Source: Acidobacteriota bacterium
GTDB taxonomy: Bacteria > Acidobacteriota > Thermoanaerobaculia > Gp7-AA8 > JAHWKK01
DNA: 64,000 nt
Reading direction: 5' to 3'
Assembly (NCBI GenBank): GCA_019347945.1
Contig: JAHWKK010000002.1
Span: 62,001 to 126,000, forward strand
In this document: positions 1 to 64,000 of the stretch, in pieces
Layout: each line of letters opens with the position of its first letter
Position numbering within the stretch: the first letter of the stretch is position 1
The notes under the pieces: model-generated
Told to the model about the DNA's origin: nothing
Database searches by the model: none
What the model saw: only the letters and a program-made list of their open reading frames with translations
Position numbers and translations under genes: made by a program

Positions 1-2
1 TT

Positions 3-218
3 GCCTGGGACGTGGAGTTCCTCATGCTCGCCTGCCGGGAAGGCTATCGGATCGAGGAAGTGCCTGTGCTCTGGTTCAACTCTCCCGAGTCGAGGGTGCG
101 AGTCGTCCGGGACTCCTTCAGAATGCTCGTCGATCTGCTTCGAATGCGGATCCGGATCGGACCGGTCAGCTGCGCCGACCCGGGAACAGCAGGATCCCGA
201 CAACGATCAGAACGCTGA
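3..218 (+). CDS. Family 2 glycosyltransferase, C-terminal end (5' truncated by window edge)
   Basis: Only the last 71 codons lie in the window; the frame is open to the left edge. The remnant starts AWDVEFLMLACREGYRIEEV and continues with VPVLW and SRVRVVRDSFRML. This is the usual C-terminal stretch of DPM1/DPM-like family 2 glycosyltransferases, where the late VPVxW strand and the following amphipathic helix close the GT-A domain. The donor and acceptor cannot be deduced from this part. The 3' end overlaps the end of the convergent YfhO-like gene by about 50 bp. It may be a paralogue of the complete family 2 enzyme at 2580-3371. Confidence 0.7.
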   Translation, partial: AWDVEFLMLACREGYRIEEVPVLWFNSPESRVRVVRDSFRMLVDLLRMRIRIGPVSCADPGTAGSRQRSER

Positions 219-2520
219 CGCAACTGATGATCGCCGAGACCGCGACGACCGGATCGAAGTAGCGAATTCGCACGACGCTGCGACCCTCCGGAACGACGAC
301 ACCGGTGTATGCGACATTCACGGGGAAGTGCTCCACCTCCTCTTCATTGACGGAGATGCGCCAATTGGGATGGAAGGTGATCGAGGAGACGAGCACTGCC
401 GGCGAAGAGGCATTCACTCTCAGATCGGCTCCCGAGAAGATCTCCTCGATGAGCTCGACCGATCCCGATGAACCTGCGACTCCGCCTGAAGAATCGGTAC
501 CGATGATCCATGCCGTTCCCGGCTCGCTACCTTCTTCGACGATCGTATCGACGAGCTCGGCAAGATCATCAACTCGTCTCACGCCGGTTGCGATGCTGTA
601 GCGAGGACGCTCTCCCTCGTCGACCATCCGGATCGGATCGACCTCCCGCTTGCTGGTTCCGACGACGGCGACCGAGCTGCGGTATCGACTCCGGTATCTC
701 GCGTTCGACATCGACATGAAGATCGAGGCCCAGTCCTTTCTTCCGCGGTCTCTGACTTCGAACATCGTGTGGACCAAGTCCACCGAATGCTTCATCGCGG
801 TCTTGTCATAGTCGCGCTCGAGCACGGTCCGGTAAAGATCGTTCGCCGGCGTCATCGGAAACATTCCGTTGCGAACGACCCAGTAGACGGCATCACCCGT
901 CGAAAACCACGAACGGGCGGTCTTCGATCGTCCATACCAGTCGACTTCGTGAAAGATTCGGTAGCCATCACGGCCGGGCGCGAGCTCCGCGGCCAGTGGA
1001 GGTGCCCGGTAGAACTCCGAGGAAATCCGGGGCGAGACGTCGAGGCCCAGCAGTGCCAGCTCTATCCAGAGGATCACGTTCAGAATGACCAGAGCTCGTC
1101 GCCGCGCCACAGTCAACGTCACGAGGATCGCGCCCCAGAGAAGTGCGACCAGGGTCCAGACCTCACGCGACCCCTCCACCATCCGGGTCAGATACCTCGA
1201 CTCTGAAACACCGAAGAGATCACCGAACATCGAGGTGTAGCCCGGATGAAGCGACAGCGCAGCCAGGACCGTCACGCCTGCAGCAATGGCGAGCGCGAGA
1301 GCCGTCGCGACCTTCCTGACCTTCTCATCATTCCCCGAGAGCCGGTCGAGAAGCATCGCGCCGAATACGATCGTGGCGAAGACGAGACCGATCGAGAACT
1401 TCTCCGGATAGCGGAATCCCCTGCCGATTTCCGCCTGCCAGGCCCACCAATACAACGGTGTGAAGCTCCCGAGAGTCAGCAGGTAAAACAAGGCGCTCGT
1501 TCCGAGGTAGCGAAGCCAGCCGGGAAACCGCAGGACGACTCCCACCATCGCCATCAACGCGATGATCATTCCGGGGGCAATCGAAAAGAGGAAGGGGGAA
1601 GCCTGCCGCGGATAGAAGCGTCCGCCGGCCCAGTACAGAACATGGCCGTCGAGGTTGAAACGGCCAAAAGCCGATGGGACGATCATTTCGAGCGGGCGCA
1701 GCGGGTGGAGGCTCCACGATGTGACCAAGTCATAGTCGAAGCCATCGGCTCTGACGGTGTCGGAGACGTGATCGATGGCCGGCCACAGCTGAATCGCCCC
1801 GACGAGAACCGCTCCGATCAGAACGACCGAAAAGCGGGCGACGACGAGCGAGATCAGCTGCGGGGCGAGAAGCCGGCGTCTTCTCCACAAAAACCACGTT
1901 AGCCACAACCCTGCGAGAACCCAGGTCTGGATCAGCGTGACGGGCTCCGCGGCCAAAAGCTGCAGGCCGCCGAAGAGCACGGCGATGCACGCGTGGCGGC
2001 GCGCTCCCGTTCGAACATAAGAAGTGAGATATCGGAGCAGATACGGCAACCACGTCGCACAGAAGAGGATCGGCAGCAGATTGACGAGCGACATCATCAG
2101 CCCGCCCATTCCCCAGGACAGGGCGCCAGCAACGGACGCTCCTCTCCCAAGCCGCAGCGACCGCAGCAGCAGATACATTCCGAACGCAGCGGCCACGAGA
2201 TGAAACGCGATGTGAAATCGAAAACCCAGTTCGAAGTCCGGAAGGAGGATCAGCAGCTGCGGCGGATAGAAAACGGCATACTCGGGATTCGCCGCGAGTG
2301 GCTGCCCGGCCGAATAGAACGGGTTCCACCATGGGAACCCACCGGAGAGAAGAATTTCCCTGATGATCCGCTTAGTCGGGTGGTAGAACCTCGATATATC
2401 CCTGATGAAGAAGCTCCGCCCTCCCGCGACGACGTCGACGATCGCAAGGAGAATCGCGGCTGCCAGAACCGTGAGAGCGCAGCGGTCCCGCCACTGCTCT
2501 CGGGTGCTTTCTCCGTTCAA
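166..2520 (-). CDS. YfhO-like multi-pass membrane protein (GT-C type)
   Basis: About 784 residues with a dozen or more hydrophobic segments in the first two thirds and a soluble C-terminal region ending in one last membrane helix near the stop. An early loop contains the FIRDISRFYHPTKR and FPWWNPFYSAGQPLAANPEY segments, which match the YfhO family of polytopic GT-C-type proteins. YfhO in Firmicutes glycosylates cell-wall polymers; here lipid-linked sugar transfer outside the membrane is inference. The frame stays open further upstream, but it would then run into the divergent glycosyltransferase. I chose the TTG at 2520 because GGAG lies 8 bases upstream; GTG at 2529 is the alternative. Flanking glycosyltransferases support an envelope polysaccharide role. 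Confidence 0.75.
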   Translation of the reverse strand: MNGESTREQWRDRCALTVLAAAILLAIVDVVAGGRSFFIRDISRFYHPTKRIIREILLSGGFPWWNPFYSAGQPLAANPEYAVFYPPQLLILLPDFELGFRFHIAFHLVAAAFGMYLLLRSLRLGRGASVAGALSWGMGGLMMSLVNLLPILFCATWLPYLLRYLTSYVRTGARRHACIAVLFGGLQLLAAEPVTLIQTWVLAGLWLTWFLWRRRRLLAPQLISLVVARFSVVLIGAVLVGAIQLWPAIDHVSDTVRADGFDYDLVTSWSLHPLRPLEMIVPSAFGRFNLDGHVLYWAGGRFYPRQASPFLFSIAPGMIIALMAMVGVVLRFPGWLRYLGTSALFYLLTLGSFTPLYWWAWQAEIGRGFRYPEKFSIGLVFATIVFGAMLLDRLSGNDEKVRKVATALALAIAAGVTVLAALSLHPGYTSMFGDLFGVSESRYLTRMVEGSREVWTLVALLWGAILVTLTVARRRALVILNVILWIELALLGLDVSPRISSEFYRAPPLAAELAPGRDGYRIFHEVDWYGRSKTARSWFSTGDAVYWVVRNGMFPMTPANDLYRTVLERDYDKTAMKHSVDLVHTMFEVRDRGRKDWASIFMSMSNARYRSRYRSSVAVVGTSKREVDPIRMVDEGERPRYSIATGVRRVDDLAELVDTIVEEGSEPGTAWIIGTDSSGGVAGSSGSVELIEEIFSGADLRVNASSPAVLVSSITFHPNWRISVNEEEVEHFPVNVAYTGVVVPEGRSVVRIRYFDPVVAVSAIISCVSVLIVVGILLFPGRRS

Positions 2521-2579
2521 TCCCGCCACTCCACTCTCGAGGCCGGGGCCGCATTCCGCCGTGTTATCGTCTCGGGCGA

Positions 2580-3371
2580 GTGAGCCGGTCCCCCGACAGG
2601 AGAATCGTGGTCGTCCTTCCCGCCTACAACGCGGAGGCGACTTTGCGCGCAACGTGGGACGACATCCCGAAAGAGTGGGTCGACGAAGTCCTTCTCGTCG
2701 ATGATGCGTCGACGGACGGCACCGTTCGGCTCGCCGAAGAGATAGGGATACGAACGGTGGTGCATCCCGAGAATCGCGGTTACGGCGGGAACCAGAAAAC
2801 CTGCTACCGTACGGCGCTGGACGAGCTGAATGCCGACATCGTCGTGATGGTGCACCCGGACCATCAGTACGACCCCACGATCATTCCCCAGCTGGTCAAG
2901 CCACTTCTCGACGATGAATGCGATGCGGTATTCGGCTCCCGGATGCTCGGAGGGCGACCGATCGAGGGCGGAATGCCGAAGTGGAAATACTTCGCGAATC
3001 TCGGCCTGACGGCAATCGAGAACGCGACCTTCTATGTGTTTCTCTCCGAATACCATTCGGGATTTCGCGCGTACTCACGACGCTACCTCGAGTCGGTCCC
3101 GTTCGAAGAATGCTCGGACAATTTCGTCTTCGACACCGAGATCATCGCTCAGGGAGTGGCCGCGGGCATGACCATCCGCGAGGTACCGATTCAGACGAGA
3201 TACTTCGACGAGGCATCGCAGATCGGGTTCGTCCGTTCCGTTCGATATGGCCTCGAGATTCTGAAGACAATGGGCTTCTACAAGTTGCATCGCAAGGGTC
3301 TGTTCAGTCACCGGATCTTCCGGGGACTTGGTTCGGGTCCGAGCGGGCGGCACGTTAAGGCGACTCAGTAG
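2580..3371 (+). CDS. Family 2 glycosyltransferase, dolichyl-phosphate mannosyltransferase-like
   Basis: 263 residues. The N-terminus [14 protein letters not shown] is the nucleotide-binding start of a GT-A fold. [12 protein letters not shown] carries the first acidic pair, [11 protein letters not shown] holds a D-x-D/H-like metal site, and [10 protein letters not shown] follows as in DPM1-type enzymes. No membrane anchor is visible after the catalytic domain, so it resembles the short soluble or peripheral form that loads a sugar onto polyprenyl phosphate. It starts at GTG 2580, back to back with the YfhO-like gene. A lipid-linked sugar made here could feed that membrane protein (inference). 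Its 3' end overlaps glyA by 7 bp in convergent orientation. Confidence 0.85.
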
Positions 3372-4621
3372 AGCGGAAATCCGAGGCAGAGCGACCGGAC
3401 GTCGTCTCGCACCGCTTTTACCGTCGCCTCATCCCCCTCGGCGTCGAGCACTCTGACGATCAGCTTTCCGATCGTTTCCATCTCCTTCTGGCTCATCCCT
3501 CTCGAAGTCACGGCCGGCGTGCCGATGCGAAGCCCGGATGCCACCATCGGCTTGTTGGTGTCGAAAGGTATCGTGTTCTTGTTCACCGTGATTCCGGCGT
3601 CCTCGAGCATCTTCTCACCATCTTTGCCTGTGATTCCTTTCGAGAAGACATCCGTCATGAAAAGATGATTGTCCGTACCGCCGGAGACGATTCGAAATCC
3701 TCCGTTCGCAACTGCGGCGCAGAGAGCCTGAGCGTTGTCGATGATCCGGCGTTGATAGTCGCGAAACTCGCTGGAAAGAGCCTCTTTGAAAGCGACGGCT
3801 TTGGCCGCGATTATGTGCACCAGCGGCCCGCCCTGAACTCCGGGAAACAGCGCACGGTCGATCGCCTTCGCATGCTTCTCGCGGCATAGGATCAACCCTC
3901 CGCGCGGGCCCCTCAGGGTCTTGTGGGTCGTCGTGGTGACGAAATCCGCAAACGGGACAGGTGACGGATGCGCTCCGGCAACGATGAGGCCCGCAATGTG
4001 GGCGACATCGGCCATCATCAGAGCTCCGACCGAATCAGCGATCTCCCGGATGCGCGCGAAATCGATGACTCGCGAGTACGCTGACGCGCCACATATGATC
4101 ATTTTCGGCTTCGATTTCTCTGCGATCCGCTGCATCGCTTCGTAATCGATTCTCTCCGTCTCTCTGTCGACGCCGTACGCAACGACTTCGAAATCACGAC
4201 CGCTGTACGAAAGGGGATGTCCGTGAGTCAGATGTCCCCCGTGCGAGAGATCCATTCCCATGATCACATCGCCCGGCTCGAGCGTCGCGAAGTAGACCGC
4301 CATATTGGCCTGCGAGCCGGAGTGCGGCTGGACGTTCGCATGCTCGGCACCGAACAGCTCCTTCGCCCGATCGAGCGCCAGATTTTCGACGATGTCGGTA
4401 GGTCCGCACCCGCCGTAATATCGCCTGCCCGGGTACCCCTCGGCGTACTTGTTCGTGAAGACGGAACCCATCGCGCGGAGTACGGCCTCCGAAACGTGGT
4501 TCTCGGAGGCGATCAGCTCGAGCGTCTCGTTCTGTCGTCTGGTCTCGAGAAGGATCGCCTCGTGGATCTCCTGGTCGACTGTCTCGAGGTCCTGATGGTG
4601 GAAAGTGGATGTACTCGTCAT
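3365..4621 (-). CDS. glyA: Serine hydroxymethyltransferase
   Basis: 418 residues. This PLP enzyme interconverts serine plus tetrahydrofolate and glycine plus methylene-tetrahydrofolate in the cytoplasm. Family hallmarks are [13 protein letters not shown] near the N-terminus, [11 protein letters not shown], and the lysine motif [14 protein letters not shown], in which the lysine holds PLP. Length is typical. The ATG at 4621 has AGGAG about ten bases upstream; an upstream in-frame start at 4663 lacks such support. It follows folC by 67 bp on the same strand, so a folate synthesis enzyme and the main folate-charging enzyme appear to share an operon. Confidence 0.97.
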
Positions 4622-4688
4622 CGAGCTCGTTCTCCTCCGGTTCGATTCCGCCTGTTGCGCCACAGTCTAACTCCAAGAGGGGGTCGGC

Positions 4689-5963
4689 TCAGCGAGAGCC
4701 CCGTAGCCGATCGCCGAACGCGACGGCATCGCCCGCGAGATAGAGCGATCCTCCGACGACCACATTCTGACATCCGCTTCGCCAGGCCTGGTCGAGAGCG
4801 GCGCTCGCAGGCTCGACTACATCCACCCCGTATCGCTCACTGAGCCACGTCGCGATCTCGCCGGGTTCGGCTGCCCGATCCGAGTCGACGCTGGTCAGAA
4901 TCACCTTCTGCGCGAGCGGCGCCAGCCGCTCGATCATCGCCTTCCAGTCTTTGTCTCGCAGACATCCGAAAAGGAGGCAGACTTCCCCCTGGAGATGGCG
5001 CTCGACGAATCGAGCGAGCGTCTCGGCTCCGGCCGGATTGTGAGCGCCGTCGACCAGAAGCCTGCGTCCATCGACGTCGAAAATCTCGAGCCGTCCCCGC
5101 CATCTCGTGCCCGCAACGCCTCTCTCGATCGCCGCGGCATCGCACTCCAGACCCATTCGATCGAAAAGAAGCTCCGCTGCGCGGACCGCCAGGGCGACGT
5201 TCGGAATCTGATGCTCACCGCGCAGCGGACTCTCGAGATCGTACTCTCGCAGAGGCGTCGTGAACCGGAAATGAACGCCGTCGCAGTCTGAGCTCTTCGC
5301 GCGGATCATGCAGCAGTCCTCGAGAGCTTCAAGGGTGACACCGGCACGATCCGCGAGCTCGTCGAGTACTCTCAGAATCGAAGCGCCGGTATTCGAGGTG
5401 ACCGCCCGTGTGCTCTTCTTGATCACGCCCCCCTTCTCCGCAGCGATCTTCTCGATCGTGTCTCCGAGCCACTCCGCATGATCGAGCCCGATCATCGAGA
5501 TTGCCGCGACATCCGCCTCGACCACGTTGGTGGCATCGAGCCGCCCCCCCATCCCGACTTCGAAGATTCCGATCTCCACGTCGTCTCGATCCGCGAGGAT
5601 CAACGCGATGAGGGTAAGCGCCTCGAAAAAGGTCGGAAGAACGTCGAGCTCTCCGGATGCAGTCCGGATCCGCTCGATCGCGGATCGCAGAGCCGCATGG
5701 TCAACTTCCTCTCCCCTGATGATCCACCGCTCCGACAGCCGCACCAGGTGCGGCGAGGTATAGAGGATCGTCGACCGACCAGCGCTTCGCAGGATCGAGT
5801 CGAGCGTGGCGGCGGTCGAGCCCTTTCCATTGGTCCCGGCGACGATCACCCACCGGCGACCGAGCGAGATCTCCAGTGCGTCGACGAAGATTTGCATTCG
5901 CTCGAGCCCGGGTCGGATCCCCTGTCCGATCAGTTGCTCGAGCCAGTCCGCCGGCTCGTTCAC
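4689..5963 (-). CDS. folC: Bifunctional folylpolyglutamate synthase/dihydrofolate synthase
   Basis: 424 residues of the Mur ligase superfamily. The P-loop VAGTNGKGSTAA is near residue 45; the YTSPHLVRLSERWI stretch, the FEALTLIAL helix, and GIFEVGMGGRLDATN follow in family order. The C-terminal part has DGAHNPAGAETL, the ligase C-domain motif. It adds glutamate to dihydropteroate or folates. The GTG start at 5963 overlaps the stop of the PAP2 gene as GTGA, which implies translational coupling; the frame stays open upstream, but only through other genes. glyA follows 67 bp downstream. Confidence 0.95.
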   Translation of the reverse strand: MNEPADWLEQLIGQGIRPGLERMQIFVDALEISLGRRWVIVAGTNGKGSTAATLDSILRSAGRSTILYTSPHLVRLSERWIIRGEEVDHAALRSAIERIRTASGELDVLPTFFEALTLIALILADRDDVEIGIFEVGMGGRLDATNVVEADVAAISMIGLDHAEWLGDTIEKIAAEKGGVIKKSTRAVTSNTGASILRVLDELADRAGVTLEALEDCCMIRAKSSDCDGVHFRFTTPLREYDLESPLRGEHQIPNVALAVRAAELLFDRMGLECDAAAIERGVAGTRWRGRLEIFDVDGRRLLVDGAHNPAGAETLARFVERHLQGEVCLLFGCLRDKDWKAMIERLAPLAQKVILTSVDSDRAAEPGEIATWLSERYGVDVVEPASAALDQAWRSGCQNVVVGGSLYLAGDAVAFGDRLRGSR

Positions 5964-7009
5964 CACGGTCCGTCTTTGGCCGGTGTAAGCGGAGCCCATC
6001 GGGGCTCGAGCCAGCGGATCACCCGGTACGAGAGCCAGGCCAGGATCAGACCGGCCACCGAATCGATCATGTAGTGCCAGCCTGTAATGATCGACCCGAG
6101 AAACATGAATGCGGTCGCGCCGAACAACCAGTTTCCTCCTCGACGCGACCCCCGCCTGACGAACAGCGCAAGCAGAGCAAAGAACCCGACGTGGAGACTC
6201 GGGAATGCTCCGAGGCCTTCTGCGAACCGGATGCTTCCAAAGGACAGACCTTCGTTGCGCGCGAGAACGTTCAGATGGTTCTCGATGAGGCGCCGCTGAA
6301 GATAGGTCGTGGCGGGCATCCCCGGACGCGCTTCCTCCCAGACGTCGCTGAACCCATACGCCGGGCCCATGGCCGGGACCGCAAAATAGAGCCAGGCACC
6401 GGCACTCCACAAAAGGGTATTCGCCAGAATGAACGAAGTTCGTCGTGCAAAACCCGGCATCGCGAGATACGAAGCGATTCCCAGAATCAGAACGAACAGG
6501 AACAGCATCCCGTATCCGAGGTCGAAGACGCCCAGAAGCACGGGATTGTCGAACAGATTGAGGAAGAAGGTATTGGGGGACATCCCGAAGAAAACGAAAC
6601 TGTCGATCGCCCAGAGAAGCGAATCGACGCCCGATCTCCCCATCAGCCAGGTCCCGGTCTTGAGACCCTGATAGAAGTAGCTCAGCATCCCGAGATTGAT
6701 TGCCAGCAGCGCCGTGACGCCGAGCCAGCGCGGGTTACGAAACGTTCGTTTCCAGTAGAGCCCTGCGCGCTTGCGAAAAAGTGCCACGACGCCATGAAGC
6801 ACGGCACCGTAGAGCACGAAGCTGAAAAAGCCAGCGCTTGCGACAAAGGGTCCGGAGATGAGGAGTTCGATCCCGTGACGCCTCATCAGGACGAAAAGGA
6901 TCACGATCTCGATCGCGCAGAAACCAATCCCTGCCAGGACGGCGATGGCGCAACGATCGGGTCTCTCGACGACCGGATCGCCGTCGGACGCGAACGGTTC
7001 AGGCGCCAC
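5960..7009 (-). CDS. PAP2-superfamily membrane phosphatase / inositolphosphotransferase-like protein
   Basis: 349 residues with about seven hydrophobic helices. The C-terminal third has FPSLHVGFFALLALF and, about 50 residues later, GWHYMIDSVAGLIL. These are the PAP2 active-site motifs with two histidines and an aspartate, in the spacing seen in the PAP2_3 group that includes inositol phosphorylceramide synthase-like proteins. The substrate is probably a lipid phosphate or phospholipid headgroup at the membrane, but which one cannot be read from sequence. GTG start at 7009 lies inside the end of accD (11-bp overlap) and the stop overlaps the folC start by 4 bp, so it is co-translated with both. 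Confidence 0.85.
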   Translation of the reverse strand: MAPEPFASDGDPVVERPDRCAIAVLAGIGFCAIEIVILFVLMRRHGIELLISGPFVASAGFFSFVLYGAVLHGVVALFRKRAGLYWKRTFRNPRWLGVTALLAINLGMLSYFYQGLKTGTWLMGRSGVDSLLWAIDSFVFFGMSPNTFFLNLFDNPVLLGVFDLGYGMLFLFVLILGIASYLAMPGFARRTSFILANTLLWSAGAWLYFAVPAMGPAYGFSDVWEEARPGMPATTYLQRRLIENHLNVLARNEGLSFGSIRFAEGLGAFPSLHVGFFALLALFVRRGSRRGGNWLFGATAFMFLGSIITGWHYMIDSVAGLILAWLSYRVIRWLEPRWAPLTPAKDGPW

Positions 7010-7844
7010 GGCAGAAGCGGAGAAATGTGGCGATGAACGCCTTCATCTGTTGTCGCTCGACGATGGCGTCGAGCATTCCGTGCTCGACGAGGAACTCGGA
7101 TCGCTGGAAGCCCTCGGGCAATTTCTGACGAATCGTCTGCTCGATCACGCGCGGACCGGCGAATCCGATCAGGGCCCGAGGCTCGGCGATGTTGATGTCT
7201 CCGAGCATCGCAAACGACGCGGTGACCCCTCCGGTGGTCGGATCGGTCAGCACTGAAACATAGGGGATACCCTCCTCGGAAAGACGCGCGAGCGCTGCCG
7301 AGATCTTCGCCATCTGCATCAGAGAAAGTATCCCTTCCTGCATTCTGGCTCCGCCGGAGCAAGATACGGCGATGAGAGGAATCTTCTTTTCCAGAGCGCG
7401 CTCGGCGGCGAGCGTGATCTTTTCGCCGACGACCGAGCCCATCGAGCCGCCCATGAATGTGTACTCCATCGCGGCGATGACCGCTGGCATTTTCTCCAGC
7501 CGGCCCTCGGCGCAGAGCACGGCATCGCCGGTCCCGACCCGGTTCTCGTAGACGCGCAAGCGGTCGCGGTAGGGTCTGGTATCCCGGAACTCCAGCGGAT
7601 CCGCCGACCGGATCTCCTGCGCGAACTCCTTCCACGATCCATCGAAAAGGAGCTCGAACCGCTGCGTGGCAGACAGACGGAAATGATGCGAGCATTTCGG
7701 GCAGACGCTCAGGTTCTCGTCGACTTCCCGCCGGTAGACGATCTCCTTGCATCCGTCACATTTGACCCAGAGTCCCTCGGGAATCGTGAGCGGCTTCTCT
7801 TCGAGAGGTTTCTTTGGCTTCTTTTCTTTGCGGAACCAGGCCAT
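6999..7844 (-). CDS. accD: Acetyl-CoA carboxylase carboxyltransferase subunit beta
   Basis: 281 residues, normal for AccD. An N-terminal zinc ribbon is complete, with cysteines 29, 32, 48 and 51. The crotonase-like core contains YTFMGGSMGSVVGEK and SCSGGARMQEG, which form the CoA and oxyanion site. With AccA it transfers the carboxyl group from biotin to acetyl-CoA, the first step of fatty acid synthesis. accA, accB and accC are not in this window. Gap to the upstream GAPDH gene is 3 bp; the downstream PAP2 gene overlaps by 11 bp. In many bacteria accD and folC are direct neighbours, so the PAP2 gene looks like an insertion into an old pair. Confidence 0.97.
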   Translation of the reverse strand: MAWFRKEKKPKKPLEEKPLTIPEGLWVKCDGCKEIVYRREVDENLSVCPKCSHHFRLSATQRFELLFDGSWKEFAQEIRSADPLEFRDTRPYRDRLRVYENRVGTGDAVLCAEGRLEKMPAVIAAMEYTFMGGSMGSVVGEKITLAAERALEKKIPLIAVSCSGGARMQEGILSLMQMAKISAALARLSEEGIPYVSVLTDPTTGGVTASFAMLGDINIAEPRALIGFAGPRVIEQTIRQKLPEGFQRSEFLVEHGMLDAIVERQQMKAFIATFLRFCRGA

Positions 7845-7847
7845 CGC

Positions 7848-8903
7848 TCAGATCTCTCGGAAGATGTACTTCCGTAATTTCATCAGTTTCTCCTCGAACG
7901 TCGTGTCATCGAGGCACCTCAGCGTCGCCGCAACGGAGCTGAGCAGGGAGTTGCCATCCTGGGGTGTGTAACAGAAGCCGACGACTTTTCGCGGATTCGG
8001 AACCGTGAGCGTCGAGATCGGAACGACGGTCTGAGAGAGGATCCGCCCGAAATAGCCGTGGTCACGCCCGAACGAAAAAATCTGGCCGGCCGATCGTTTG
8101 TTTGTAATGGCGACCCGGATGTTGTTCCGAAGCCTCGCCCGCACCTCCTCCATCGTAATGTCGAAACCGAGGTCGAGATCGAACCAGAGAGTGTGCATGT
8201 ACTGAGTATTGATCTTGATTGCCGAAGAAAAGAGATTCAGCTTCACACCCATCGTGCCGAACAGATGGTGGGCATCTCGGGCGTGATGTGTCCCGAACTC
8301 CGGATCATCGTGTTTGCCGACCTGCGGCGCGGCGATGAACGCGGAGATGTCGGAGATGTCGTTCGCTCGTCTCATGCACACGAAGCGCCCGCCGGCGAGG
8401 CTGATCTCCCCATCATGGGTGGCAATCGTTTTGACGAGTGACGCGATGTTGTGGGTATTGCACGAGACGATCTGGATGAATCGATCATCGGAGGTCAGAG
8501 CTTCGTCGTTGATGCCCCTGGCGTAAGGTTTTCCGAATCCGAACTCCGAACCCTGAGCCAGAAAACCCCTCGGTTGGCTGAAGTGATCGTAGAATTTCGC
8601 CTTGTTCTGATTTCCTGCGGGGGTGCAATCGACAATGACGGTGGCCTGTTCGATTGCCTCTTCCGTGGTCAGCGATACGCGATGCCCGAGTCTTTCGAAA
8701 TCGGGGCGCGAATCTTCGTCGACGACGAGCTTGGCACCTCTGCCGAGCACGTGCTCGACCATCGCATGGTCATCCGCCTTGGGAGTCCTTTTGTGGAAGG
8801 TGACCTCATCGATCCCCCAGTCGGCTGCGTAATCGGTAAAAAGGCCGATCAGCGGCTCCCCGATCGTGCCCGTTCCGACCACATGAACGATATTGCGTGA
8901 CAT
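7848..8903 (-). CDS. Archaeal-type (type II) glyceraldehyde-3-phosphate dehydrogenase
   Basis: 351 residues. The N-terminus has a Rossmann motif VVGTGTIG. The region VIVDCTPAGN, then IVSCNTHNI with the putative nucleophile Cys148, then the HHARD stretch with His206-His207, match archaeal class II GAPDH in order and spacing. The ordinary bacterial GAPDH signature ASCTTNC is absent. It should oxidise glyceraldehyde 3-phosphate, or run in reverse during gluconeogenesis, with NAD(P). The ATG at 8903 has GGAGGA about 11 bases upstream. It directly precedes accD. Whether a normal bacterial gap gene also exists elsewhere is unknown. A different substrate is possible because archaeal NTT/NTG after the cysteine reads NTH here. 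Confidence 0.8.
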   Translation of the reverse strand: MSRNIVHVVGTGTIGEPLIGLFTDYAADWGIDEVTFHKRTPKADDHAMVEHVLGRGAKLVVDEDSRPDFERLGHRVSLTTEEAIEQATVIVDCTPAGNQNKAKFYDHFSQPRGFLAQGSEFGFGKPYARGINDEALTSDDRFIQIVSCNTHNIASLVKTIATHDGEISLAGGRFVCMRRANDISDISAFIAAPQVGKHDDPEFGTHHARDAHHLFGTMGVKLNLFSSAIKINTQYMHTLWFDLDLGFDITMEEVRARLRNNIRVAITNKRSAGQIFSFGRDHGYFGRILSQTVVPISTLTVPNPRKVVGFCYTPQDGNSLLSSVAATLRCLDDTTFEEKLMKLRKYIFREI

Positions 8904-8974
8904 TACAATGCGTTTCCTCCGAAGTGAGCTGCGATCGCACGTGCGCGCGCGATGAGGCAGCAAAAGATTCTACA

Positions 8975-9451
8975 TCAGGCCTTTCCGGCTTCCTTGATGG
9001 CTGCACGGGTCTCGCGTTCCGCTTCGCGCTGCTTGACGACTTCTCTCTTGTCGTGCAGCTTGCGACCTCTCACCACTGCAATCTCGGCCTTGACTCTACC
9101 GGCGATGAAATACAGCTCGAGAGGTACGATCGTCAGCCCCTTCTGCGTGACGATTCCGTGCAGCTTCTCGAGCTGCCGTCGATGCAGAAGCAGCTTCCTG
9201 GTCCGCGTCGGCTCGTGGTTCTCGCGATTGCCGTGATCATAGGGTGAGATGTGCGTACCGAACAGAAAGGCTTCGCCGTCCTTGAAGATCACGTAGCTGT
9301 CTTTGAGGTTGGCCCGCCCGTCACGAAGCGACTTCACCTCGGTCCCCGTCAGAACGAGGCCCGCCTCGAGCTTCTCGACGACTTCATAGTCGTGACGGGC
9401 CTTCCGGTTCGTTGCAATGACCTTACGGTCTTCGTTGGACGAAGGTGACAT
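8975..9451 (-). CDS. smpB: SsrA-binding protein SmpB
   Basis: 158 residues. SmpB binds tmRNA and carries it to stalled ribosomes. Family motifs are NRKARHDYEVVEKLEAGLVL, GTEVKSLR, and the HERTRKLLLH-like segment present here as EPTRTRKLLLHRRQ. The basic tail KLHDKREVVKQREAERE is the part that mimics the codon-anticodon duplex in the ribosome. Length is typical. tmRNA itself is not visible near the gene. It lies between the HD-GYP gene (24 bp upstream) and the GAPDH gene (71 bp downstream). Confidence 0.97.
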   Translation of the reverse strand: MSPSSNEDRKVIATNRKARHDYEVVEKLEAGLVLTGTEVKSLRDGRANLKDSYVIFKDGEAFLFGTHISPYDHGNRENHEPTRTRKLLLHRRQLEKLHGIVTQKGLTIVPLELYFIAGRVKAEIAVVRGRKLHDKREVVKQREAERETRAAIKEAGKA

Positions 9452-9475
9452 GAATACTCTTTCGGATGATGGGAT

Positions 9476-11065
9476 TCAGGTGCGGAGAGAGACGAAGGCG
9501 TCGACAAGATCGGAGTCGAACTGGCGGCCTTTCGCCCCGGAAAGCCGACTGCACGCTTCCTCGACCGATACCGGCGGCTTGTACGAGTCCGGTGCCGTCA
9601 TCGCGTCGAACGCTTCGCAGATGTGAATGATTCTCGACCCGGTCGGGATCTCTTTCCCCTTCAGGCCTTCCGGATAACCTGTACCATCGACGCGCTCGTG
9701 ATGCGAATGAACCAGCGTTGCGATCTCGGCTCCGAGTGGAGAGCGTGAGATGATGGCCGCACCGACCATCGGATGCTGTCGCACGAGGATCATCTCCGAG
9801 TCGGAAAGTTGCCCCTTCCTCTGTATTCGCTCCCACCCGAGTGGCCTCATCCCGACGTCATGAACCATCCCGGCCAGCCGGATTCTCTCAATCTCCTCGC
9901 TTCCGAGGCCTGCCTTGCCGGCGAGCTCGGCAGCCATCGAAGCCACGCGCTCGGAGTGGTCGACCAGATCGGGAAGTGACTCCAGATCGGGCTCGATCAG
10001 TCGTAGGGCCACGTTCCGCATCAGCGGCGTGCGCGAGTGCGCGGCTACTGCGTTCGATACCGATTCCTCGACACACTTGTGAAGCCGTTCCAGAAGACTG
10101 CGTACGTCGCGCCCCGGAGTCTGGCTGAACGCCACGCTCAGAACGAGCTCGCCGAATTCGCGAAGCGGTGCCGCCATCAGCGAGGCGATGTCTCCCGGAA
10201 CAACCGGTGACCCTCCATTGCCGATCCAAGGGTCCTGCTGAACTTTCAACGGAGCAAGATCCCCGCCCCGCTTCTGCATCCAGGTGCCCAGCCGCTTCTG
10301 AATGTCGCTCACGGCTTCCGGAGAAATCGGACCGCGCGCAACCATGTAATACGTCAAAATGGTGGGTGACAGATCCGCCAGCCCTGCCGCCACGACCCCA
10401 CGGAGCCCGAGAAAAAGGCCGAGCATCGTGCGTGCCACATCCAGTCGCGCAGGATCGATCGGCTCGATCCGGCCCGAGCTCCGCGTCTTCCCCTTTTGCA
10501 GTTCCGTCTTCGCCCTCTCGACCACCGGAAGCATCCAGATCTCGTCATCGCCACCCTCGGAGCTCTGTCCCATCTCAGAAACCTGGATCTTCTTTTGGCC
10601 GAACAAACCCTCTTCAGCGAACAGATCGAGATAGGCGTCCGCGATCGCCTGCGAGCTCCGCACGTCCTTCGGCGTGAATGGCTGATCGCCCGCCTTGTCC
10701 CTGATGTCGAGAAAACCGACGAGCTTGCCCCGTGAGTAGATCGGCGCCACCAGAAGCCTGCTGGTGCCGGCATCATAGAGAAGCTCGGAAAACCTCATAT
10801 CCTCAGTCAGGTTGTTCAGGTAAAACGCTCCCCTTTTCATGATGAGGTTGTTGACCAGATCGTCGCGAGACTGGTGTTTGTCGGGGAGACCTTCCCGGAA
10901 GCCGTACTGGGTCACCGCCTTATAGGTTTCGTCACCTTCGGCGAGATACAGCGCGGCCTTTGTCGCCCGGATTTCCTCGAGGCACCGGTAGAGAAGTTCC
11001 TTGAACCGCGGTTCCAGTTTGGCCAGACTCATCCGGAGGAAGTATAGCCAGCTTTCGCGCTCCAC
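9476..11065 (-). CDS. GAF and HD-GYP domain protein (likely c-di-GMP phosphodiesterase)
   Basis: 529 residues from a GTG start; ATG 11032 is an alternative, and neither has a good Shine-Dalgarno. Residues about 15-160 look like a GAF sensor domain (APIYSRGKLVGFLDIRDK). A low-similarity middle part follows. From about residue 360 an HD-GYP domain appears: HSERVASMAAELA, MVHDVGM with the HD pair, RQHPMVGA, and HHERVDGTGYPEGL with the GYP signature. These metal ligands appear intact, so c-di-GMP hydrolysis is likely. No transmembrane segment is seen, so the signal is probably cytoplasmic. The 37.5-kb PilZ protein is another c-di-GMP candidate in the window. Confidence 0.85.
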   Translation of the reverse strand: MERESWLYFLRMSLAKLEPRFKELLYRCLEEIRATKAALYLAEGDETYKAVTQYGFREGLPDKHQSRDDLVNNLIMKRGAFYLNNLTEDMRFSELLYDAGTSRLLVAPIYSRGKLVGFLDIRDKAGDQPFTPKDVRSSQAIADAYLDLFAEEGLFGQKKIQVSEMGQSSEGGDDEIWMLPVVERAKTELQKGKTRSSGRIEPIDPARLDVARTMLGLFLGLRGVVAAGLADLSPTILTYYMVARGPISPEAVSDIQKRLGTWMQKRGGDLAPLKVQQDPWIGNGGSPVVPGDIASLMAAPLREFGELVLSVAFSQTPGRDVRSLLERLHKCVEESVSNAVAAHSRTPLMRNVALRLIEPDLESLPDLVDHSERVASMAAELAGKAGLGSEEIERIRLAGMVHDVGMRPLGWERIQRKGQLSDSEMILVRQHPMVGAAIISRSPLGAEIATLVHSHHERVDGTGYPEGLKGKEIPTGSRIIHICEAFDAMTAPDSYKPPVSVEEACSRLSGAKGRQFDSDLVDAFVSLRT

Positions 11066-11208
11066 TAGGGCGAACTGTCTCGTATCAGAGACAGATGTGG
11101 CATTGCTGCGACACTTACCGCGCGGCTGGTCAGGACATACGTCCTTTGTTTCACGATGTTTAGCCCGAACCGACGCCTGGCATCATCCTGGCTCTTGCAG
11201 CTCCCTCG

Positions 11209-12093
11209 ATGAGTCGCCAAAGGTCCCGCCGCACAATCGCCAATGCAGTCGCCATCGAGGGTCACGGCCTCCATTCGGGGATCTATACGACCCTGGAGCT
11301 CCGTCCGGCCAACCCGGGGGACGGCATCGTTTTCCACCGGAAGGACCTCGGAAACCTCGAGATCGCCGTCCGTCAGGACTCCACCACCGCGCTGGATCAC
11401 GCGACCTCGGTGGGCCTGGACGACGTCTCGGTCGGGACGATCGAACATCTTCTCTCGGCGATGCAGGCTTCCGGAGTCACAGATGCGTGCCTGGTGATCG
11501 ATGGCCCCGAGGTGCCGATCATCGATGGAAGCGCTCTTCCGTTCGTCCATCTGATCGAGGCAGCGGGCCTGCGCGAGCTCGACAGAGAGGCCTCTCCGAT
11601 CAGAATCGAGCGTCCGATCGTCGTGGAATCCGGTGACCGTTTCATCAGAATCGATCCGGCAGCCGAGCTTTCCGTCTCGTATACGATCGCCTTCGATCAT
11701 CCCGCAATCGGAGTTCAATCCCTCGACTGGGTCGCCGACCCGGTGAGCTTTGCAACCGAGATCGCACCCGCGCGTACCTTCGGCTTCCTCGCAGAGGTCG
11801 AGAAGCTGAGGGCCGTCGGCCTTGCGCGAGGGGGCTCGGTCGACAACTGCATCGTTCTCGACGACGCAACGGTGACGAATGGCCCGCTCCGATTTCACGA
11901 CGAGTTCGTTCGCCACAAGATCGTCGACCTGCTGGGAGATCTCGTTCTTCTGGAACGGCCGGTCATCGGCAGAATCACCGCCTACAAGGCGGGCCACGCG
12001 CTTCACTCCCGCTTCGTCGAGGCTCTGCTGAGGGCTTCGGAACAGGAGCAGCCGGCTCGTTCGGCGTCCCGCTACGATCGCACGGTCGTCTAA
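11209..12093 (+). CDS. lpxC: UDP-3-O-acyl-N-acetylglucosamine deacetylase
   Basis: 294 residues. LpxC makes the first committed, zinc-dependent step of lipid A synthesis. EGHGLHSG near the N-terminus, GTIEHLLSAM with zinc-ligand histidine, and HKIVDLLGDL with the second set of ligands are all present. The usual GH-x-L tail motif appears as GHALHSRFVEALL. Only this lipid A gene is in the window. The start is ATG 11209 with no clear Shine-Dalgarno. About 140 bp of spacer separates it from the divergent HD-GYP gene, so a promoter probably sits there. It is the best single indication of an LPS-type outer membrane. Confidence 0.96.
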   Translation: MSRQRSRRTIANAVAIEGHGLHSGIYTTLELRPANPGDGIVFHRKDLGNLEIAVRQDSTTALDHATSVGLDDVSVGTIEHLLSAMQASGVTDACLVIDGPEVPIIDGSALPFVHLIEAAGLRELDREASPIRIERPIVVESGDRFIRIDPAAELSVSYTIAFDHPAIGVQSLDWVADPVSFATEIAPARTFGFLAEVEKLRAVGLARGGSVDNCIVLDDATVTNGPLRFHDEFVRHKIVDLLGDLVLLERPVIGRITAYKAGHALHSRFVEALLRASEQEQPARSASRYDRTVV

Positions 12094-12149
12094 GTCGCCG
12101 AGGCTTCCCTGTTGCCTCGAAGTCCCACACTCCCGTAGCATCGAACGCA

Positions 12150-12671
12150 ATGACCGATCGAGCGAGCCGAAGAATGAGGCACATTCCTGCGCGTGGCTGG
12201 TTCGTGGGGCGCATCGATCACCGCACCCGGGAAACGATCGACCTCCTCTACCAGTCGGCCTTCGGAACGAGCCACGAAAACCGCGCTCTGGAGCATGCGA
12301 TCGAGGATGAGCTTCGAGAGATCATCAGGCTCCTCGGAGTCTTTTCGAGTCTCGCAGGATCGAAACGCCGTCCCGGCGACCGTCCGAGCCACCTCCGCGT
12401 CGAGCTCGAGGAAGCCATCAGCGATGCCGTGAAGACACTCGAGGCGATCGACTCGGAGCGCTTCGGCGTTTCCGCACCATCGGACTCATTCGAAACGTCC
12501 CCGTGGGAATCGCTTCTCGCAACATGGCTGGTCATCGACAAGCGTCTCGAATCGGTTCTGGAGAAGGTCGAGATTCTCGACGCCGAGGTTCGCTCCAGGC
12601 TTACGGAACGCCTCGGGCCGCCGTCCCCGAGCCTCGATCCGTATCTTCTGACTCAGTGGCAGCAGGCGTGA
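12150..12671 (+). CDS. Protein of unknown function, mostly alpha-helical
   Basis: 173 residues with no family I recognise. It is rich in charged helices (EDELREIIRLLGVF, RVELEEAISDAVKTLEAI, KRLESVLEKVEIL) and lacks a signal peptide or membrane segment. The helical pattern would suit a four-helix bundle or a coiled-coil partner protein. Its stop codon overlaps the GTG start of the downstream glycosyltransferase (GTGA), so the two are probably made together and may act in the same step. lpxC ends 56 bp upstream. Codon and base use look like the neighbours. Confidence 0.7.
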   Translation: MTDRASRRMRHIPARGWFVGRIDHRTRETIDLLYQSAFGTSHENRALEHAIEDELREIIRLLGVFSSLAGSKRRPGDRPSHLRVELEEAISDAVKTLEAIDSERFGVSAPSDSFETSPWESLLATWLVIDKRLESVLEKVEILDAEVRSRLTERLGPPSPSLDPYLLTQWQQA

Positions 12672-14206
12672 TCCGAGTCGCCTGGCTATCTCCACTGCCT
12701 CCCTCCAGAACCGGGATCGCCGACTACTCGGCGATGCTGCTCCCCCCTCTCGCCGAGCGTCTCGATCTGGTCGCGGCCAGCGATCAGCCTTCGATCGATC
12801 TGACCGGCGTCCGCACCGCCCCGATTGCCGAACTGCAGCGGGAGTCTTTCGACGTCGTCGTCGCCCAGATGGGCAACAATCTCCATCATGAACCGATCTA
12901 CCGCTTCCTGACCGAAAACGCCGGCCCCTCGGTCCTGGTTCTTCACGACATCGTTCTCCATCACCTCATCGCCGAGGTCACCCTCGCACGAGGCCTCGGC
13001 GATGAGTACGAACAGATTCTCGAAGCCGAGCATCGCGAGACGGGAGCCGCATTCGCTCGCGCACGTGCCGCAGGACTGCACCTCGAGATCGGAAACTTCC
13101 TTCTTCCGGCATCAGCGAGCTTCGCAAGCCTGGCCACACGCGTCATCGTTCATAACCGCTGGGCCCGTGAACGACTGTTGGAGCTCGGCGTGACGAGTCC
13201 CGTCACAGTGATCGATCATCCGCACCCTCCGCACGCGGCTGTTCGCTCCACGGACGCGCACCCCTCGATGCGTTCGCGTTTCGGGATTCCGTCCGACCGT
13301 CGGATGATCGGAGTATTCGGGTTCATCACCGAAGCGAAGCGACCGGCTGTGGTTCTGGAAGCATTCCAGCGCGCCCGGCAGTCGGATCCTTCGCTTCACC
13401 TGGCGTTTGTCGGGGAACCGGGGCCGACGGTCGATCTCGAGGCCCTTGCGGAAGGTCTCGGAGTGCCCGATGAGGTCTGGTCGGCCACCGGCTACGTCCC
13501 GGCCGAGGAGTTCGAGGCGATGCTTTCGGTCTGCGATGCGGTCGTCGCACTCCGCTATCCTTCAGCGGGCGAGAGCTCGGGCCCGCTCATTCAGCTCTTC
13601 CGGCACGGGATTCCTGTCGCGGTCAGCGACTATGCCCAATTCGCGGATCTTCCGCACCCGGTGGTCATCCACGTGCCGCTCGGCGAAGGAGAGATCGATC
13701 GCCTCGTCGCCTTCCTCGTGTCACCTCCGGACCGGAGGCTCGTCAGCGAAGCTCAGCACCGCTGGCTCGATCAGCACGGAGACCTCGGCTCAGTCGTGGA
13801 TCAGTACGTGCGGGAGATCGAGGCCGCGAACAGCCGACCCTCGCACCCTCCCACGATCCCGAAAAAAACCCGACTCGAAGGCGTTCCACTTCTTCCAACG
13901 CTCTCCGCTGATGCCAGCGTCAGAGGAAATGTTCTGCACGTTACCTTGCGCAACGACGGCACCAGAACGCTTCCTGCAAAACAGTGGGGACTGCCGTGGT
14001 ACGCCGTTAGCGTCGAGATCGAAACTCCCTCGGACCGTTCGTCCTTTCTCGAAGAGATGAAGGGTGACCTCGCAGCCGGCGCGTCCTTTTCGTTCGAGGT
14101 CGACGTTGGCGAGGTTTCGCAGGGAGCGATCGTGAGACTCGCCCATTACCAGGACCGGCTTCCAGGGCTCTCCCGGCCGTTCTACCAGAAGGAGATCCGG
14201 CTCTGA
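12668..14206 (+). CDS. Family 4-like glycosyltransferase with an added C-terminal beta domain
   Basis: 512 residues from a GTG that overlaps the previous stop. The N-terminal start VAWLSPLPPSRTGIADYS is typical of GT-B enzymes that act on sugar donors in the cytoplasm. A donor-binding half follows with IGVFGFITEAKRP, HLAFVGEPG and the acidic segment PSAGESSGPLIQLF. After about residue 390 the chain leaves the GT-B fold and ends in roughly 100 residues with a beta-sandwich look (NVLHVTLRNDGTRTLPAKQWG, GAIVRLAHYQDRLPG). Such tails can bind carbohydrate or lipid, but this is inference. It is coupled to the unknown helical protein upstream and the Nudix gene downstream. Confidence 0.8.
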   Translation: MIRVAWLSPLPPSRTGIADYSAMLLPPLAERLDLVAASDQPSIDLTGVRTAPIAELQRESFDVVVAQMGNNLHHEPIYRFLTENAGPSVLVLHDIVLHHLIAEVTLARGLGDEYEQILEAEHRETGAAFARARAAGLHLEIGNFLLPASASFASLATRVIVHNRWARERLLELGVTSPVTVIDHPHPPHAAVRSTDAHPSMRSRFGIPSDRRMIGVFGFITEAKRPAVVLEAFQRARQSDPSLHLAFVGEPGPTVDLEALAEGLGVPDEVWSATGYVPAEEFEAMLSVCDAVVALRYPSAGESSGPLIQLFRHGIPVAVSDYAQFADLPHPVVIHVPLGEGEIDRLVAFLVSPPDRRLVSEAQHRWLDQHGDLGSVVDQYVREIEAANSRPSHPPTIPKKTRLEGVPLLPTLSADASVRGNVLHVTLRNDGTRTLPAKQWGLPWYAVSVEIETPSDRSSFLEEMKGDLAAGASFSFEVDVGEVSQGAIVRLAHYQDRLPGLSRPFYQKEIRL

Positions 14207-14808
14207 GCAATGTCGAGCGGACCCTTGATCTGATCCTGCGGGAGCTCTCCTGTCGTCCGTCGCTGTCGATCGATCCCGGCCAGTTGCGTCGGGCGAGCGT
14301 TCTGATCTGTCTGATCGTACGCGACGGCCAACTGAACATCCTCTTCTCGGAGCGGTCTGCTGATCTCCCGGTTCACGGCGGTCAGATCTCGTTCCCCGGT
14401 GGTGCCATCGAGCCCGGCGAGGCCGGTGTCGACGCCGCACGTCGGGAGACCGAAGAGGAAGTCGGCATCCCACGGGATCGGATCACGATACTCGGCAGAC
14501 TCGACGACATCGAATCTCGAAGCGGCTTCGTGATCTCTCCATTCGTCGGAACTGCCCCCGCATCAGCCGAGTACATCCTCCAGCCCTCAGAGGTCGTCGC
14601 AACCTTCGAGATCCCGCTCGATGAGCTCATCCGTGAGGATCAGCCCAGGGTGCGTTACGTCAGCCGGCGAGGCGTAACCTATCCCGTGTTCTCGTTCGCG
14701 TGGGAGGACCGGGACGTCTGGGGACTCACCGCCCAGATCCTGAAATTCTTTCTCGATCGAGTGAGGCGGGCGGGCATCAACCAATCGAGTGATTCAGGAC
14801 TCCCCTGA
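14203..14808 (+). CDS. Nudix hydrolase, CoA pyrophosphatase-like
   Basis: 201 residues if it starts at CTG 14203. The Nudix box is GGAIEPGEAGVDAARRETEEEVGI, 23-residue type with intact glutamates; the preceding HGGQISFPGG matches the NudL/YeaB group that hydrolyses CoA and related dinucleotides. No ATG, GTG or TTG occurs in frame before TTG 14284, which would cut away the conserved N-terminal helix. The codon at 14203 is CTG, overlaps the upstream stop as CTGA, and has AAGGAG 8 bases upstream, so I prefer it. The 3' end overlaps a convergent small gene by 15 bp. Confidence 0.85.
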   Translation: MSNVERTLDLILRELSCRPSLSIDPGQLRRASVLICLIVRDGQLNILFSERSADLPVHGGQISFPGGAIEPGEAGVDAARRETEEEVGIPRDRITILGRLDDIESRSGFVISPFVGTAPASAEYILQPSEVVATFEIPLDELIREDQPRVRYVSRRGVTYPVFSFAWEDRDVWGLTAQILKFFLDRVRRAGINQSSDSGLP

Positions 14809-15069
14809 CATCTTCGAGAGCTTCTCTCTCAGTTCGACGACCCTGGCATGATGGTACTGATCGATGCGGCGCTGCAGCTCGTCCTCGGGCACTCCTGTCA
14901 GGTCTTCGGTATGGAGCTTCTTGAGTGCCCCGGCGGCGTAGATCTTGGTCTCGATTCTCCAGCTGGGACGGTAGAGGAACTCGGTCTGAATGGTGAGTTT
15001 CGTCGATCCGGCGTCGAAAGCATCGAGCCGTCCCATCGGAGCGGAAGCCGGCGGGCTCGCATCGGCCAT
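14794..15069 (-). CDS. Small conserved-looking protein of unknown function
   Basis: 91 residues. The central segment LTIQTEFLYRPSWRIETKI is predicted beta, and the end [23 protein letters not shown] is a long amphipathic helix. A longer overlapping frame (14777-15244) is Arg/Pro-rich and less protein-like. It lies 27 bp after the sigma factor and in the same direction, so it is probably in the dnaK-hspR operon. The ATG at 15069 is the only reasonable start. I do not recognise a family; from residue make-up it could bind a protein or nucleic acid. Confidence 0.65.
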   Translation of the reverse strand: MADASPPASAPMGRLDAFDAGSTKLTIQTEFLYRPSWRIETKIYAAGALKKLHTEDLTGVPEDELQRRIDQYHHARVVELREKLSKMSGES

Positions 15070-15096
15070 GCTCGGATTCTACTCCATTCGGGAGAG

Positions 15097-16260
15097 CTAA
15101 CGCCGGAGCGCGAGTCCCCGGCATTTCGACTCTGCCCTCGACTCGATCTGGCGAACCCTTTCGCGCGAGACCCCCATGATCAGCCCCACATCCCGCAGCG
15201 TGAACGACTCCCCTCCGAGTATGCCGTATCGGAGCAGCAGACATACACGCTCGAGCAACGGCAGCGCATCGATGGCTGCCGAGAGAGTGCCGCCGTGGTT
15301 GATCGCTTCGAGCGTGGCTGCCCTTTCGCGGCCGATTTGCTCGACCTCGCCCTGGAGGTCAGCGAGAGAAATCCAGAAGACCCATGATGCGTGCGGGTCC
15401 GGATTCGAGTTGAGCAGCAGATGGCTGAGCTCGGTCCAGTTCACTCCGAGGCTGTCTCCGAGCCGATCGACGGCCTGGTCGACCGCGTTTCGCACGACGC
15501 TCGGATCGACACCGATGAACTCGCCGATTTCCTCGACGCTCAACGGGCGATTGTCCGAAACTCCATAGCGGAGGGTCAGGACCAGGCGCTCCCGGGGATG
15601 GAGCTCGGCCAAGTCGTCGAGAAGGCGCTGGCGTCGATCGTCGATCTGCATGACTTCGTCGGCCGCAGCGATGGCCGTCTGCTCGAGGACGTCTTCGAGC
15701 TGAAGCCCGCCGTCGTTGCCGAGATCCTCATTGAGAGAGAAGCTGGTCTGACTCGCTCGGAGGAGAGTCTGGATCTCGTCGACGCTGACGTCGAGGGCGG
15801 CGGCGAGCTCCTGAGGAGTCGGCATGCCCTCGTCGCCCTCGATTCCCGCCCGGATCGCGCGCTCCAGCTTGACGAGCAGAGAGTGCTGTTTCTGGGGAAC
15901 GCGGAAAGCGCCCCTGTGCTCGGACAGGGCCTGCAGGATCGACTGGCGGATCCACCACACGGCATACGTGATGAACTTGACCTTTCGGCCCGGGTCGAAC
16001 TTCTGAGCGGCGTGAAGAAGTCCCAGGTTGCCCTCTTCGATCAGATCGAGAAGAGGCACACCGCTGCCACGGAACTTCTTTGCATAGGAGACTACGAAAC
16101 GGAGGTTGGACCTGACGAGACGATCGACTGCTTCCGCGTCACCCTCGCGGGCCCGGGTCGCGAGCTCGATCTCTTCTTCCGGGGTCAGGCGAGGATAGCG
16201 GGCGATCTCCTGCAGGTACGCCCGTAAGAGGTCGACTTCATCATCCCGTCTTCTTTTCAT
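15097..16260 (-). CDS. Sigma-70 family sigma factor with two region-4-like domains
   Basis: 387 residues. Region 1.2/2 covers about residues 9-122, with DLIEEGNLGLLHAAQKFDP and FITYAVWWIRQSI as in primary-type sigma factors. Region 3 covers about 122-200. A first region-4-like unit at about 210-272 (RERLVLTLRYG, then VEEIGEFIGV) has lost the usual TRERIRQIE recognition helix; it reads DPSVVRNAV. After a Trp-rich linker, a second unit at about 325-387 (LLERVCLLLRYG, LRDVGLIMGV, SRERVRQIES) keeps it. Region 1.1 is absent. ATG 16260 overlaps the end of hspR, with GTG 16269 possible. It is an alternative factor, possibly for heat shock; the target promoters are unknown. Confidence 0.9.
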   Translation of the reverse strand: MKRRRDDEVDLLRAYLQEIARYPRLTPEEEIELATRAREGDAEAVDRLVRSNLRFVVSYAKKFRGSGVPLLDLIEEGNLGLLHAAQKFDPGRKVKFITYAVWWIRQSILQALSEHRGAFRVPQKQHSLLVKLERAIRAGIEGDEGMPTPQELAAALDVSVDEIQTLLRASQTSFSLNEDLGNDGGLQLEDVLEQTAIAAADEVMQIDDRRQRLLDDLAELHPRERLVLTLRYGVSDNRPLSVEEIGEFIGVDPSVVRNAVDQAVDRLGDSLGVNWTELSHLLLNSNPDPHASWVFWISLADLQGEVEQIGRERAATLEAINHGGTLSAAIDALPLLERVCLLLRYGILGGESFTLRDVGLIMGVSRERVRQIESRAESKCRGLALRR

Positions 16261-16663
16261 CGTCCGCACCCGGAGTATGTGAGGTCAGCCGCTGCAAATG
16301 CCTGGCCTCCACCCTGACGAGCGCGGTCGCGCGATCGATCCGAATCCTTCGATCGATCACCTGTCCGCGTATCAAATCGAGCATCCGATCGGTATTGATC
16401 GAAGCTTCGTCCTGAAGCTTGCGGCACAATCCGAGTATAACCTCGACGCCCGCGAGGTTGACACCGAGATCACGCGTCAGTCGAAGAATCATTTCGAGGC
16501 GGCGAATCTCTTCCGGCCCGTAGATCCTGGTGTTTCCGTCCGTGCGGGATGGCTTCAGCAGACCCTCCCGCTCGTACATGCGAAGCGTCTGCGGATGAAT
16601 GTTGTAGCGCTCCGCCACGACCGAAATCATCACGAAACCGTCTCGTTTGGCTTTCCTCGGCAT
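16241..16663 (-). CDS. hspR: MerR-family heat shock repressor HspR
   Basis: 140 residues. The N-terminus VMISVVAERYNIHPQTLRMYEREGLL-type segment followed by KPSRTDGNTRIYGPEEIRRLE is the MerR helix-turn-helix and wing, in the HspR version. HspR binds HAIR operators before dnaK operons, using DnaK itself as co-repressor, and is released when DnaK is occupied by unfolded protein. It starts 46 bp after dnaK. Its 3' end overlaps the start of the sigma factor by 20 bp. A tail of charged residues (GADDEKKTG) follows the core. Confidence 0.93.
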   Translation of the reverse strand: MPRKAKRDGFVMISVVAERYNIHPQTLRMYEREGLLKPSRTDGNTRIYGPEEIRRLEMILRLTRDLGVNLAGVEVILGLCRKLQDEASINTDRMLDLIRGQVIDRRIRIDRATALVRVEARHLQRLTSHTPGADDEKKTG

Positions 16664-16673
16664 GATCTGAAGT

Positions 16674-16700
16674 CGGGGCGGAGCGCACAGAGGCGCCCCG
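16674..16700 (-). other. Intergenic hairpin between dnaK and hspR
   Basis: A perfect 7-bp stem (CGGGGCG with CGCCCCG) closes a 13-base loop in the 46-bp spacer. There is no U-run, so a terminator is unlikely. It may set differing dnaK and hspR message levels by processing or stability, as is common in dnaK operons. Confidence 0.4.
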
Positions 16701-16709
16701 CCCTGTCCT

Positions 16710-18614
16710 TTACTTCTCCTCGTCGACGACTTCGGCCTCGATCACGTCGTCCTCGGACTGCTCCGCCTGTTCGGTCGGACCGGAATCGGGGGCCTGACCC
16801 TGATCGGCGGCTTCCGACTTGTACATCTTCTCCGCGAGCTTGTGCGACTGCTGCTGCAGAGACTCCTGCGCCTTCTTCATTCGACCGGTGTCGCCGTCCT
16901 CCATCGCCTTCCGTGCTTCCGAAAGGGCGGTCTCCAGTGAGCTGATTTCTTCCGCATCGAGCTTCTCTCGATTCTCCGAGAGGAGTTTGTCGAGATCGTA
17001 GACCATGCTGTCGAGATTGTTCTTGACCTCGACGGATTCGCGGCGCTCGCGATCCTCGGACTCGTGCCGTTCCGCGTCACGGACCATCTGATCGATCTCG
17101 TCCTTGTTGAGGCCGGACGAGCTCGTGATGGTGATCTTCTGCTCTTTGCTCGTGCCCCGATCCTTCGCGGAAACATTCAGGATCCCGTTCGCATCGATAT
17201 CGAAAGTAACGTCGATCTGCGGGACGTTCCGAGGCGCCGGCGGAATCCCGACCAGACTGAAGTTGCCAATCAGCTTGTTGTCGTTCGCCATCTCGCGCTC
17301 GCCCTGGAGAACCTTCACCTCGACCGAGGTCTGGTTGTCCGCCGCGGTCGTGAAGGTCTGGGTCCGCTTGGTCGGAATCGTGGTGTTCCTCTCGATCAGC
17401 GTCGTCATGAGGCCACCGAGCGTCTCGATCCCGAGAGAAAGAGGCGTCACGTCGAGCAGAACCACGTCCTTGACGTCACCCGAGAGCACGCCACCCTGAA
17501 TCGCGGCGCCGATCGCAACGACCTCGTCCGGATTCACTCCGCGGTGCGGTTCCCGTCCGAAGAACTCCTTCACGAGACGCTGCACCATCGGAATTCGTGT
17601 GGAGCCACCGACGAGAACGACTTCGTCGATCGCGCTCGGTTCGACACGGGCATCCTTCATCGCCTGCTTCACCGGCCCCATCGTCTTCTCGAGGATGTCG
17701 CCGACGAGCTGCTCGAACTTCGCCCGCGTGAGCGTCAGGTTGAGATGCTTTGGCCCGGTCTGGTCGGCGGTGACGAACGGGAGATTGACGTCCGTCGACG
17801 TCGTCGACGAGAGCTCGATCTTGGCCTTCTCCGCGGCTTCCTTGAGACGCTGAAGCGCCATCTTGTCCTTCGAGAGGTCGATCCCCTGATCCTTCTTGAA
17901 CTCCTCGATGATCCAGTCGATCACGCGCTGATCGATGTTGTCTCCACCGAGGTGCGTATCACCGTTGGTCGACTTGACCTCGACGACTCCTTCTCCGCTG
18001 ACCTCCAGAATCGAGATGTCGAACGTACCACCACCGAAGTCGTAGACCGCGATCGTCTTGTCGTCCTTCTTGTCGAGTCCGTACGCGAGGGCCGCAGCCG
18101 TCGGCTCGTTGACGAGCCTCTCCACCTTCAGACCCGCAATCTCACCGGCATCCTTGGTCGCCTGCCGCTGCGCGTCGTTGAAGTAGGCCGGGACCGTGAT
18201 GACCGCCCGCTCCACCTTCTCGCCCAGATAATCTTCCGCCGCCTGCTTCAGCTTCTGAAGAATCATCGCGGAGATTTCCGGGGGCGAAAAGAGCTTCCCG
18301 TCGATCTTGACCCGCGCGTCTCCGTTCGGCGCCTTCTCGACCTCGTAGGGCACCATCGAGATCTCTTCACCGACCTCGTCGAACGAGCGCCCCATGAAAC
18401 GCTTGATCGAATACACCGTGTTCTCGGGATTGGTGATCGCCTGGCGCTTCGCTACCTGGCCGACCAGCCTCTCCCCCGATTTAGTGAATCCGACGACCGA
18501 CGGGGTCGTTCGATTCCCCTCGGCGTTGACAATCACCTGCGGCTCATCACCCTCCATGACCGCGACGACCGAATTCGTGGTCCCGAGATCGATTCCTATG
18601 ATTTTTCCTGGCAT
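16710..18614 (-). CDS. dnaK: Chaperone DnaK (Hsp70)
   Basis: 634 residues, standard length. The ATPase domain begins [16 protein letters not shown] and has [34 protein letters not shown] and [11 protein letters not shown]. The substrate-binding domain has [13 protein letters not shown], and the end is the acidic tail EAEVVDEEK. It binds unfolded peptides in an ATP cycle with DnaJ and GrpE. Neither dnaJ nor grpE is next to it. The ATG at 18614 has GGAGGA six bases upstream. A candidate promoter and HspR-like operator are in the region just upstream. hspR follows on the same strand. Confidence 0.98.
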
Positions 18615-18636
18615 CTAATCCTCCGATTCAAAAGAA

Positions 18637-18657
18637 CTTGTGAATGAAATACAAAAC
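18637..18657 (-). promoter_or_regulatory. Weak candidate HspR (HAIR-like) operator of dnaK
   Basis: On the plus strand the site reads CTTGTGA-N7-ACAAAAC, against the consensus CTTGAGT-N7-ACTCAAG: 9 of 14 half-site bases with exact spacing. It lies over the -10 and start of the candidate dnaK promoter, where a repressor would act. The match is poor enough that it could be chance. Confidence 0.3.
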
Positions 18658-18685
18658 TTTAGTGTGCCGTTATCAGGTTTGTAAA
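18656..18685 (-). promoter_or_regulatory. Candidate sigma-70 promoter of dnaK
   Basis: Reading on the minus strand, TTTACA and TAAAGT stand 18 bp apart, placing transcription start near 18649 and a leader of about 35 bases before the dnaK ATG. Both boxes depart from consensus by one or two bases. Confidence 0.4.
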
Positions 18686-18824
18686 CATGAGCCGACTGGT
18701 ATTACATTCCGAACGAGCATAAAACGCGCCAGGGATTACGATCGACCGAAGATTCGGTTGACATTTGCGCGCACCCGGAGCAACCATTGGCGCCCCGGCG
18801 CGAGGGGCGCGGAGGAAACCAAAA

Positions 18825-19559
18825 ATGCAGTTTCAGCGAAACCCCGATCTCGAACTGAACCGTCTGAGCGCCGATGCGCTCAACCCGGAACGAGCCTCCG
18901 TGGACATGATGAAAGCCAGGGAGCGAACCTTCATCCAGGGAGTCTACGGATGGATGTTCGGAGGCCTTCTGATCACTGCCCTCGGGGCCGCCTGGGTGAT
19001 GATGTCGCCCGCGATGCAGGGTTACGTCCGGAGCTATCTGTTCATCCTGATCATCGCCGAGCTCGGCCTCGTGGTCGCGCTCAGCTTCGGGATCAACCGG
19101 TTCAGCCCGCTCGCCGCGACGACGATGTTCATGACCTATTCGTTTCTGAACGGTCTCACGATCTCGGGAATCATCATGGTCTACACACCCGCGTCGGTTC
19201 TCGGCGCTTTCATCGTCGCGGCCGGGATGTTCGCCGCCATGAGCGTCTACGGGCTCGTCACCCGGCGAGATCTCACATCGTGGGGCTCGTTCTTTTTCAT
19301 GGGACTGATCGGTCTGCTCCTCGTGATGGTCGTCAATGGATTCTTTCTTCGATCCTCGGGGCTTTCCTTCACGATCAGCATTGTCGGCGTCTTCATTTTC
19401 GTCGGTCTGACGGCGTACGACACCCAGAAGCTGAAAGCGTACGCGCAGGTCGGGGGCGGTCGTGAGACGAACTATGCGATCTTCGGAGCGCTGGCACTCT
19501 ACCTCGACTTCATCAACCTCTTCCTGATGCTGCTTCGACTCTTCGGGCGGCGTGACTGA
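18825..19559 (+). CDS. Bax inhibitor-1 / YccA family membrane protein
   Basis: 244 residues with seven hydrophobic segments. After a charged N-terminus come TFIQGVYGWMFGGLLITALGA and, at the end, FVGLTAYDTQKLKAYAQ and ALALYLDFINLFLMLLRLFG. The TAYDTQ and YLDFINLF segments, with acidic residues in the last helices, are the signature of the BI-1/YccA family of pH-sensitive ion leak proteins. The ATG at 18825 has GGAGG nine bases upstream; a further in-frame start at 18765 has none. A TTGACA at 18758 could be the -35 box, but no good -10 is seen. The upstream space is shared with dnaK in divergent orientation. Confidence 0.9.
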   Translation: MQFQRNPDLELNRLSADALNPERASVDMMKARERTFIQGVYGWMFGGLLITALGAAWVMMSPAMQGYVRSYLFILIIAELGLVVALSFGINRFSPLAATTMFMTYSFLNGLTISGIIMVYTPASVLGAFIVAAGMFAAMSVYGLVTRRDLTSWGSFFFMGLIGLLLVMVVNGFFLRSSGLSFTISIVGVFIFVGLTAYDTQKLKAYAQVGGGRETNYAIFGALALYLDFINLFLMLLRLFGRRD

Positions 19560-19568
19560 GGGCAGCGA

Positions 19569-20225
19569 TTACTCGCTTTCGTCGTAGATCAGAATGATCT
19601 CGCGGATCGCCGGGTTGATCGCCTGGATCACTGCGTTCCGGGAGGAGAAGACATCCTCCCCTTCGAGCGCGCGCGTCCGAGGATCGTCATCGGCACCGAA
19701 CCGCACGATCAGGCGGCAACCCTCGCCGATCGATTCTCCCAGCGGCCCATCTCCCCAGTCCGCCACCGTCCCGGCGTAGTCCCACGCATAGCCGTGCATC
19801 GTGAACGGTCCCATGTTGATCCTCTCGACCGATCTCAGATCCTCCCCCACCTTCAATCCGGTCTGCGTCGACCACGCGGTCGAAGGCTCGGAGATCCGGA
19901 TCGATTCGATCTCCCGCCTCCGCACGGGATCGACCCAGGTGATCTCGAGCCTCCGGCGAGGGTCGTCGCCGAACAGGACGGTGCCGTCAACGCTTTCGCC
20001 TTCACCGATGTAGATCTCTTCCCTCGTGACGTTCCCGGTCCCGAAATGGGCGGCGAGAGTCTCCTCCGAGGAGTAGCGCGCGAACGGGCCGGAACACTGG
20101 AGAATGTCGAACGCGTTCGGCATCGAGGTCGAACATGCGGCCAGAAACGCGACGAAGACGAGCGCTGAAACGAGTAATCGCAGTCGGGTCGGGAAGAGTT
20201 TTCCCGGAAGCTTTGAGCAGGACAT
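19569..20225 (-). CDS. Putative lipoprotein of unknown function
   Basis: 218 residues from ATG 20225. A signal segment LRLLVSALVFVAFLAACSTS ends in a lipobox LAAC, so the mature protein should be lipidated at that cysteine. The rest is soluble with RYSSEETLAAHFG, GEGESVDGTVLFGDDPRRRLEITW, and GEGCRLIVRFG; I do not recognise a family. It is convergent with the BI-1 gene, with only 9 bp between. Possibly anchored in the outer membrane. An upstream ATG at 20243 would only lengthen the leader. Confidence 0.75.
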   Translation of the reverse strand: MSCSKLPGKLFPTRLRLLVSALVFVAFLAACSTSMPNAFDILQCSGPFARYSSEETLAAHFGTGNVTREEIYIGEGESVDGTVLFGDDPRRRLEITWVDPVRRREIESIRISEPSTAWSTQTGLKVGEDLRSVERINMGPFTMHGYAWDYAGTVADWGDGPLGESIGEGCRLIVRFGADDDPRTRALEGEDVFSSRNAVIQAINPAIREIILIYDESE

Positions 20226-20246
20226 CCGAGCATTATCTCGCACAAA

Positions 20247-20298
20247 GAATCGAGATCGGGAGTGCAGTGGGACTGCAGGGAATTGAGATTGGAAGTGC
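20247..20298. repeat. Two-copy 19-bp imperfect direct repeat
   Basis: GAATCGAGATCGGGAGTGC at 20247-20265 recurs as GAATTGAGATTGGAAGTGC at 20280-20298, a 33-bp period, between the lipoprotein start and tRNA-Asp. It could be a binding site pair or chance; no function is assigned. Confidence 0.5.
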
Positions 20299-20325
20299 CC
20301 GGTTCAGAGACTCGTCAAACGGCGC

Positions 20326-20402
<77 letters not shown>

Positions 20403-20442
20403 TTTGACTCCTCCCTCCGACCGCGTCCGGTAGAATCCGGAC

Positions 20443-21072
20443 GTGAACCCCTGGAGAGCGCGGTTGGATCGATGGTTCGGAGGACTCGCCCGTCGCTCGC
20501 CACTCAGCCCGAATCAGATCACTCTGATCGCGCTCACACTGAATCTCGCCGCAGCCGCCCTGCTGGCCTTCGCCGGCCAGAATCCCGTCCTTTTTCTGGT
20601 CGCACCTCTGATCATTGCTGCCGGAGGGCTGCTCGACGCGATCGACGGACTCGTCGCGAGGCATCGCGACATGAAGACCCGCCTGGGCGACTTCGTCGAT
20701 CACTTCTCCGACCGCGTCAGCGATCTCGCTCTTTTTGCGGGGTGGAGTATCGGCAGCGGCGTCCAGGGCTGGATTGCGCTCGTCACGCTCTCGCTCATCG
20801 CTCTGACCGGTTACACGGGTACCCAGATCGAGGCGTCGTTCGGCAGCCGATCGTACGCTGGACCGGGACGGGGGGAGTACGTCCTGATCGTCTTCGCCCT
20901 CCCTCTCATCACATGGACGATCCTCGCGAGCGGAGCTTCGGGGTCGATGCTCGCCAGCCTCAGGATCGTCGACTGGCTCGCTCTGGCGCTCGCTGCCGGG
21001 AGCTTCTACTCGGTGACCGGCCGGCTGCGGGAAGCGATCAACGAGTCGCGCTCGGGGAAGGAGTCCCGGTGA
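20443..21072 (+). CDS. CDP-alcohol phosphatidyltransferase
   Basis: 209 residues with about six membrane helices. The full CDP-alcohol motif is visible: LLDAIDGLVAR, then GDFVDHFSD (D-x2-DG-x2-AR ... G-x3-D-x3-D). This membrane enzyme joins a CDP-activated lipid or alcohol to an acceptor. The N-terminal LSPNQITLIALTLN is typical of the group with archaetidylinositol phosphate synthase and related synthases, so inositol- or glycerol-phosphate headgroups are candidates, not proven. Starts at GTG 20443. Its stop overlaps the GalT-like start by GTGA. Confidence 0.9.
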   Translation: MNPWRARLDRWFGGLARRSPLSPNQITLIALTLNLAAAALLAFAGQNPVLFLVAPLIIAAGGLLDAIDGLVARHRDMKTRLGDFVDHFSDRVSDLALFAGWSIGSGVQGWIALVTLSLIALTGYTGTQIEASFGSRSYAGPGRGEYVLIVFALPLITWTILASGASGSMLASLRIVDWLALALAAGSFYSVTGRLREAINESRSGKESR

Positions 21073-21935
21073 GCCTGCCTCGCTACGTCCGCGATCCGCT
21101 CAGCGGCGTACCCTCGATCCATGCTCCGGACCGGCTGGAGAGACCGAACGCGATCCTCGCATCGGACCAACGATCCTCCTGTCCTTTCTGCCCTGGCAAC
21201 GAGGACCAGACACCCCCGGAGATCGACCGGAAGAAAGACGGCTCGGACGGCTGGCTCGTGAGAATCGTTCCGAACCGTTATCCGGCAGTTCTGCCGGATG
21301 CTCCCGCAACGGGTGCGCACGAAGTGATCATCGAGCATCCCGATCACGAAATCGTTTTCGAGGATCTCGGCGACGATCACGGGGCTCTCTGTGTGGGAAC
21401 CTGGATCGACCGCGTCGAGAGCCACGCCGACAGCCCCTGCGTCACGCTTTTCCGCAATTCGGGTCCGGGATCGGGCGCATCGATCGCGCACGCCCATACC
21501 CAGCTGATTGCGCTCGCCCGTGTTCCGGAACGAATCTCGAGAATCCGCGAAGGCTTCGAGAGAGATTGTCCCGTCTGCAGGGCATCAGCTGCGGAACGAA
21601 TCGTCGAGACCCCGGCTTTTTTCGTCTCAGCGCTTCCGGACTCCGAGTGGCCCTTCCGGCTGATCGTCGCTCCGAACGATCACACCCCTTCGGTCCGAGG
21701 TACGGACGCCGGCGGGCTCTATCGCGCGATCCGGGAGGCCGTCAGACGGATACGAGAGGCGTTCGGGCATATCGGATGGAACCTCTTTCTCCACGAGGGC
21801 GGCGGTCCCCGATTTCACTGGTTCATCGAGCTGACTCCCCGGCTGGTCGTCGTCGGCGGGTTCGAGCTCGGAACCGGAACGATGATCAACCCGGCCTCCG
21901 CGTCCGCGGTGGCCAGAATGTTGCGAGGCGGCTGA
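21069..21935 (+). CDS. GalT-like nucleotidylyltransferase (HIT superfamily)
   Basis: 288 residues. A first half has CPFCPGNEDQTPPE, a zinc-type pair, and the nucleophile motif HAHTQLIALARVP at about residues 140-150. The second half repeats the fold with CPVCRAS and FHWFIELTPR. This is the plan of galactose-1-phosphate uridylyltransferase, which uses a His to carry UMP. The substrate could be a different sugar-1-phosphate, since no galK or galE is nearby. GTG start overlaps the upstream stop by 4 bp; the rhomboid gene follows by 2 bp. It is somewhat shorter than the usual 340-residue GalT. Confidence 0.85.
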   Translation: MSLPRYVRDPLSGVPSIHAPDRLERPNAILASDQRSSCPFCPGNEDQTPPEIDRKKDGSDGWLVRIVPNRYPAVLPDAPATGAHEVIIEHPDHEIVFEDLGDDHGALCVGTWIDRVESHADSPCVTLFRNSGPGSGASIAHAHTQLIALARVPERISRIREGFERDCPVCRASAAERIVETPAFFVSALPDSEWPFRLIVAPNDHTPSVRGTDAGGLYRAIREAVRRIREAFGHIGWNLFLHEGGGPRFHWFIELTPRLVVVGGFELGTGTMINPASASAVARMLRGG

Positions 21936-21937
21936 CC

Positions 21938-22624
21938 GTGCTTCCGATCCGCGACATCAATCCTCGCCACAAGTTCCCTTGGGTCAACATGTCGATCATC
22001 GCGATCAACATCCTCGCGTTCGGCTGGGAGCTGCTCCAGGGACCCGCGCTCGACCAGGCCCTGCGCGATCTCGCGTTCATCCCGGCGAGGTTCTGGATGC
22101 CCGGTCAGTTTTTCGAGGATGGCACCCGGATTCTCGTGTCGATGTTTCTTCACGCCGGATTTCTCCACATCGGATCCAATATGCTCTATCTCTGGATTTT
22201 CGGCGACAACGTCGAGGATCGGATGGGGCACGTCCGGTATGCGATCTTCTATCTCGCCTGCGGCTTTCTGGCGACTCTGGCGCACGCATTCAGCGCTGCC
22301 GGCTCGTCAATTCCGACCCTCGGGGCTTCGGGAGCGATCGCAGGAGTGCTCGGCGCGTATCTGGTCCTCTTCCCCCGTGTCCGGGTCATCACATTCATCC
22401 CGCTCGGTTACATGATGCTGATGAGGGAGCTGCCAGCGCTGATCGTTCTGGGGCTCTGGTTCGTCCTGCAACTCTTCACAGGCGTGGCCTCGATCGGCAT
22501 CGAGGCAGGAGTCGAGCAGGGGGGCGTCGCGTGGTTCGCTCACATCGGGGGCTTCGTGGCAGGAATGATTCTGGTGTTCCTGCTCGGCGTGCGAAGGACG
22601 AAAGCGGGTCCCCTTCAGGGTTGA
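21938..22624 (+). CDS. Rhomboid family intramembrane serine protease
   Basis: 228 residues with six or seven helices. HAGFLHIGSNMLYLWIFG carries the conserved HxGxxHxxxN motif, LGASGAIAGVLGAY contains the catalytic serine in GxSG, and HIGGFVAGMILVFLL provides the catalytic histidine. It should cleave membrane helices of unknown substrates. GTG 21938 gives the short polar N-terminus LPIRDINPRHKFPWVN expected before the first helix. It follows the GalT-like gene with 2 bp spacing, so it lies in the same operon. Confidence 0.93.
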   Translation: MLPIRDINPRHKFPWVNMSIIAINILAFGWELLQGPALDQALRDLAFIPARFWMPGQFFEDGTRILVSMFLHAGFLHIGSNMLYLWIFGDNVEDRMGHVRYAIFYLACGFLATLAHAFSAAGSSIPTLGASGAIAGVLGAYLVLFPRVRVITFIPLGYMMLMRELPALIVLGLWFVLQLFTGVASIGIEAGVEQGGVAWFAHIGGFVAGMILVFLLGVRRTKAGPLQG

Positions 22625-22663
22625 TATATTCGCCGGTGCGCGCATCGGCAAGTACAGTCGCAC

Positions 22664-24385
22664 ATGGCGAACGTCGACCTCACCGACCAGGCACTCTCCC
22701 GAGTTCGCGACGCGGCGGACATCGTCGACGTCGTCTCCCAGACGACCTCACTGAAGGTCCGTGGCCGGACGCATCTGGGTCTCTGTCCCTTTCACCGCGA
22801 AAAAACGCCCTCGCTCAACGTCGACCGCGACAAGGGGCTGTTCTACTGCTTCGGCTGCGGAGAAGGGGGCGACGTCTTCAAGTTCCTGATGCTCATCGAA
22901 CGGATGAGCTTCCCCGAGGCGGTGGAGCATCTCGCCGGCCGCTACGGGATCGAGCTTCCGAAGCGGGCTGGCCGAAAGACCGAGAAGGCTCGTGAAGATC
23001 TCCTGAGCCTCGTCGAGGACGCTTCCGAGGCATTTCACCAGGCGCTGATGCAATCGGACAATCCGGCAAAACGCTACCTGATCGAGCGCCGTGTCGACGA
23101 GAGAATCTGGACGCAGTACGGATTCGGCTACGCCCCCGACATGTGGGACTACCTTCTTACACGGCTCGGGCGGAAGTACTCCTCGAAGCAACTCGAGGAG
23201 GCCGGGCTCGCAGTTCCGCGCAAAAGCGGGAGCGGCCACTACGACCGGTTCCGCAATCGCCTCCTCATCCCGATTCACAACGAGAGCGGGACGCTGGTCG
23301 GTTTCGGTGGACGCTCGCTCGACGGCTCCGAACCGAAATACTTAAACTCACCCGAATCTCCGCTGTTCGACAAATCCCGACTGCTCTACAACATGCACCG
23401 CTCGAGGGACAGCATGAGGAAAGTCGATCGAGCAGTGCTCGTCGAGGGTTACTTCGACTGCATCGCCCTCGACGACGCCGGAGTCTCGGGTGTCGTCGCA
23501 TCGATGGGAACGGCCCTGACGCCCTCCCAGGCACAAATCATCCGCCGTCGTGCCTCGCGGGTCGTTGTTTTTTACGATGGAGACCCCGCCGGAAGGCGAG
23601 CAACACTTCGTGCCGCGCCGATCCTCCTCGGCGCCGGGCTCGACGTGGCGGTCGCGGATCCCGGGAGCGGGGACGATCCCGATACCTACCTCCAGCGGGA
23701 GGGACTCGACGCACTGATGAAGATGATCGGCGGTTCCCGGGACGTCTTCGAGTTCGCGCTGGACGAAGTCGTTCCCGGAGGGGAACGGCTCGACAGCGCG
23801 GCAAAGAGGGAAGCTCTCGAGGCAATCGCCCCCCTGCTGGCTGCCTCATCGGACCCGGTCACCCGCAACGACGCGGTACGGAGGGTGGCCGAGCGTCTTC
23901 AGCTCGAGTTCGACACGGTCTGGTCTTCGGCGAAGTCGACCCGGAAGGGCCGCGACTCGGAGCCGCTCCGAGCCGCCCCCGTCGCCTCGGGAGAGATCTG
24001 GCTGCTTCGCCGGCTTCTCGGAGGCTCGGAGCCCGATCTCCTGGACGATCTCGACCCCGATCTTTTCGACGATCCTCAGTGCCGGAGGATCGCCCGGGCC
24101 GCCCGCGAGCTTCATGATCAGGGCGAAAGGGTTGATTTTCCGTCGATCGCGACCCATCTTAAAGGGGAAGCCGAGTTGAACCGGCTGTCGGAGCTGGCGT
24201 TCGCCGACGAGGAGAAGGCGGACCCGGCCGCGGTGGGAGCGACACTCGATCGGATGAAAAAGCGACAGCTGGATCGGAAGGCCGCGGAGATACAAACCGC
24301 CATCGTCGAAGCGGAGAGGGAGGGCGCGCACGAACGACTCGATGAGCTGATCCGGGCAAAGATGAAGCTCATCAAAATGAAATAA
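22664..24385 (+). CDS. dnaG: DNA primase
   Basis: 573 residues. The N-terminal zinc-binding domain has [13 protein letters not shown] and [13 protein letters not shown]. The RNA polymerase core has [10 protein letters not shown]-like [11 protein letters not shown], and the TOPRIM domain has [12 protein letters not shown] and [13 protein letters not shown] with the acidic metal ligands. The C-terminal helicase-binding part is short-to-normal and diverged. It makes RNA primers for the replication fork. ATG 22664. It precedes rpoD, the classical macromolecular-synthesis arrangement, though rpsU is not found in front. Confidence 0.97.
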
Positions 24386-24600
24386 AACCGAATCGGCAGG
24401 TCATTACGAAAGTGTTAACTCCGAGACCGCGGTGCACGTCCGTCACGAACGGCCGTGGACCGGGACCTCGAGGCGGGTTCCAAAAGCAGACCGTGAGTGA
24501 AGTCGACGTAGTCCACGAGCGCATGATACAGCGCCAAAATGACAGAGATCGACTGCCGACATCGATCGAGCGGGCTGACACCACACCAGGAGGCTTGGAC

Positions 24601-26319
<1,719 letters not shown>

Positions 26320-26342
26320 GATCAAAACGACACGGAAAGGCG

Positions 26343-26371
26343 TTGCATTAAACGAAACGAAATTTTATACT
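26343..26371 (+). promoter_or_regulatory. Near-consensus sigma-70 promoter after rpoD
   Basis: TTGCAT and TATACT are separated by exactly 17 bp, starting 24 bp after the rpoD stop. The predicted start is near 26378. No protein gene follows before the terminator at 26669-26694, so it most likely drives the structured RNA. Confidence 0.75.
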
Positions 26372-26377
26372 GCTCGG

Positions 26378-26694
26378 CGGGACAACAGGCGGAACGAAAT
26401 GCGCCACTCCCCGGTTTAGCAGAACGACACTTCGGTGTCCGATGTTCTTTGCCAGAACGAAAAGCTCCCGCCCCTCCCCGCCACTCCGGGGTGAGTTGGG
26501 GCGGTCGATCCGGTCCATGGTGCGGCGGTGTGGGCCATCGCGCTCTCGAAGGCGATGGTGCTTGTCATGGGTCCGCCGGAAATTCAAGGGGAGGAGGTAC
26601 TTGCAGGTACATGGTTTCTAATAAACGTCATATGGGGGATGGTAGCTAGCCACCCCCACCCCGAAGTAAAAAGGGCGCCGAAAGGCGCCCTTTT
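26378..26694 (+). ncRNA. Candidate structured non-coding RNA, about 317 nt
   Basis: The region runs from a strong promoter to a strong terminator and has no convincing gene. Hairpins: 26421-26448 (AGAAC/GTTCT around GACAC-TTCG-GTGTC); 26468-26504 (CCGCCCC/GGGGCGG around CCCCG/CGGGG); 26523-26578 (CGGCGG/CCGCCG with inner GCCATCGC/GCGATGGT); 26633-26658 (TGGGGG/CCCCCA). It does not show the conserved sequences of tmRNA, RNase P RNA or SRP RNA. A 6S-like or other regulatory role is possible but I cannot identify a class. A 12-codon frame MVSNKRHMGDGS at 26611 behind GGGGAGGAGG could be a leader peptide. Confidence 0.55.
26669..26694 (+). terminator. Rho-independent terminator of the candidate RNA
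   Basis: GGGCGCC-GAAA-GGCGCCC at 26673-26690 with AAAA before and TTTT after. The tetraloop and U-run are near ideal. It lies 8 bases before tRNA-Leu, so the tRNA may have its own or read-through transcription. Confidence 0.9.
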
Positions 26695-26701
26695 GATTTC
26701 T

Positions 26702-26792
26702 ACCCCGGTGGCGAAACTGGTAGACGCACGAGACTTAAAATCTCGAGCCGGTTACTTCCGGCGTGCCGGTTCGAATCCGGCCCGGGGTACCA
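26702..26792 (+). tRNA. tRNA-Leu (TAA)
   Basis: 91 bases, type II with a long variable arm (AGCCGGTTACTTCCGGCGT region). Acceptor ACCCCGG pairs with CCGGGGT; anticodon stem CGAGA/TCTCG holds CTTAAAA with TAA; T arm GCCGGTTCGAATCCGGC; CCA encoded. The repeat patch begins at once after its 3' end. Confidence 0.97.
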
Positions 26793-27184
26793 GGAAGCAG
26801 GAGCCAGGAATCAGGAGCCAGGATCCAGGATCCAGAAGCCAGTATCCGTTGCGCTGACCTTGTCCCTGAGTGATGGTGGCTGGCGGTCCCTGAGTCACCG
26901 CATGTCGCCGAGGATCGGAGCGGAGACTGGCGGATGAGACGTTCGGAAGGCGTCGTGTGGCTTCACGATCTCCCCGGGATCCTTCGTCGCTGACGCTCCT
27001 CACAGAATGATGGCACGCCGACGCCATGGCTACTGCTGCGAAGTTCTTGAATGCTGAGATCCTGATCCCTGGATCCTGGATCCTGACTCCTGGATCCTGA
27101 TTCCTGGATCCTGACTCCTGGATCCTGATTCCTGGATCCTGACTCCTGTATCCTGACTCCTGGATCCTGGATCCTGGATCCTGC
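26793..27184. repeat. Inverted and tandem CAGGATCCAGG-type repeat patch
   Basis: At 26793-26842 about five imperfect copies of a 10-bp unit read CAGGATCCAG or CAGGAGCCAG. At 27056-27184 about thirteen copies read the opposite way (CTGGATCCTG, CTGACTCCTG, CTGATTCCTG). The two arms are mutual reverse complements over a 200-bp core. The core, near 26960-27015, has GATCCTTCGTCGCTGACGC, akin to the dispersed element at 47.1 kb in reverse. No gene is evident in this 394-bp gap; predicted frames here are spurious. Confidence 0.8.
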
Positions 27185-27186
27185 TT

Positions 27187-28365
27187 CTACAGCTGATCGG
27201 TCAAAATCGATTTCGCGATCGTCTGCAGCTGCATGTTCGACGTCCCCTCGTAGATCTGTCCGATCTTCGAGTCCCGCCAGTACTTTTCGACCGGATACTC
27301 ACGAGTGTAGCCATTCCCCCCGAAAATCTGAACGGCCATGGAAGTGACACGCTCGCACATCTCCGAAGAATAGAGTTTGGCCATCGCCGCTTCGCGAAGG
27401 AACGGCTTACCAGCGTCCTTCAGTCGCGCCGAGTTGTAAACCATCAGCCGGGCCGCTTCGAGCTCGGTGGCACACTGGGCGATCTGAAACTGCAGACCCT
27501 GGAACTCGGCGATCGGACGGCCGAACTGCTTCCGCTCCTTCGAGTAGGCAATCGCGTGCTCGAGCGCCCCGCGCGCGATTCCCACCATTTGCGCACCGAT
27601 CCCGATTCGCCCCTCGTTCAGCGTCTCGATTGCCAGCTTGTAACCCTTCCCGACCTCTCCGAGTACGTTTTCCTTCGGCACCTCGCAATCGTCGAGCATC
27701 AGCTCGCACGTGGACGAAGCGCGGATTCCCGTCTTGTCCTCCTTCTTCCCGACGGAAAAGCCCTCGAATCCCCTCTCCACGAGGAAGGCTGTGATTCCCT
27801 TGTAGCCGGCATCCGGGTTCACGTTGGCAAAAATCACGAACAGCCCCGCTTCGGCGGCATTGGTGATCCACAGCTTGCGTCCATTCAGCACCCAGCGGTT
27901 GCCCTTCTCCTCAGCGCGAGTCGCCAGGGCGAAGGCATCCGAGCCGGACCCGGCTTCGGAAAGCGCATAGGCGCCCACCATCGACTCGGCGAGCTTCGGA
28001 AGGTACCGCCTCTTCTGTTCGTCATTCCCCCAGCGGAGAAAGATGTTGTTCACCAGCGTATTCTGTACATCGACCAGCACCCCGCACGACGCATCGACGT
28101 GAGAGAGCTCTTCGACCACCAGAACGGCATTGAAAAATGTCGATCCCGTTCCGCCGAACTCCTCCGGAATCTCGATACCCATCAGGCCAAGCTCGAAAAA
28201 ACTCCTGATCAGGTCGGGATTCATCTCCCCTTTCTGGTCCATTTCGTGGACCAGAGGACGAATCTGTTCGACGGCAAAATCCCGCACGCTTTCCTGAAGC
28301 ATCTGCTCATCCTCGGAAAGGGAGGTGAGAGGCGCTGCAGCCGCGAGGGTATCCTCTGAGATCAT
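27187..28365 (-). CDS. Acyl-CoA dehydrogenase (short/branched-chain type)
   Basis: 392 residues. AYALSEAGSGSDAFAL and WITNAAEAGLFVIFA are the family signatures for FAD and substrate. RKQFGRPIAEFQGLQF, VQIFGGNGYTREYPVEKYWRD and the catalytic base in QIYEGTSNMQ are all intact. It oxidises an acyl-CoA to the 2-enoyl-CoA and passes electrons to ETF; position of the catalytic glutamate before GTSN is as in butyryl/short-branched enzymes. It lies 70 bp after mrp on the same strand, and no other beta-oxidation gene is adjacent. The stop abuts the repeat patch. Confidence 0.93.
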   Translation of the reverse strand: MISEDTLAAAAPLTSLSEDEQMLQESVRDFAVEQIRPLVHEMDQKGEMNPDLIRSFFELGLMGIEIPEEFGGTGSTFFNAVLVVEELSHVDASCGVLVDVQNTLVNNIFLRWGNDEQKRRYLPKLAESMVGAYALSEAGSGSDAFALATRAEEKGNRWVLNGRKLWITNAAEAGLFVIFANVNPDAGYKGITAFLVERGFEGFSVGKKEDKTGIRASSTCELMLDDCEVPKENVLGEVGKGYKLAIETLNEGRIGIGAQMVGIARGALEHAIAYSKERKQFGRPIAEFQGLQFQIAQCATELEAARLMVYNSARLKDAGKPFLREAAMAKLYSSEMCERVTSMAVQIFGGNGYTREYPVEKYWRDSKIGQIYEGTSNMQLQTIAKSILTDQL

Positions 28366-28434
28366 TCGGTGCCTCCAGTTTACGCGCCCCGAGCGGGCAC
28401 GTCGGTTCGAAATTCTATCAGGATGAATGGACGC

Positions 28435-29511
28435 TCAGCGGGAGCCCGCGGGCACGAGCGTACTCACGATCCGTGATGCGATCTCGATGAACGCCTGCGA
28501 GGCGATGCTCTCGGGATCGAGCGCGACGATCGGCTCGCCCGAATCTCCGCCAATGACGACCCGCGGGTCGATCGGTATCTCGCCGAGGAATGGCACATCG
28601 AGAAGGGCAGCCGTACGCCGGCCGCCGCCATGGCCGAAGATCTCTTCCCGTTCACCACAGTGCCGGCAGATGAAGTAGCTCATGTTCTCGACGAGCCCGA
28701 AGATCGGCACATCGATCTTCCGAAACATCGCGAGCCCCTTCCGGGCGTCGATCAGCGAGATGTCCTGCGGCGTCGTGACGATGATTGCTCCCGACAGAGG
28801 CACCTGCTGCGCGATCGTCAGCTGGGCATCGCCGGTTCCCGGCGGCATATCGAAGATCATGTAATCGACCTCGCCCCATTCCACGTCACCGAGGAACTGA
28901 TCGAGAGCTTTTTTCACCATCGGGCCACGCCAGATGACCGGAGTGTCGGGATCGGCAATCAGCCCGAGCGACATCGTCTTCACCCCGTGACGCTCCATCG
29001 GGATGATCCGGTTGGACTTCTGATCGATCATCGGCTTGCCATGAAGGCCGAGCATCATCTGCTGGGACGGCCCGTAGATGTCGGAATCGAGGATGGCGAC
29101 CGAGTTTCCCTGACGCGCGAGTGCCAGCGCGAGGTTCGTGGCCACGGTCGACTTCCCAACTCCGCCCTTTCCCGAGGCGACGGCGATCGTGTTTTTCACC
29201 CCCGCCATTGCATGAATTCGCTGAACGGTGGGAGGGAGGCTGCCGCCCGTTGGTATCCGGGCATCGCGCGTCACCACGTCCTTCCGGATGTCGACCGACT
29301 CGATCCCGTCGATGGCGAGGACCTTCGCTTCCGCGTTCCGGACGATTTCCTCCACCGCCTCCGGTTTTTCCGTCTTCATCCTGATGGTGAACGAGGCACG
29401 GCTCCCCTCCACCTTCAGATCGTGGATGAATCCGAACGAGACGATGTCCCGCGACAGACCGGGAAAAGCGACGCCTTTAAGCGCCTCGAGTACGTCGTTT
29501 TCTGTTGGCAT
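28435..29511 (-). CDS. Mrp/NBP35-type iron-sulfur carrier ATPase
   Basis: 358 residues. An N-terminal MIP18-like (DUF59) domain occupies about residues 1-85. The deviant P-loop ASGKGGVGKSTVATNLA follows, then SDIYGPSQQMMLGL, IFDMPPGTGDAQL, and MSYFICRHCGEREEIFG, whose Cys-x2-Cys can bind a bridging cluster. It loads Fe-S clusters on apo-proteins. Start overlaps the LOG gene end by 35 bp. Such a carrier would serve the nuoB and nuoI products in this window, though no specific link is shown. Confidence 0.93.
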   Translation of the reverse strand: MPTENDVLEALKGVAFPGLSRDIVSFGFIHDLKVEGSRASFTIRMKTEKPEAVEEIVRNAEAKVLAIDGIESVDIRKDVVTRDARIPTGGSLPPTVQRIHAMAGVKNTIAVASGKGGVGKSTVATNLALALARQGNSVAILDSDIYGPSQQMMLGLHGKPMIDQKSNRIIPMERHGVKTMSLGLIADPDTPVIWRGPMVKKALDQFLGDVEWGEVDYMIFDMPPGTGDAQLTIAQQVPLSGAIIVTTPQDISLIDARKGLAMFRKIDVPIFGLVENMSYFICRHCGEREEIFGHGGGRRTAALLDVPFLGEIPIDPRVVIGGDSGEPIVALDPESIASQAFIEIASRIVSTLVPAGSR

Positions 29512-30211
29512 TCTTCGTTTCCTTGAACTTCTCGAAGGTCTCCTTGAGCAGAGGGAGCGCTTCGCTCGCGTTGTCGACCACGACCGCGACCTTCATCTCG
29601 GGCGGACTGACCAGGTTGCGCGAGACCATCATCTGATCCATCCACTCGAGCAGTCCGTGCCACATCGGCCCGACCAGAATGAGCGGATGCGACTGGATGT
29701 GCTTCACCTGCAGCAACTGCCACACCATGAAGAGCTCCAGAGCCGTTCCGATCCCCCCGGGTACGACGACGAACGCCGACGAAAGCCTCACGAAATGATG
29801 GAGTCGCGAGAAAAACGTCCGATGCCGGTACACCCGGCTCACGAACGCGTTGTGCCCCTCCTCGGTGGGCAGATGGATCGGAAGACCGAAACTCCTCGAG
29901 CGTCCTGCCTTGCTTCCCTCCATCGAGCCCGAATTCGCGGCCTCCATCAGCCCCGGACCTCCCCCGGTGACGATGTCGATCCCCATCTCCGAAAGACCAC
30001 GGCTGAGCTCGTAGACGTCCTGATAGATCGGATCACCCTTCTGGATGCGCGAGCTGCCGAAGATCGAAACGCGAAAGAACTCGACGTGCTCGGGCTGGAT
30101 CTGCTCGAGGTCGTTGATCGTTTCCCACAGGTGGTAAATCGCGCGATCGAGAATCTGCTCCGGTTCCCGGATCGATCCCTTTTTCCTCTGCGCCTTCTTC
30201 AGGCTTTCCAT
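29477..30211 (-). CDS. LOG family protein (nucleoside monophosphate phosphoribohydrolase-like)
   Basis: 244 residues from ATG 30211; upstream frame is open to 31075 but that would cover the fpg gene on the other strand. FGSSRIQKGDPIYQ, IVTGGGPGLMEAAN and the signature PGGIGTALELFMVWQL match the LOG/lysine-decarboxylase-like fold. Members release free cytokinin-like base from nucleotides; bacterial roles are often unclear. A basic tail RKRRTRGA closes it. No Shine-Dalgarno is evident at this start. Confidence 0.88.
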   Translation of the reverse strand: MESLKKAQRKKGSIREPEQILDRAIYHLWETINDLEQIQPEHVEFFRVSIFGSSRIQKGDPIYQDVYELSRGLSEMGIDIVTGGGPGLMEAANSGSMEGSKAGRSRSFGLPIHLPTEEGHNAFVSRVYRHRTFFSRLHHFVRLSSAFVVVPGGIGTALELFMVWQLLQVKHIQSHPLILVGPMWHGLLEWMDQMMVSRNLVSPPEMKVAVVVDNASEALPLLKETFEKFKETKNANRKRRTRGA

Positions 30212-30364
30212 TTCGGCAAATGTATCACGGGGTGCTGGAGGATGTTGCGCGGTCCGCAGGAGCCGGATCTCGCACCGCTGATGAAGAACGCCTACGGACG
30301 GACGTCCGAAACTGAGGCACATCGCTCTGCGCGGCTCGCTCGCTGCTAGACTTTCGCGGCCGAC

Positions 30365-31249
30365 ATGCCGGAGCTGCCCGACATCGCCGCGTATCTGGTC
30401 GCGCTCGAGCCGAGAATCGTGCGACGGACACTGCAGAAGCTGAGGATCGGAAGTCCTTTCCTGCTTCGGACATTCGAACCGAGCCCATCCGAACTGGAGG
30501 GGCGGCGTGTGAACGGAATCTCCTCGATCGGCAAGCGGATCGTCTTCGAGATCGAGGATGAGCTCTTTGCGGTCATCCATCTGATGATCGCCGGGCGTTT
30601 TCGCTGGAAGGACGAGACCGGTGCTGCTGTCCCGAAGAAGCTCGGTCTCGCTGCATTCGATTTCGACGACGGAACGCTTTTGCTGACCGAAGCTGGCTCG
30701 AAGCGACGCGCTTCGCTCAGTCTTTTTCGAGGTCGCGAGGCGCTCGCCGAAATCGATCCGGGCGGCGCCGACGTCTTCGGCATCGATCGCGATGCGTTCG
30801 CGAGGATCCTTCGCCGCGGGAACCATACCCTCAAGCGGGCGCTCACCGAACCCCGCAACTTCTCGGGCATCGGCAACGCCTACTCGGACGAGATCCTCCA
30901 TGCGGCAAGGCTCTCGCCACTTCAGCTCACCTCCAGGCTCGGAGACGATGAGATCGACCGCCTCTTCGAAGCGACCCGGGTCACGCTGGCGGACTGGCGG
31001 AACCGTCTCACGTCGGAAGCTCGCAAGGGTTTTCCGGAGAAGGTCACGGCGTTCCGTCCCGAGATGGCGGTCCACGGAAAGTACGGCCAGCCCTGCCCCG
31101 CCTGCGGCAGTCCCGTGCAGCGGATCGTCTACGCGGACAACGAGACGAACTACTGCGCCACGTGCCAGACAGAAGGGAAAGTTCTGGCGGACCGGGCGAT
31201 GTCGCGGCTCCTGAAAAAGGACTGGCCGAGATCGATCGATGAGCTTTGA
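30365..31249 (+). CDS. Formamidopyrimidine-DNA glycosylase family protein
   Basis: 294 residues. MPELPDIAAYL at the start gives the N-terminal proline nucleophile and glutamate (PELPD for the usual PELPE). HLMIAGRFRWK, RNFSGIGNAYSDEILHAARLSP, and the zinc finger CPACGSPVQRIVYADNETNYCATCQ follow. It excises oxidised purines such as 8-oxoG and cuts the abasic site. The D in place of E after PELP is odd but seen in some family members. About 150 bp lies before it, shared with the divergent LOG gene. Confidence 0.92.
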   Translation: MPELPDIAAYLVALEPRIVRRTLQKLRIGSPFLLRTFEPSPSELEGRRVNGISSIGKRIVFEIEDELFAVIHLMIAGRFRWKDETGAAVPKKLGLAAFDFDDGTLLLTEAGSKRRASLSLFRGREALAEIDPGGADVFGIDRDAFARILRRGNHTLKRALTEPRNFSGIGNAYSDEILHAARLSPLQLTSRLGDDEIDRLFEATRVTLADWRNRLTSEARKGFPEKVTAFRPEMAVHGKYGQPCPACGSPVQRIVYADNETNYCATCQTEGKVLADRAMSRLLKKDWPRSIDEL

Positions 31250-31324
31250 CTCGTCGGGATGACCGCAGCCGCTTCGTCGAAACGAGTCACAAGTTCATAC
31301 CCCAGGCTGATAGGATCGCCCCCC

Positions 31325-32683
31325 ATGAGCGAAAACATCGGAAGCTCCGGCAATCCACTCCGCGTGGCGATCATCGGAACCGGGCCCTCGGGGATGTTCG
31401 CCGCGGGCGCCCTTCTGAAGTCGGGGCTCGAAGTCAGAGTCGACCTTTTCGACAAGCTCCCTACACCCTACGGGCTCGTCCGATACGGCGTTGCCCCCGA
31501 TCATCAGAAGATCAAGAAGGTCGCTGCGGCATTCGAGCGCACCGGCGCCGACGAGCGCGTCCGGTTCTTCGGAAACGTAAAGCTCGGCCGGGACGTGACG
31601 CGAGAGGAGCTCCTCGATCACTACCACCAGATCGTCTACGCGGTGGGGGCTCAGGCTGATGCCTCGCTCGGGATTCCGGGTGAAGACCTCGAAGGAAGCA
31701 TTTCGTCGACCGAGCTCGTGAACTGGTACAACGGACACCCGGAGCTCGAGGGGTTCGATGTCCCTCTCGAGCACAGAAGCGTCGCGATCATCGGTATCGG
31801 GAATGTCGCGATCGACGTGGCGAGGATTCTGGCGAAGCGGCCCGAGGATCTCGCAACGACAGACATCTCGGATGCCGCTCTGGCTGAGCTGTCGAAGAAT
31901 CACATCCGTGAGATTTTCGTCCTGGCCCGCCGCGGACCCGTCGAGGCCAAATGCACGCCGAAGGAGCTATCGGAGCTGAGCGAGGTCGAAGGGGCGCAGG
32001 CGTGGATCAACCCGGACGAGCTCGAGCTCGGCCCGGAAAGCGAGAAGGCTCTCGAGGAAGACCGCAGCGCACAACAGAACATCGAGATATTCCGCCGCCT
32101 CGCGGGGGAAGCGTTGATCGAGGGCAAACGCCACATCCATTTCAAGTTCCTCGTCTCCCCCGTCGAGATCCTCGGTGAGAATGGGCGGGTCACAGGGCTC
32201 AAAGTCGAACGCAACCGCCTCGTCATGCGCCCCGACGGCCGCCTCTCGGCGGAGGGGACCGGCGAAATGGAAACTCTGGCGGTCTCGATGGTCGTGCGGG
32301 CGGTGGGTTACCGTTCCCGTCCTCTCCCGGATGTCCCGTTCGACGAGAACCGGGCGATCATCCCAAATCAGAAGGGGACGGTCGGCAATCGGGAGTACGC
32401 CGTCGGATGGATCAAACGGGGCCCGACGGGACTCATCGGTACAAACAAGGGCGATGCGAACGAAACCGTCGAGTCGATGCTCGCGGAGATCCCCGCGCTC
32501 GGGAACCTCGAAGTCTCGGCGGATATCGCAGAGTTGCTCAACCAGCGCGAAGTCCGCTTCGTGACCTGGGAGGAATGGCGGCGGCTCGACGAGCTCGAGA
32601 CCGAGCGGGGAAGCACGTCAGGACGGCCCCGCGTGAAGTTCGCGACGATCTCGGAGATGCTCGAAGGCTGCGACAACTGCTGA
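31325..32683 (+). CDS. Ferredoxin/adrenodoxin-type NADP reductase (FprA-like)
   Basis: 452 residues from ATG 31325; an in-frame ATG at 31259 adds a non-conserved lead. VAIIGTGPSGMFAAGALLKSG binds FAD and DLFDKLPTPYGLVRYGVAPDH is diagnostic of the FprA/adrenodoxin reductase family. The NADP fold has IIGIGNVAIDVARIL and VLARRGPVEAKCTPKELSEL. VGWIKRGPTGLIGTNKGDANET is the closing FAD segment. It moves electrons between NADPH and ferredoxin. An 11-bp inverted repeat follows. Its ferredoxin partner is unidentified. Confidence 0.93.
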   Translation: MSENIGSSGNPLRVAIIGTGPSGMFAAGALLKSGLEVRVDLFDKLPTPYGLVRYGVAPDHQKIKKVAAAFERTGADERVRFFGNVKLGRDVTREELLDHYHQIVYAVGAQADASLGIPGEDLEGSISSTELVNWYNGHPELEGFDVPLEHRSVAIIGIGNVAIDVARILAKRPEDLATTDISDAALAELSKNHIREIFVLARRGPVEAKCTPKELSELSEVEGAQAWINPDELELGPESEKALEEDRSAQQNIEIFRRLAGEALIEGKRHIHFKFLVSPVEILGENGRVTGLKVERNRLVMRPDGRLSAEGTGEMETLAVSMVVRAVGYRSRPLPDVPFDENRAIIPNQKGTVGNREYAVGWIKRGPTGLIGTNKGDANETVESMLAEIPALGNLEVSADIAELLNQREVRFVTWEEWRRLDELETERGSTSGRPRVKFATISEMLEGCDNC

Positions 32684-32689
32684 GAGGGG

Positions 32690-32736
32690 GGTTGGAGGTT
32701 GGAGCGTCCACAGCCGTACTGAATGAACCTCCAACC
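32690..32736. repeat. Inverted repeat between convergent genes
   Basis: GGTTGGAGGTT at 32690-32700 and AACCTCCAACC at 32726-32736 form a perfect 11-bp stem with a 25-base loop. No U-run follows. It may act as a weak bidirectional transcription end for the reductase and protease genes or be a scattered repeat. Confidence 0.55.
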
Positions 32737-32759
32737 TCAAAGTTCCAAACCCGTACCTT

Positions 32760-34229
32760 CTAGTCGCGTTCGATGATCTGCTCGGGCAATTTCACCACCA
32801 GGCCACGGGGAACACCCGCTCCGGCATCGAATCCATTGATCGCGGCGATCTCGTTCGCATCGCCCAGATCCCCGGTCGCCCGGCGGGCGAGGTTCGACCA
32901 TGTGTCGCCCGAGCCTGCCTGTCCGACTTTGAGGCGAGGAGGCGTCGCCGCCCGTGCGGTCCGCTGATCGAATGAGAGTGCGGCCAGCGTGCTCCCCATC
33001 GGAGCCTGACTCGCGGCGCTCGCCGGGGAGATCTCGATGAATACCACGGCATTACCTGCATTCTCGAAGTGCGTCGTTTCGACGGCCAGCGTTCCTTGCC
33101 GAGTCTGGCCCGCCCAGAGGTCGACGACGAAGCGCTGTCCGGTCTTCGCGCGCGCCTCGTACGACCGCTGGTACTTCAGACCCATCTGCTGAAAGTGTTG
33201 CCTCAGTGCGTTCTGGACATTCCGCGTGGGAATCCTCTCGAGCGGAATCTCATCGACCTGAATCGAGCCCTGCCCGTTCTTGTTGACCAGCTGGAAGACG
33301 CCCCCGAAACCAGCCTGCGCCTCCCATGATGCGGGATAGGAGAGAACCATACCGTGGGTCTTTTCATAAACGGTGTTGTTTTTGACCGTCACGCGCTCGG
33401 TGCTTCGCCCGGTGATCATCCCTTCGAGATTCGAGATGAACGGTCCGCGATCCATCGATCGTTGCGAGATCGAGCTTCCGGTCGCATCGATCTCCGCGAT
33501 CTGCCGCTGAACGTCGCCGACGCGTTTCGCGGGATCCGGATGTGACTGGAAGTACTGGTCGATCGACGATGCTTCCTGATCTCGGAGCCGGTCGAGTGTC
33601 CTCAGCATCTGTTCGGCTCCGTGAGGGTTGTAACCGGCCTCGGCCATGTAGGCCGTTCCGAAGAGATCCGACTGCGTCTCCTGCTGTCTCGAATATCGCT
33701 GGAAGAGGAGTGAAGCGCCGAGCTGAGCCAGGTCGCCGTACTGCTGTGCCGCCTCCGGCCCGGCGATGATCGCACCCGCCACCAGACCGAGCTGAGCGAG
33801 CTGGGCCTGAGAGATCCGCTGCGCGGCATGACGGTTCGTGACGTGTGCTATCTCGTGCGCGAGAACGCCGGCGAGCTCGTCTTCGGTGTTCATCCTTTCG
33901 AGCATGCCTCGAGTGATGTAGACATAACCGCCGGGCAAAGCCATCGCGTTGAGCATCGGGCTGTCGAGCACGGTGAATGTCCACTCGAGATCCGGACGGT
34001 CCGAGACCGCGGCGATGCGCTGCCCGACACGGTCGACCATCCGATTGATCTCCGGTTTTTCGTCGTATACACCGAACTGCCTCAGCGTGTCCTGGTGTGC
34101 CTGCGCACCGATGGCGAGCTCCTGCTGTTGTGAGATGAGACTGAGCTCCCGTTTGCCTGTCGCGGGATTGGTCGAGCACGCGACGACGATCAGAAGCATG
34201 AGGGCGGGTATGAGCAGTCTGCTACGCAT
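32760..34229 (-). CDS. Lipoprotein M48 metalloprotease with C-terminal LysM domain
   Basis: 489 residues from ATG 34229, with AGGAGG 8 bases upstream. The leader LIPALMLLIVVACSTNPATGKREL is a lipoprotein signal with lipobox VVAC. The protease motif is VLAHEIAHVTNRH (HExxH), with the third ligand in QETQSDLFGTAY. This is the BepA/LoiP-like M48C plan for outer-membrane quality control. The last 60 residues (VGQAGSGDTWSNLARRA ... NGFDAGAGVPRGLVVKLP) look like LysM, which would tie it to peptidoglycan. The middle part SYPASWEAQAGFGG is a common beta insert in these proteins. Confidence 0.9.
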   Translation of the reverse strand: MRSRLLIPALMLLIVVACSTNPATGKRELSLISQQQELAIGAQAHQDTLRQFGVYDEKPEINRMVDRVGQRIAAVSDRPDLEWTFTVLDSPMLNAMALPGGYVYITRGMLERMNTEDELAGVLAHEIAHVTNRHAAQRISQAQLAQLGLVAGAIIAGPEAAQQYGDLAQLGASLLFQRYSRQQETQSDLFGTAYMAEAGYNPHGAEQMLRTLDRLRDQEASSIDQYFQSHPDPAKRVGDVQRQIAEIDATGSSISQRSMDRGPFISNLEGMITGRSTERVTVKNNTVYEKTHGMVLSYPASWEAQAGFGGVFQLVNKNGQGSIQVDEIPLERIPTRNVQNALRQHFQQMGLKYQRSYEARAKTGQRFVVDLWAGQTRQGTLAVETTHFENAGNAVVFIEISPASAASQAPMGSTLAALSFDQRTARAATPPRLKVGQAGSGDTWSNLARRATGDLGDANEIAAINGFDAGAGVPRGLVVKLPEQIIERD

Positions 34230-34433
34230 CGGTTGGTCCTCCTGTAACGGCAGTTTCCACAAATGTCAGGAGTGCAAGGGGGGTACCCGTCGGCCCGGAA
34301 AGCATCCCGAAAGGAACGAATCCGGAGCTCATCACGTTGGGAGCAGTACAAGTCAGCGCGAGGATCGCGAATGCAGCCCTCCGCGCGTCCCGTTATAGAA
34401 TCTCGCGAACCGTCTGGAGGAAAGCCTCGAACG

Positions 34434-35015
34434 ATGCCACCCGAGAAAATTACGAACCAAGGATCGATCCTGCCGCGCAAACGCTCGGAGCTGCCTGGCG
34501 ACGACGCCGAAAAGGGAATGATTACACTCCCCGGCGAGAGAAAAAGTCAGGAACCCGGCGAAGGAAGCACCTGGTTCACCTCGACCCTCGATTACCTCGT
34601 GAACTGGGCCCGTGGCAACTCGCTCTGGCCGCTTCCTTTTGGAACCGCCTGCTGCGCAATCGAGTTCATGTCGATGGTCTCGTCTCACTACGACATCTCC
34701 CGGTTCGGCGCCGAGGTCGTGCGATTCTCCCCGAGACAGTCGGACGTGATGATCGTGGCGGGAACGATCGTCGACAAGATGGCTCCCGTGATGAAAAAAA
34801 TCTACGACCAGATGCCCGATCCGAAGTATGTGATCTCGATGGGTGCCTGTGCGACCTCCGGCGGCTTCTACCGCGCTTACCACGTCGTTCAGGGGATCGA
34901 TGAGGTTTTGCCCGTCGACATCTGGGTGCCGGGTTGCCCCCCCACCCCGGATGGTCTGATGTACGGAATTCTGAAGCTGAAAGAGAAGATCGAACGGGGC
35001 GAGCTCGACCGATGA
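34434..35015 (+). CDS. nuoB: NADH-quinone oxidoreductase subunit B
   Basis: 193 residues. [18 protein letters not shown] gives the tandem cysteines, and [14 protein letters not shown] with [11 protein letters not shown] supply the other ligands of the N2 [4Fe-4S] cluster, the last in the chain before quinone. ATG 34434 is preceded by GGAGG, spaced about 13 bases. A longer N-terminus than usual (about 30 residues) is present. The gene overlaps nuoCD by 4 bp. nuoA, which usually comes first, is not found upstream. Confidence 0.95.
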
Positions 35016-36790
35016 GCACGATGACCCGGCTGAGCTCGGTCCCGTACACCGGACCTGCTCCAACCAATCGGAATCCGTACGTTCCCCACAACGCCGAAGC
35101 ATTCGACCGGCGCGGCGCTGAGATTCGCCGGACGAAAGGGCTCGAGGGCCTCGACCAGGAGCTCGGGCAGGATCTGCCGACCTTCAGAGTCGACCGCGCG
35201 GACATTGTCGGAGTGCTTCGAACGCTTCACGACGATCCGTCGCTGCAGTTCATCCTCCCCCTCGACCTTTTCGGAGTCGACTACCCGAACCGGGATGGCG
35301 GCGAGCGCTTCGACGTCGTCTACCAGCTCTACTCGTTCGAGAACAACGAAAGAGTCAGGCTCAAGGTGCGCACGGACGAACAGACGCCGGTCCCATCGTC
35401 CTACCCGGTGTATCGGGGCTTCGAATGGTTCGAGCGGGAGGCGTACGACCTTTACGGCATCCGTTTCGAGGGTCATCCGGATCTCCGACGGATCCTCACC
35501 CACGAGGCGTTTCAGGGTCACGCCCTCCGGAAGGATTACGACCCGGCGCTCCGATGGATCCTCACCGAGAAGGACATCAGCCGGATCGTGCCGAAGCTCG
35601 CCATCGAGCCCGAAGACACGGAGTTCGAGCGTGTGACCCTCAACCTCGGCCCGTCGCATCCGGCCACCCACGGAACGCTTCGAATCGTGGTGACTCTCGA
35701 CGGGGAAACGATCGTCGGCGCGGACACCGAGATCGGCTATCTCCATCGCTGTTTCGAGAAGATGGCGGAGACCCACACGTGGCAGCAGGTCATCCCCTTC
35801 ACCGATCGGCTGAACTACATGTCGGCCATCATCAACAACGTCGGCTACTGCATGACGGTCGAGAAGCTCCTCGGAATCAAGGCTCCGGAAAGAGCCGAAT
35901 ACATTCTCCTCGTCCTCTCGGAGCTGATGCGCATCGCCGATCATCTCGTCTGCATCGGGACCAACATGGTCGACATCGGTGCGCTGACGAACTTCTGGTA
36001 TCTGTTCCAGCCGCGCGAAGAGATTTACGGGCTGGTCGAGGCATGCTGCGGCGCACGTCTTCTCCCGTCCTACACTCGAATCGGGGGACTCGCCGTCGAC
36101 GCACCACCCGACTTCATCGAGAAGGCCCGAAGGCTCGTCGAAATGATTCCCCGTTACGTCGGAGATGCCGAGAAACTTCTGACCAAGAACCGGATTTTCC
36201 GGGAGCGGATGGAAGGCACCGGCGTCATCTCGAAGGAGGACGCGATCAACTGGGGGTTCACCGGCCCATGCCTTCGCGCCTCTGGCGTTCCCCACGACAT
36301 CCGCAAAGCCTCACCCTATCTCGGATACGAAACCTACGACTTCGACATTCCGGTCGCCTATGAGGGGGACAACTACGCGCGGTATCTCGTGCGTCTCGAA
36401 GAGATCCGCCAGTCGCTCAGGATTCTGAAACAGGCTCTCGATCGAGGCATGCCGGAGGGACCCGTCATCGTCGACGATCCGTATGTAGCTCTTCCTCCCA
36501 AGGAGAAGGTCTACAACGAGATGGAGTCGCTGATCTATCACTTCAAGCTGATCATGCACGGCATTCAGCCGCCGGTCGGCGAAACTTACTTCCAGGTCGA
36601 AGGCGGAAACGGCGAGCTCGGTTTCTATGTTGTTTCGGACGGAACGAAAAATCCGTATCGCGTCCGCGTTCGACCGCCGTGCTTTGCAATCTATCAGGCG
36701 TTTCGCCAGATGATCACCGGCGGCCAGATCGCCGACGTCATCGCCACACTCGGTACCGTCAACATCATCGCGGGCGAGCTCGACCGCTGA
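35012..36790 (+). CDS. nuoCD: NADH-quinone oxidoreductase fused subunit C/D
   Basis: 592 residues. The NuoC part runs to about residue 190 and has [24 protein letters not shown] and GHALRKDYD. The NuoD part has [34 protein letters not shown], and at the end [18 protein letters not shown]. It forms the floor of the quinone chamber in complex I. Fusion occurs in Enterobacteria and some other phyla. ATG 35012 overlaps the nuoB stop as ATGA. nuoI follows 19 bp later. Confidence 0.95.
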
Positions 36791-36809
36791 GGAAACGAGA
36801 AAGGACGAC

Positions 36810-37445
36810 ATGGGTGTCGTAGAGATCAAGCGCAAGAAAATGACCTTCTCCGAGAAACTCTTCATCCCGGAAGTCATCAAGGGGATGTTCGTCACCATCG
36901 GACATCTGCTGCGCAACCTCGTCAATCTGAAGAAACTGCCGACCATCTCCTATCCGGAGATCAAACGGGTCTATTCGGAGCGGTTTCGCGGGCGACATAT
37001 CCTGACGAGCCGCGAAGACGGGACGACGCGATGCGTGGCATGCTACATGTGCTCGACGGCATGTCCCGCCGAGTGCATCACGATCGAAGCGGGTGAGGAC
37101 GAGCGGACGCGAGAGAAATTTCCGACGCGCTACGACATCGATCTGCTCCGCTGCGTCTTCTGCGGTTACTGTGTCGACGCCTGCCCCGAGGATGCGATTT
37201 ACATGACTCGTGACTACGAAATGTCGATCGATACCCGGTCTCGTGCCGTGGTCGGCCTGCGCGATCTCGTGGTTCCGCCCAACTTCCCAACCGGGCCGAT
37301 GGGCTGGCGGCCATACTACGGCGAGATCAGAAAAGAAGGCGCGGCGGGTGGGACCGGTATCGGACAACCTTTGCGACCGGCACCGTTCGACGACGAGGAC
37401 CAGCCGCCGAATCCGGAAGTCTACCGGGGGGGACAGCAGTCCTGA
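36810..37445 (+). CDS. nuoI: NADH-quinone oxidoreductase subunit I
   Basis: 211 residues. Two ferredoxin-type motifs, CVACYMCSTACPAECI and CVFCGYCVDACPEDAI, hold clusters N6a and N6b. TISYPEIKRVYSERFRGRHIL is the usual NuoI N-terminal part. The last 40 residues are Pro/Gly-rich. It stands next to nuoCD, while nuoG and nuoH, which usually lie in between, are missing; a PilZ gene comes 4 bp later on the other strand, so the cluster ends here. Confidence 0.95.
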   Translation: MGVVEIKRKKMTFSEKLFIPEVIKGMFVTIGHLLRNLVNLKKLPTISYPEIKRVYSERFRGRHILTSREDGTTRCVACYMCSTACPAECITIEAGEDERTREKFPTRYDIDLLRCVFCGYCVDACPEDAIYMTRDYEMSIDTRSRAVVGLRDLVVPPNFPTGPMGWRPYYGEIRKEGAAGGTGIGQPLRPAPFDDEDQPPNPEVYRGGQQS

Positions 37446-37449
37446 GTCT

Positions 37450-38004
37450 TCAGAGGTCGCGGTCGTGCTCGAGGACGTAGGCGATCGTTTCTTCCGACAC
37501 GATCTCCTGAAGGAATCGGTGGATCGCTTGGACGTCGTCGGCCCCGGACGATCCTTCACTTCCCGCGAAGCCGCCCTGCACGGCTTTCGATTCGAGAAAG
37601 AGCTGTGCCTGTCTGATCATCAGAACATGATCGGGGTCGATCCTGGCATCGTCGCGTTCCGGATCGAGGCCGCCATTCGACCTGAGGCGCTCGACACCGG
37701 CTCGCATCGACTCCATCCCCTCGGCCACGCGCAGGCCGCTTCTGAAAAGCGGCTGGCCCTCAGCATTGCGCTCGTTGACGAGATGACTCCAGACGACCTT
37801 CGCGATCACGGAAATCGATCCATTTTCGAGATCGACTCGCACCGGCACCTTTTCTCCGATCCGGACCGCTCGGCAGCCCCGGATTCTGAGTCCCGAGTAC
37901 GACAAATCGAGCACATCGACCGTGTCGGTGTCGAACGTCGCGCGAAGTGGAGGCTCCAAGGGGAATCTCTTCGCCACACGCGATTCTAGGACCTGCGCGC
38001 TCAC
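37450..38004 (-). CDS. PilZ domain protein
   Basis: 184 residues. The first 90 residues match PilZ: RVAKRFPLEPPLRATF has the R-x3-R-type c-di-GMP element with one extra spacer, and VLDLSYSGLRIRG stands for D/NxSxxG. The remaining residues are helical, with no family known to me. It is likely to bind c-di-GMP and signal to a partner. Convergent with nuoI. The GTG/ATG start at 38004 is the only early option. Confidence 0.8.
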   Translation of the reverse strand: MSAQVLESRVAKRFPLEPPLRATFDTDTVDVLDLSYSGLRIRGCRAVRIGEKVPVRVDLENGSISVIAKVVWSHLVNERNAEGQPLFRSGLRVAEGMESMRAGVERLRSNGGLDPERDDARIDPDHVLMIRQAQLFLESKAVQGGFAGSEGSSGADDVQAIHRFLQEIVSEETIAYVLEHDRDL

Positions 38005-38089
38005 GAGATCAGTATGGGTGCCATCCGGGGGTCTGTCATCTGCCGTTCGATGGTGCTTCGGATCGAAAGTGAGTGTGTGGAAGGTCGTG

Positions 38090-39118
38090 TCAACCAGCCC
38101 TGGAAACTTCGACGCGTTCGTGGTAGCGGTCCTCGATCAGGAGCATCTTCACGAGTACGACGATGACCGCAAGAAGCGGAGTCGCGACGATGACTCCGAG
38201 TGCCCCGAACAACAGTCCCATCAGCATCTGCGCGAGGATCGTCATCGCCGGAGGCAGCCAGACAGTCCGCCTTTCGATGAGCGGGGTCAGGAGGTAGCTC
38301 TCGAGTAGCTGAATCACCAGATAGAGCACAGCGACGAGGAGCCCGGTTCGCGGCGACTCGGCGAGCCCGAGAAGAATCGCCGGAATCGCCGAGAGCAGCG
38401 GCCCGATGTATGGCACGAACGAGAAGAGTGCGGCGATGATCCCCAGAACCAGCGCCAGCGGCACTCCCAGGATGAATAGCCCGAGCCACGTTGCCGCCCC
38501 AACGATCGCCATCGACCCGAACCGCCCGACCAGCCACCAGGCGAGCGTACTCCGGCACGCCAGCAGAACCTCTTCAGTACGCCCACGAGCCGACGGTGGA
38601 ACGAGCCACAGGAGCCCCTCCTCGTAAATGCGCGGAGTGAAAGCGAGATAGAAACCGACAAAGCCGAAAACCAGAACGCCCGTCAAAACCGCAATTGAGG
38701 ATCGCACGTACCTGCCGATCTCTTCGGGCTCCATGACCAGCTCCCGCTCGTATTGTCCGATTACTTTCGAGATCGTCTCATCCCCCGGTAACTGGTTCTT
38801 CAGATCGTCGACGGCGTCCGGAAGGGCACTCGACAACTCCCTCGCCTGCTCCGATGCGCGCGGCGCCATCAGCCAGATGGCCAACGCGGTCCCGGCGATC
38901 AGAACAACTGTCGTGAGGAGCACAGCCCAATGCCTCGGCAGAGGCATGGCCGAGTGAACCGCGTCGGCAATCGAGCGGAGAAAGATCGCCAGCAGGATCC
39001 CGGCGAAAAGGATCAGAATGATCGATGAGGCCTTCCACGCGAGGAGACCTCCCGAGGCCACGCCGAGAACAACCATCGAAACGACCAGCGTTTTGCGGGC
39101 GAGCTCTCGATCAGGCAT
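38090..39118 (-). CDS. AI-2E family membrane transporter
   Basis: 342 residues with seven or eight hydrophobic helices. The C-terminal half has SFVPYIGPLLSAIPAILLGL, QLLESYLLTPLIERRTVWLPP and AQMLMGLLFGALGVIVATPL, which define the family. Some members export AI-2 or act as Na/H antiporters; the substrate here is open. ATG 39118 places the start just before the first helix, though starts at 39169 and 39232 exist and none has a clear Shine-Dalgarno. Confidence 0.88.
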   Translation of the reverse strand: MPDRELARKTLVVSMVVLGVASGGLLAWKASSIILILFAGILLAIFLRSIADAVHSAMPLPRHWAVLLTTVVLIAGTALAIWLMAPRASEQARELSSALPDAVDDLKNQLPGDETISKVIGQYERELVMEPEEIGRYVRSSIAVLTGVLVFGFVGFYLAFTPRIYEEGLLWLVPPSARGRTEEVLLACRSTLAWWLVGRFGSMAIVGAATWLGLFILGVPLALVLGIIAALFSFVPYIGPLLSAIPAILLGLAESPRTGLLVAVLYLVIQLLESYLLTPLIERRTVWLPPAMTILAQMLMGLLFGALGVIVATPLLAVIVVLVKMLLIEDRYHERVEVSRAG

Positions 39119-39288
39119 CGATTCGGCCCGATGCACGGGAGGTTCCAGAATGGAAAGCGGTGCGAACATGCCCGAAACGGCGGGAATTGGGGACGGGGCT
39201 GGCCAGTGGTGCACCGCCGTCCGATCCACCACTTCAGACGTTCCATCGCTTCACTCCGTGAAAACCCTCATCCTCTATACTCGCTCGC

Positions 39289-40395
39289 GTGACATTTTCC
39301 GTCGTCGCCTTCTTCGCTCTGGGCCTCGCCCTCCTCGTTGTCGGCGGGGACTGGCTCGTGCGTGGCAGTTCCAGGCTGTCGCTTGCAATGGGCATCACCC
39401 CGCTGGTCGTCGGGCTTACGGTGGTGGCTTTCGGAACGAGTGCTCCGGAGCTCGCCGTCAGCATGATCGCTTCCTCTCAGGGGCAGCCGGATATCGCGAT
39501 CGGCAACATTCTGGGAAGCAACATCTCCAACATTCTTCTGATCATCGGCCTCTCCGCGCTGATCGCCCCGCTTGTCGTGTCTCAACAGCTGATTCGGCTC
39601 GATGCGCCGATAATGATCGGCGCAACGGGTCTGGCCTGGGCGCTCGGAAGCAACGGCAGGCTTTCCGCGAGAAATGGGTACATTCTCGTGGCCCTGCTGG
39701 TCGTCTACACGATCTTCGCGATCCGAAAGAGCCGGAGCGAGACGCGGAAGGTTCGCGAGGAGTACGAGAAGGAGTTCGGGACGATTCCGCAGGAGGAGCT
39801 TCGATCACCGCGGTCGATCCTGATGGACATCCTGCTGATCATCACCGGGATCGCTCTGCTGGTTCTCGGATCGCGATGGCTCGTCGGTTCGGCCACCGAG
39901 GTCGCGCGATATTTCGGGGTGAGCGAGCTGACGATCGGGCTGACCATCGTGGCGATCGGAACATCTCTTCCCGAGCTGGCGACCTCTGTTGTCGCGACAC
40001 TCAAAGGGGAACGGGACATCGCCGTGGGGAACGTCATCGGAAGCAACATTTTCAACATCCTGTGCGTGCTCGGCTTCACCGCCTCGATCGTTCCCGAAGG
40101 TGTCGCGATCTCGAGCCAGGCCCTCCGGTTCGACTTTCCTGTGACGCTGATTGTTTCCGTCGCCGCACTTCCCATTCTCTTCTCCAACTTCAGAATCGAG
40201 CGATGGGAGGGGGGGCTCTTCGTCCTGAGTTACGCTGCCTACCTCACCTATCTCATTCTCGATGCCACGAGTCACCCCTTCATCGAAATGTACGCTCACA
40301 TCCTGGCGTGGTACGTCTTCCCCGTCGTTTTCGTTCTCATCGTGATTCAGACGTTTCTGACCGTTCGCGGGGCACGAGTGAAGAAGACCGACTGA
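39289..40395 (+). CDS. Calcium/sodium antiporter (CaCA family)
   Basis: 368 residues with about ten helices in two inverted halves. GTSAPELAVSMIASSQGQPDIAIGNILGSNISN and GTSLPELATSVVATLKGERDIAVGNVIGSNIFN are the twin alpha-repeats that coordinate Ca and Na. It exchanges cations across the inner membrane. GTG 39289. A region of about 80 charged residues between halves (RKSRSETRKVREEYEKEF) is cytoplasmic. gatB follows 36 bp later on the same strand. Confidence 0.93.
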   Translation: MTFSVVAFFALGLALLVVGGDWLVRGSSRLSLAMGITPLVVGLTVVAFGTSAPELAVSMIASSQGQPDIAIGNILGSNISNILLIIGLSALIAPLVVSQQLIRLDAPIMIGATGLAWALGSNGRLSARNGYILVALLVVYTIFAIRKSRSETRKVREEYEKEFGTIPQEELRSPRSILMDILLIITGIALLVLGSRWLVGSATEVARYFGVSELTIGLTIVAIGTSLPELATSVVATLKGERDIAVGNVIGSNIFNILCVLGFTASIVPEGVAISSQALRFDFPVTLIVSVAALPILFSNFRIERWEGGLFVLSYAAYLTYLILDATSHPFIEMYAHILAWYVFPVVFVLIVIQTFLTVRGARVKKTD

Positions 40396-40431
40396 CGGCG
40401 ACGGCATTCGGATTACGTATAATTCGGCGCC

Positions 40432-41877
40432 ATGTCGGAATGGGAGCTGGTCGTCGGCCTCGAGGTGCACGCGAGGCTCCAGACGAGAACCAAGGCCTTC
40501 TGCTCCTGTGAGAACCGTTTCGGAGCGGAACCCAACTCGCTGGTCTGTCCGGTTTGTCTCGGCCTGCCGGGCGCGCTGCCGGTCCTCTCCTCGGAGGTCG
40601 TGCGCCTCGCAGCCCGGATGGCTCTCGCGACCCGATGCACCGTTCACGAGCGATCGATCTTCTCCCGCAAGAACTACTTCTACCCGGACCTTCCGAAGGG
40701 CTACCAGATTACACAGTTCGACCGGCCGATTGCGACGGGAGGGGAGCTCGAGATCTTCTTCGAGGGGGATACGAAACGAATCGGCGTAACCCGGATCCAC
40801 ATCGAGGAGGATGCCGGAAAGCTCATCCACGATCCTCGGATCGCCGGCGACGACTCGTCGCTCGTCGATCTGAACAGATCCGGAGTTCCCCTGATCGAGA
40901 TCGTTTCGGAGCCGGATATGCGGAGCTCCGCCGAAGCAGTCGCCTATCTGAGCCGGATCCGGCAGATTCTGATGTACACCGCCGTGTGTGACGGAAATAT
41001 GGAGGAGGGATCGCTCCGATGCGACGCGAACATTTCCGTTCATCGTCCGGGAGAACCGTTCGGCACGAGGGCCGAGATCAAGAATCTGAACTCGTTCCGA
41101 TTTCTGGCGAAGGCGATCGAGTTCGAGAAAACCCGGCAGATATCGATTCTGGAGGGCGGCGGATCCATTCACCAGGAAACGAGGCTGTTCGACGTTCAAT
41201 CAGGAGAGACGCGGTCGATGAGGTCGAAGGAGGAAGCGCATGATTACCGCTACTTCCCCGAGCCGGATCTTCTCCCTCTCGAAATCACCGGCGCGTTCAT
41301 CGATGAGGTTTCGCGATCGCTGCCGTCGCTTCCCGGGCATCGCGTCGATCGGTACCTGAAGGAGTGGCACCTCGACCGCGAAACTGCCGAGACACTCGTG
41401 GCAGATCGCGCGCTCGCGGATTTCTTCGAATCGGCGGTCCGGCAATCGCAATCGGCCCCGGTCCAGATTGCAAACTGGGTCCGGAACGACATTCTCGGCG
41501 TGCTGAACGAAAAGGGGGCCAGCATCTTCGATCTCGCCATCACACCCGACTCGCTCGCGGCGCTGGTCGACCTGATCGAAGCCGGGACGATCAGCGGAAA
41601 GATCGCCAAGGATGTCTTTGCCGAAATGGTCGAGAAGGGGGGAGATCCCGAAAGGATCATCGACGAGCGCGGATTGTCCCAGATTTCCGACGAGGACCAG
41701 ATCCGTGACGTCGCATCGCGGATCATCGCGGATCACCCGGGACAGGTCGAGGCGTATCGTGGAGGAAAGACGGCCCTGCTCGGGTTTTTCATCGGTCAGG
41801 TGATGAAGAAAACCGGCGGCCGGGCGAATCCCGAGCTCGCCCGGTCGATTCTCGAGTCGCTTCTCACCGGCGAGTGA
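40432..41877 (+). CDS. gatB: Aspartyl/glutamyl-tRNA amidotransferase subunit B
   Basis: 481 residues. LEVHARLQTRTKAFCSCENRFG and LPKGYQITQFDRPI mark the catalytic cradle, and MEEGSLRCDANISV and KNLNSFRFLAKAIEFE follow. The C-terminal YqeY-like domain ends with GFFIGQVMKKTGGRANPELARSIL. With GatA and GatC it amidates mischarged Glu-tRNA(Gln) or Asp-tRNA(Asn). gatA and gatC are elsewhere. tRNA-Arg lies 73 bp downstream. The start is ATG 40432. Confidence 0.97.
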   Translation: MSEWELVVGLEVHARLQTRTKAFCSCENRFGAEPNSLVCPVCLGLPGALPVLSSEVVRLAARMALATRCTVHERSIFSRKNYFYPDLPKGYQITQFDRPIATGGELEIFFEGDTKRIGVTRIHIEEDAGKLIHDPRIAGDDSSLVDLNRSGVPLIEIVSEPDMRSSAEAVAYLSRIRQILMYTAVCDGNMEEGSLRCDANISVHRPGEPFGTRAEIKNLNSFRFLAKAIEFEKTRQISILEGGGSIHQETRLFDVQSGETRSMRSKEEAHDYRYFPEPDLLPLEITGAFIDEVSRSLPSLPGHRVDRYLKEWHLDRETAETLVADRALADFFESAVRQSQSAPVQIANWVRNDILGVLNEKGASIFDLAITPDSLAALVDLIEAGTISGKIAKDVFAEMVEKGGDPERIIDERGLSQISDEDQIRDVASRIIADHPGQVEAYRGGKTALLGFFIGQVMKKTGGRANPELARSILESLLTGE

Positions 41878-41950
41878 CGCCGTCAAGAATTAATCGTCCC
41901 GGTCACGGGTTGCCGGGCCGGGGACGTCGGACTGGCATCCCGCACGCTCC

Positions 41951-42026
41951 GGCCCCGTAGCTCAGAGGATAGAGCGGAGGTTTCCTAAACCTTAGGTCGC
42001 AGGTTCGAATCCTGCCGGGGCCACCA
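41951..42026 (+). tRNA. tRNA-Arg (CCT)
   Basis: 76 bases with encoded CCA. Acceptor GGCCCCG with CGGGGCC, D arm GCTCAGAGGATAGAGC, anticodon stem GAGGT/ACCTT with TTCCTAA (CCT), T arm GCAGGTTCGAATCCTGC, discriminator A. Reads AGG codons, which appear in this GC-rich genome often. Confidence 0.97.
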
Positions 42027-42084
42027 GTAACTCACCGATCGGAAGATCGTCACACGTTATGATGAGCCGGGCGTAAGGGGACTC

Positions 42085-42759
42085 GTGCGCTCAGGTGGGG
42101 GGTTAGTGCAGATCTGGGACGCATTTCTGGACAGCGGATGGGTCGGCAAGGCTGTCCTTCTGGTACTTCTCGTTTTCTCCGTGGGCTCGTGGGCAGTCAT
42201 GCTTCTGGTTCACCTTCGCTTCACTCGCGCTGCACGGGCCTCGAAACGATTTCTGAGAGAGTTCCGCCAGAGCAAGCGCCTGATCGACGTTCAGTCCGCC
42301 GCACAGCGCTGGCCGGCCTCGCCACTCTCCGGCGTTTTTCGCGCCGGCTACGCGGAGATCGAGATGCTGATGGCTGGCAGCGAGAAGACGCGACTGCCGA
42401 CGCTGGTCCCGGTCGAGCGTTCGCTCCACCGCGCCGTTCGAGTCGAAACCAGCCGCCTCTCCAAATACCTCTCCTTTCTCGCGACGACCGCCTCGGCGAC
42501 CCCTTTCATCGGTTTATTCGGGACGGTCTGGGGAATCATGGGGGCGTTCGGAGCCATCGGCGCAATGAAGACTGCCTCGATCGTTGCCGTGGCACCCGGC
42601 ATCAGCGAGGCGCTCGTGAACACCGCTGCAGGTCTGCTCGCGGCGATTCCAGCCCTGATCGGCTACAACCACTTCGTCAACCGTGTGCGAGAGCTGAGAA
42701 CGCGCATGGAGGACTTCACACTCGAGTTTCTGAATCTGACTCAACGGAACTTCATGTAA
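42085..42759 (+). CDS. tolQ: TolQ/ExbB-type proton channel subunit
   Basis: 224 residues with three helices. VLLVLLVFSVGSWAVMLL is the first; SATPFIGLFGTVWGIMGAFGAIGA and VNTAAGLLAAIPALIGYNHF carry the channel-lining Thr and conserved Gly/Pro of the family. It forms the pentameric proton channel around TolR. The context of tolR, tolA, tolB and pal makes TolQ rather than ExbB the better name. GTG 42085 has GGGG nearby; GTG 42106 is an alternative with a G-rich stretch. Confidence 0.9.
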   Translation: MRSGGGLVQIWDAFLDSGWVGKAVLLVLLVFSVGSWAVMLLVHLRFTRAARASKRFLREFRQSKRLIDVQSAAQRWPASPLSGVFRAGYAEIEMLMAGSEKTRLPTLVPVERSLHRAVRVETSRLSKYLSFLATTASATPFIGLFGTVWGIMGAFGAIGAMKTASIVAVAPGISEALVNTAAGLLAAIPALIGYNHFVNRVRELRTRMEDFTLEFLNLTQRNFM

Positions 42760-42762
42760 GAG

Positions 42763-43197
42763 ATGGCAATACGATTCCAACAGGAAGACGAGCTCGGCAG
42801 TCTGTCGGAGATCAACGTCACTCCGCTGGTTGACGTCATGCTGGTTCTGCTGATCATCTTCATGATCACCGTACCGATGATGACCCAGGGCCTCGAGGTC
42901 GAGCTTCCCCGCGCCGAGGGAGAGAGTTTCGAGTCCGCCGAGGAGGAAACGGCAACGATCTCGATCGGGCGCGACGGAACAGTCTGGTTCAATGAGACGA
43001 GGGTAGGCCGCGTCGACATCGGCATCCCCCTCGAGACGATGCTGCGAGGAGAGGAAGTGGAAAGTGCACTGGTCCGGGCAGATCAGGGCGTCCCCTACGG
43101 ACGGGTCGTCGAGGTTCTCGACGTGATGAGCCGGGCCGGTGTCCGAGACGTCGGAATGCTGACCGAGACCTGGACATTGGACACCGATCAGCCATGA
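42763..43197 (+). CDS. tolR: TolR/ExbD-type subunit
   Basis: 144 residues. After a short N-terminus, NVTPLVDVMLVLLIIFMITVPMM is the single membrane helix with the proton-binding aspartate (LVDVMLVLL). The periplasmic domain holds VRADQGVPYGRVVEVLDVMSRAGV, the family dimer region. It couples proton flow in TolQ to TolA. tolQ ends 3 bp earlier and tolA overlaps by 4 bp. Confidence 0.95.
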   Translation: MAIRFQQEDELGSLSEINVTPLVDVMLVLLIIFMITVPMMTQGLEVELPRAEGESFESAEEETATISIGRDGTVWFNETRVGRVDIGIPLETMLRGEEVESALVRADQGVPYGRVVEVLDVMSRAGVRDVGMLTETWTLDTDQP

Positions 43198-43922
43198 ACG
43201 ACGCGGTCTCCGCGATTCTCGAAGAACGAGCCGGGCGCGGCCCTCACTTCAGCGCCTGGGTCGTTCTTTCGCTTCTTCTTCACGTTCTCGTAGCGGCGCC
43301 CATGATCGCCACCGCAACGCGACCCCCCTCGAAACAGGTTCAGCCGGTGAGGGTACGGCTCACCAGCCCCGCGGTCACACGCCCCGCCCCGTCGGCTCCT
43401 GCGCCCGTCGCAACGCCTCCGGTAGAGCAACCGAAAGAAGTTGCCGAGCCCGAGGCCCCGAAACCCGAAACCAAACAGCTCGATCGTGCGTTGTTCGGCA
43501 GATCTCCCGAAAAACCGGCGGAGGAGCCGGCTCCTGCGGAGACCCGCGCCGCACCCTCCCGGACCCCCGCGTCGCCGCCGGCTCCGGCTGAGCGGGCCGC
43601 TCCGAGTATCGAGGTCGGCGAAGGCGCATCCGTCAGCTCATCCTTCGACGGAACCTTCCCCTACCCTCTCTACGTCGAGAGGATGCTCAGTCTGATCGCG
43701 GATCGATGGTTCAGACCGGAGGGGTCGCCCAATCGGGCAGTGACCGTGCATTTCGTCATTGATCGAAACGGACGAGCGCACGAGGTCGAGGTGACGACAT
43801 CGAGCGGCAATTCCGGATTCGATCGGGCGGCAAGACGCGCGATCGTCGATGCTCAGCCGTTCCCCCCTCTGCCATTCGATTATGTCGGGACCGACCTGGG
43901 TGTCTATCTCGAATTCAAATGA
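43194..43922 (+). CDS. tolA: TolA/TonB-like energy transducer
   Basis: 242 residues. One helix near residues 22-42 (FSAWVVLSLLLHVLVAAP), a Pro/Glu/Ala-rich periplasmic spacer of about 90 residues, and a C-terminal TonB/TolA domain (DRNGRAHEVEVTTSSGNSGFDRAARRAI) at about residues 160-242. It reaches across the periplasm to Pal/TolB. By fold it might equally be called TonB, but position in the tol operon supports TolA. ATG overlaps the tolR stop (ATGA). Confidence 0.85.
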   Translation: MNDAVSAILEERAGRGPHFSAWVVLSLLLHVLVAAPMIATATRPPSKQVQPVRVRLTSPAVTRPAPSAPAPVATPPVEQPKEVAEPEAPKPETKQLDRALFGRSPEKPAEEPAPAETRAAPSRTPASPPAPAERAAPSIEVGEGASVSSSFDGTFPYPLYVERMLSLIADRWFRPEGSPNRAVTVHFVIDRNGRAHEVEVTTSSGNSGFDRAARRAIVDAQPFPPLPFDYVGTDLGVYLEFK

Positions 43923-43935
43923 AAGGAACTCGTTT

Positions 43936-45204
43936 TTGAGAATACTGAGACTCGCGCTTTGCGGGGTTCTGCTGATGGCCTGGACCGGAGGAGCCGAGGC
44001 GCAGCGGACCGAGATCACGACCGAGCTGGAGGCCGACCGGGCATCACGAACCGTAAGACTGGCCATTCCTTTTCCTTCGCTCGGCGCCGGTGTCAGCCCG
44101 GACGAACTTCACGAGGACTTTTTCACGCCTCTCACAGCGGATCTCGCATTTTCGAGAATCATCACGATCGTTCCGCTCCCGCCCGGACGTGAGCGCGGAT
44201 ACGAAGTCGCTCGCGAGGCGGGGGCGCAGGCCCTGCTGCAGCTCGACGTGATCCGAACTGGCGGGACGTTTGCGGTGGAAGCACGGCTGCTCGACACAGC
44301 CAACGGAACGACACTTCTCGGCAAGCGCTACCGGGGGGAGCCGACCGCATTCCGTCTGATGGCTCATACGCTGGCCAACGACGTCGTCACCTATTTCAAG
44401 GGGCGCCCCGGCATCTTCCTGTCGCGTATCGCTTTCGTCTCGGATCGAACCGGGTCCAACGAGGTCTGGATCATGGACTATGACGGTTCGAACCAGCGAC
44501 AGATCACGACCGAGCGCGCACTGACACTCACACCCGACTGGTCACCTGACGGAGAGCGGCTGGTCTATACATCCTTTAAACGAGGATACAGCGATCTCTA
44601 CATCGCGCTGCGCCAGGGCGGGGGACGCGTGCGGATCCGGACGGGCGTCAATCTGAACACCTCCCCTGCGTTTTCGCCCGACGGTACGAAGATCGCGTTC
44701 GTCGGCGCGGTCGAGGGAAACGCCGACATCTACGTGATCAACGACGACGGCTCCGAGCTGAGAAGACTGACGACTGGTTCTTCGATCGAGTCGACACCGG
44801 CGTGGAGTCCAACCGGTCGCCAGATCGCGTTCACCTCTTCCCGCGCCGGAACACCGCAAATCTACATCATGGACGCCGAGGGGACCAACGTCAGGAGGAT
44901 TTCATTCGACGGCAACTGGAACGACGACGCCGTCTTTTCGCCCAACGGCGAGTATCTGGCCTACACATCCCTGGTCGGGAGGCGCTACCAGATCCGTATC
45001 TACAACCTTTCGACCGGCGAGAGCCGAGTGATCGCGGGAGCAGGGTCCAATGAGCAACCGTCGTGGGCTCCCGACAGCTCATCGATCGTTTTCATGTCGG
45101 ATCGCTCGGGTCGCTGGCAGATCTACAGGATCGGCCTCGACGAAAGAGATCCGGTTCCGCTCACTTCTCAGGGAACCAATTCTTCCCCGGCGTGGTCGCC
45201 ATAA
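43936..45204 (+). CDS. tolB: Tol-Pal periplasmic beta-propeller protein
   Basis: 422 residues from TTG 43936, which has AAGGA eight bases upstream and gives a signal peptide ILRLALCGVLLMAW with AEAQ cleavage. The N-terminal domain has LEADRASRTVRLAIPF. Repeats of FVSDRTGSNEVWIMDYDG, PDWSPDGERLVYTS and PAFSPDGTKIAFVG are blades of the propeller that binds Pal. The longer frame from 43849 lies in tolA and is not used. A Pal gene follows after a 91-bp spacer with its own promoter-like signal. Confidence 0.93.
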   Translation: MRILRLALCGVLLMAWTGGAEAQRTEITTELEADRASRTVRLAIPFPSLGAGVSPDELHEDFFTPLTADLAFSRIITIVPLPPGRERGYEVAREAGAQALLQLDVIRTGGTFAVEARLLDTANGTTLLGKRYRGEPTAFRLMAHTLANDVVTYFKGRPGIFLSRIAFVSDRTGSNEVWIMDYDGSNQRQITTERALTLTPDWSPDGERLVYTSFKRGYSDLYIALRQGGGRVRIRTGVNLNTSPAFSPDGTKIAFVGAVEGNADIYVINDDGSELRRLTTGSSIESTPAWSPTGRQIAFTSSRAGTPQIYIMDAEGTNVRRISFDGNWNDDAVFSPNGEYLAYTSLVGRRYQIRIYNLSTGESRVIAGAGSNEQPSWAPDSSSIVFMSDRSGRWQIYRIGLDERDPVPLTSQGTNSSPAWSP

Positions 45205-45211
45205 TCCCGTA

Positions 45212-45223
45212 AATCATGCATGA
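45212..45223. promoter_or_regulatory. 12-bp perfect palindrome upstream of pal
   Basis: ATCATGCATGAT is a perfect palindrome eight bases after the tolB stop and 17 bp before the predicted pal -35. It could be an operator; the regulator is unknown. Confidence 0.35.
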
Positions 45224-45239
45224 TTAGAGAGTTTTCCGC

Positions 45240-45268
45240 TTGAAAGCATCCCGTCGTGCCGTTAGGAT
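45240..45268 (+). promoter_or_regulatory. Candidate promoter of pal
   Basis: TTGAAA and TAGGAT stand 17 bp apart, 28 bases before the pal ATG. It would give pal and cpoB an extra dose, as in other tol operons. Confidence 0.5.
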
Positions 45269-45295
45269 GCGACGAGAATCAAAGGAGCCAGCCCA

Positions 45296-45883
45296 ATGAA
45301 GAAGAATCATCTCGAAATTTCCCTCGCAATCCTTGCGGTCATTCTCCTCTCCTCGATCGGATGCAAGAGCAGGACTGTGGACGAGCCACCGCCGGTAATC
45401 GAGACACCCGAGGTCTACGAAGAGCCGGTGGAACCCGACACCGTCGTCATCGTCGAAGAGGAGCCTGACTTCGTTCCGGAACAGGAAGTCGAGGTCGAGC
45501 AGCTCGACCGACTGAGCCTCGCAGAGCTCAACAGCCGCGCCGCCGAACGGGGATGGATTCGCGACGCCTACTTCGCCTTCGACGCCTATACCCTGACCAC
45601 CGAATCTCAGGACAATCTCGCATTGTCGGCTGCATGGCTGAAAAGCCATCCCGAGTACCGTCTGCGGATCGAGGGCCACGCAGACGAGCGGGGCACCCAG
45701 CAGTACAATCTGGCTCTCGGTGAACGGCGAGCGCAGAGCGCGAAGGAGTACCTCATGGCGCTCGGCATTCCCGCATCGCGAATGCGTACGATCAGTTACG
45801 GCGAAGAGCGGCCGTTCGATACGGGAAGCAATGAGAGCGCATGGGCACGAAATCGCCGGGCGCACCTCGTTCTCGAGAGATGA
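45296..45883 (+). CDS. pal: Peptidoglycan-associated lipoprotein (OmpA-like)
   Basis: 195 residues. ISLAILAVILLSSIGCKSRT is a lipoprotein signal with lipobox ending in Cys. An acidic/Pro-rich linker of about 45 residues follows. The OmpA domain starts near residue 90 with AYFAFDAYTLTTESQDNLA and has RIEGHADERGTQQYNLALGERRAQ, the peptidoglycan-binding motif. It links the outer membrane to the cell wall and cycles with TolB. AGGAG is seen 11 bases before ATG 45296. cpoB overlaps by 4 bp. Confidence 0.95.
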   Translation: MKKNHLEISLAILAVILLSSIGCKSRTVDEPPPVIETPEVYEEPVEPDTVVIVEEEPDFVPEQEVEVEQLDRLSLAELNSRAAERGWIRDAYFAFDAYTLTTESQDNLALSAAWLKSHPEYRLRIEGHADERGTQQYNLALGERRAQSAKEYLMALGIPASRMRTISYGEERPFDTGSNESAWARNRRAHLVLER

Positions 45884-46689
45884 AAAGAATCCTCGTAGTT
45901 TTCTTCGCGTGCGCTCTCGGAGCGGGCTGCGTCTCCTCGTCCGACCTCGATCGGCTCGAAGATCGAATTCAGGACCTGCAGGATGAGATTGCCGACCTCA
46001 AACGTCAGGCGAGTACCCGCGAAGAAGTCGAGCGCCTCAACGAGGAGCTCGCATCACGCACTCAGACGATCCTCAGATCGGCCGCCGACGTGACGGCCAA
46101 AGTCGACCGGATCGACGAGCGAATCGAGAACACCCAGGGAAGCATCGAGCAGACCAATCATCGGATCGATCGGGTCGTGCAGCAACTGACCCAGCATGAG
46201 CGGGAGATCGCGAATCTCAGAACCACGCTGCGAGGCCAGGCCGGTCCGGCCGACGCTCAACCGCTCCAGGATCAGATCGTCGTCAGCGGCGACCAGGGAA
46301 CCTCCGACCCGATCGAGACCTACCAGCGAGCCTATTCCGACTACCAGCGGGGCAACTTCGACTTTGCAATCGATGGTTTCCGCGAGTTCGTCGAGAACAA
46401 TCCTCTCTCCGACCTTGCCGACAACGCGGCCTACTGGATCGGGGAATCCCTCTTTTCGCAGGCCAAGTACCGAGAGGCCGTCTCACAGTTCGACACGGTG
46501 ATCACCCAGTATCCGGAATCGGACAAGGTCGCCGCGGCACTCCTCAAGAAAGGCTATGCCTACTTCGAGATCAATCAGCGTCCCCAGGGAATCATTCAGC
46601 TTCAGTACGTGATCCACGAGCACCCGCGGAGTCCCGAGGCGGTCCTCGCCCGGGAGAAGCTGGAATCGATGGGAATCCAGATGCGCTGA
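45880..46689 (+). CDS. cpoB: Tol-Pal system protein CpoB/YbgF
   Basis: 269 residues from ATG 45880 (ATGA overlap with pal). A lipoprotein-like leader ILVVFFACALGAGCVSSS is followed by a coiled coil of about residues 30-130 (heptads in DRIDERIENTQGSIEQTNHRI). TPR repeats fill the end: AYSDYQRGNFDFAIDGFREFVENNP, AAYWIGESLFSQAKYREAVSQF, and KKGYAYFEINQRPQGII. It coordinates wall synthesis with outer membrane constriction. A lipobox-like AGC means it may be anchored, unlike the E. coli protein, which is soluble. Confidence 0.92.
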   Translation: MKRILVVFFACALGAGCVSSSDLDRLEDRIQDLQDEIADLKRQASTREEVERLNEELASRTQTILRSAADVTAKVDRIDERIENTQGSIEQTNHRIDRVVQQLTQHEREIANLRTTLRGQAGPADAQPLQDQIVVSGDQGTSDPIETYQRAYSDYQRGNFDFAIDGFREFVENNPLSDLADNAAYWIGESLFSQAKYREAVSQFDTVITQYPESDKVAAALLKKGYAYFEINQRPQGIIQLQYVIHEHPRSPEAVLAREKLESMGIQMR

Positions 46690-46759
46690 GTGCCGTTACA
46701 TGAGGGTCGAACGGTCGGCTTCCACTTTCTGGAAGTCACCTGAAATCAGAGGAGTAACG

Positions 46760-47026
46760 ATGGCAAACACCAAATCAGCCGAGAAGCGATACCGCCAGGC
46801 CGAGCGCCGGCGCGAGCGCAAGCGCTCCCAGACGAGCGAAATGCGCACACAAATCAAGAAGATGCGACGTACGATCGAAGAGGGCGAAGCCGACAAGATC
46901 AAGGCCACCCTCTCGGAGACTTTCTCCATCATCGACACCGCCGCGAAGCGAAATGTCATCCACGACAACACCGCTTCGCGCTACAAGGCCCGCCTCGCCA
47001 AAGCAGCAAAGGCTCAGGCAGGCTGA
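46760..47026 (+). CDS. rpsT: Ribosomal protein S20
   Basis: 88 residues from ATG 46760 with GGAG five bases before it. MANTKSAEKRYRQAERRRER is the S20 start, and the three-helix body has MRTQIKKMRRTIEEG and NVIHDNTASRYKARLAKAA. It binds 16S rRNA in the lower body of the small subunit. It follows cpoB by 70 bp and is closed by a strong terminator. Confidence 0.97.
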   Translation: MANTKSAEKRYRQAERRRERKRSQTSEMRTQIKKMRRTIEEGEADKIKATLSETFSIIDTAAKRNVIHDNTASRYKARLAKAAKAQAG

Positions 47027-47076
47027 CGAGAAGTCGGAGGCCGCCAGACGCGACTCCCCCAGGAAGCCTTCCGCAG

Positions 47077-47109
47077 AAAAACGCCGGCTGATCCGCCGGC
47101 GTTTTTCTT
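47077..47109 (+). terminator. Rho-independent terminator of rpsT
   Basis: AAAAACGCCGGC-TGATCC-GCCGGCGTTTTTCTTTT: a 7-bp GC stem extended by A/T pairs, six-base loop and long U-run, 50 bp after the rpsT stop. Its symmetrical flanks could also stop minus-strand reading from ftsB-like direction. Confidence 0.93.
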
Positions 47110-47118
47110 TTCCAAGCT

Positions 47119-47207
47119 CGTCGACGACGGGACGAATGTTTGCTCTCGCGAACCCACTCACTCGTCATCCTGGAGCCGCCGAAGGACGGCGAAGGATCTG
47201 GGCGGGG
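47119..47207 (+). repeat. Dispersed repeat, copy 1
   Basis: About 89 bp from TCGTCGACGACGG to GGGCGGGG. It contains CACTCACTCGTCATCCTGG, GCCGCCGAAGGACGGCGAAGG and ATCTGGGCGGGG. It is nearly identical to copy 2, one base shorter. No coding frame or terminal inverted repeat with target duplication is visible. Confidence 0.85.
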
Positions 47208-47254
47208 TTCGTGAATGCAGCGGCGCACGAAGGCATCACTCCGATTCACGACCC

Positions 47255-47298
47255 ACCCCCGGATTCTTCGCCCGTGCTCCGCCGGGCTCAGAATGACG
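47255..47298 (-). repeat. Diverged inverted copy of the dispersed repeat
   Basis: Read on the minus strand, this stretch gives TCGTCATTCTGAGCCCGGC then GGAGCACGGGCGAAGAATCC, parallel to the core of the two direct copies but with many substitutions. It lies between them. Confidence 0.5.
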
Positions 47299-47318
47299 AA
47301 TGTTGCGTTTACGCGAAT

Positions 47319-47406
47319 CGACGACGAGACGAATGTTTGCTCTCGCGAAACCCACTCACTCGTCATCCTGGAGCCGCCGAAGGACGGCGAAGGATCTGGG
47401 CGGGGG
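47319..47406 (+). repeat. Dispersed repeat, copy 2
   Basis: It repeats copy 1 over about 87 bp, including CGACGAATGTTTGCTCTCGC, GAAACCCACTCACTCGTC and GGACGGCGAAGGATCTGGGC, with a single added A and one substitution near the start. Recent duplication, or two insertions, is likely. The 399-bp gap between rpsT and the ftsB-like gene otherwise holds only the terminator. Confidence 0.85.
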
Positions 47407-47425
47407 GTCGTCAATGCAAACTCCG

Positions 47426-47752
47426 CTAGTTGCTCACTTCTGAGGGGCGCTCTCGCAGCAGGTAAACCGTTTCTCCAGGCCGCGCGAGTCCGAGATCCTC
47501 CCGGGCAATCGCTTCGATCGGGAACGTCGACTCGTCGAGGTCCCTCAATTGCTCCCTCAGTTTCGCATTCTCGTCGCGAAGCCGCTCGACGTCCTCTTCG
47601 AGCGCGTGAACCCGCTGCTGGGCCCTCTGGAGCTGTGAGATTCCGCGGTCGCTGAAAACGTAGGAGATGAGAAAGACGATGGTGACGACGGCCGACACCA
47701 GGAATGCGACTCTCGTCGGCTTGCCCAGACTTCCCCGTCCCTCCGCCATCAT
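47426..47752 (-). CDS. Septum formation initiator (FtsB/DivIC-like)
   Basis: 108 residues. One helix, RVAFLVSAVVTIVFLISYVF, then a coiled coil (ISQLQRAQQRVHALEEDVERLRDENAKLREQLRDL) and the end IEAIAREDLGLARPGETVYLL, which is the FtsB/DivIC signature. It would recruit FtsL and FtsI/W partners to the septum. It follows hutI by 39 bp and shares a region with divIVA and yggT, consistent with cell division. The start could be either of the two adjacent ATGs. Confidence 0.85.
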   Translation of the reverse strand: MMAEGRGSLGKPTRVAFLVSAVVTIVFLISYVFSDRGISQLQRAQQRVHALEEDVERLRDENAKLREQLRDLDESTFPIEAIAREDLGLARPGETVYLLRERPSEVSN

Positions 47753-47791
47753 CGTCGAGTTTCGAGCGCTTCGCGCGGTTTGTCAAGCCGC

Positions 47792-49063
47792 TCAGGCGAC
47801 CCGGACACCCTCACGCCACACTCCGCTGACGAGATTGACGCCGAAATGGTAGATGAGGTGGAGGTAGCCAGGAGCATCGATCACGACGATGTCGGCGCTC
47901 TTTCCAGCTTCGAGCGAGCCGGTCGTTGCGGCGATACCGAGCGATGCCGCACCATTCAGCGTCGCGGCAGTGAGCGCTTCTTCCGCCGCCATTCCCATCC
48001 GAAGCGTGGCGAGCTGCATCACGATCTGCATCGACTCGGTCATCGACGACCCGGGATTGCAGTCGGTCGACAGAGAAACAATTGCACCCTCGTCGATGAG
48101 TCTTCTCGCTGGAGCAAACCGATCCGACATCAGGAAAAAACTCGTCCCGGGCAGGAGGTTGGCGACAGTTGAGGATTTCGCGAGTTTTTTGATCCCCCGT
48201 TCGGATATCCACATCAGATGATCGGCGGAGGACGCACCGAACTCGACTGCCATGGCTGCGGAATCCGAATCGGAAAGCTCATCCGCGTGGACGCGCGGGA
48301 TCAGACCGTTTGCGATCCCGGCCTCCAGAATCCGCCTCCCCTCCTCCGGTCCGAACACTCCTTTCTCGACGAAAACGTCGCAGAATTTCGCAAGGTCCCG
48401 GCGGCGGACCTCGGGAAGAATCCGGCCGATGATCTCCTCGATCCACTCTTCCCGTTCCTTCGATTTCGATCGATCGACCTCCGGAGGGAAGTCGTGTGCC
48501 GCCAGGCACGTGGCGACGAGACGGACGGGTGAATCCGCTCGAGCCATTTCGATCGCCTCGAGCTGCCGCATTTCGACCTCGAAGTTCAGCCCGTATCCGC
48601 TCTTCGCTTCCGCGGTGGTCGTCCCGTATTCGACCATCGTCCGCGCCCGGCGGACGACGTTGGCCGCGAGCTCGTCGAGGGAAGCCTCCCGGGTCGACCG
48701 GACGGTCGAAGCGATGCCGCCGCCGCTTTCCGCGATCTCGGTGTAGGTCTCGCCATGGATGCGGCGATTGAACTCCGATTCCCGGTAACCGGCAAACGGC
48801 AGGTGGGTGTGGGAGTCGACGAAGCCGGGAACGGCCGTCCCTAGTTCGCCGTCGACTTCATCGAACCCAGCCATCTCGACCGGTAGATCGCGCTCGCGGC
48901 CCACCCAGACGATCCGGCCATCGGCCACGGCGATCGCCGCATTTTCCACGGTCAGGAGCGTTCTCATCGCAGGACCGCGGACCGCTTCGTGGCCCACGGG
49001 CGTAGCCACCGCGGCGAGATTCCGAATCACGAACGCCCCGGCGGGCGTTCTTTCAGTCGCCAT
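47792..49063 (-). CDS. hutI: Imidazolonepropionase
   Basis: 423 residues of the amidohydrolase fold. VPGFVDSHTHLPFAGYRESEF provides the H-x-H metal site; YGTTTAEAKSGYGLN, VHADELSDSDSAAMAVEFGASSADHL and LSTDCNPGSSMTESMQ follow as in HutI. It opens the ring in histidine breakdown. No hutH, hutU or hutG is next to it, unlike usual hut clusters. The ATG lies 8 bp inside the end of divIVA, so it is in the division-gene operon. Confidence 0.93.
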   Translation of the reverse strand: MATERTPAGAFVIRNLAAVATPVGHEAVRGPAMRTLLTVENAAIAVADGRIVWVGRERDLPVEMAGFDEVDGELGTAVPGFVDSHTHLPFAGYRESEFNRRIHGETYTEIAESGGGIASTVRSTREASLDELAANVVRRARTMVEYGTTTAEAKSGYGLNFEVEMRQLEAIEMARADSPVRLVATCLAAHDFPPEVDRSKSKEREEWIEEIIGRILPEVRRRDLAKFCDVFVEKGVFGPEEGRRILEAGIANGLIPRVHADELSDSDSAAMAVEFGASSADHLMWISERGIKKLAKSSTVANLLPGTSFFLMSDRFAPARRLIDEGAIVSLSTDCNPGSSMTESMQIVMQLATLRMGMAAEEALTAATLNGAASLGIAATTGSLEAGKSADIVVIDAPGYLHLIYHFGVNLVSGVWREGVRVA

Positions 49064-49562
49064 TCTCCGCGGCGATCCGCCTGTGCAACTGCGTCAGCGG
49101 CAGTTCGTTTGCTTCCTGCTCGACGTCGAGAGCCAGGACCTGCTGAAAAGTGTCGAGAACCGTCTGGACCTTGTTCCGCACACTCTTCCGCTCGATCTTC
49201 ATATCCTGAATCACCCTCTCGAGCTCCCCGATCCTGGACATCGCGTGCGAGATCATTTTTTCGGAGAGGAGCTCCGCATCCTTGATGATGAGCTCCGCTT
49301 CCCTGCGGGCATTGTTGCGGACATCGTCCGAGACTTTCTGCGCTGCGAGAAGGGTATCCTTGAGAATGCCTTCGCGCTCCTGATTTTCTGCAACGTCCTC
49401 ACGCAGCATCGAGTTCTCGCGCGCGAGCAACTCGAGTTTTTTGAGGAGCCCTTCGATTTCCTCGGAAACCATGTGAAGAAAGGCACGAACCTCATCCACC
49501 GAATAACCGCGAAAGGCCTTGCTGAACGACTGCTTCTGTATCTCGAGCGGTGATATTTCCAT
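49053..49562 (-). CDS. divIVA: DivIVA domain protein
   Basis: 169 residues. SPLEIQKQSFSKAFRGYSVDEVRAFL is the DivIVA membrane-curvature sensing start, followed by a long coiled coil (EEIEGLLKKLELLARENSMLREDV and RREAELIIKDAELLSEKM). It marks poles or septa by curved-membrane binding. It sits 60 bp after yggT and overlaps hutI by 11 bp. The start ATG 49562 matches the family. Confidence 0.93.
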   Translation of the reverse strand: MEISPLEIQKQSFSKAFRGYSVDEVRAFLHMVSEEIEGLLKKLELLARENSMLREDVAENQEREGILKDTLLAAQKVSDDVRNNARREAELIIKDAELLSEKMISHAMSRIGELERVIQDMKIERKSVRNKVQTVLDTFQQVLALDVEQEANELPLTQLHRRIAAENGD

Positions 49563-49622
49563 CTCTCTCCCTCCACTCCCGAGTCTGAATTATAACCCGA
49601 TCGGGTCGCGCTGCCGTTCAGG

Positions 49623-49946
49623 CTAGCCGCGGACGAGCTCGAAAAGAAAGACGCGGATCACATAGATCGCAAGAAGGAGCAGAAGCGGCGACCAGTCGAT
49701 CCCCGCCGTCCTGCTCGGCGGCAGCAGCCTTCGAAACGGGGCGAGTAAGGGGCGGGTTGCCCTTTCGAAAAAGTCGTTGATGAGGGCGATCGTCTCGAAA
49801 AATCTTCGATACTTCCATCTCGCCGAGGATTGCGACATGAAGAAAACGACCCAGGAGAGGATGACCCATATGATCACGAGCCAATAGATGAAGTTGAGGA
49901 TCCAGAAAACTGCGGCAAGCAATGCGACCCCGACGGCACCCATCAC
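49623..49946 (-). CDS. YggT family membrane protein
   Basis: 107 residues with two hydrophobic blocks (VGVALLAAVFWILNFIYWLVIIWVILSWVVFF-type and LLLLLAIYVIRVFLF), separated by ERATRPLLAPFRRLLPPSRTAGIDWSP, which matches the P-L-L-x-P-x-R-x3-P consensus of YggT. Function is unsettled; linkage with divIVA, yggS and ftsB-like genes is widely conserved. ATG overlaps the yggS stop by 4 bp. Confidence 0.9.
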   Translation of the reverse strand: MMGAVGVALLAAVFWILNFIYWLVIIWVILSWVVFFMSQSSARWKYRRFFETIALINDFFERATRPLLAPFRRLLPPSRTAGIDWSPLLLLLAIYVIRVFLFELVRG

Positions 49947-50620
49947 TCACGCTCTCCGAAAATCGCGCGGCCCACCCGGATGATCGTGGCGCCTTCCTCA
50001 ATTGCTTCTTCGTAGTCGTCGGACATCCCCATGGAGAGATGCGTGGCCTCCTTGCCTGCGATCGGGGTGAGCAATTCCCTAAGCCCACGCATACGCGCAA
50101 ACCAGCGCCGGGCCTCTTCGGCGGTTCCGATTGGTGGAATCGTCATCAGGCCGACGAGCTCGATCGAAGGCATTTCGATGATTTCCTCAGCCAGCCTGGA
50201 GATCTCATCGCCAGATACTCCTCCCTTCTGGGATTCATCCCCCAGATTGACCTGGATCAGCACTCGCAGATTCCTCCCGAGACGCGCGGCCTGTTCGCTG
50301 ACTCGCCGAGCAGTCTTCTCCGAATCGATCGAGTGAATCCAGTCGAAGATTTCTGCAGCTTTTCGCGCCTTATTGGATTGAAGATGGCCCACGAGATGCC
50401 ACTGCGGAGACCCGGACACCCCATCCTTCTTGCCGGCCGCTTCCTGCACCCGGCTTTCACCGAGATGACGAACCCCGGCGGCGACGGCTTCGGAAGCCGG
50501 TATCGCCGGCTGCGTCTTCGAAACGGCGACCAGGATGATCTCCGAGCGATTCCGACCGGAGCGCCGGCAGGCTTCGCTGATCGACTCCTCGACGGCCGCA
50601 AGGCGATCGGAAATCCTCAC
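49943..50620 (-). CDS. PLP homeostasis protein YggS/PROSC
   Basis: 225 residues. ILVAVSKTQP has the PLP-binding lysine, and GVRHLGESRVQEAAGK, WHLVGHLQSNKARKA, VLIQVNLGDESQKGGV, GLMTIPP and LSMGMSDDYEEAIEEGATIIRVGRAIFG follow, all diagnostic. It stores and transfers PLP. GTG 50620 gives the normal N-terminus RISDRLAAVEESISEA and begins 2 bases after the previous stop; ATG 50662 would overlap the previous gene. It probably belongs to the division-gene operon. Confidence 0.94.
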   Translation of the reverse strand: MRISDRLAAVEESISEACRRSGRNRSEIILVAVSKTQPAIPASEAVAAGVRHLGESRVQEAAGKKDGVSGSPQWHLVGHLQSNKARKAAEIFDWIHSIDSEKTARRVSEQAARLGRNLRVLIQVNLGDESQKGGVSGDEISRLAEEIIEMPSIELVGLMTIPPIGTAEEARRWFARMRGLRELLTPIAGKEATHLSMGMSDDYEEAIEEGATIIRVGRAIFGERE

Positions 50621-50622
50621 GT

Positions 50623-51333
50623 TCAGGAGGCCGCCGGCTCGAGATAGAAGATTCTCCGGCATTGTTCGCAAAGGACGATCTCACCTCTCCTCAGCTTCTG
50701 CGATACCGCCGGCCGAACTCGAAATCTGCACGCGCTGCAGGCGTTGGAGACGATCTCAGCCACGGCGATCCCCTGGCGGTGCCTGAAAATCCTGTGAAAC
50801 TGGTCCCGGAGCTGGGCGGGAAGCTGCTTTTCGATGTCTTCCGCCTGCGCGCGAATTCTTGCGGCTTCATCCCGAAGCCCTGCGAGCGAGCCCTGCCACT
50901 CCTCATACTCCTCGCCATGTTTTTTCGCGAGCGGCTCGAGCGCCTCGCGCCGGGAGACGAGATCCTGGTCGATCTGCTCGATCTCGCCCATGATACCGAG
51001 CAGCTGGTCCTCGAGCTCCTTGGTCTTCCGCCTCGCCGCGTCGATCTCCTTCCATGCGGCGGAGTACTGGACCTGGTCCTTGACCTTCATCAGCTGGCCC
51101 TCGTACTTCGCGAGCTCCTGCTGGGCAGCCTCGAGATCTCTCTCGAGCGCGCGCCGGTCCTTCTCCAGTTTCTCTCTTCTGGCTTCCTGTGCCGAGATCG
51201 CGTCATTGGCCTCGGTGAACTCCCTGTCTGTCTCGGCGAAGCCCGGCGGTTTGTTCGTCAGTTTTCGCTCAGTTTCGGCCAGTTCGGCCATCACCTGCTG
51301 CAGCTGCCACAGGTTCTCCAGAGTCTTGCTCAA
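50623..51333 (-). CDS. Coiled-coil protein with C4 zinc ribbon (DUF164/CT398-like)
   Basis: 236 residues. A long coiled-coil hairpin of about residues 5-180 (LQQVMAELAETERKL ... EEYEEWQGSLAGLRDEA) is followed by a zinc ribbon, CSACRFRVRP and CEQCRRIFYLEP, at about 200-230. CT398 binds RpoN-type or flagellar proteins in Chlamydia; the role here is open. TTG 51333 was chosen because AGGAGG lies ten bases ahead and the product begins SKTLENLWQLQQ. A strong hairpin with U-run comes just before this Shine-Dalgarno. Confidence 0.85.
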   Translation of the reverse strand: MSKTLENLWQLQQVMAELAETERKLTNKPPGFAETDREFTEANDAISAQEARREKLEKDRRALERDLEAAQQELAKYEGQLMKVKDQVQYSAAWKEIDAARRKTKELEDQLLGIMGEIEQIDQDLVSRREALEPLAKKHGEEYEEWQGSLAGLRDEAARIRAQAEDIEKQLPAQLRDQFHRIFRHRQGIAVAEIVSNACSACRFRVRPAVSQKLRRGEIVLCEQCRRIFYLEPAAS

Positions 51334-51356
51334 CGTCGGTGGTCCTCCTGAAAATG

Positions 51357-51386
51357 AAAAGAGCGTTTCCGAAGAAACGCTCTTTT
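51357..51386 (-). terminator. Bidirectional terminator/attenuator hairpin
   Basis: AAAAGAGCGTTTC-CGAA-GAAACGCTCTTTT forms a perfect 13-bp stem. Reading minus, it ends the tRNA transcript, and its U-run lies 7 bases before the Shine-Dalgarno of the zinc-ribbon gene, so it may attenuate that gene. Confidence 0.85.
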
Positions 51387-51473
51387 GCCTGCCTGGGCCC
51401 CTGACCCGAGGCACTTTCCGGGTCCGAGACATCGCGGTAATCTCATGAAAATCCGTTTATTCATTCCGTCCTT

Positions 51474-51549
51474 TGGTGGGTCCACCAGGATTCGAACCTG
51501 GGACCTGCCGGTTATGAGCCGGTGGCTCTGACCGCTGAGCTATGGACCC
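51474..51549 (-). tRNA. tRNA with CAT anticodon (elongator Met or Ile2)
   Basis: 76 bases with encoded CCA. Acceptor GGGTCCA with TGGACCC; D arm GCTCAGCGGTCAGAGC; anticodon loop CTCATAA; T arm CCAGGTTCGAATCCTGG; discriminator A. The D arm and lack of initiator features (it has G1-C72) exclude initiator tRNA. Met versus lysidine-modified Ile2 cannot be settled by eye. Confidence 0.95.
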
Positions 51550-51583
51550 TTGGCGAATTCTATATCAGCGCTCGCGCAATGAA

Positions 51584-51605
51584 AAAGCCCCGCAAGCGGG
51601 GCTTT
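51584..51605 (-). terminator. Rho-independent terminator of the LysM gene
   Basis: AAAGCCCCGC-AA-GCGGGGCTTT: a 10-bp stem with U-run on the minus strand, 26 bp after the LysM protein gene and before the CAT tRNA. Confidence 0.85.
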
Positions 51606-51630
51606 CATTCCGAAAATCCGGGTGGTCGGA

Positions 51631-52761
51631 CTATTTGATCTCGACCCTGTCTCCGATTTCCATCGAGTATCTCATCCGGACGATCTTGCCGATCGAGCTG
51701 TGAGGCTGGGTCGTGACGACGCCGACCTCTCCCAGAACCAGCCGGGGTGCCCGGGGGTCGAGATTGGGCCGATAGACGGTCAGAAAGTCTCCTGGGGCAA
51801 CATTGTCTTCCGACCCGAGATCGACCTGAACCATCATCCCTTCGCCGAGCGCGAAAACGTGATCTTTCGCATCGACGATGTATCCCGAAGACTTGCCGCT
51901 GGGGAGCTGACAGTGTCTTTCCCATTCATCCATGACCGCGAGAGGAATGGGAATTTGCGGCATCGGCCGGACGAAATCTCCGAGATGAACGGAATCGCAA
52001 GCCTGGGTGATCAACGCAGTCGTTCCCCGACTGTCCGAGCAGAGTATTCGTAGCTGCCCGATGTAACTGTACTGACGACCGATGGACTCCCCGGTGGCAG
52101 GATGAAGCACGATCGGACCGGAACGGACGATCATGTAGTCCTCCCCAGCGACCAGGTTCATCTCGCCTTCGAGGTAGACGATTTCCTCGACGGTCGCGCC
52201 GATGTCCTGCACGAGGGCTCCCTGGACGTATTTCACTTCGTTGTCTTCGAAGGAGGTGATCCAGTTCGGCCATTCTTCGTTCTCATGACCGAGGTAGCCG
52301 TAACAGTAGACATCGGAGACGAAAGCGAGTGCGAACGGACTCGGCGCGTCTTCGGCGTCGAAGTCGAACTCCTCCCCCTCGTCCGTCCACGCGATCATGC
52401 CCTCCTCGGAGCTGACCGCGGTCTCGCCGATGACCACAGTATCGGTCACACCCTCTCGAACGACCAGGAGCGGATCACCGGGGTAGATCCAGTGCGCGTC
52501 GAGAATGTAGGTGTTGTGTTCCCACAACTGCGGCCACAGATAGCCATCTCCGTAAAAAGTCTGCGCCAGTCCCCACAGCGTGTCACCCTGGTTGATGATG
52601 TAGACCTCGCTACCCTCGGGATAGACGGAGGGATCCGGAGGATTCCAGGCCGTCCAGTGTCCATCCACGAAATGGAGGTCCCGCGGCGGCGTCTCCGCGG
52701 CAGACGCACCGTACGCTATCAGCAGGAGGATCGAAATCACTCGACACACACGCACCACCAT
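51631..52761 (-). CDS. Secreted LysM-domain protein of unknown function
   Basis: 376 residues from ATG 52761, which has GAGGAGGGG about five bases upstream. A signal peptide VISILLLIAYGASAAE ends near residue 20. One LysM motif follows at about residues 52-100 (IINQGDTLWGLAQTFYGDGYLWPQLWEHN). The remainder, about 270 residues, is acidic and beta-rich (ESIGRQYSYIGQLRILC, VAPGDFLTVYRPN, RLVLGEVGVV) and has no family I know; the last segment looks like a second small barrel. Role is likely in envelope upkeep near peptidoglycan. Confidence 0.8.
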   Translation of the reverse strand: MVVRVCRVISILLLIAYGASAAETPPRDLHFVDGHWTAWNPPDPSVYPEGSEVYIINQGDTLWGLAQTFYGDGYLWPQLWEHNTYILDAHWIYPGDPLLVVREGVTDTVVIGETAVSSEEGMIAWTDEGEEFDFDAEDAPSPFALAFVSDVYCYGYLGHENEEWPNWITSFEDNEVKYVQGALVQDIGATVEEIVYLEGEMNLVAGEDYMIVRSGPIVLHPATGESIGRQYSYIGQLRILCSDSRGTTALITQACDSVHLGDFVRPMPQIPIPLAVMDEWERHCQLPSGKSSGYIVDAKDHVFALGEGMMVQVDLGSEDNVAPGDFLTVYRPNLDPRAPRLVLGEVGVVTTQPHSSIGKIVRMRYSMEIGDRVEIK

Positions 52762-52856
52762 TATCCCCTCCTCTCGCAACTGAGAAGACCCGCCTCAAGG
52801 TAGCGGAATTCAGTGACGGTGTCAAATTGCAGCAGCGAACCGACTTCCGAAGCTTT

Positions 52857-53609
52857 TCAGATCCCCCGGGCTGTCCGAATCTGCGCGAGTTCTGCCGTCC
52901 GGCGCTCGTAGTTCTCCATCACTCTGGCCACGTATTGCCGCGTTTCCTGATAGGGGGGAATCCCGCCGTATCTCCGGACGGTCCCCTCCCCGGCATTGTA
53001 GGCGGCCAGCTGACGATCGAGGTCTCCCTTGAATCTCGATTCGAGGTACTTCAGGTACCGAGTTCCCGCCTCGATGTTCTGCTCCGGATCGAGCAGATTG
53101 CCCGCACCCATCCAGCGGCCGGTCGCCGGCATCAGCTGCATCAACCCGAGGGCTCCCCGAGGCGATCGTGCTTCCTTCTCGAAACTGCTCTCCGTTTCGA
53201 TGACCGCCAACACGAGGATCGGATCGACTTCGTGCTTCTCCGCAGCCGTCGTGATCAGGTCGCCAAAAGGAATCGACTCGAACAGCATCTCCACAGCCTC
53301 GCCGGGATCGGCATCCACGGTCTCTTCGGGCGTCTTCTCCGGACCGGAGAAGCTGGAGAACAGCCGTTGAAAGATCGATCGTGGCTCCGCTTCGAAGGGC
53401 CCGGCCGTGGCGAACATCTCCATTCGGCTCTGCTCGGCGGTTTCCTCTGTCGAGGGGGTGCTCAGCCAGGCTCCGGCAACCAACGCGACTGCCGCGAGAA
53501 CGATGATCGCGCGCCGGGACCGCTTCCACCGCATCAGATGCCGGGCAAAGCGGCGTAGGCTCCGAGATCGTTGGCTCATGGCTGCGGGAACGACCCTCTC
53601 GATCTTCAT
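52857..53609 (-). CDS. Lytic transglycosylase (SLT domain)
   Basis: 250 residues. A membrane segment RRAIIVLAAVALVAGAWLS at about residues 33-51 anchors it. The SLT domain lies at about 105-235: VIETESSFEKEARSPRGALGLMQLMPATG contains the catalytic Glu and the GLMQ motif, and AAYNAGEGTVRRYGGIPPYQETRQYV completes it. It cleaves peptidoglycan glycan strands without hydrolysis. It starts 11 bp after the SGNH gene and precedes the LysM gene by 95 bp, so the three could be wall-turnover partners. Confidence 0.92.
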   Translation of the reverse strand: MKIERVVPAAMSQRSRSLRRFARHLMRWKRSRRAIIVLAAVALVAGAWLSTPSTEETAEQSRMEMFATAGPFEAEPRSIFQRLFSSFSGPEKTPEETVDADPGEAVEMLFESIPFGDLITTAAEKHEVDPILVLAVIETESSFEKEARSPRGALGLMQLMPATGRWMGAGNLLDPEQNIEAGTRYLKYLESRFKGDLDRQLAAYNAGEGTVRRYGGIPPYQETRQYVARVMENYERRTAELAQIRTARGI

Positions 53610-53620
53610 TATTGCAGACC

Positions 53621-54406
53621 TCAGCCGAGTCTGGAACCACCCATCGCCGCGAGAATGCGCGCGCTGATCAGTTCGTAGCCTTCCGCGCTCGGATGAAAGC
53701 GATCAGTACCCAGGCGATCGGCCAAAACGAACAGATCGGCCGTCGGTACGACCACCGCCCGATGCTTCGACAGCCGGGTCGCAAGCATGGCATTCCACCG
53801 GGCGACCGCTCCGTCGATCATCCCGCTCTGCTCCCGCTTCTGGAACGGATTGTAGAGCCCGATCACGAAGAGTCGTGCCCCCGGGTTGATCCTTCGGATC
53901 TCCCCGACCACTGCCTCCACCCGCGACACGATCACCTCCGGGTCGACGTCGACGAGCTCGGCTCTCGAGCCCCTGCTCTCGCTGAAGACGTCATTGGCCC
54001 CGATCGAAACGACGATCAGATTGGCTTCTGCGAGAGAGCCGGCAGCCGCGCTTCCGAGACGGGCCTGAAGATCGGCTGTTTTCGACCCGTTGACACCGAG
54101 GTTCAGGACCCAGTCGACCGTGGCACCGCGGCTCTCGAGCATCTCGCGGAGATTTCCGCCAATACCTTTGCCGGACGCGTCTCCCGTACCCCTCGCGAGG
54201 GAATCACCCAGCAGCGCGATCCGCCATTCCGTCACCACTTCGCCGCCGAGCTGACCGGCGTTGCCCTCGGGCGCCGGCAGCTCTCCGACGGGTTGGCCGA
54301 CGTCTGCTCGCAGTCCCGCGATCAGGCCCCAGGAAAAAATCCCGGCCAGCGCGATCGAAACGACCACAGCGAGCCACTTCAGGGTCGAGGCGGGCGAAAT
54401 AGTCAT
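53621..54406 (-). CDS. SGNH/GDSL-family hydrolase
   Basis: 261 residues from ATG 54406. A membrane anchor LKWLAVVVSIALAGIFSWG is at the N-terminus. IALLGDSLARGTG holds the catalytic Ser, LNLGVNGSKTADL the Gly block, VVSIGANDVFSE the Asn, and TDRFHPSAEGYELIS the Asp-His pair. The substrate may be an acyl group on envelope glycan or lipid. It is divergent from the ABC transporter genes, with only 26 bp between the two starts. Confidence 0.88.
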   Translation of the reverse strand: MTISPASTLKWLAVVVSIALAGIFSWGLIAGLRADVGQPVGELPAPEGNAGQLGGEVVTEWRIALLGDSLARGTGDASGKGIGGNLREMLESRGATVDWVLNLGVNGSKTADLQARLGSAAAGSLAEANLIVVSIGANDVFSESRGSRAELVDVDPEVIVSRVEAVVGEIRRINPGARLFVIGLYNPFQKREQSGMIDGAVARWNAMLATRLSKHRAVVVPTADLFVLADRLGTDRFHPSAEGYELISARILAAMGGSRLG

Positions 54407-54432
54407 GCCGCTAGTGTACCTTTTGCACCGGC

Positions 54433-55365
54433 GTGGAGCCGGTGAGCGACAGGGCATCGCAGCATGTCCTCGAAGTGCGCGATCTGACACGGGTCATCCG
54501 TGGAAGGACGATCGTGGATTCTCTGACCTTCGATTTGCGCGAAGGCGAGGTCTTCGGCTTTCTCGGTCCGAACGGAGCGGGAAAGACGACGACAATCCGG
54601 ATGCTGGTGGGGTTGATCAAGCCGACTCGCGGCACCATCCGGATCAACGGCTATGATCTCGCGAAACACCACGACGACGCTCTCCGTCGAGTCGGCTGTA
54701 TCGTGGAGACACCAGACCTCTACAAGTTCATGACCGGACGCGAAAACCTCCGCCACTTCGCTCGAATGATCGGTCCGGTCGACGAAGGAACACTCGACGA
54801 AGTGGCCTCGCGTACGCGGATCGAGGGAAGGCTGGACGAAAAGGTCTCTACCTACTCGCTCGGTATGCGTCAGCGACTGGGGATCGCGATCTCTCTACTC
54901 GGCGAACCTTCGCTTCTGATTCTCGATGAGCCCGCCAACGGTCTCGATCCGGTGGGGATCAGGGAGATCAGGACCCTGGTGCGCACGCTTGCACGGGAAC
55001 GGGGAGTCACGGTTTTTGTCTCGAGTCATCTTCTCGGAGAAATTCAGATGATGTGCGACAGGGTGGGGATCATCCACCGCGGACGGATCGTGCGACTCGA
55101 CACGGTCGACAATCTCGTCGGAGCAAAGACGATTTTTCGCGTCGAGACCAACGACACGGTCGCTGCATCCCGCATACTCGAAGCGACAGGTTACGCGTTC
55201 GTTTCGCATGACGGCTCGATCGACGTCGATGCCCCCATCGAGCTGCGCGCGGAACTGATCGAATCGCTCGTCTCCGGAGGTGCGCCGGTATCCTCGGCAT
55301 ATGCGGTGAACCCCACCCTCGAGGAGCTTTTTCTCGAGAGCACCGAGGAGACGACCGTCCAATGA
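54433..55365 (+). CDS. ABC transporter ATP-binding protein
   Basis: 310 residues. The Walker A is GPNGAGKTTTIRMLVG, signature YSLGMRQRLGIA, Walker B LLILDEPANGLDP and switch VFVSSHLLG. It resembles the drug/lantibiotic-type export ATPases such as BcrA/NatA. The last 80 residues form the usual C-terminal beta region of this class. GTG 54433; GTG 54442 is another option. The permease overlaps by 4 bp, so a two-gene exporter is encoded. Confidence 0.93.
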   Translation: MEPVSDRASQHVLEVRDLTRVIRGRTIVDSLTFDLREGEVFGFLGPNGAGKTTTIRMLVGLIKPTRGTIRINGYDLAKHHDDALRRVGCIVETPDLYKFMTGRENLRHFARMIGPVDEGTLDEVASRTRIEGRLDEKVSTYSLGMRQRLGIAISLLGEPSLLILDEPANGLDPVGIREIRTLVRTLARERGVTVFVSSHLLGEIQMMCDRVGIIHRGRIVRLDTVDNLVGAKTIFRVETNDTVAASRILEATGYAFVSHDGSIDVDAPIELRAELIESLVSGGAPVSSAYAVNPTLEELFLESTEETTVQ

Positions 55366-56342
55366 TCCTCGCGCGACTGTTCGAGAACGAGATCCTGAAA
55401 CTGTGGCGGCGCCGGCGCGTTCTGATCGTTTTCGCGATCATGACGGCGATCATTTCGATCGTCGCCTTCGGACAGTACCGCCAGCTGCAGCGCCAGCCGG
55501 ATCGCAACTGGCGGATCCAGACCCAGGAACGTCTCGCCCGAATCGAGAACCGGCTCAGGCGTCCCGACACGAATCCATCATGGGCGCGCGCTCTTCGAGC
55601 GGAGTCGAGCCGGCTGCAGTTCCACCTCGAGCGAGGCATCGATCCCGAGAGGCCGACCGCGCCGTTCTTCGCTCGTCACTTCGCGGACGCGGCCGGATAT
55701 CTGCTGCTTCCACTGCTGATCGCAATTCTCGCGAGTGACATCGTGTCGGCCGAGAAGAGCGAAGGTACCGATCGGTTGCTCCTCACGCGCCCCGTTCGAC
55801 GATGGAAGGTGCTCTTCTCGAAGCTTCTGGCTCTGGTCTTCTACACGACTCTCGTCCTCGCGATCGGCGGTCTTCTCGCCTGGCTCATCTCCTCGCTGGC
55901 ACTCGATCCGAGGGGTTGGGAGGCGCCGACGTTCACGGGATTCCAGGTCTCGGAAGAGGGAGTGGAGACGTCGGCAGTCCGCCAGTTGCCTCTCTGGCTC
56001 GATCTCGTCATCGCGTACGGACTCGAGTGGTTCGCTCTGCTGACCGTCGCCGTCATCTCGCTGATGCTCTCGGTCCTGTTCCGTTCGAGCGCCGCTTCGA
56101 TCGGAACGATGATGGCCTTCCTGATCGCCGGGACCATTCTGACGAGAATCAGCCCCGACTGGACGGCCGGGAAATACCTCTTCGTCAGCGGGCTGCCGAT
56201 GGCTGCCTATTACTCCGGCCAGGCTCCTCCCTATCCGGGAATGCCTCTGACCTTCTGCGCCTCACTTCTGGCCATCTGGGCCGCAGCCGCTCTCGCCACC
56301 GCCTTCATCGTCTTCACCCGCCAGGACATGATGGGCGCCTGA
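55362..56342 (+). CDS. ABC-2 type transporter permease
   Basis: 326 residues. The N-terminal helix RRRVLIVFAIMTAIISIVAFG is followed by a periplasmic loop of about 110 residues, then helices YLLLPLLIAILASDIV, LALVFYTTLVLAIGGLLAWLI, EWFALLTVAVISLMLSVLF and FCASLLAIWAAAALATAFIVF. SAEKSEGTDRLLLTRPVRRW is the coupling motif typical for ABC-2 permeases. Substrate unknown. It overlaps the ATPase gene by ATGA. Confidence 0.9.
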   Translation: MILARLFENEILKLWRRRRVLIVFAIMTAIISIVAFGQYRQLQRQPDRNWRIQTQERLARIENRLRRPDTNPSWARALRAESSRLQFHLERGIDPERPTAPFFARHFADAAGYLLLPLLIAILASDIVSAEKSEGTDRLLLTRPVRRWKVLFSKLLALVFYTTLVLAIGGLLAWLISSLALDPRGWEAPTFTGFQVSEEGVETSAVRQLPLWLDLVIAYGLEWFALLTVAVISLMLSVLFRSSAASIGTMMAFLIAGTILTRISPDWTAGKYLFVSGLPMAAYYSGQAPPYPGMPLTFCASLLAIWAAAALATAFIVFTRQDMMGA

Positions 56343-56372
56343 GACCGAAACGAAAAATACCTACCGCGCCGC

Positions 56373-57083
56373 TCAGTTCGCTTTCTTTTCCTTGTCCTTC
56401 TCCAGACCGATGTAGCGGTAACCGACCTTAGCAACTCCGTGGATGATCTCGTCAGTCGTGTCGGTCGCCCCCTGCAGCTTGCGACGAAGACGCGTCACGT
56501 GGGTGTCGACGGTACGGCTGGAGAGGTTCAGATCGACTCGATAGTTCCAGACCCGCGAGAGCAGCTCGTCGCGCGGTACCACGCGATCCCGGTTCCGGAA
56601 CAGATAGAGCAGCAGATCGAACTCCTTCGGCGAGAGCTTCAGCTCCTGCCCCCCGGCCCAGGCCTCCCGCGTGTCCGGGTCCATCCTCACGAGATCGTCT
56701 TCGTAGCTCTCCTTCTTCTCCCCTTCGGTGCGACGAAGCACCGCAGCGATCCGGGCAAAGACCTCCTGCAAACCGAAGGGCTTGGTGACGTAGTCATCGG
56801 CGCCACCCCGAAGGCCGCGTACCTTGTCCGTCTCCGCGCCCCGGGCAGTCAGCAGGATCACCGGGACCTTGGAGTACCTCCGGATCTCGTCCAGGACCTC
56901 GAATCCGCTTTTTTTGGGAAGCATCAGATCGAGGAGCACGAGATCGGGCGACTCGGAATGGAAGAGTTGAATCGCTTCCTCCCCATCCTTCGCCTGAAGC
57001 GTCTCGTACTGCTCGAGTCTGAGATTGATCTCGAGCCCCTGTCTCAGGCCCGCGTCATCTTCGACGATCAGTACTTTTGTCAT
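56373..57083 (-). CDS. OmpR-family response regulator
   Basis: 236 residues. Receiver: VEDDAGLRQGL acidic pair, LVLLDLMLPKKSGFE with the phospho-aspartate, TARG threonine, YVTKPFGLQE lysine. Effector: winged helix near residues 130-225 with LKLSPKEFDLLLYLFRNRDRVVPRDELLSRVWNY and RTVDTHVTRLRRKL. It is translationally coupled to the kinase (ATGA). The target genes are not known; the ABC exporter next to it is one candidate. Confidence 0.95.
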   Translation of the reverse strand: MTKVLIVEDDAGLRQGLEINLRLEQYETLQAKDGEEAIQLFHSESPDLVLLDLMLPKKSGFEVLDEIRRYSKVPVILLTARGAETDKVRGLRGGADDYVTKPFGLQEVFARIAAVLRRTEGEKKESYEDDLVRMDPDTREAWAGGQELKLSPKEFDLLLYLFRNRDRVVPRDELLSRVWNYRVDLNLSSRTVDTHVTRLRRKLQGATDTTDEIIHGVAKVGYRYIGLEKDKEKKAN

Positions 57084-58612
57084 CCCGCGTCAACCTCCGG
57101 GGAGAGTTTACCCCGAGGAACATCGTCGACGACACCCGGCGGGCCTGCGGTTCTCGGAAACATCATGGTAAATGTCGAGCCGGAGCCCTTCTTCGAGCGG
57201 ACCTCCATCTTGCCGCCGTGCGCCCTCACGATCTCGCGAACCAGTGTCAGGCCGAGCCCGGCGCCACGAACCATGGCGATATCGGAGAACTCGGCGCGGT
57301 AATAGGGATCGAAAATTCTTCCCAGCTCCGCTTCATCCAGCCCGACTCCCTCATCCTCGACTGAGATTCTCACGCTGTCCGGGGTCTGGCTCAGCGTCAC
57401 GGCGATCTTTCCCTGATCGGGGGAGTACTTGACGGCGTTGTCGATCAGGTTGAGCAGGGCTCGCGAGATCGCCTCACGATCCCAGTCCTGCTCGCCGACC
57501 GAGTCGTCCACGTCGAGCTCCACGCTGAAGCCCTTGCTCTCGATCCAGGATGTGTAATCGCTCAGAAGCGATCGAATCAGATCCGCCGGGCGAGCCGGAG
57601 CCCTGACGAGTTTGACTCCCTCGGCATCGAGCCGTGCCACATCGAGAACGTTCTCGACCAGGTGTGAAAGCAGCATCGTTTCGCGATGAATCGCGTTGCG
57701 GATGTCTCCACGCTGCTCGGAGCTCAGCTCCTCATCGCGGTCGAGCGTCTCGATTCCGAGGCGGATCATCGACAGCGGCGTTCTCAGCTCGTGACTCACG
57801 TTCGCAACCAGCGCTTCGCGAAGTCTCACCGCATTCCGCTCCTCGGTCAGACTCTTCAGGATCAGACTGCCTGCGAGCAGCAGAAGAAACAGAGCGATCA
57901 GTGCCGTCGAAATGCTGACGAAACGAGGATTCTGAAAGCCCGAGCCGGAGAACCGGTCGTCGATCGACGCACGGACTGCCCAGCCTTCCAGCGGAGGCTG
58001 CAATGGAACGGTCACCGCATAGCCGGATCCGGACGATTCGAACCGCCCCTCCGTCAGCTCCGCCGTCACGATCTCGACCGTCGACCGCCGGCGGATCTCC
58101 TCCGCATCGCGCGATCCCTCGCCATGGGTATCCTCCACATCGATCAGCGCGTCACCCCGGGCGATTCTGAGCAACAGCTCCCTGTCGAATTTATACCGGA
58201 CAGCCCCGCCAGCCGAGTAGAACTCACCGTCTTCGCTCTCCGATGACGAGCGCCGCCGGCTGACGTAAACCGAGCCGGATGGATCGCCATCAGGGAGCCA
58301 GATCGCCGAGATGACCCAGGGATGCCTGTCGATCCAGGCGTTCATCTCGTCGTAGCCCACCGAGCCGCTTTCCGACTCGACCTCCCGCCAGTCGGCGGCG
58401 GCCGAGTTGATCATCCTTGCGGCATCGGCATCCACGCGCCGCGCCGCGATCTCGGCGGCGCTGTGAAGGTACTCCACCGTGAACGATTCGAGTCCTCGCT
58501 CCATCTTCGTGGCGACGCGCACGGATACCCATGAGAGCGTCACGAAAACCACGGAGACGATCGCGAATGCGAGTACGACCGAGACTCGCCGATCAGGAGC
58601 AAGGCGCGGCAT
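57080..58612 (-). CDS. Sensor histidine kinase
   Basis: 510 residues. Helix one near 11-30 (VVLAFAIVSVVFVTLSW), a periplasmic region of about 200 residues, helix two near 232-252 (ISTALIALFLLLLAGSLIL), and no HAMP domain between it and the kinase core. HisKA: ALVANVSHELRTPLSMIRLGIETL. HATPase: LLNLIDNAVKYS, VEDEGVGLDEAEL, GAGLGLTLVREIVRAHGG, and GSGSTFTMMFP. The sensor part is unlike families I know. It pairs with the downstream response regulator. Confidence 0.95.
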   Translation of the reverse strand: MPRLAPDRRVSVVLAFAIVSVVFVTLSWVSVRVATKMERGLESFTVEYLHSAAEIAARRVDADAARMINSAAADWREVESESGSVGYDEMNAWIDRHPWVISAIWLPDGDPSGSVYVSRRRSSSESEDGEFYSAGGAVRYKFDRELLLRIARGDALIDVEDTHGEGSRDAEEIRRRSTVEIVTAELTEGRFESSGSGYAVTVPLQPPLEGWAVRASIDDRFSGSGFQNPRFVSISTALIALFLLLLAGSLILKSLTEERNAVRLREALVANVSHELRTPLSMIRLGIETLDRDEELSSEQRGDIRNAIHRETMLLSHLVENVLDVARLDAEGVKLVRAPARPADLIRSLLSDYTSWIESKGFSVELDVDDSVGEQDWDREAISRALLNLIDNAVKYSPDQGKIAVTLSQTPDSVRISVEDEGVGLDEAELGRIFDPYYRAEFSDIAMVRGAGLGLTLVREIVRAHGGKMEVRSKKGSGSTFTMMFPRTAGPPGVVDDVPRGKLSPEVDAG

Positions 58613-58625
58613 GACGCCTCAAAGT

Positions 58626-59120
58626 CTAATGGCCTTCGGAGTCGTCGTGCTGCTTCGCCAGGTGATTGGCGACGATCTGCTCGATCCGCTCCGGGGGGAG
58701 GGGTGCAAGCCGGGCGTGAAGCCGCAGAAGCTCACCGAGCCGGACGACGACGATGGTCAGATCCCGTCCGTTGTCCCGGGGGTTGAGATAGCGCTTGATC
58801 TGTGAAGGACTCTTTCCCCGGCAATCGTGACCGTTGATCCCGATGATGCGATCGCCTGCGTCGAGCCCCGCCCTCTCCGCCGGACTCTCCTCGTCGACGT
58901 CCGTGATGACGGTCCCCCAGCGACCGGGCGCGAGGGTGACCCCGAGATACATCTTGTCGGCGAGAATTGATCGCATCTGCGCTTCGCACTCATGGGCGGG
59001 CGCCTTACACTTCCTGCCTTCTGCACCCACCGGGCTCGACATTGCCGCGAGCACAACCAGCACGCCTGCGAGCCGGCCCTGACGATTGACGTTCATCAAC
59101 CCTGCAAAGGATCGCATCAA
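58626..59120 (-). CDS. Small secreted PDZ-domain protein
   Basis: 164 residues. A signal peptide (RLAGVLVVLAAMSSPVGAEG) is followed by KCKAPAHECEAQM with two cysteines, and a PDZ domain from about 57 to 130: YLGVTLAPGRWGTVITDVDEESPAERAGLDAGDRIIGINGH. There is no protease domain. It may be an adaptor in the periplasm. ATGs at 59120, 59117 and 59096 are all possible starts. It lies 13 bp before the kinase gene on the same strand and could be a part of its signalling. Confidence 0.8.
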   Translation of the reverse strand: MMRSFAGLMNVNRQGRLAGVLVVLAAMSSPVGAEGRKCKAPAHECEAQMRSILADKMYLGVTLAPGRWGTVITDVDEESPAERAGLDAGDRIIGINGHDCRGKSPSQIKRYLNPRDNGRDLTIVVVRLGELLRLHARLAPLPPERIEQIVANHLAKQHDDSEGH

Positions 59121-59133
59121 ACAGTTTCATTCC

Positions 59134-59170
59134 GATTTTGGCATTCCGCGGGGTGACGGAACGCAAAATC
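59134..59170. repeat. Inverted repeat between uvrA and PDZ gene
   Basis: GATTTTG-GC-ATTCCG and CGGAA-CG-CAAAATC form a 12-bp stem with a central mismatch, in the 55-bp spacer after uvrA. It may end or process the uvrA transcript; a clean U-run is lacking on the minus side. Confidence 0.45.
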
Positions 59171-59175
59171 CTCAT

Positions 59176-62010
<2,835 letters not shown>

Positions 62011-62066
62011 GGACACGTCACCCAACGTGAGTCTCGGGGCGACCATTTCCGGTACCTAAAAGACAG

Positions 62067-62093
62067 AAAGGCGGGGCCCCGGCCACGCCTTTT
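62067..62093 (-). terminator. Probable terminator after tsf
   Basis: AAAGGCG/CGCCTTT stem around GGGGCCCCGGCC-type pairs, followed on the minus strand by CTGTCTTTT. It separates tsf from uvrA, although some read-through may occur. Confidence 0.6.
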
Positions 62094-62119
62094 CAGTCTG
62101 ATCGATGTGATTCAGCGGA

Positions 62120-63037
62120 TCAGGCGCCGACCTGCTTCGCGACTTCCTCCGCGAAGTTCTCTGCGCGCTTCTCGAGCCCTTCGCCGAGCTTGAAGCGGGT
62201 GAAGGTGAGGATCTCGCCCTTGCCCCCGAGCTCCTTCCCCTTGCTCTCGACGTACTTGCCCACCGTTTTCGACTCGTCCTTGACGAACTCCTGCTCGACC
62301 AGCACGACTTCCTGGTACCACTTCTCGAGCTTGCCGGAGACGATCTTGTCGACGAACTCGGCCGGCCGCCCCGAGGCGAGCGCCTGGGTCTTCGCGATGT
62401 CCCGCTCGTTGGCCAGGACGTCGTCGGTGACCTCGGATCTCGTCGTGAAGCGCGGATCGAGCGCCGCGGCATGCATCGCCACGTCCGTCGCAACGGTTTT
62501 CCACTCTTCGGCATCGCCGCCTTCGTGCTTCAGCTTGACGAGCACGCCGACGCGGCCGTTCGAGTGAAGGTACGAGCCGATGACCTCATCATCCTTCGCC
62601 TCGAATCGCTCGAAGCGGCGGAGCGAGATGTTTTCGCCGATCTTCGCGATCTTCGAGCTGATCTCCTCGCGGAAGGTCTGGCCACCGGGCCCTTTGGCAT
62701 CCAGCACCTGCTCGACGTTCTGGTAATCGTTGTCGAGGATCGCCTTCGTCAGGCTCTGGAGAAGCGCCTGGAAATCGTCGTTCCGAGCGACGAAGTCGGT
62801 CTCGCAGTTGAGCTCGACCATCGCGGCCTCGCGGTCGCGGGCCTCGATCGAGATCAGGCCCTCGCTCGTGATCCGGCCCGCCTTCTTGTTGGCTGCGGCG
62901 AGACCCTTCTTCCGAAGGATCGTGACCGCCTCTTCCATGTCGCCGTTCGACTCGACGAGTGCCTTCTTGCAGTCGAGCATTCCCGCGCCCGTACGCTCGC
63001 GCAGGTCGCGGATCATGTCAGCAGTGACGTCTGCCAT
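62120..63037 (-). CDS. tsf: Translation elongation factor Ts
   Basis: 305 residues from ATG 63037 with AGGAGG seven bases upstream. DMIRDLRERTGAGMLDCKKAL is the N-terminal signature; TDFVARNDDFQAL the core TDFV motif; the remainder matches the two subdomains. It reloads EF-Tu with GTP. Open frame upstream to 63625 covers rpsB and is not used. rpsB lies 88 bp before. Confidence 0.97.
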   Translation of the reverse strand: MADVTADMIRDLRERTGAGMLDCKKALVESNGDMEEAVTILRKKGLAAANKKAGRITSEGLISIEARDREAAMVELNCETDFVARNDDFQALLQSLTKAILDNDYQNVEQVLDAKGPGGQTFREEISSKIAKIGENISLRRFERFEAKDDEVIGSYLHSNGRVGVLVKLKHEGGDAEEWKTVATDVAMHAAALDPRFTTRSEVTDDVLANERDIAKTQALASGRPAEFVDKIVSGKLEKWYQEVVLVEQEFVKDESKTVGKYVESKGKELGGKGEILTFTRFKLGEGLEKRAENFAEEVAKQVGA

Positions 63038-63125
63038 TGGTATACCTCCTGGGGTTGGGAAGCGGGCGGGTCTTCGGAATCGAGACCCGCCCGGAGTTCG
63101 CGTTGTGGAGTGGAGCGCCGCCGGC

Positions 63126-63920
<795 letters not shown>

Positions 63921-63946
63921 TGGATCCTCCTGAAAATTTGATTGAT

Positions 63947-63981
63947 GAGAAAAAAGAGACAGGGATGGACGCCCATCCCTG
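63947..63981 (-). terminator. Hairpin with U-run upstream of rpsB
   Basis: CAGGGATGG-ACGC-CCATCCCTG forms a perfect 9-bp stem and is followed on the minus strand by GTCTCTTTTTTC. It could end an upstream transcript (rpsI is the common neighbour but is outside the window) or act as a leader that regulates rpsB-tsf. Confidence 0.7.
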
Positions 63982-64000
63982 CCCCGGTTTTACACGATCT

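Follow-up and report, generated by a model that had tools for sequence, protein, structure and literature searches.

Small RNAs with an anti-Shine-Dalgarno (anti-SD) tract, a CCUCC-type sequence placed in a hairpin, occur in alphaproteobacteria. Several described systems share single features with the RNA gene that we analyse here: the CcsR or cuckoo RNAs of alphaproteobacteria (PMC10253847), the dual-function bacterial sRNAs SgrS/SgrT and VcdRP, which encode small proteins (PMC4021124, PMC8672173), the boxA of suhB, an element outside rRNA that blocks an SD only 6 nt away (PMC5725501), and candidate structured RNA motifs from screens of intergenic regions, some of which contain short ORFs (PMC6429828, PMC2864571).

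The window, i.e. the whole stretch of 64,000 nucleotides of an Acidobacteriota bacterium that was analysed, contains a unit of about 317 nt from promoter to terminator, without an ordinary gene, between rpoD and tRNA-Leu(UAA). Like SgrS/SgrT and VcdRP it would be a structured RNA transcribed on its own, from a separate promoter to a separate terminator, and with a short ORF, but its ORF of 12-16 codons is located at the very 3' end, after a conserved pseudoknot, a boxB-boxA leader precedes it and it has no known mRNA targets, the comparison at the sequence level being the Rfam scan alone. With the CcsR RNAs it shares the CCUCC-type tract in a hairpin, whereas in the present RNA, which has a pseudoknotted core, the tract forms one arm of hairpin P1 and faces an internal SD and ORF. 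As in suhB, an rRNA-type boxA is found in the leader of a non-ribosomal transcript, but about 140 nt separate it from the SD downstream, and the structured core comes after it. The screen motifs with short ORFs were likewise found by conservation and covariation, and the present RNA differs from them in having no Rfam family, in its occurrence in one order and in its rrn-type leader. 6S RNA (RF00013) is a small structured RNA of a similar size class, but its fold is another one and the genome has its own 6S.

To judge from sequence comparison, the region is a real gene for a structured RNA that had not been listed before and that occurs in one acidobacterial order. Its parts and its neighbours in the window are as follows.

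24412-26319, + strand: rpoD, primary sigma factor, upstream neighbour (Pfam Sigma70 r1.1, r1.2, r2, r3, r4)
26343-26371, + strand: putative promoter TTGCAT-N17-TATACT (from the sequence; elements at the same place in relatives)
26426-26439, + strand: boxB-like hairpin GACAC-TTCG-GTGTC, directly before boxA (stem sequence varies and pairing is kept in most relatives)
26443-26451, + strand: boxA-like TGTTCTTTG (TC[AT]TTGA or a near variant in 16/16 copies)
26468-26504, + strand: hairpin P1, 26468-26474 with 26498-26504 and 26476-26479 with 26488-26491 (99-100% paired; two-sided changes)
26481-26533, + strand: pseudoknot PK1, P1 loop 26481-26485 with 26529-26533 (95% paired)
26510-26579, + strand: P2 (26510-26521 with 26564-26579) capped by P3 (26534-26539 with 26554-26559) (P2 100%, P3 92% paired)
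26588-26598, + strand: Shine-Dalgarno sequence GGGGAGGAGGT (near-invariant in 16/16; complementary to the P1 5' arm CCUCCCC)
26611-26649, + strand: micro-ORF encoding MVSNKRHMGDGS and a stop (ATG in 16/16, stop at the homologous place)
26634-26662, + strand: P4, GGGG with CCCC around the stop codon (97% paired, no covariation)
26669-26694, + strand: predicted intrinsic terminator, 11-bp stem with GAAA loop (from the sequence; stem in 16/16 copies)
26702-26792, + strand: tRNA-Leu(UAA), downstream neighbour and a separate gene (ARAGORN, Rfam)

A DNA search of 101 relatives identified 15 full homologues, all of the same order and with 70-76% identity, besides a few terminator-only or short chance matches. 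The matches in L018 and L021 were terminator-only look-alikes, and those in L019 and L020 were short, received no support from the covariance model and were judged to be chance. A pattern scan of named genomes yielded 14 copies, all in Acidobacteriota, several of them labelled Thermoanaerobaculia or Gp7. With a covariance model of the core, 16 of the 19 genomes of the order gave one copy each at E below 3e-30, and, with stricter filters, no copy was found elsewhere in the class (149 class genomes searched in all) and no further one in a sample of 297 genomes of the phylum. A laxer model search of the three order genomes without a copy and of 15 class genomes reached a best E of 0.15; its matches, mostly partial P2 hairpins at this value or worse, were taken as chance. 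The viral contigs searched held no copy, and in other genomes of the class the region downstream of rpoD is occupied by ordinary tRNAs or unrelated genes, with the core absent. The RNA family therefore appears to be restricted to one order (Thermoanaerobaculia / Gp7 Acidobacteriota).

The 16 copies were aligned from their letters without the use of structure, and the fold that was tested on this alignment consisted of P1, P2/P3, P4, the terminator and a pseudoknot in which the P1 loop pairs with the bulge that precedes P3. In this fold 98.0% of the cells are paired (95.6% in shuffles), two-sided changes occur in 11 pairs (4.2 in shuffles) and the covariation score is 0.179 (0.129 in shuffles, with 0/500 reaching the observed value), while slid controls pair at 42-51%; these covariation figures are indicative, since the 16 sequences are related and the shuffles overstate the significance. 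The bulk of the support comes from P2/P3, in which 8 pairs show two-sided changes, followed by P1 with two such pairs (U-A to C-G and C-G to U-A) and PK1 with one (C-G to U-A, in two sequences), next to G-U variants; the last pair of PK1 is U-U in the window copy. The unpaired nucleotides CGAU before P2 and AAAUU after P2 are invariant. A 5' UGCAAUAAA hairpin in relatives reaches a pairing count of 29/56. The default structure of RNAalifold favours a state in which the SD is occluded, while the per-pair counts favour P1. The original prediction of a stand-alone structured RNA is strongly supported by the 15 homologues together with the compensatory changes across relatives.

The window sequence alone would not settle the matter, because its promoter is no strong match to the consensus and single-sequence folding of the region gives a z-score of -1.8, which is only mildly unusual for its composition. 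The -35 element TTGCAT (26343-26348) agrees with TTGACA at 3/6 positions, the -10 element is TATACT (26366-26371), and a scan for consensus promoters did not list the window promoter; relatives have TTGCNATT-N16/17-TATCAT at the same place. The "strong promoter" of the original prediction does start 24 bp past the rpoD stop codon (26317-26319), but "strong" was overstated from the sequence of the window. Transcription would be expected to start near 26378, and the terminator, with the stem AAAAGGGCGCC-GAAA-GGCGCCCTTTT, ends the region about 317 nt after the likely start, as had been claimed; in most relatives the transcript would measure about 350-400 nt. The same AAAAAGGGCGCC-GGCGCCCTTT terminator stem is present at unrelated genes of relatives (L018, L021), and a near-identical terminator seems to be widely used in the class. 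Past the tRNA-Leu, positions 26793-27185 contain degenerate repeats of CAGGATCCAGGAATCAGGAGC and, inverted, CTGGATCCTGACTCCTGGATCCTG; similar simple repeats (GAATTCTGAATTC, GGCTGGAAAGCTAGAA) are located downstream of rpoD or of the RNA in the relatives L014 and L091.

Directly ahead of the core lies, in most copies, a hairpin with a variable stem, followed by a TTCTTTGA-type motif. The 16S leaders of two relatives contain the same hairpin with GGTTCTTTGA, also given as the hairpin followed by GGTTCTTTGACAACTGAATAG, which means that a boxA like that of rrn operons is present in the leader of the RNA. We infer that the hairpin and the motif are an rRNA-type boxB-boxA element, which may function in antitermination, and this leader gives a loose link to growth and ribosomes that was not part of the original prediction. 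Upstream of 16S, the two relatives L060 (900-1500) and L061 contain several more boxA-like motifs (GGTCTTTGA, GGATCTTTGG) on the far side of the last promoter, which suggests that rrn promoters are arranged in tandem and that every one of them has a separate boxA.

In relatives with the RNA and rpoD on one contig, the RNA is located downstream on the same strand at a distance of about 0.1-24 kb (about 0.14 kb in the window copy), so that its closeness to rpoD is loose synteny. With distances of up to about 24 kb, a functional tie to dnaG-rpoD, which the position in the window had suggested, is unsupported. The RNA lies within 1.5 kb of tRNA-Leu(UAA) in several relatives, and a divergent cupredoxin-like gene (named by appearance) and a convergent small zinc-ribbon-like gene are frequent but not universal neighbours, whose places are occupied by rpoD and the tRNA in the window copy. 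In L004, L006, L010, L012, L014 and L017 the convergent gene near the RNA encodes a zinc-ribbon-like protein with CxxCGxxFPxTR[SA]TRKYCTxRC[KR]TNACL. A conserved neighbour as the target of the RNA was rejected, since the neighbours vary and the window copy has others, and because no downstream gene is constant, the RNA is not the leader of a downstream gene.

The near-invariant GGGGGAGGAGGTAC follows P2, and the 3' end of the 16S rRNA of a relative is GGATCACCTCCTTT. In all 16 copies the micro-ORF comprises 12-16 codons and ends with TAG or TAA at a homologous place, shortly ahead of the terminator; most relatives have the type MDCSSKPEGASS followed by the stop. Its ATG is located 10-12 nt after AGGAGGT, a spacing longer than usual. 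Up to the stop, indels come in multiples of 3 nt, a restriction that is absent just after it, which points to a reading frame that is kept, although the peptide sequence need not be the selected target: a codon-column shuffle test (12.5% synonymous vs 22% in the null, p = 0.76; BLOSUM p = 0.34) gave no support for amino-acid selection on the micropeptide, and the peptide MDC(S/P)(S/N)(K/T)PEG of most relatives is diverged in the window and in L003. The strong SD seems to drive a peptide of 12-16 residues. The statement of the original prediction that there is no credible protein holds for ordinary proteins (Pfam), but it overlooks this conserved ORF, which together with the boxB-boxA leader and the invariant SD makes three conserved parts that the prediction lacked. 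At the level of sequence, then, the comparison documents conservation, a fold and retention of the ORF in this RNA family.

Since the P1 5' arm (CUCCUCCC) can pair either within P1 or with the SD, we propose that the RNA acts as a switch of translation. Transcription would begin at a sigma-70-type promoter that belongs to the RNA and would run through the boxB-boxA leader and the structured core, consisting of P1, P2/P3 and the loop-bulge pseudoknot, up to the strong terminator. When P1 and the pseudoknot are in place, the SD would be free and the micro-ORF translated; when the CUCCUCCC arm pairs with the SD, translation would be off. The balance could be tipped by a protein, a ligand or the ribosome supply, and the output could be the micropeptide or, in view of the weak conservation of its sequence, perhaps the act of translation itself, which would free or hide the CUCCUCCC tract. 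The helix between the SD and CUCCUCCC is paired in 98.6% of the cells in the 16 sequences, with no covariation and with two C-A mismatches, of which the window copy has one; against a switch, complementarity between a conserved SD and a C-rich arm would be expected in any case. In energy models of the RNA only up to the SD, the SD-occluded state is predicted to beat P1 plus P2 in 15/16 copies, and at full length the two states are predicted to differ by no more than a few kcal/mol in roughly half of the copies; across all copies the modelled full-length differences span -10 to +10 kcal/mol, the pseudoknot not being counted, with the window copy near balance (-0.7). These energies would fit a bistable RNA but do not prove one. 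The fold is well supported by covariation, and the mechanism is a proposal that could about equally well be right or wrong. The best explanation as a whole, an RNA of an order-restricted family with its own promoter, rRNA-type antitermination and an SD-gated micro-ORF, we likewise consider an even bet.

Alternatively, the RNA could be a trans-acting sRNA whose CUCCUCCC tract pairs with the SDs of other mRNAs, the internal SD and ORF serving as a cover for the tract or as a second function. The stand-alone promoter and terminator, the lack of a constant downstream gene, the near invariance of CUCCUCCC and the existence of anti-SD-tract sRNAs in alphaproteobacteria would suit such a role, but the tract lies within P1, whose compensatory changes favour the helix in cis, and simple anti-SD pairing accounts neither for P2 and PK1 nor for CGAU and AAAUU, which are unpaired and invariant. 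We regard this as an unlikely, though serious, alternative. An orphan riboswitch-like or protein-bound leader that solely controls a functional micropeptide appears rather doubtful: the compact pseudoknotted fold, the invariant unpaired nucleotides beside the SD and the peptide type shared by most relatives speak for it, but the divergence of the peptide in the window and L003 and the negative codon test speak against it, and no known ligand class matches in the Rfam scan. As a more speculative possibility, which we hold to be quite improbable, the RNA might be a stand-alone ribosome sensor with rRNA-like transcription through boxB-boxA, in which CUCCUCCC and the ribosomal anti-SD would compete for one very strong SD and translation of a throw-away micro-ORF would decide if the tract can act on other mRNAs.

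The diverged 6S RNA of the original prediction, to which the length of the RNA and its closeness to rpoD had pointed, was rejected as the identity because the genome has a separate genuine 6S (79.5 bits), as well as a tmRNA (RF00023, 186 bits, on another contig), elsewhere; the 6S covariance model gave no match in 26310-26800 even at E up to 10, and P1, P2/P3 and the pseudoknot, with an SD and an ORF, are unlike the 6S rod with its large central bubble, so that we give this reading practically no chance. In an Rfam 15 scan of the whole window the tRNAs alone reached the gathering cut-off and the RNA region was without a family; sub-threshold matches (psbJ 3'UTR, Atu_C8, several Salmonella sRNAs) were all on the terminator or the tRNA. 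ARAGORN found no tmRNA, with its tRNA-like domain and tag ORF, in the window, and with the tmRNA on another contig this identity is ruled out. Chance hairpins in GC-rich intergenic DNA, for which the modest folding z-score would speak, or an unrecognised protein gene are already refuted and of negligible probability, given 70-76% identity across genera with covariation on the one hand and, on the other, ORFs without a Pfam match and single-base indels inside the core, which leave no overlapping or longer protein frame.

The locus adds an RNA family that had not been listed before and for which the comparative evidence is strong; its carriers are soil bacteria known here from metagenome-assembled genomes alone. 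In the literature consulted, no case was found that combines an rRNA-type antitermination leader with a pseudoknotted core and with a conserved micro-ORF that has nothing downstream of it. If the proposed switch is real, the locus would exemplify a complete regulator made of RNA that has either a 12-residue peptide or translation as such for its direct output.
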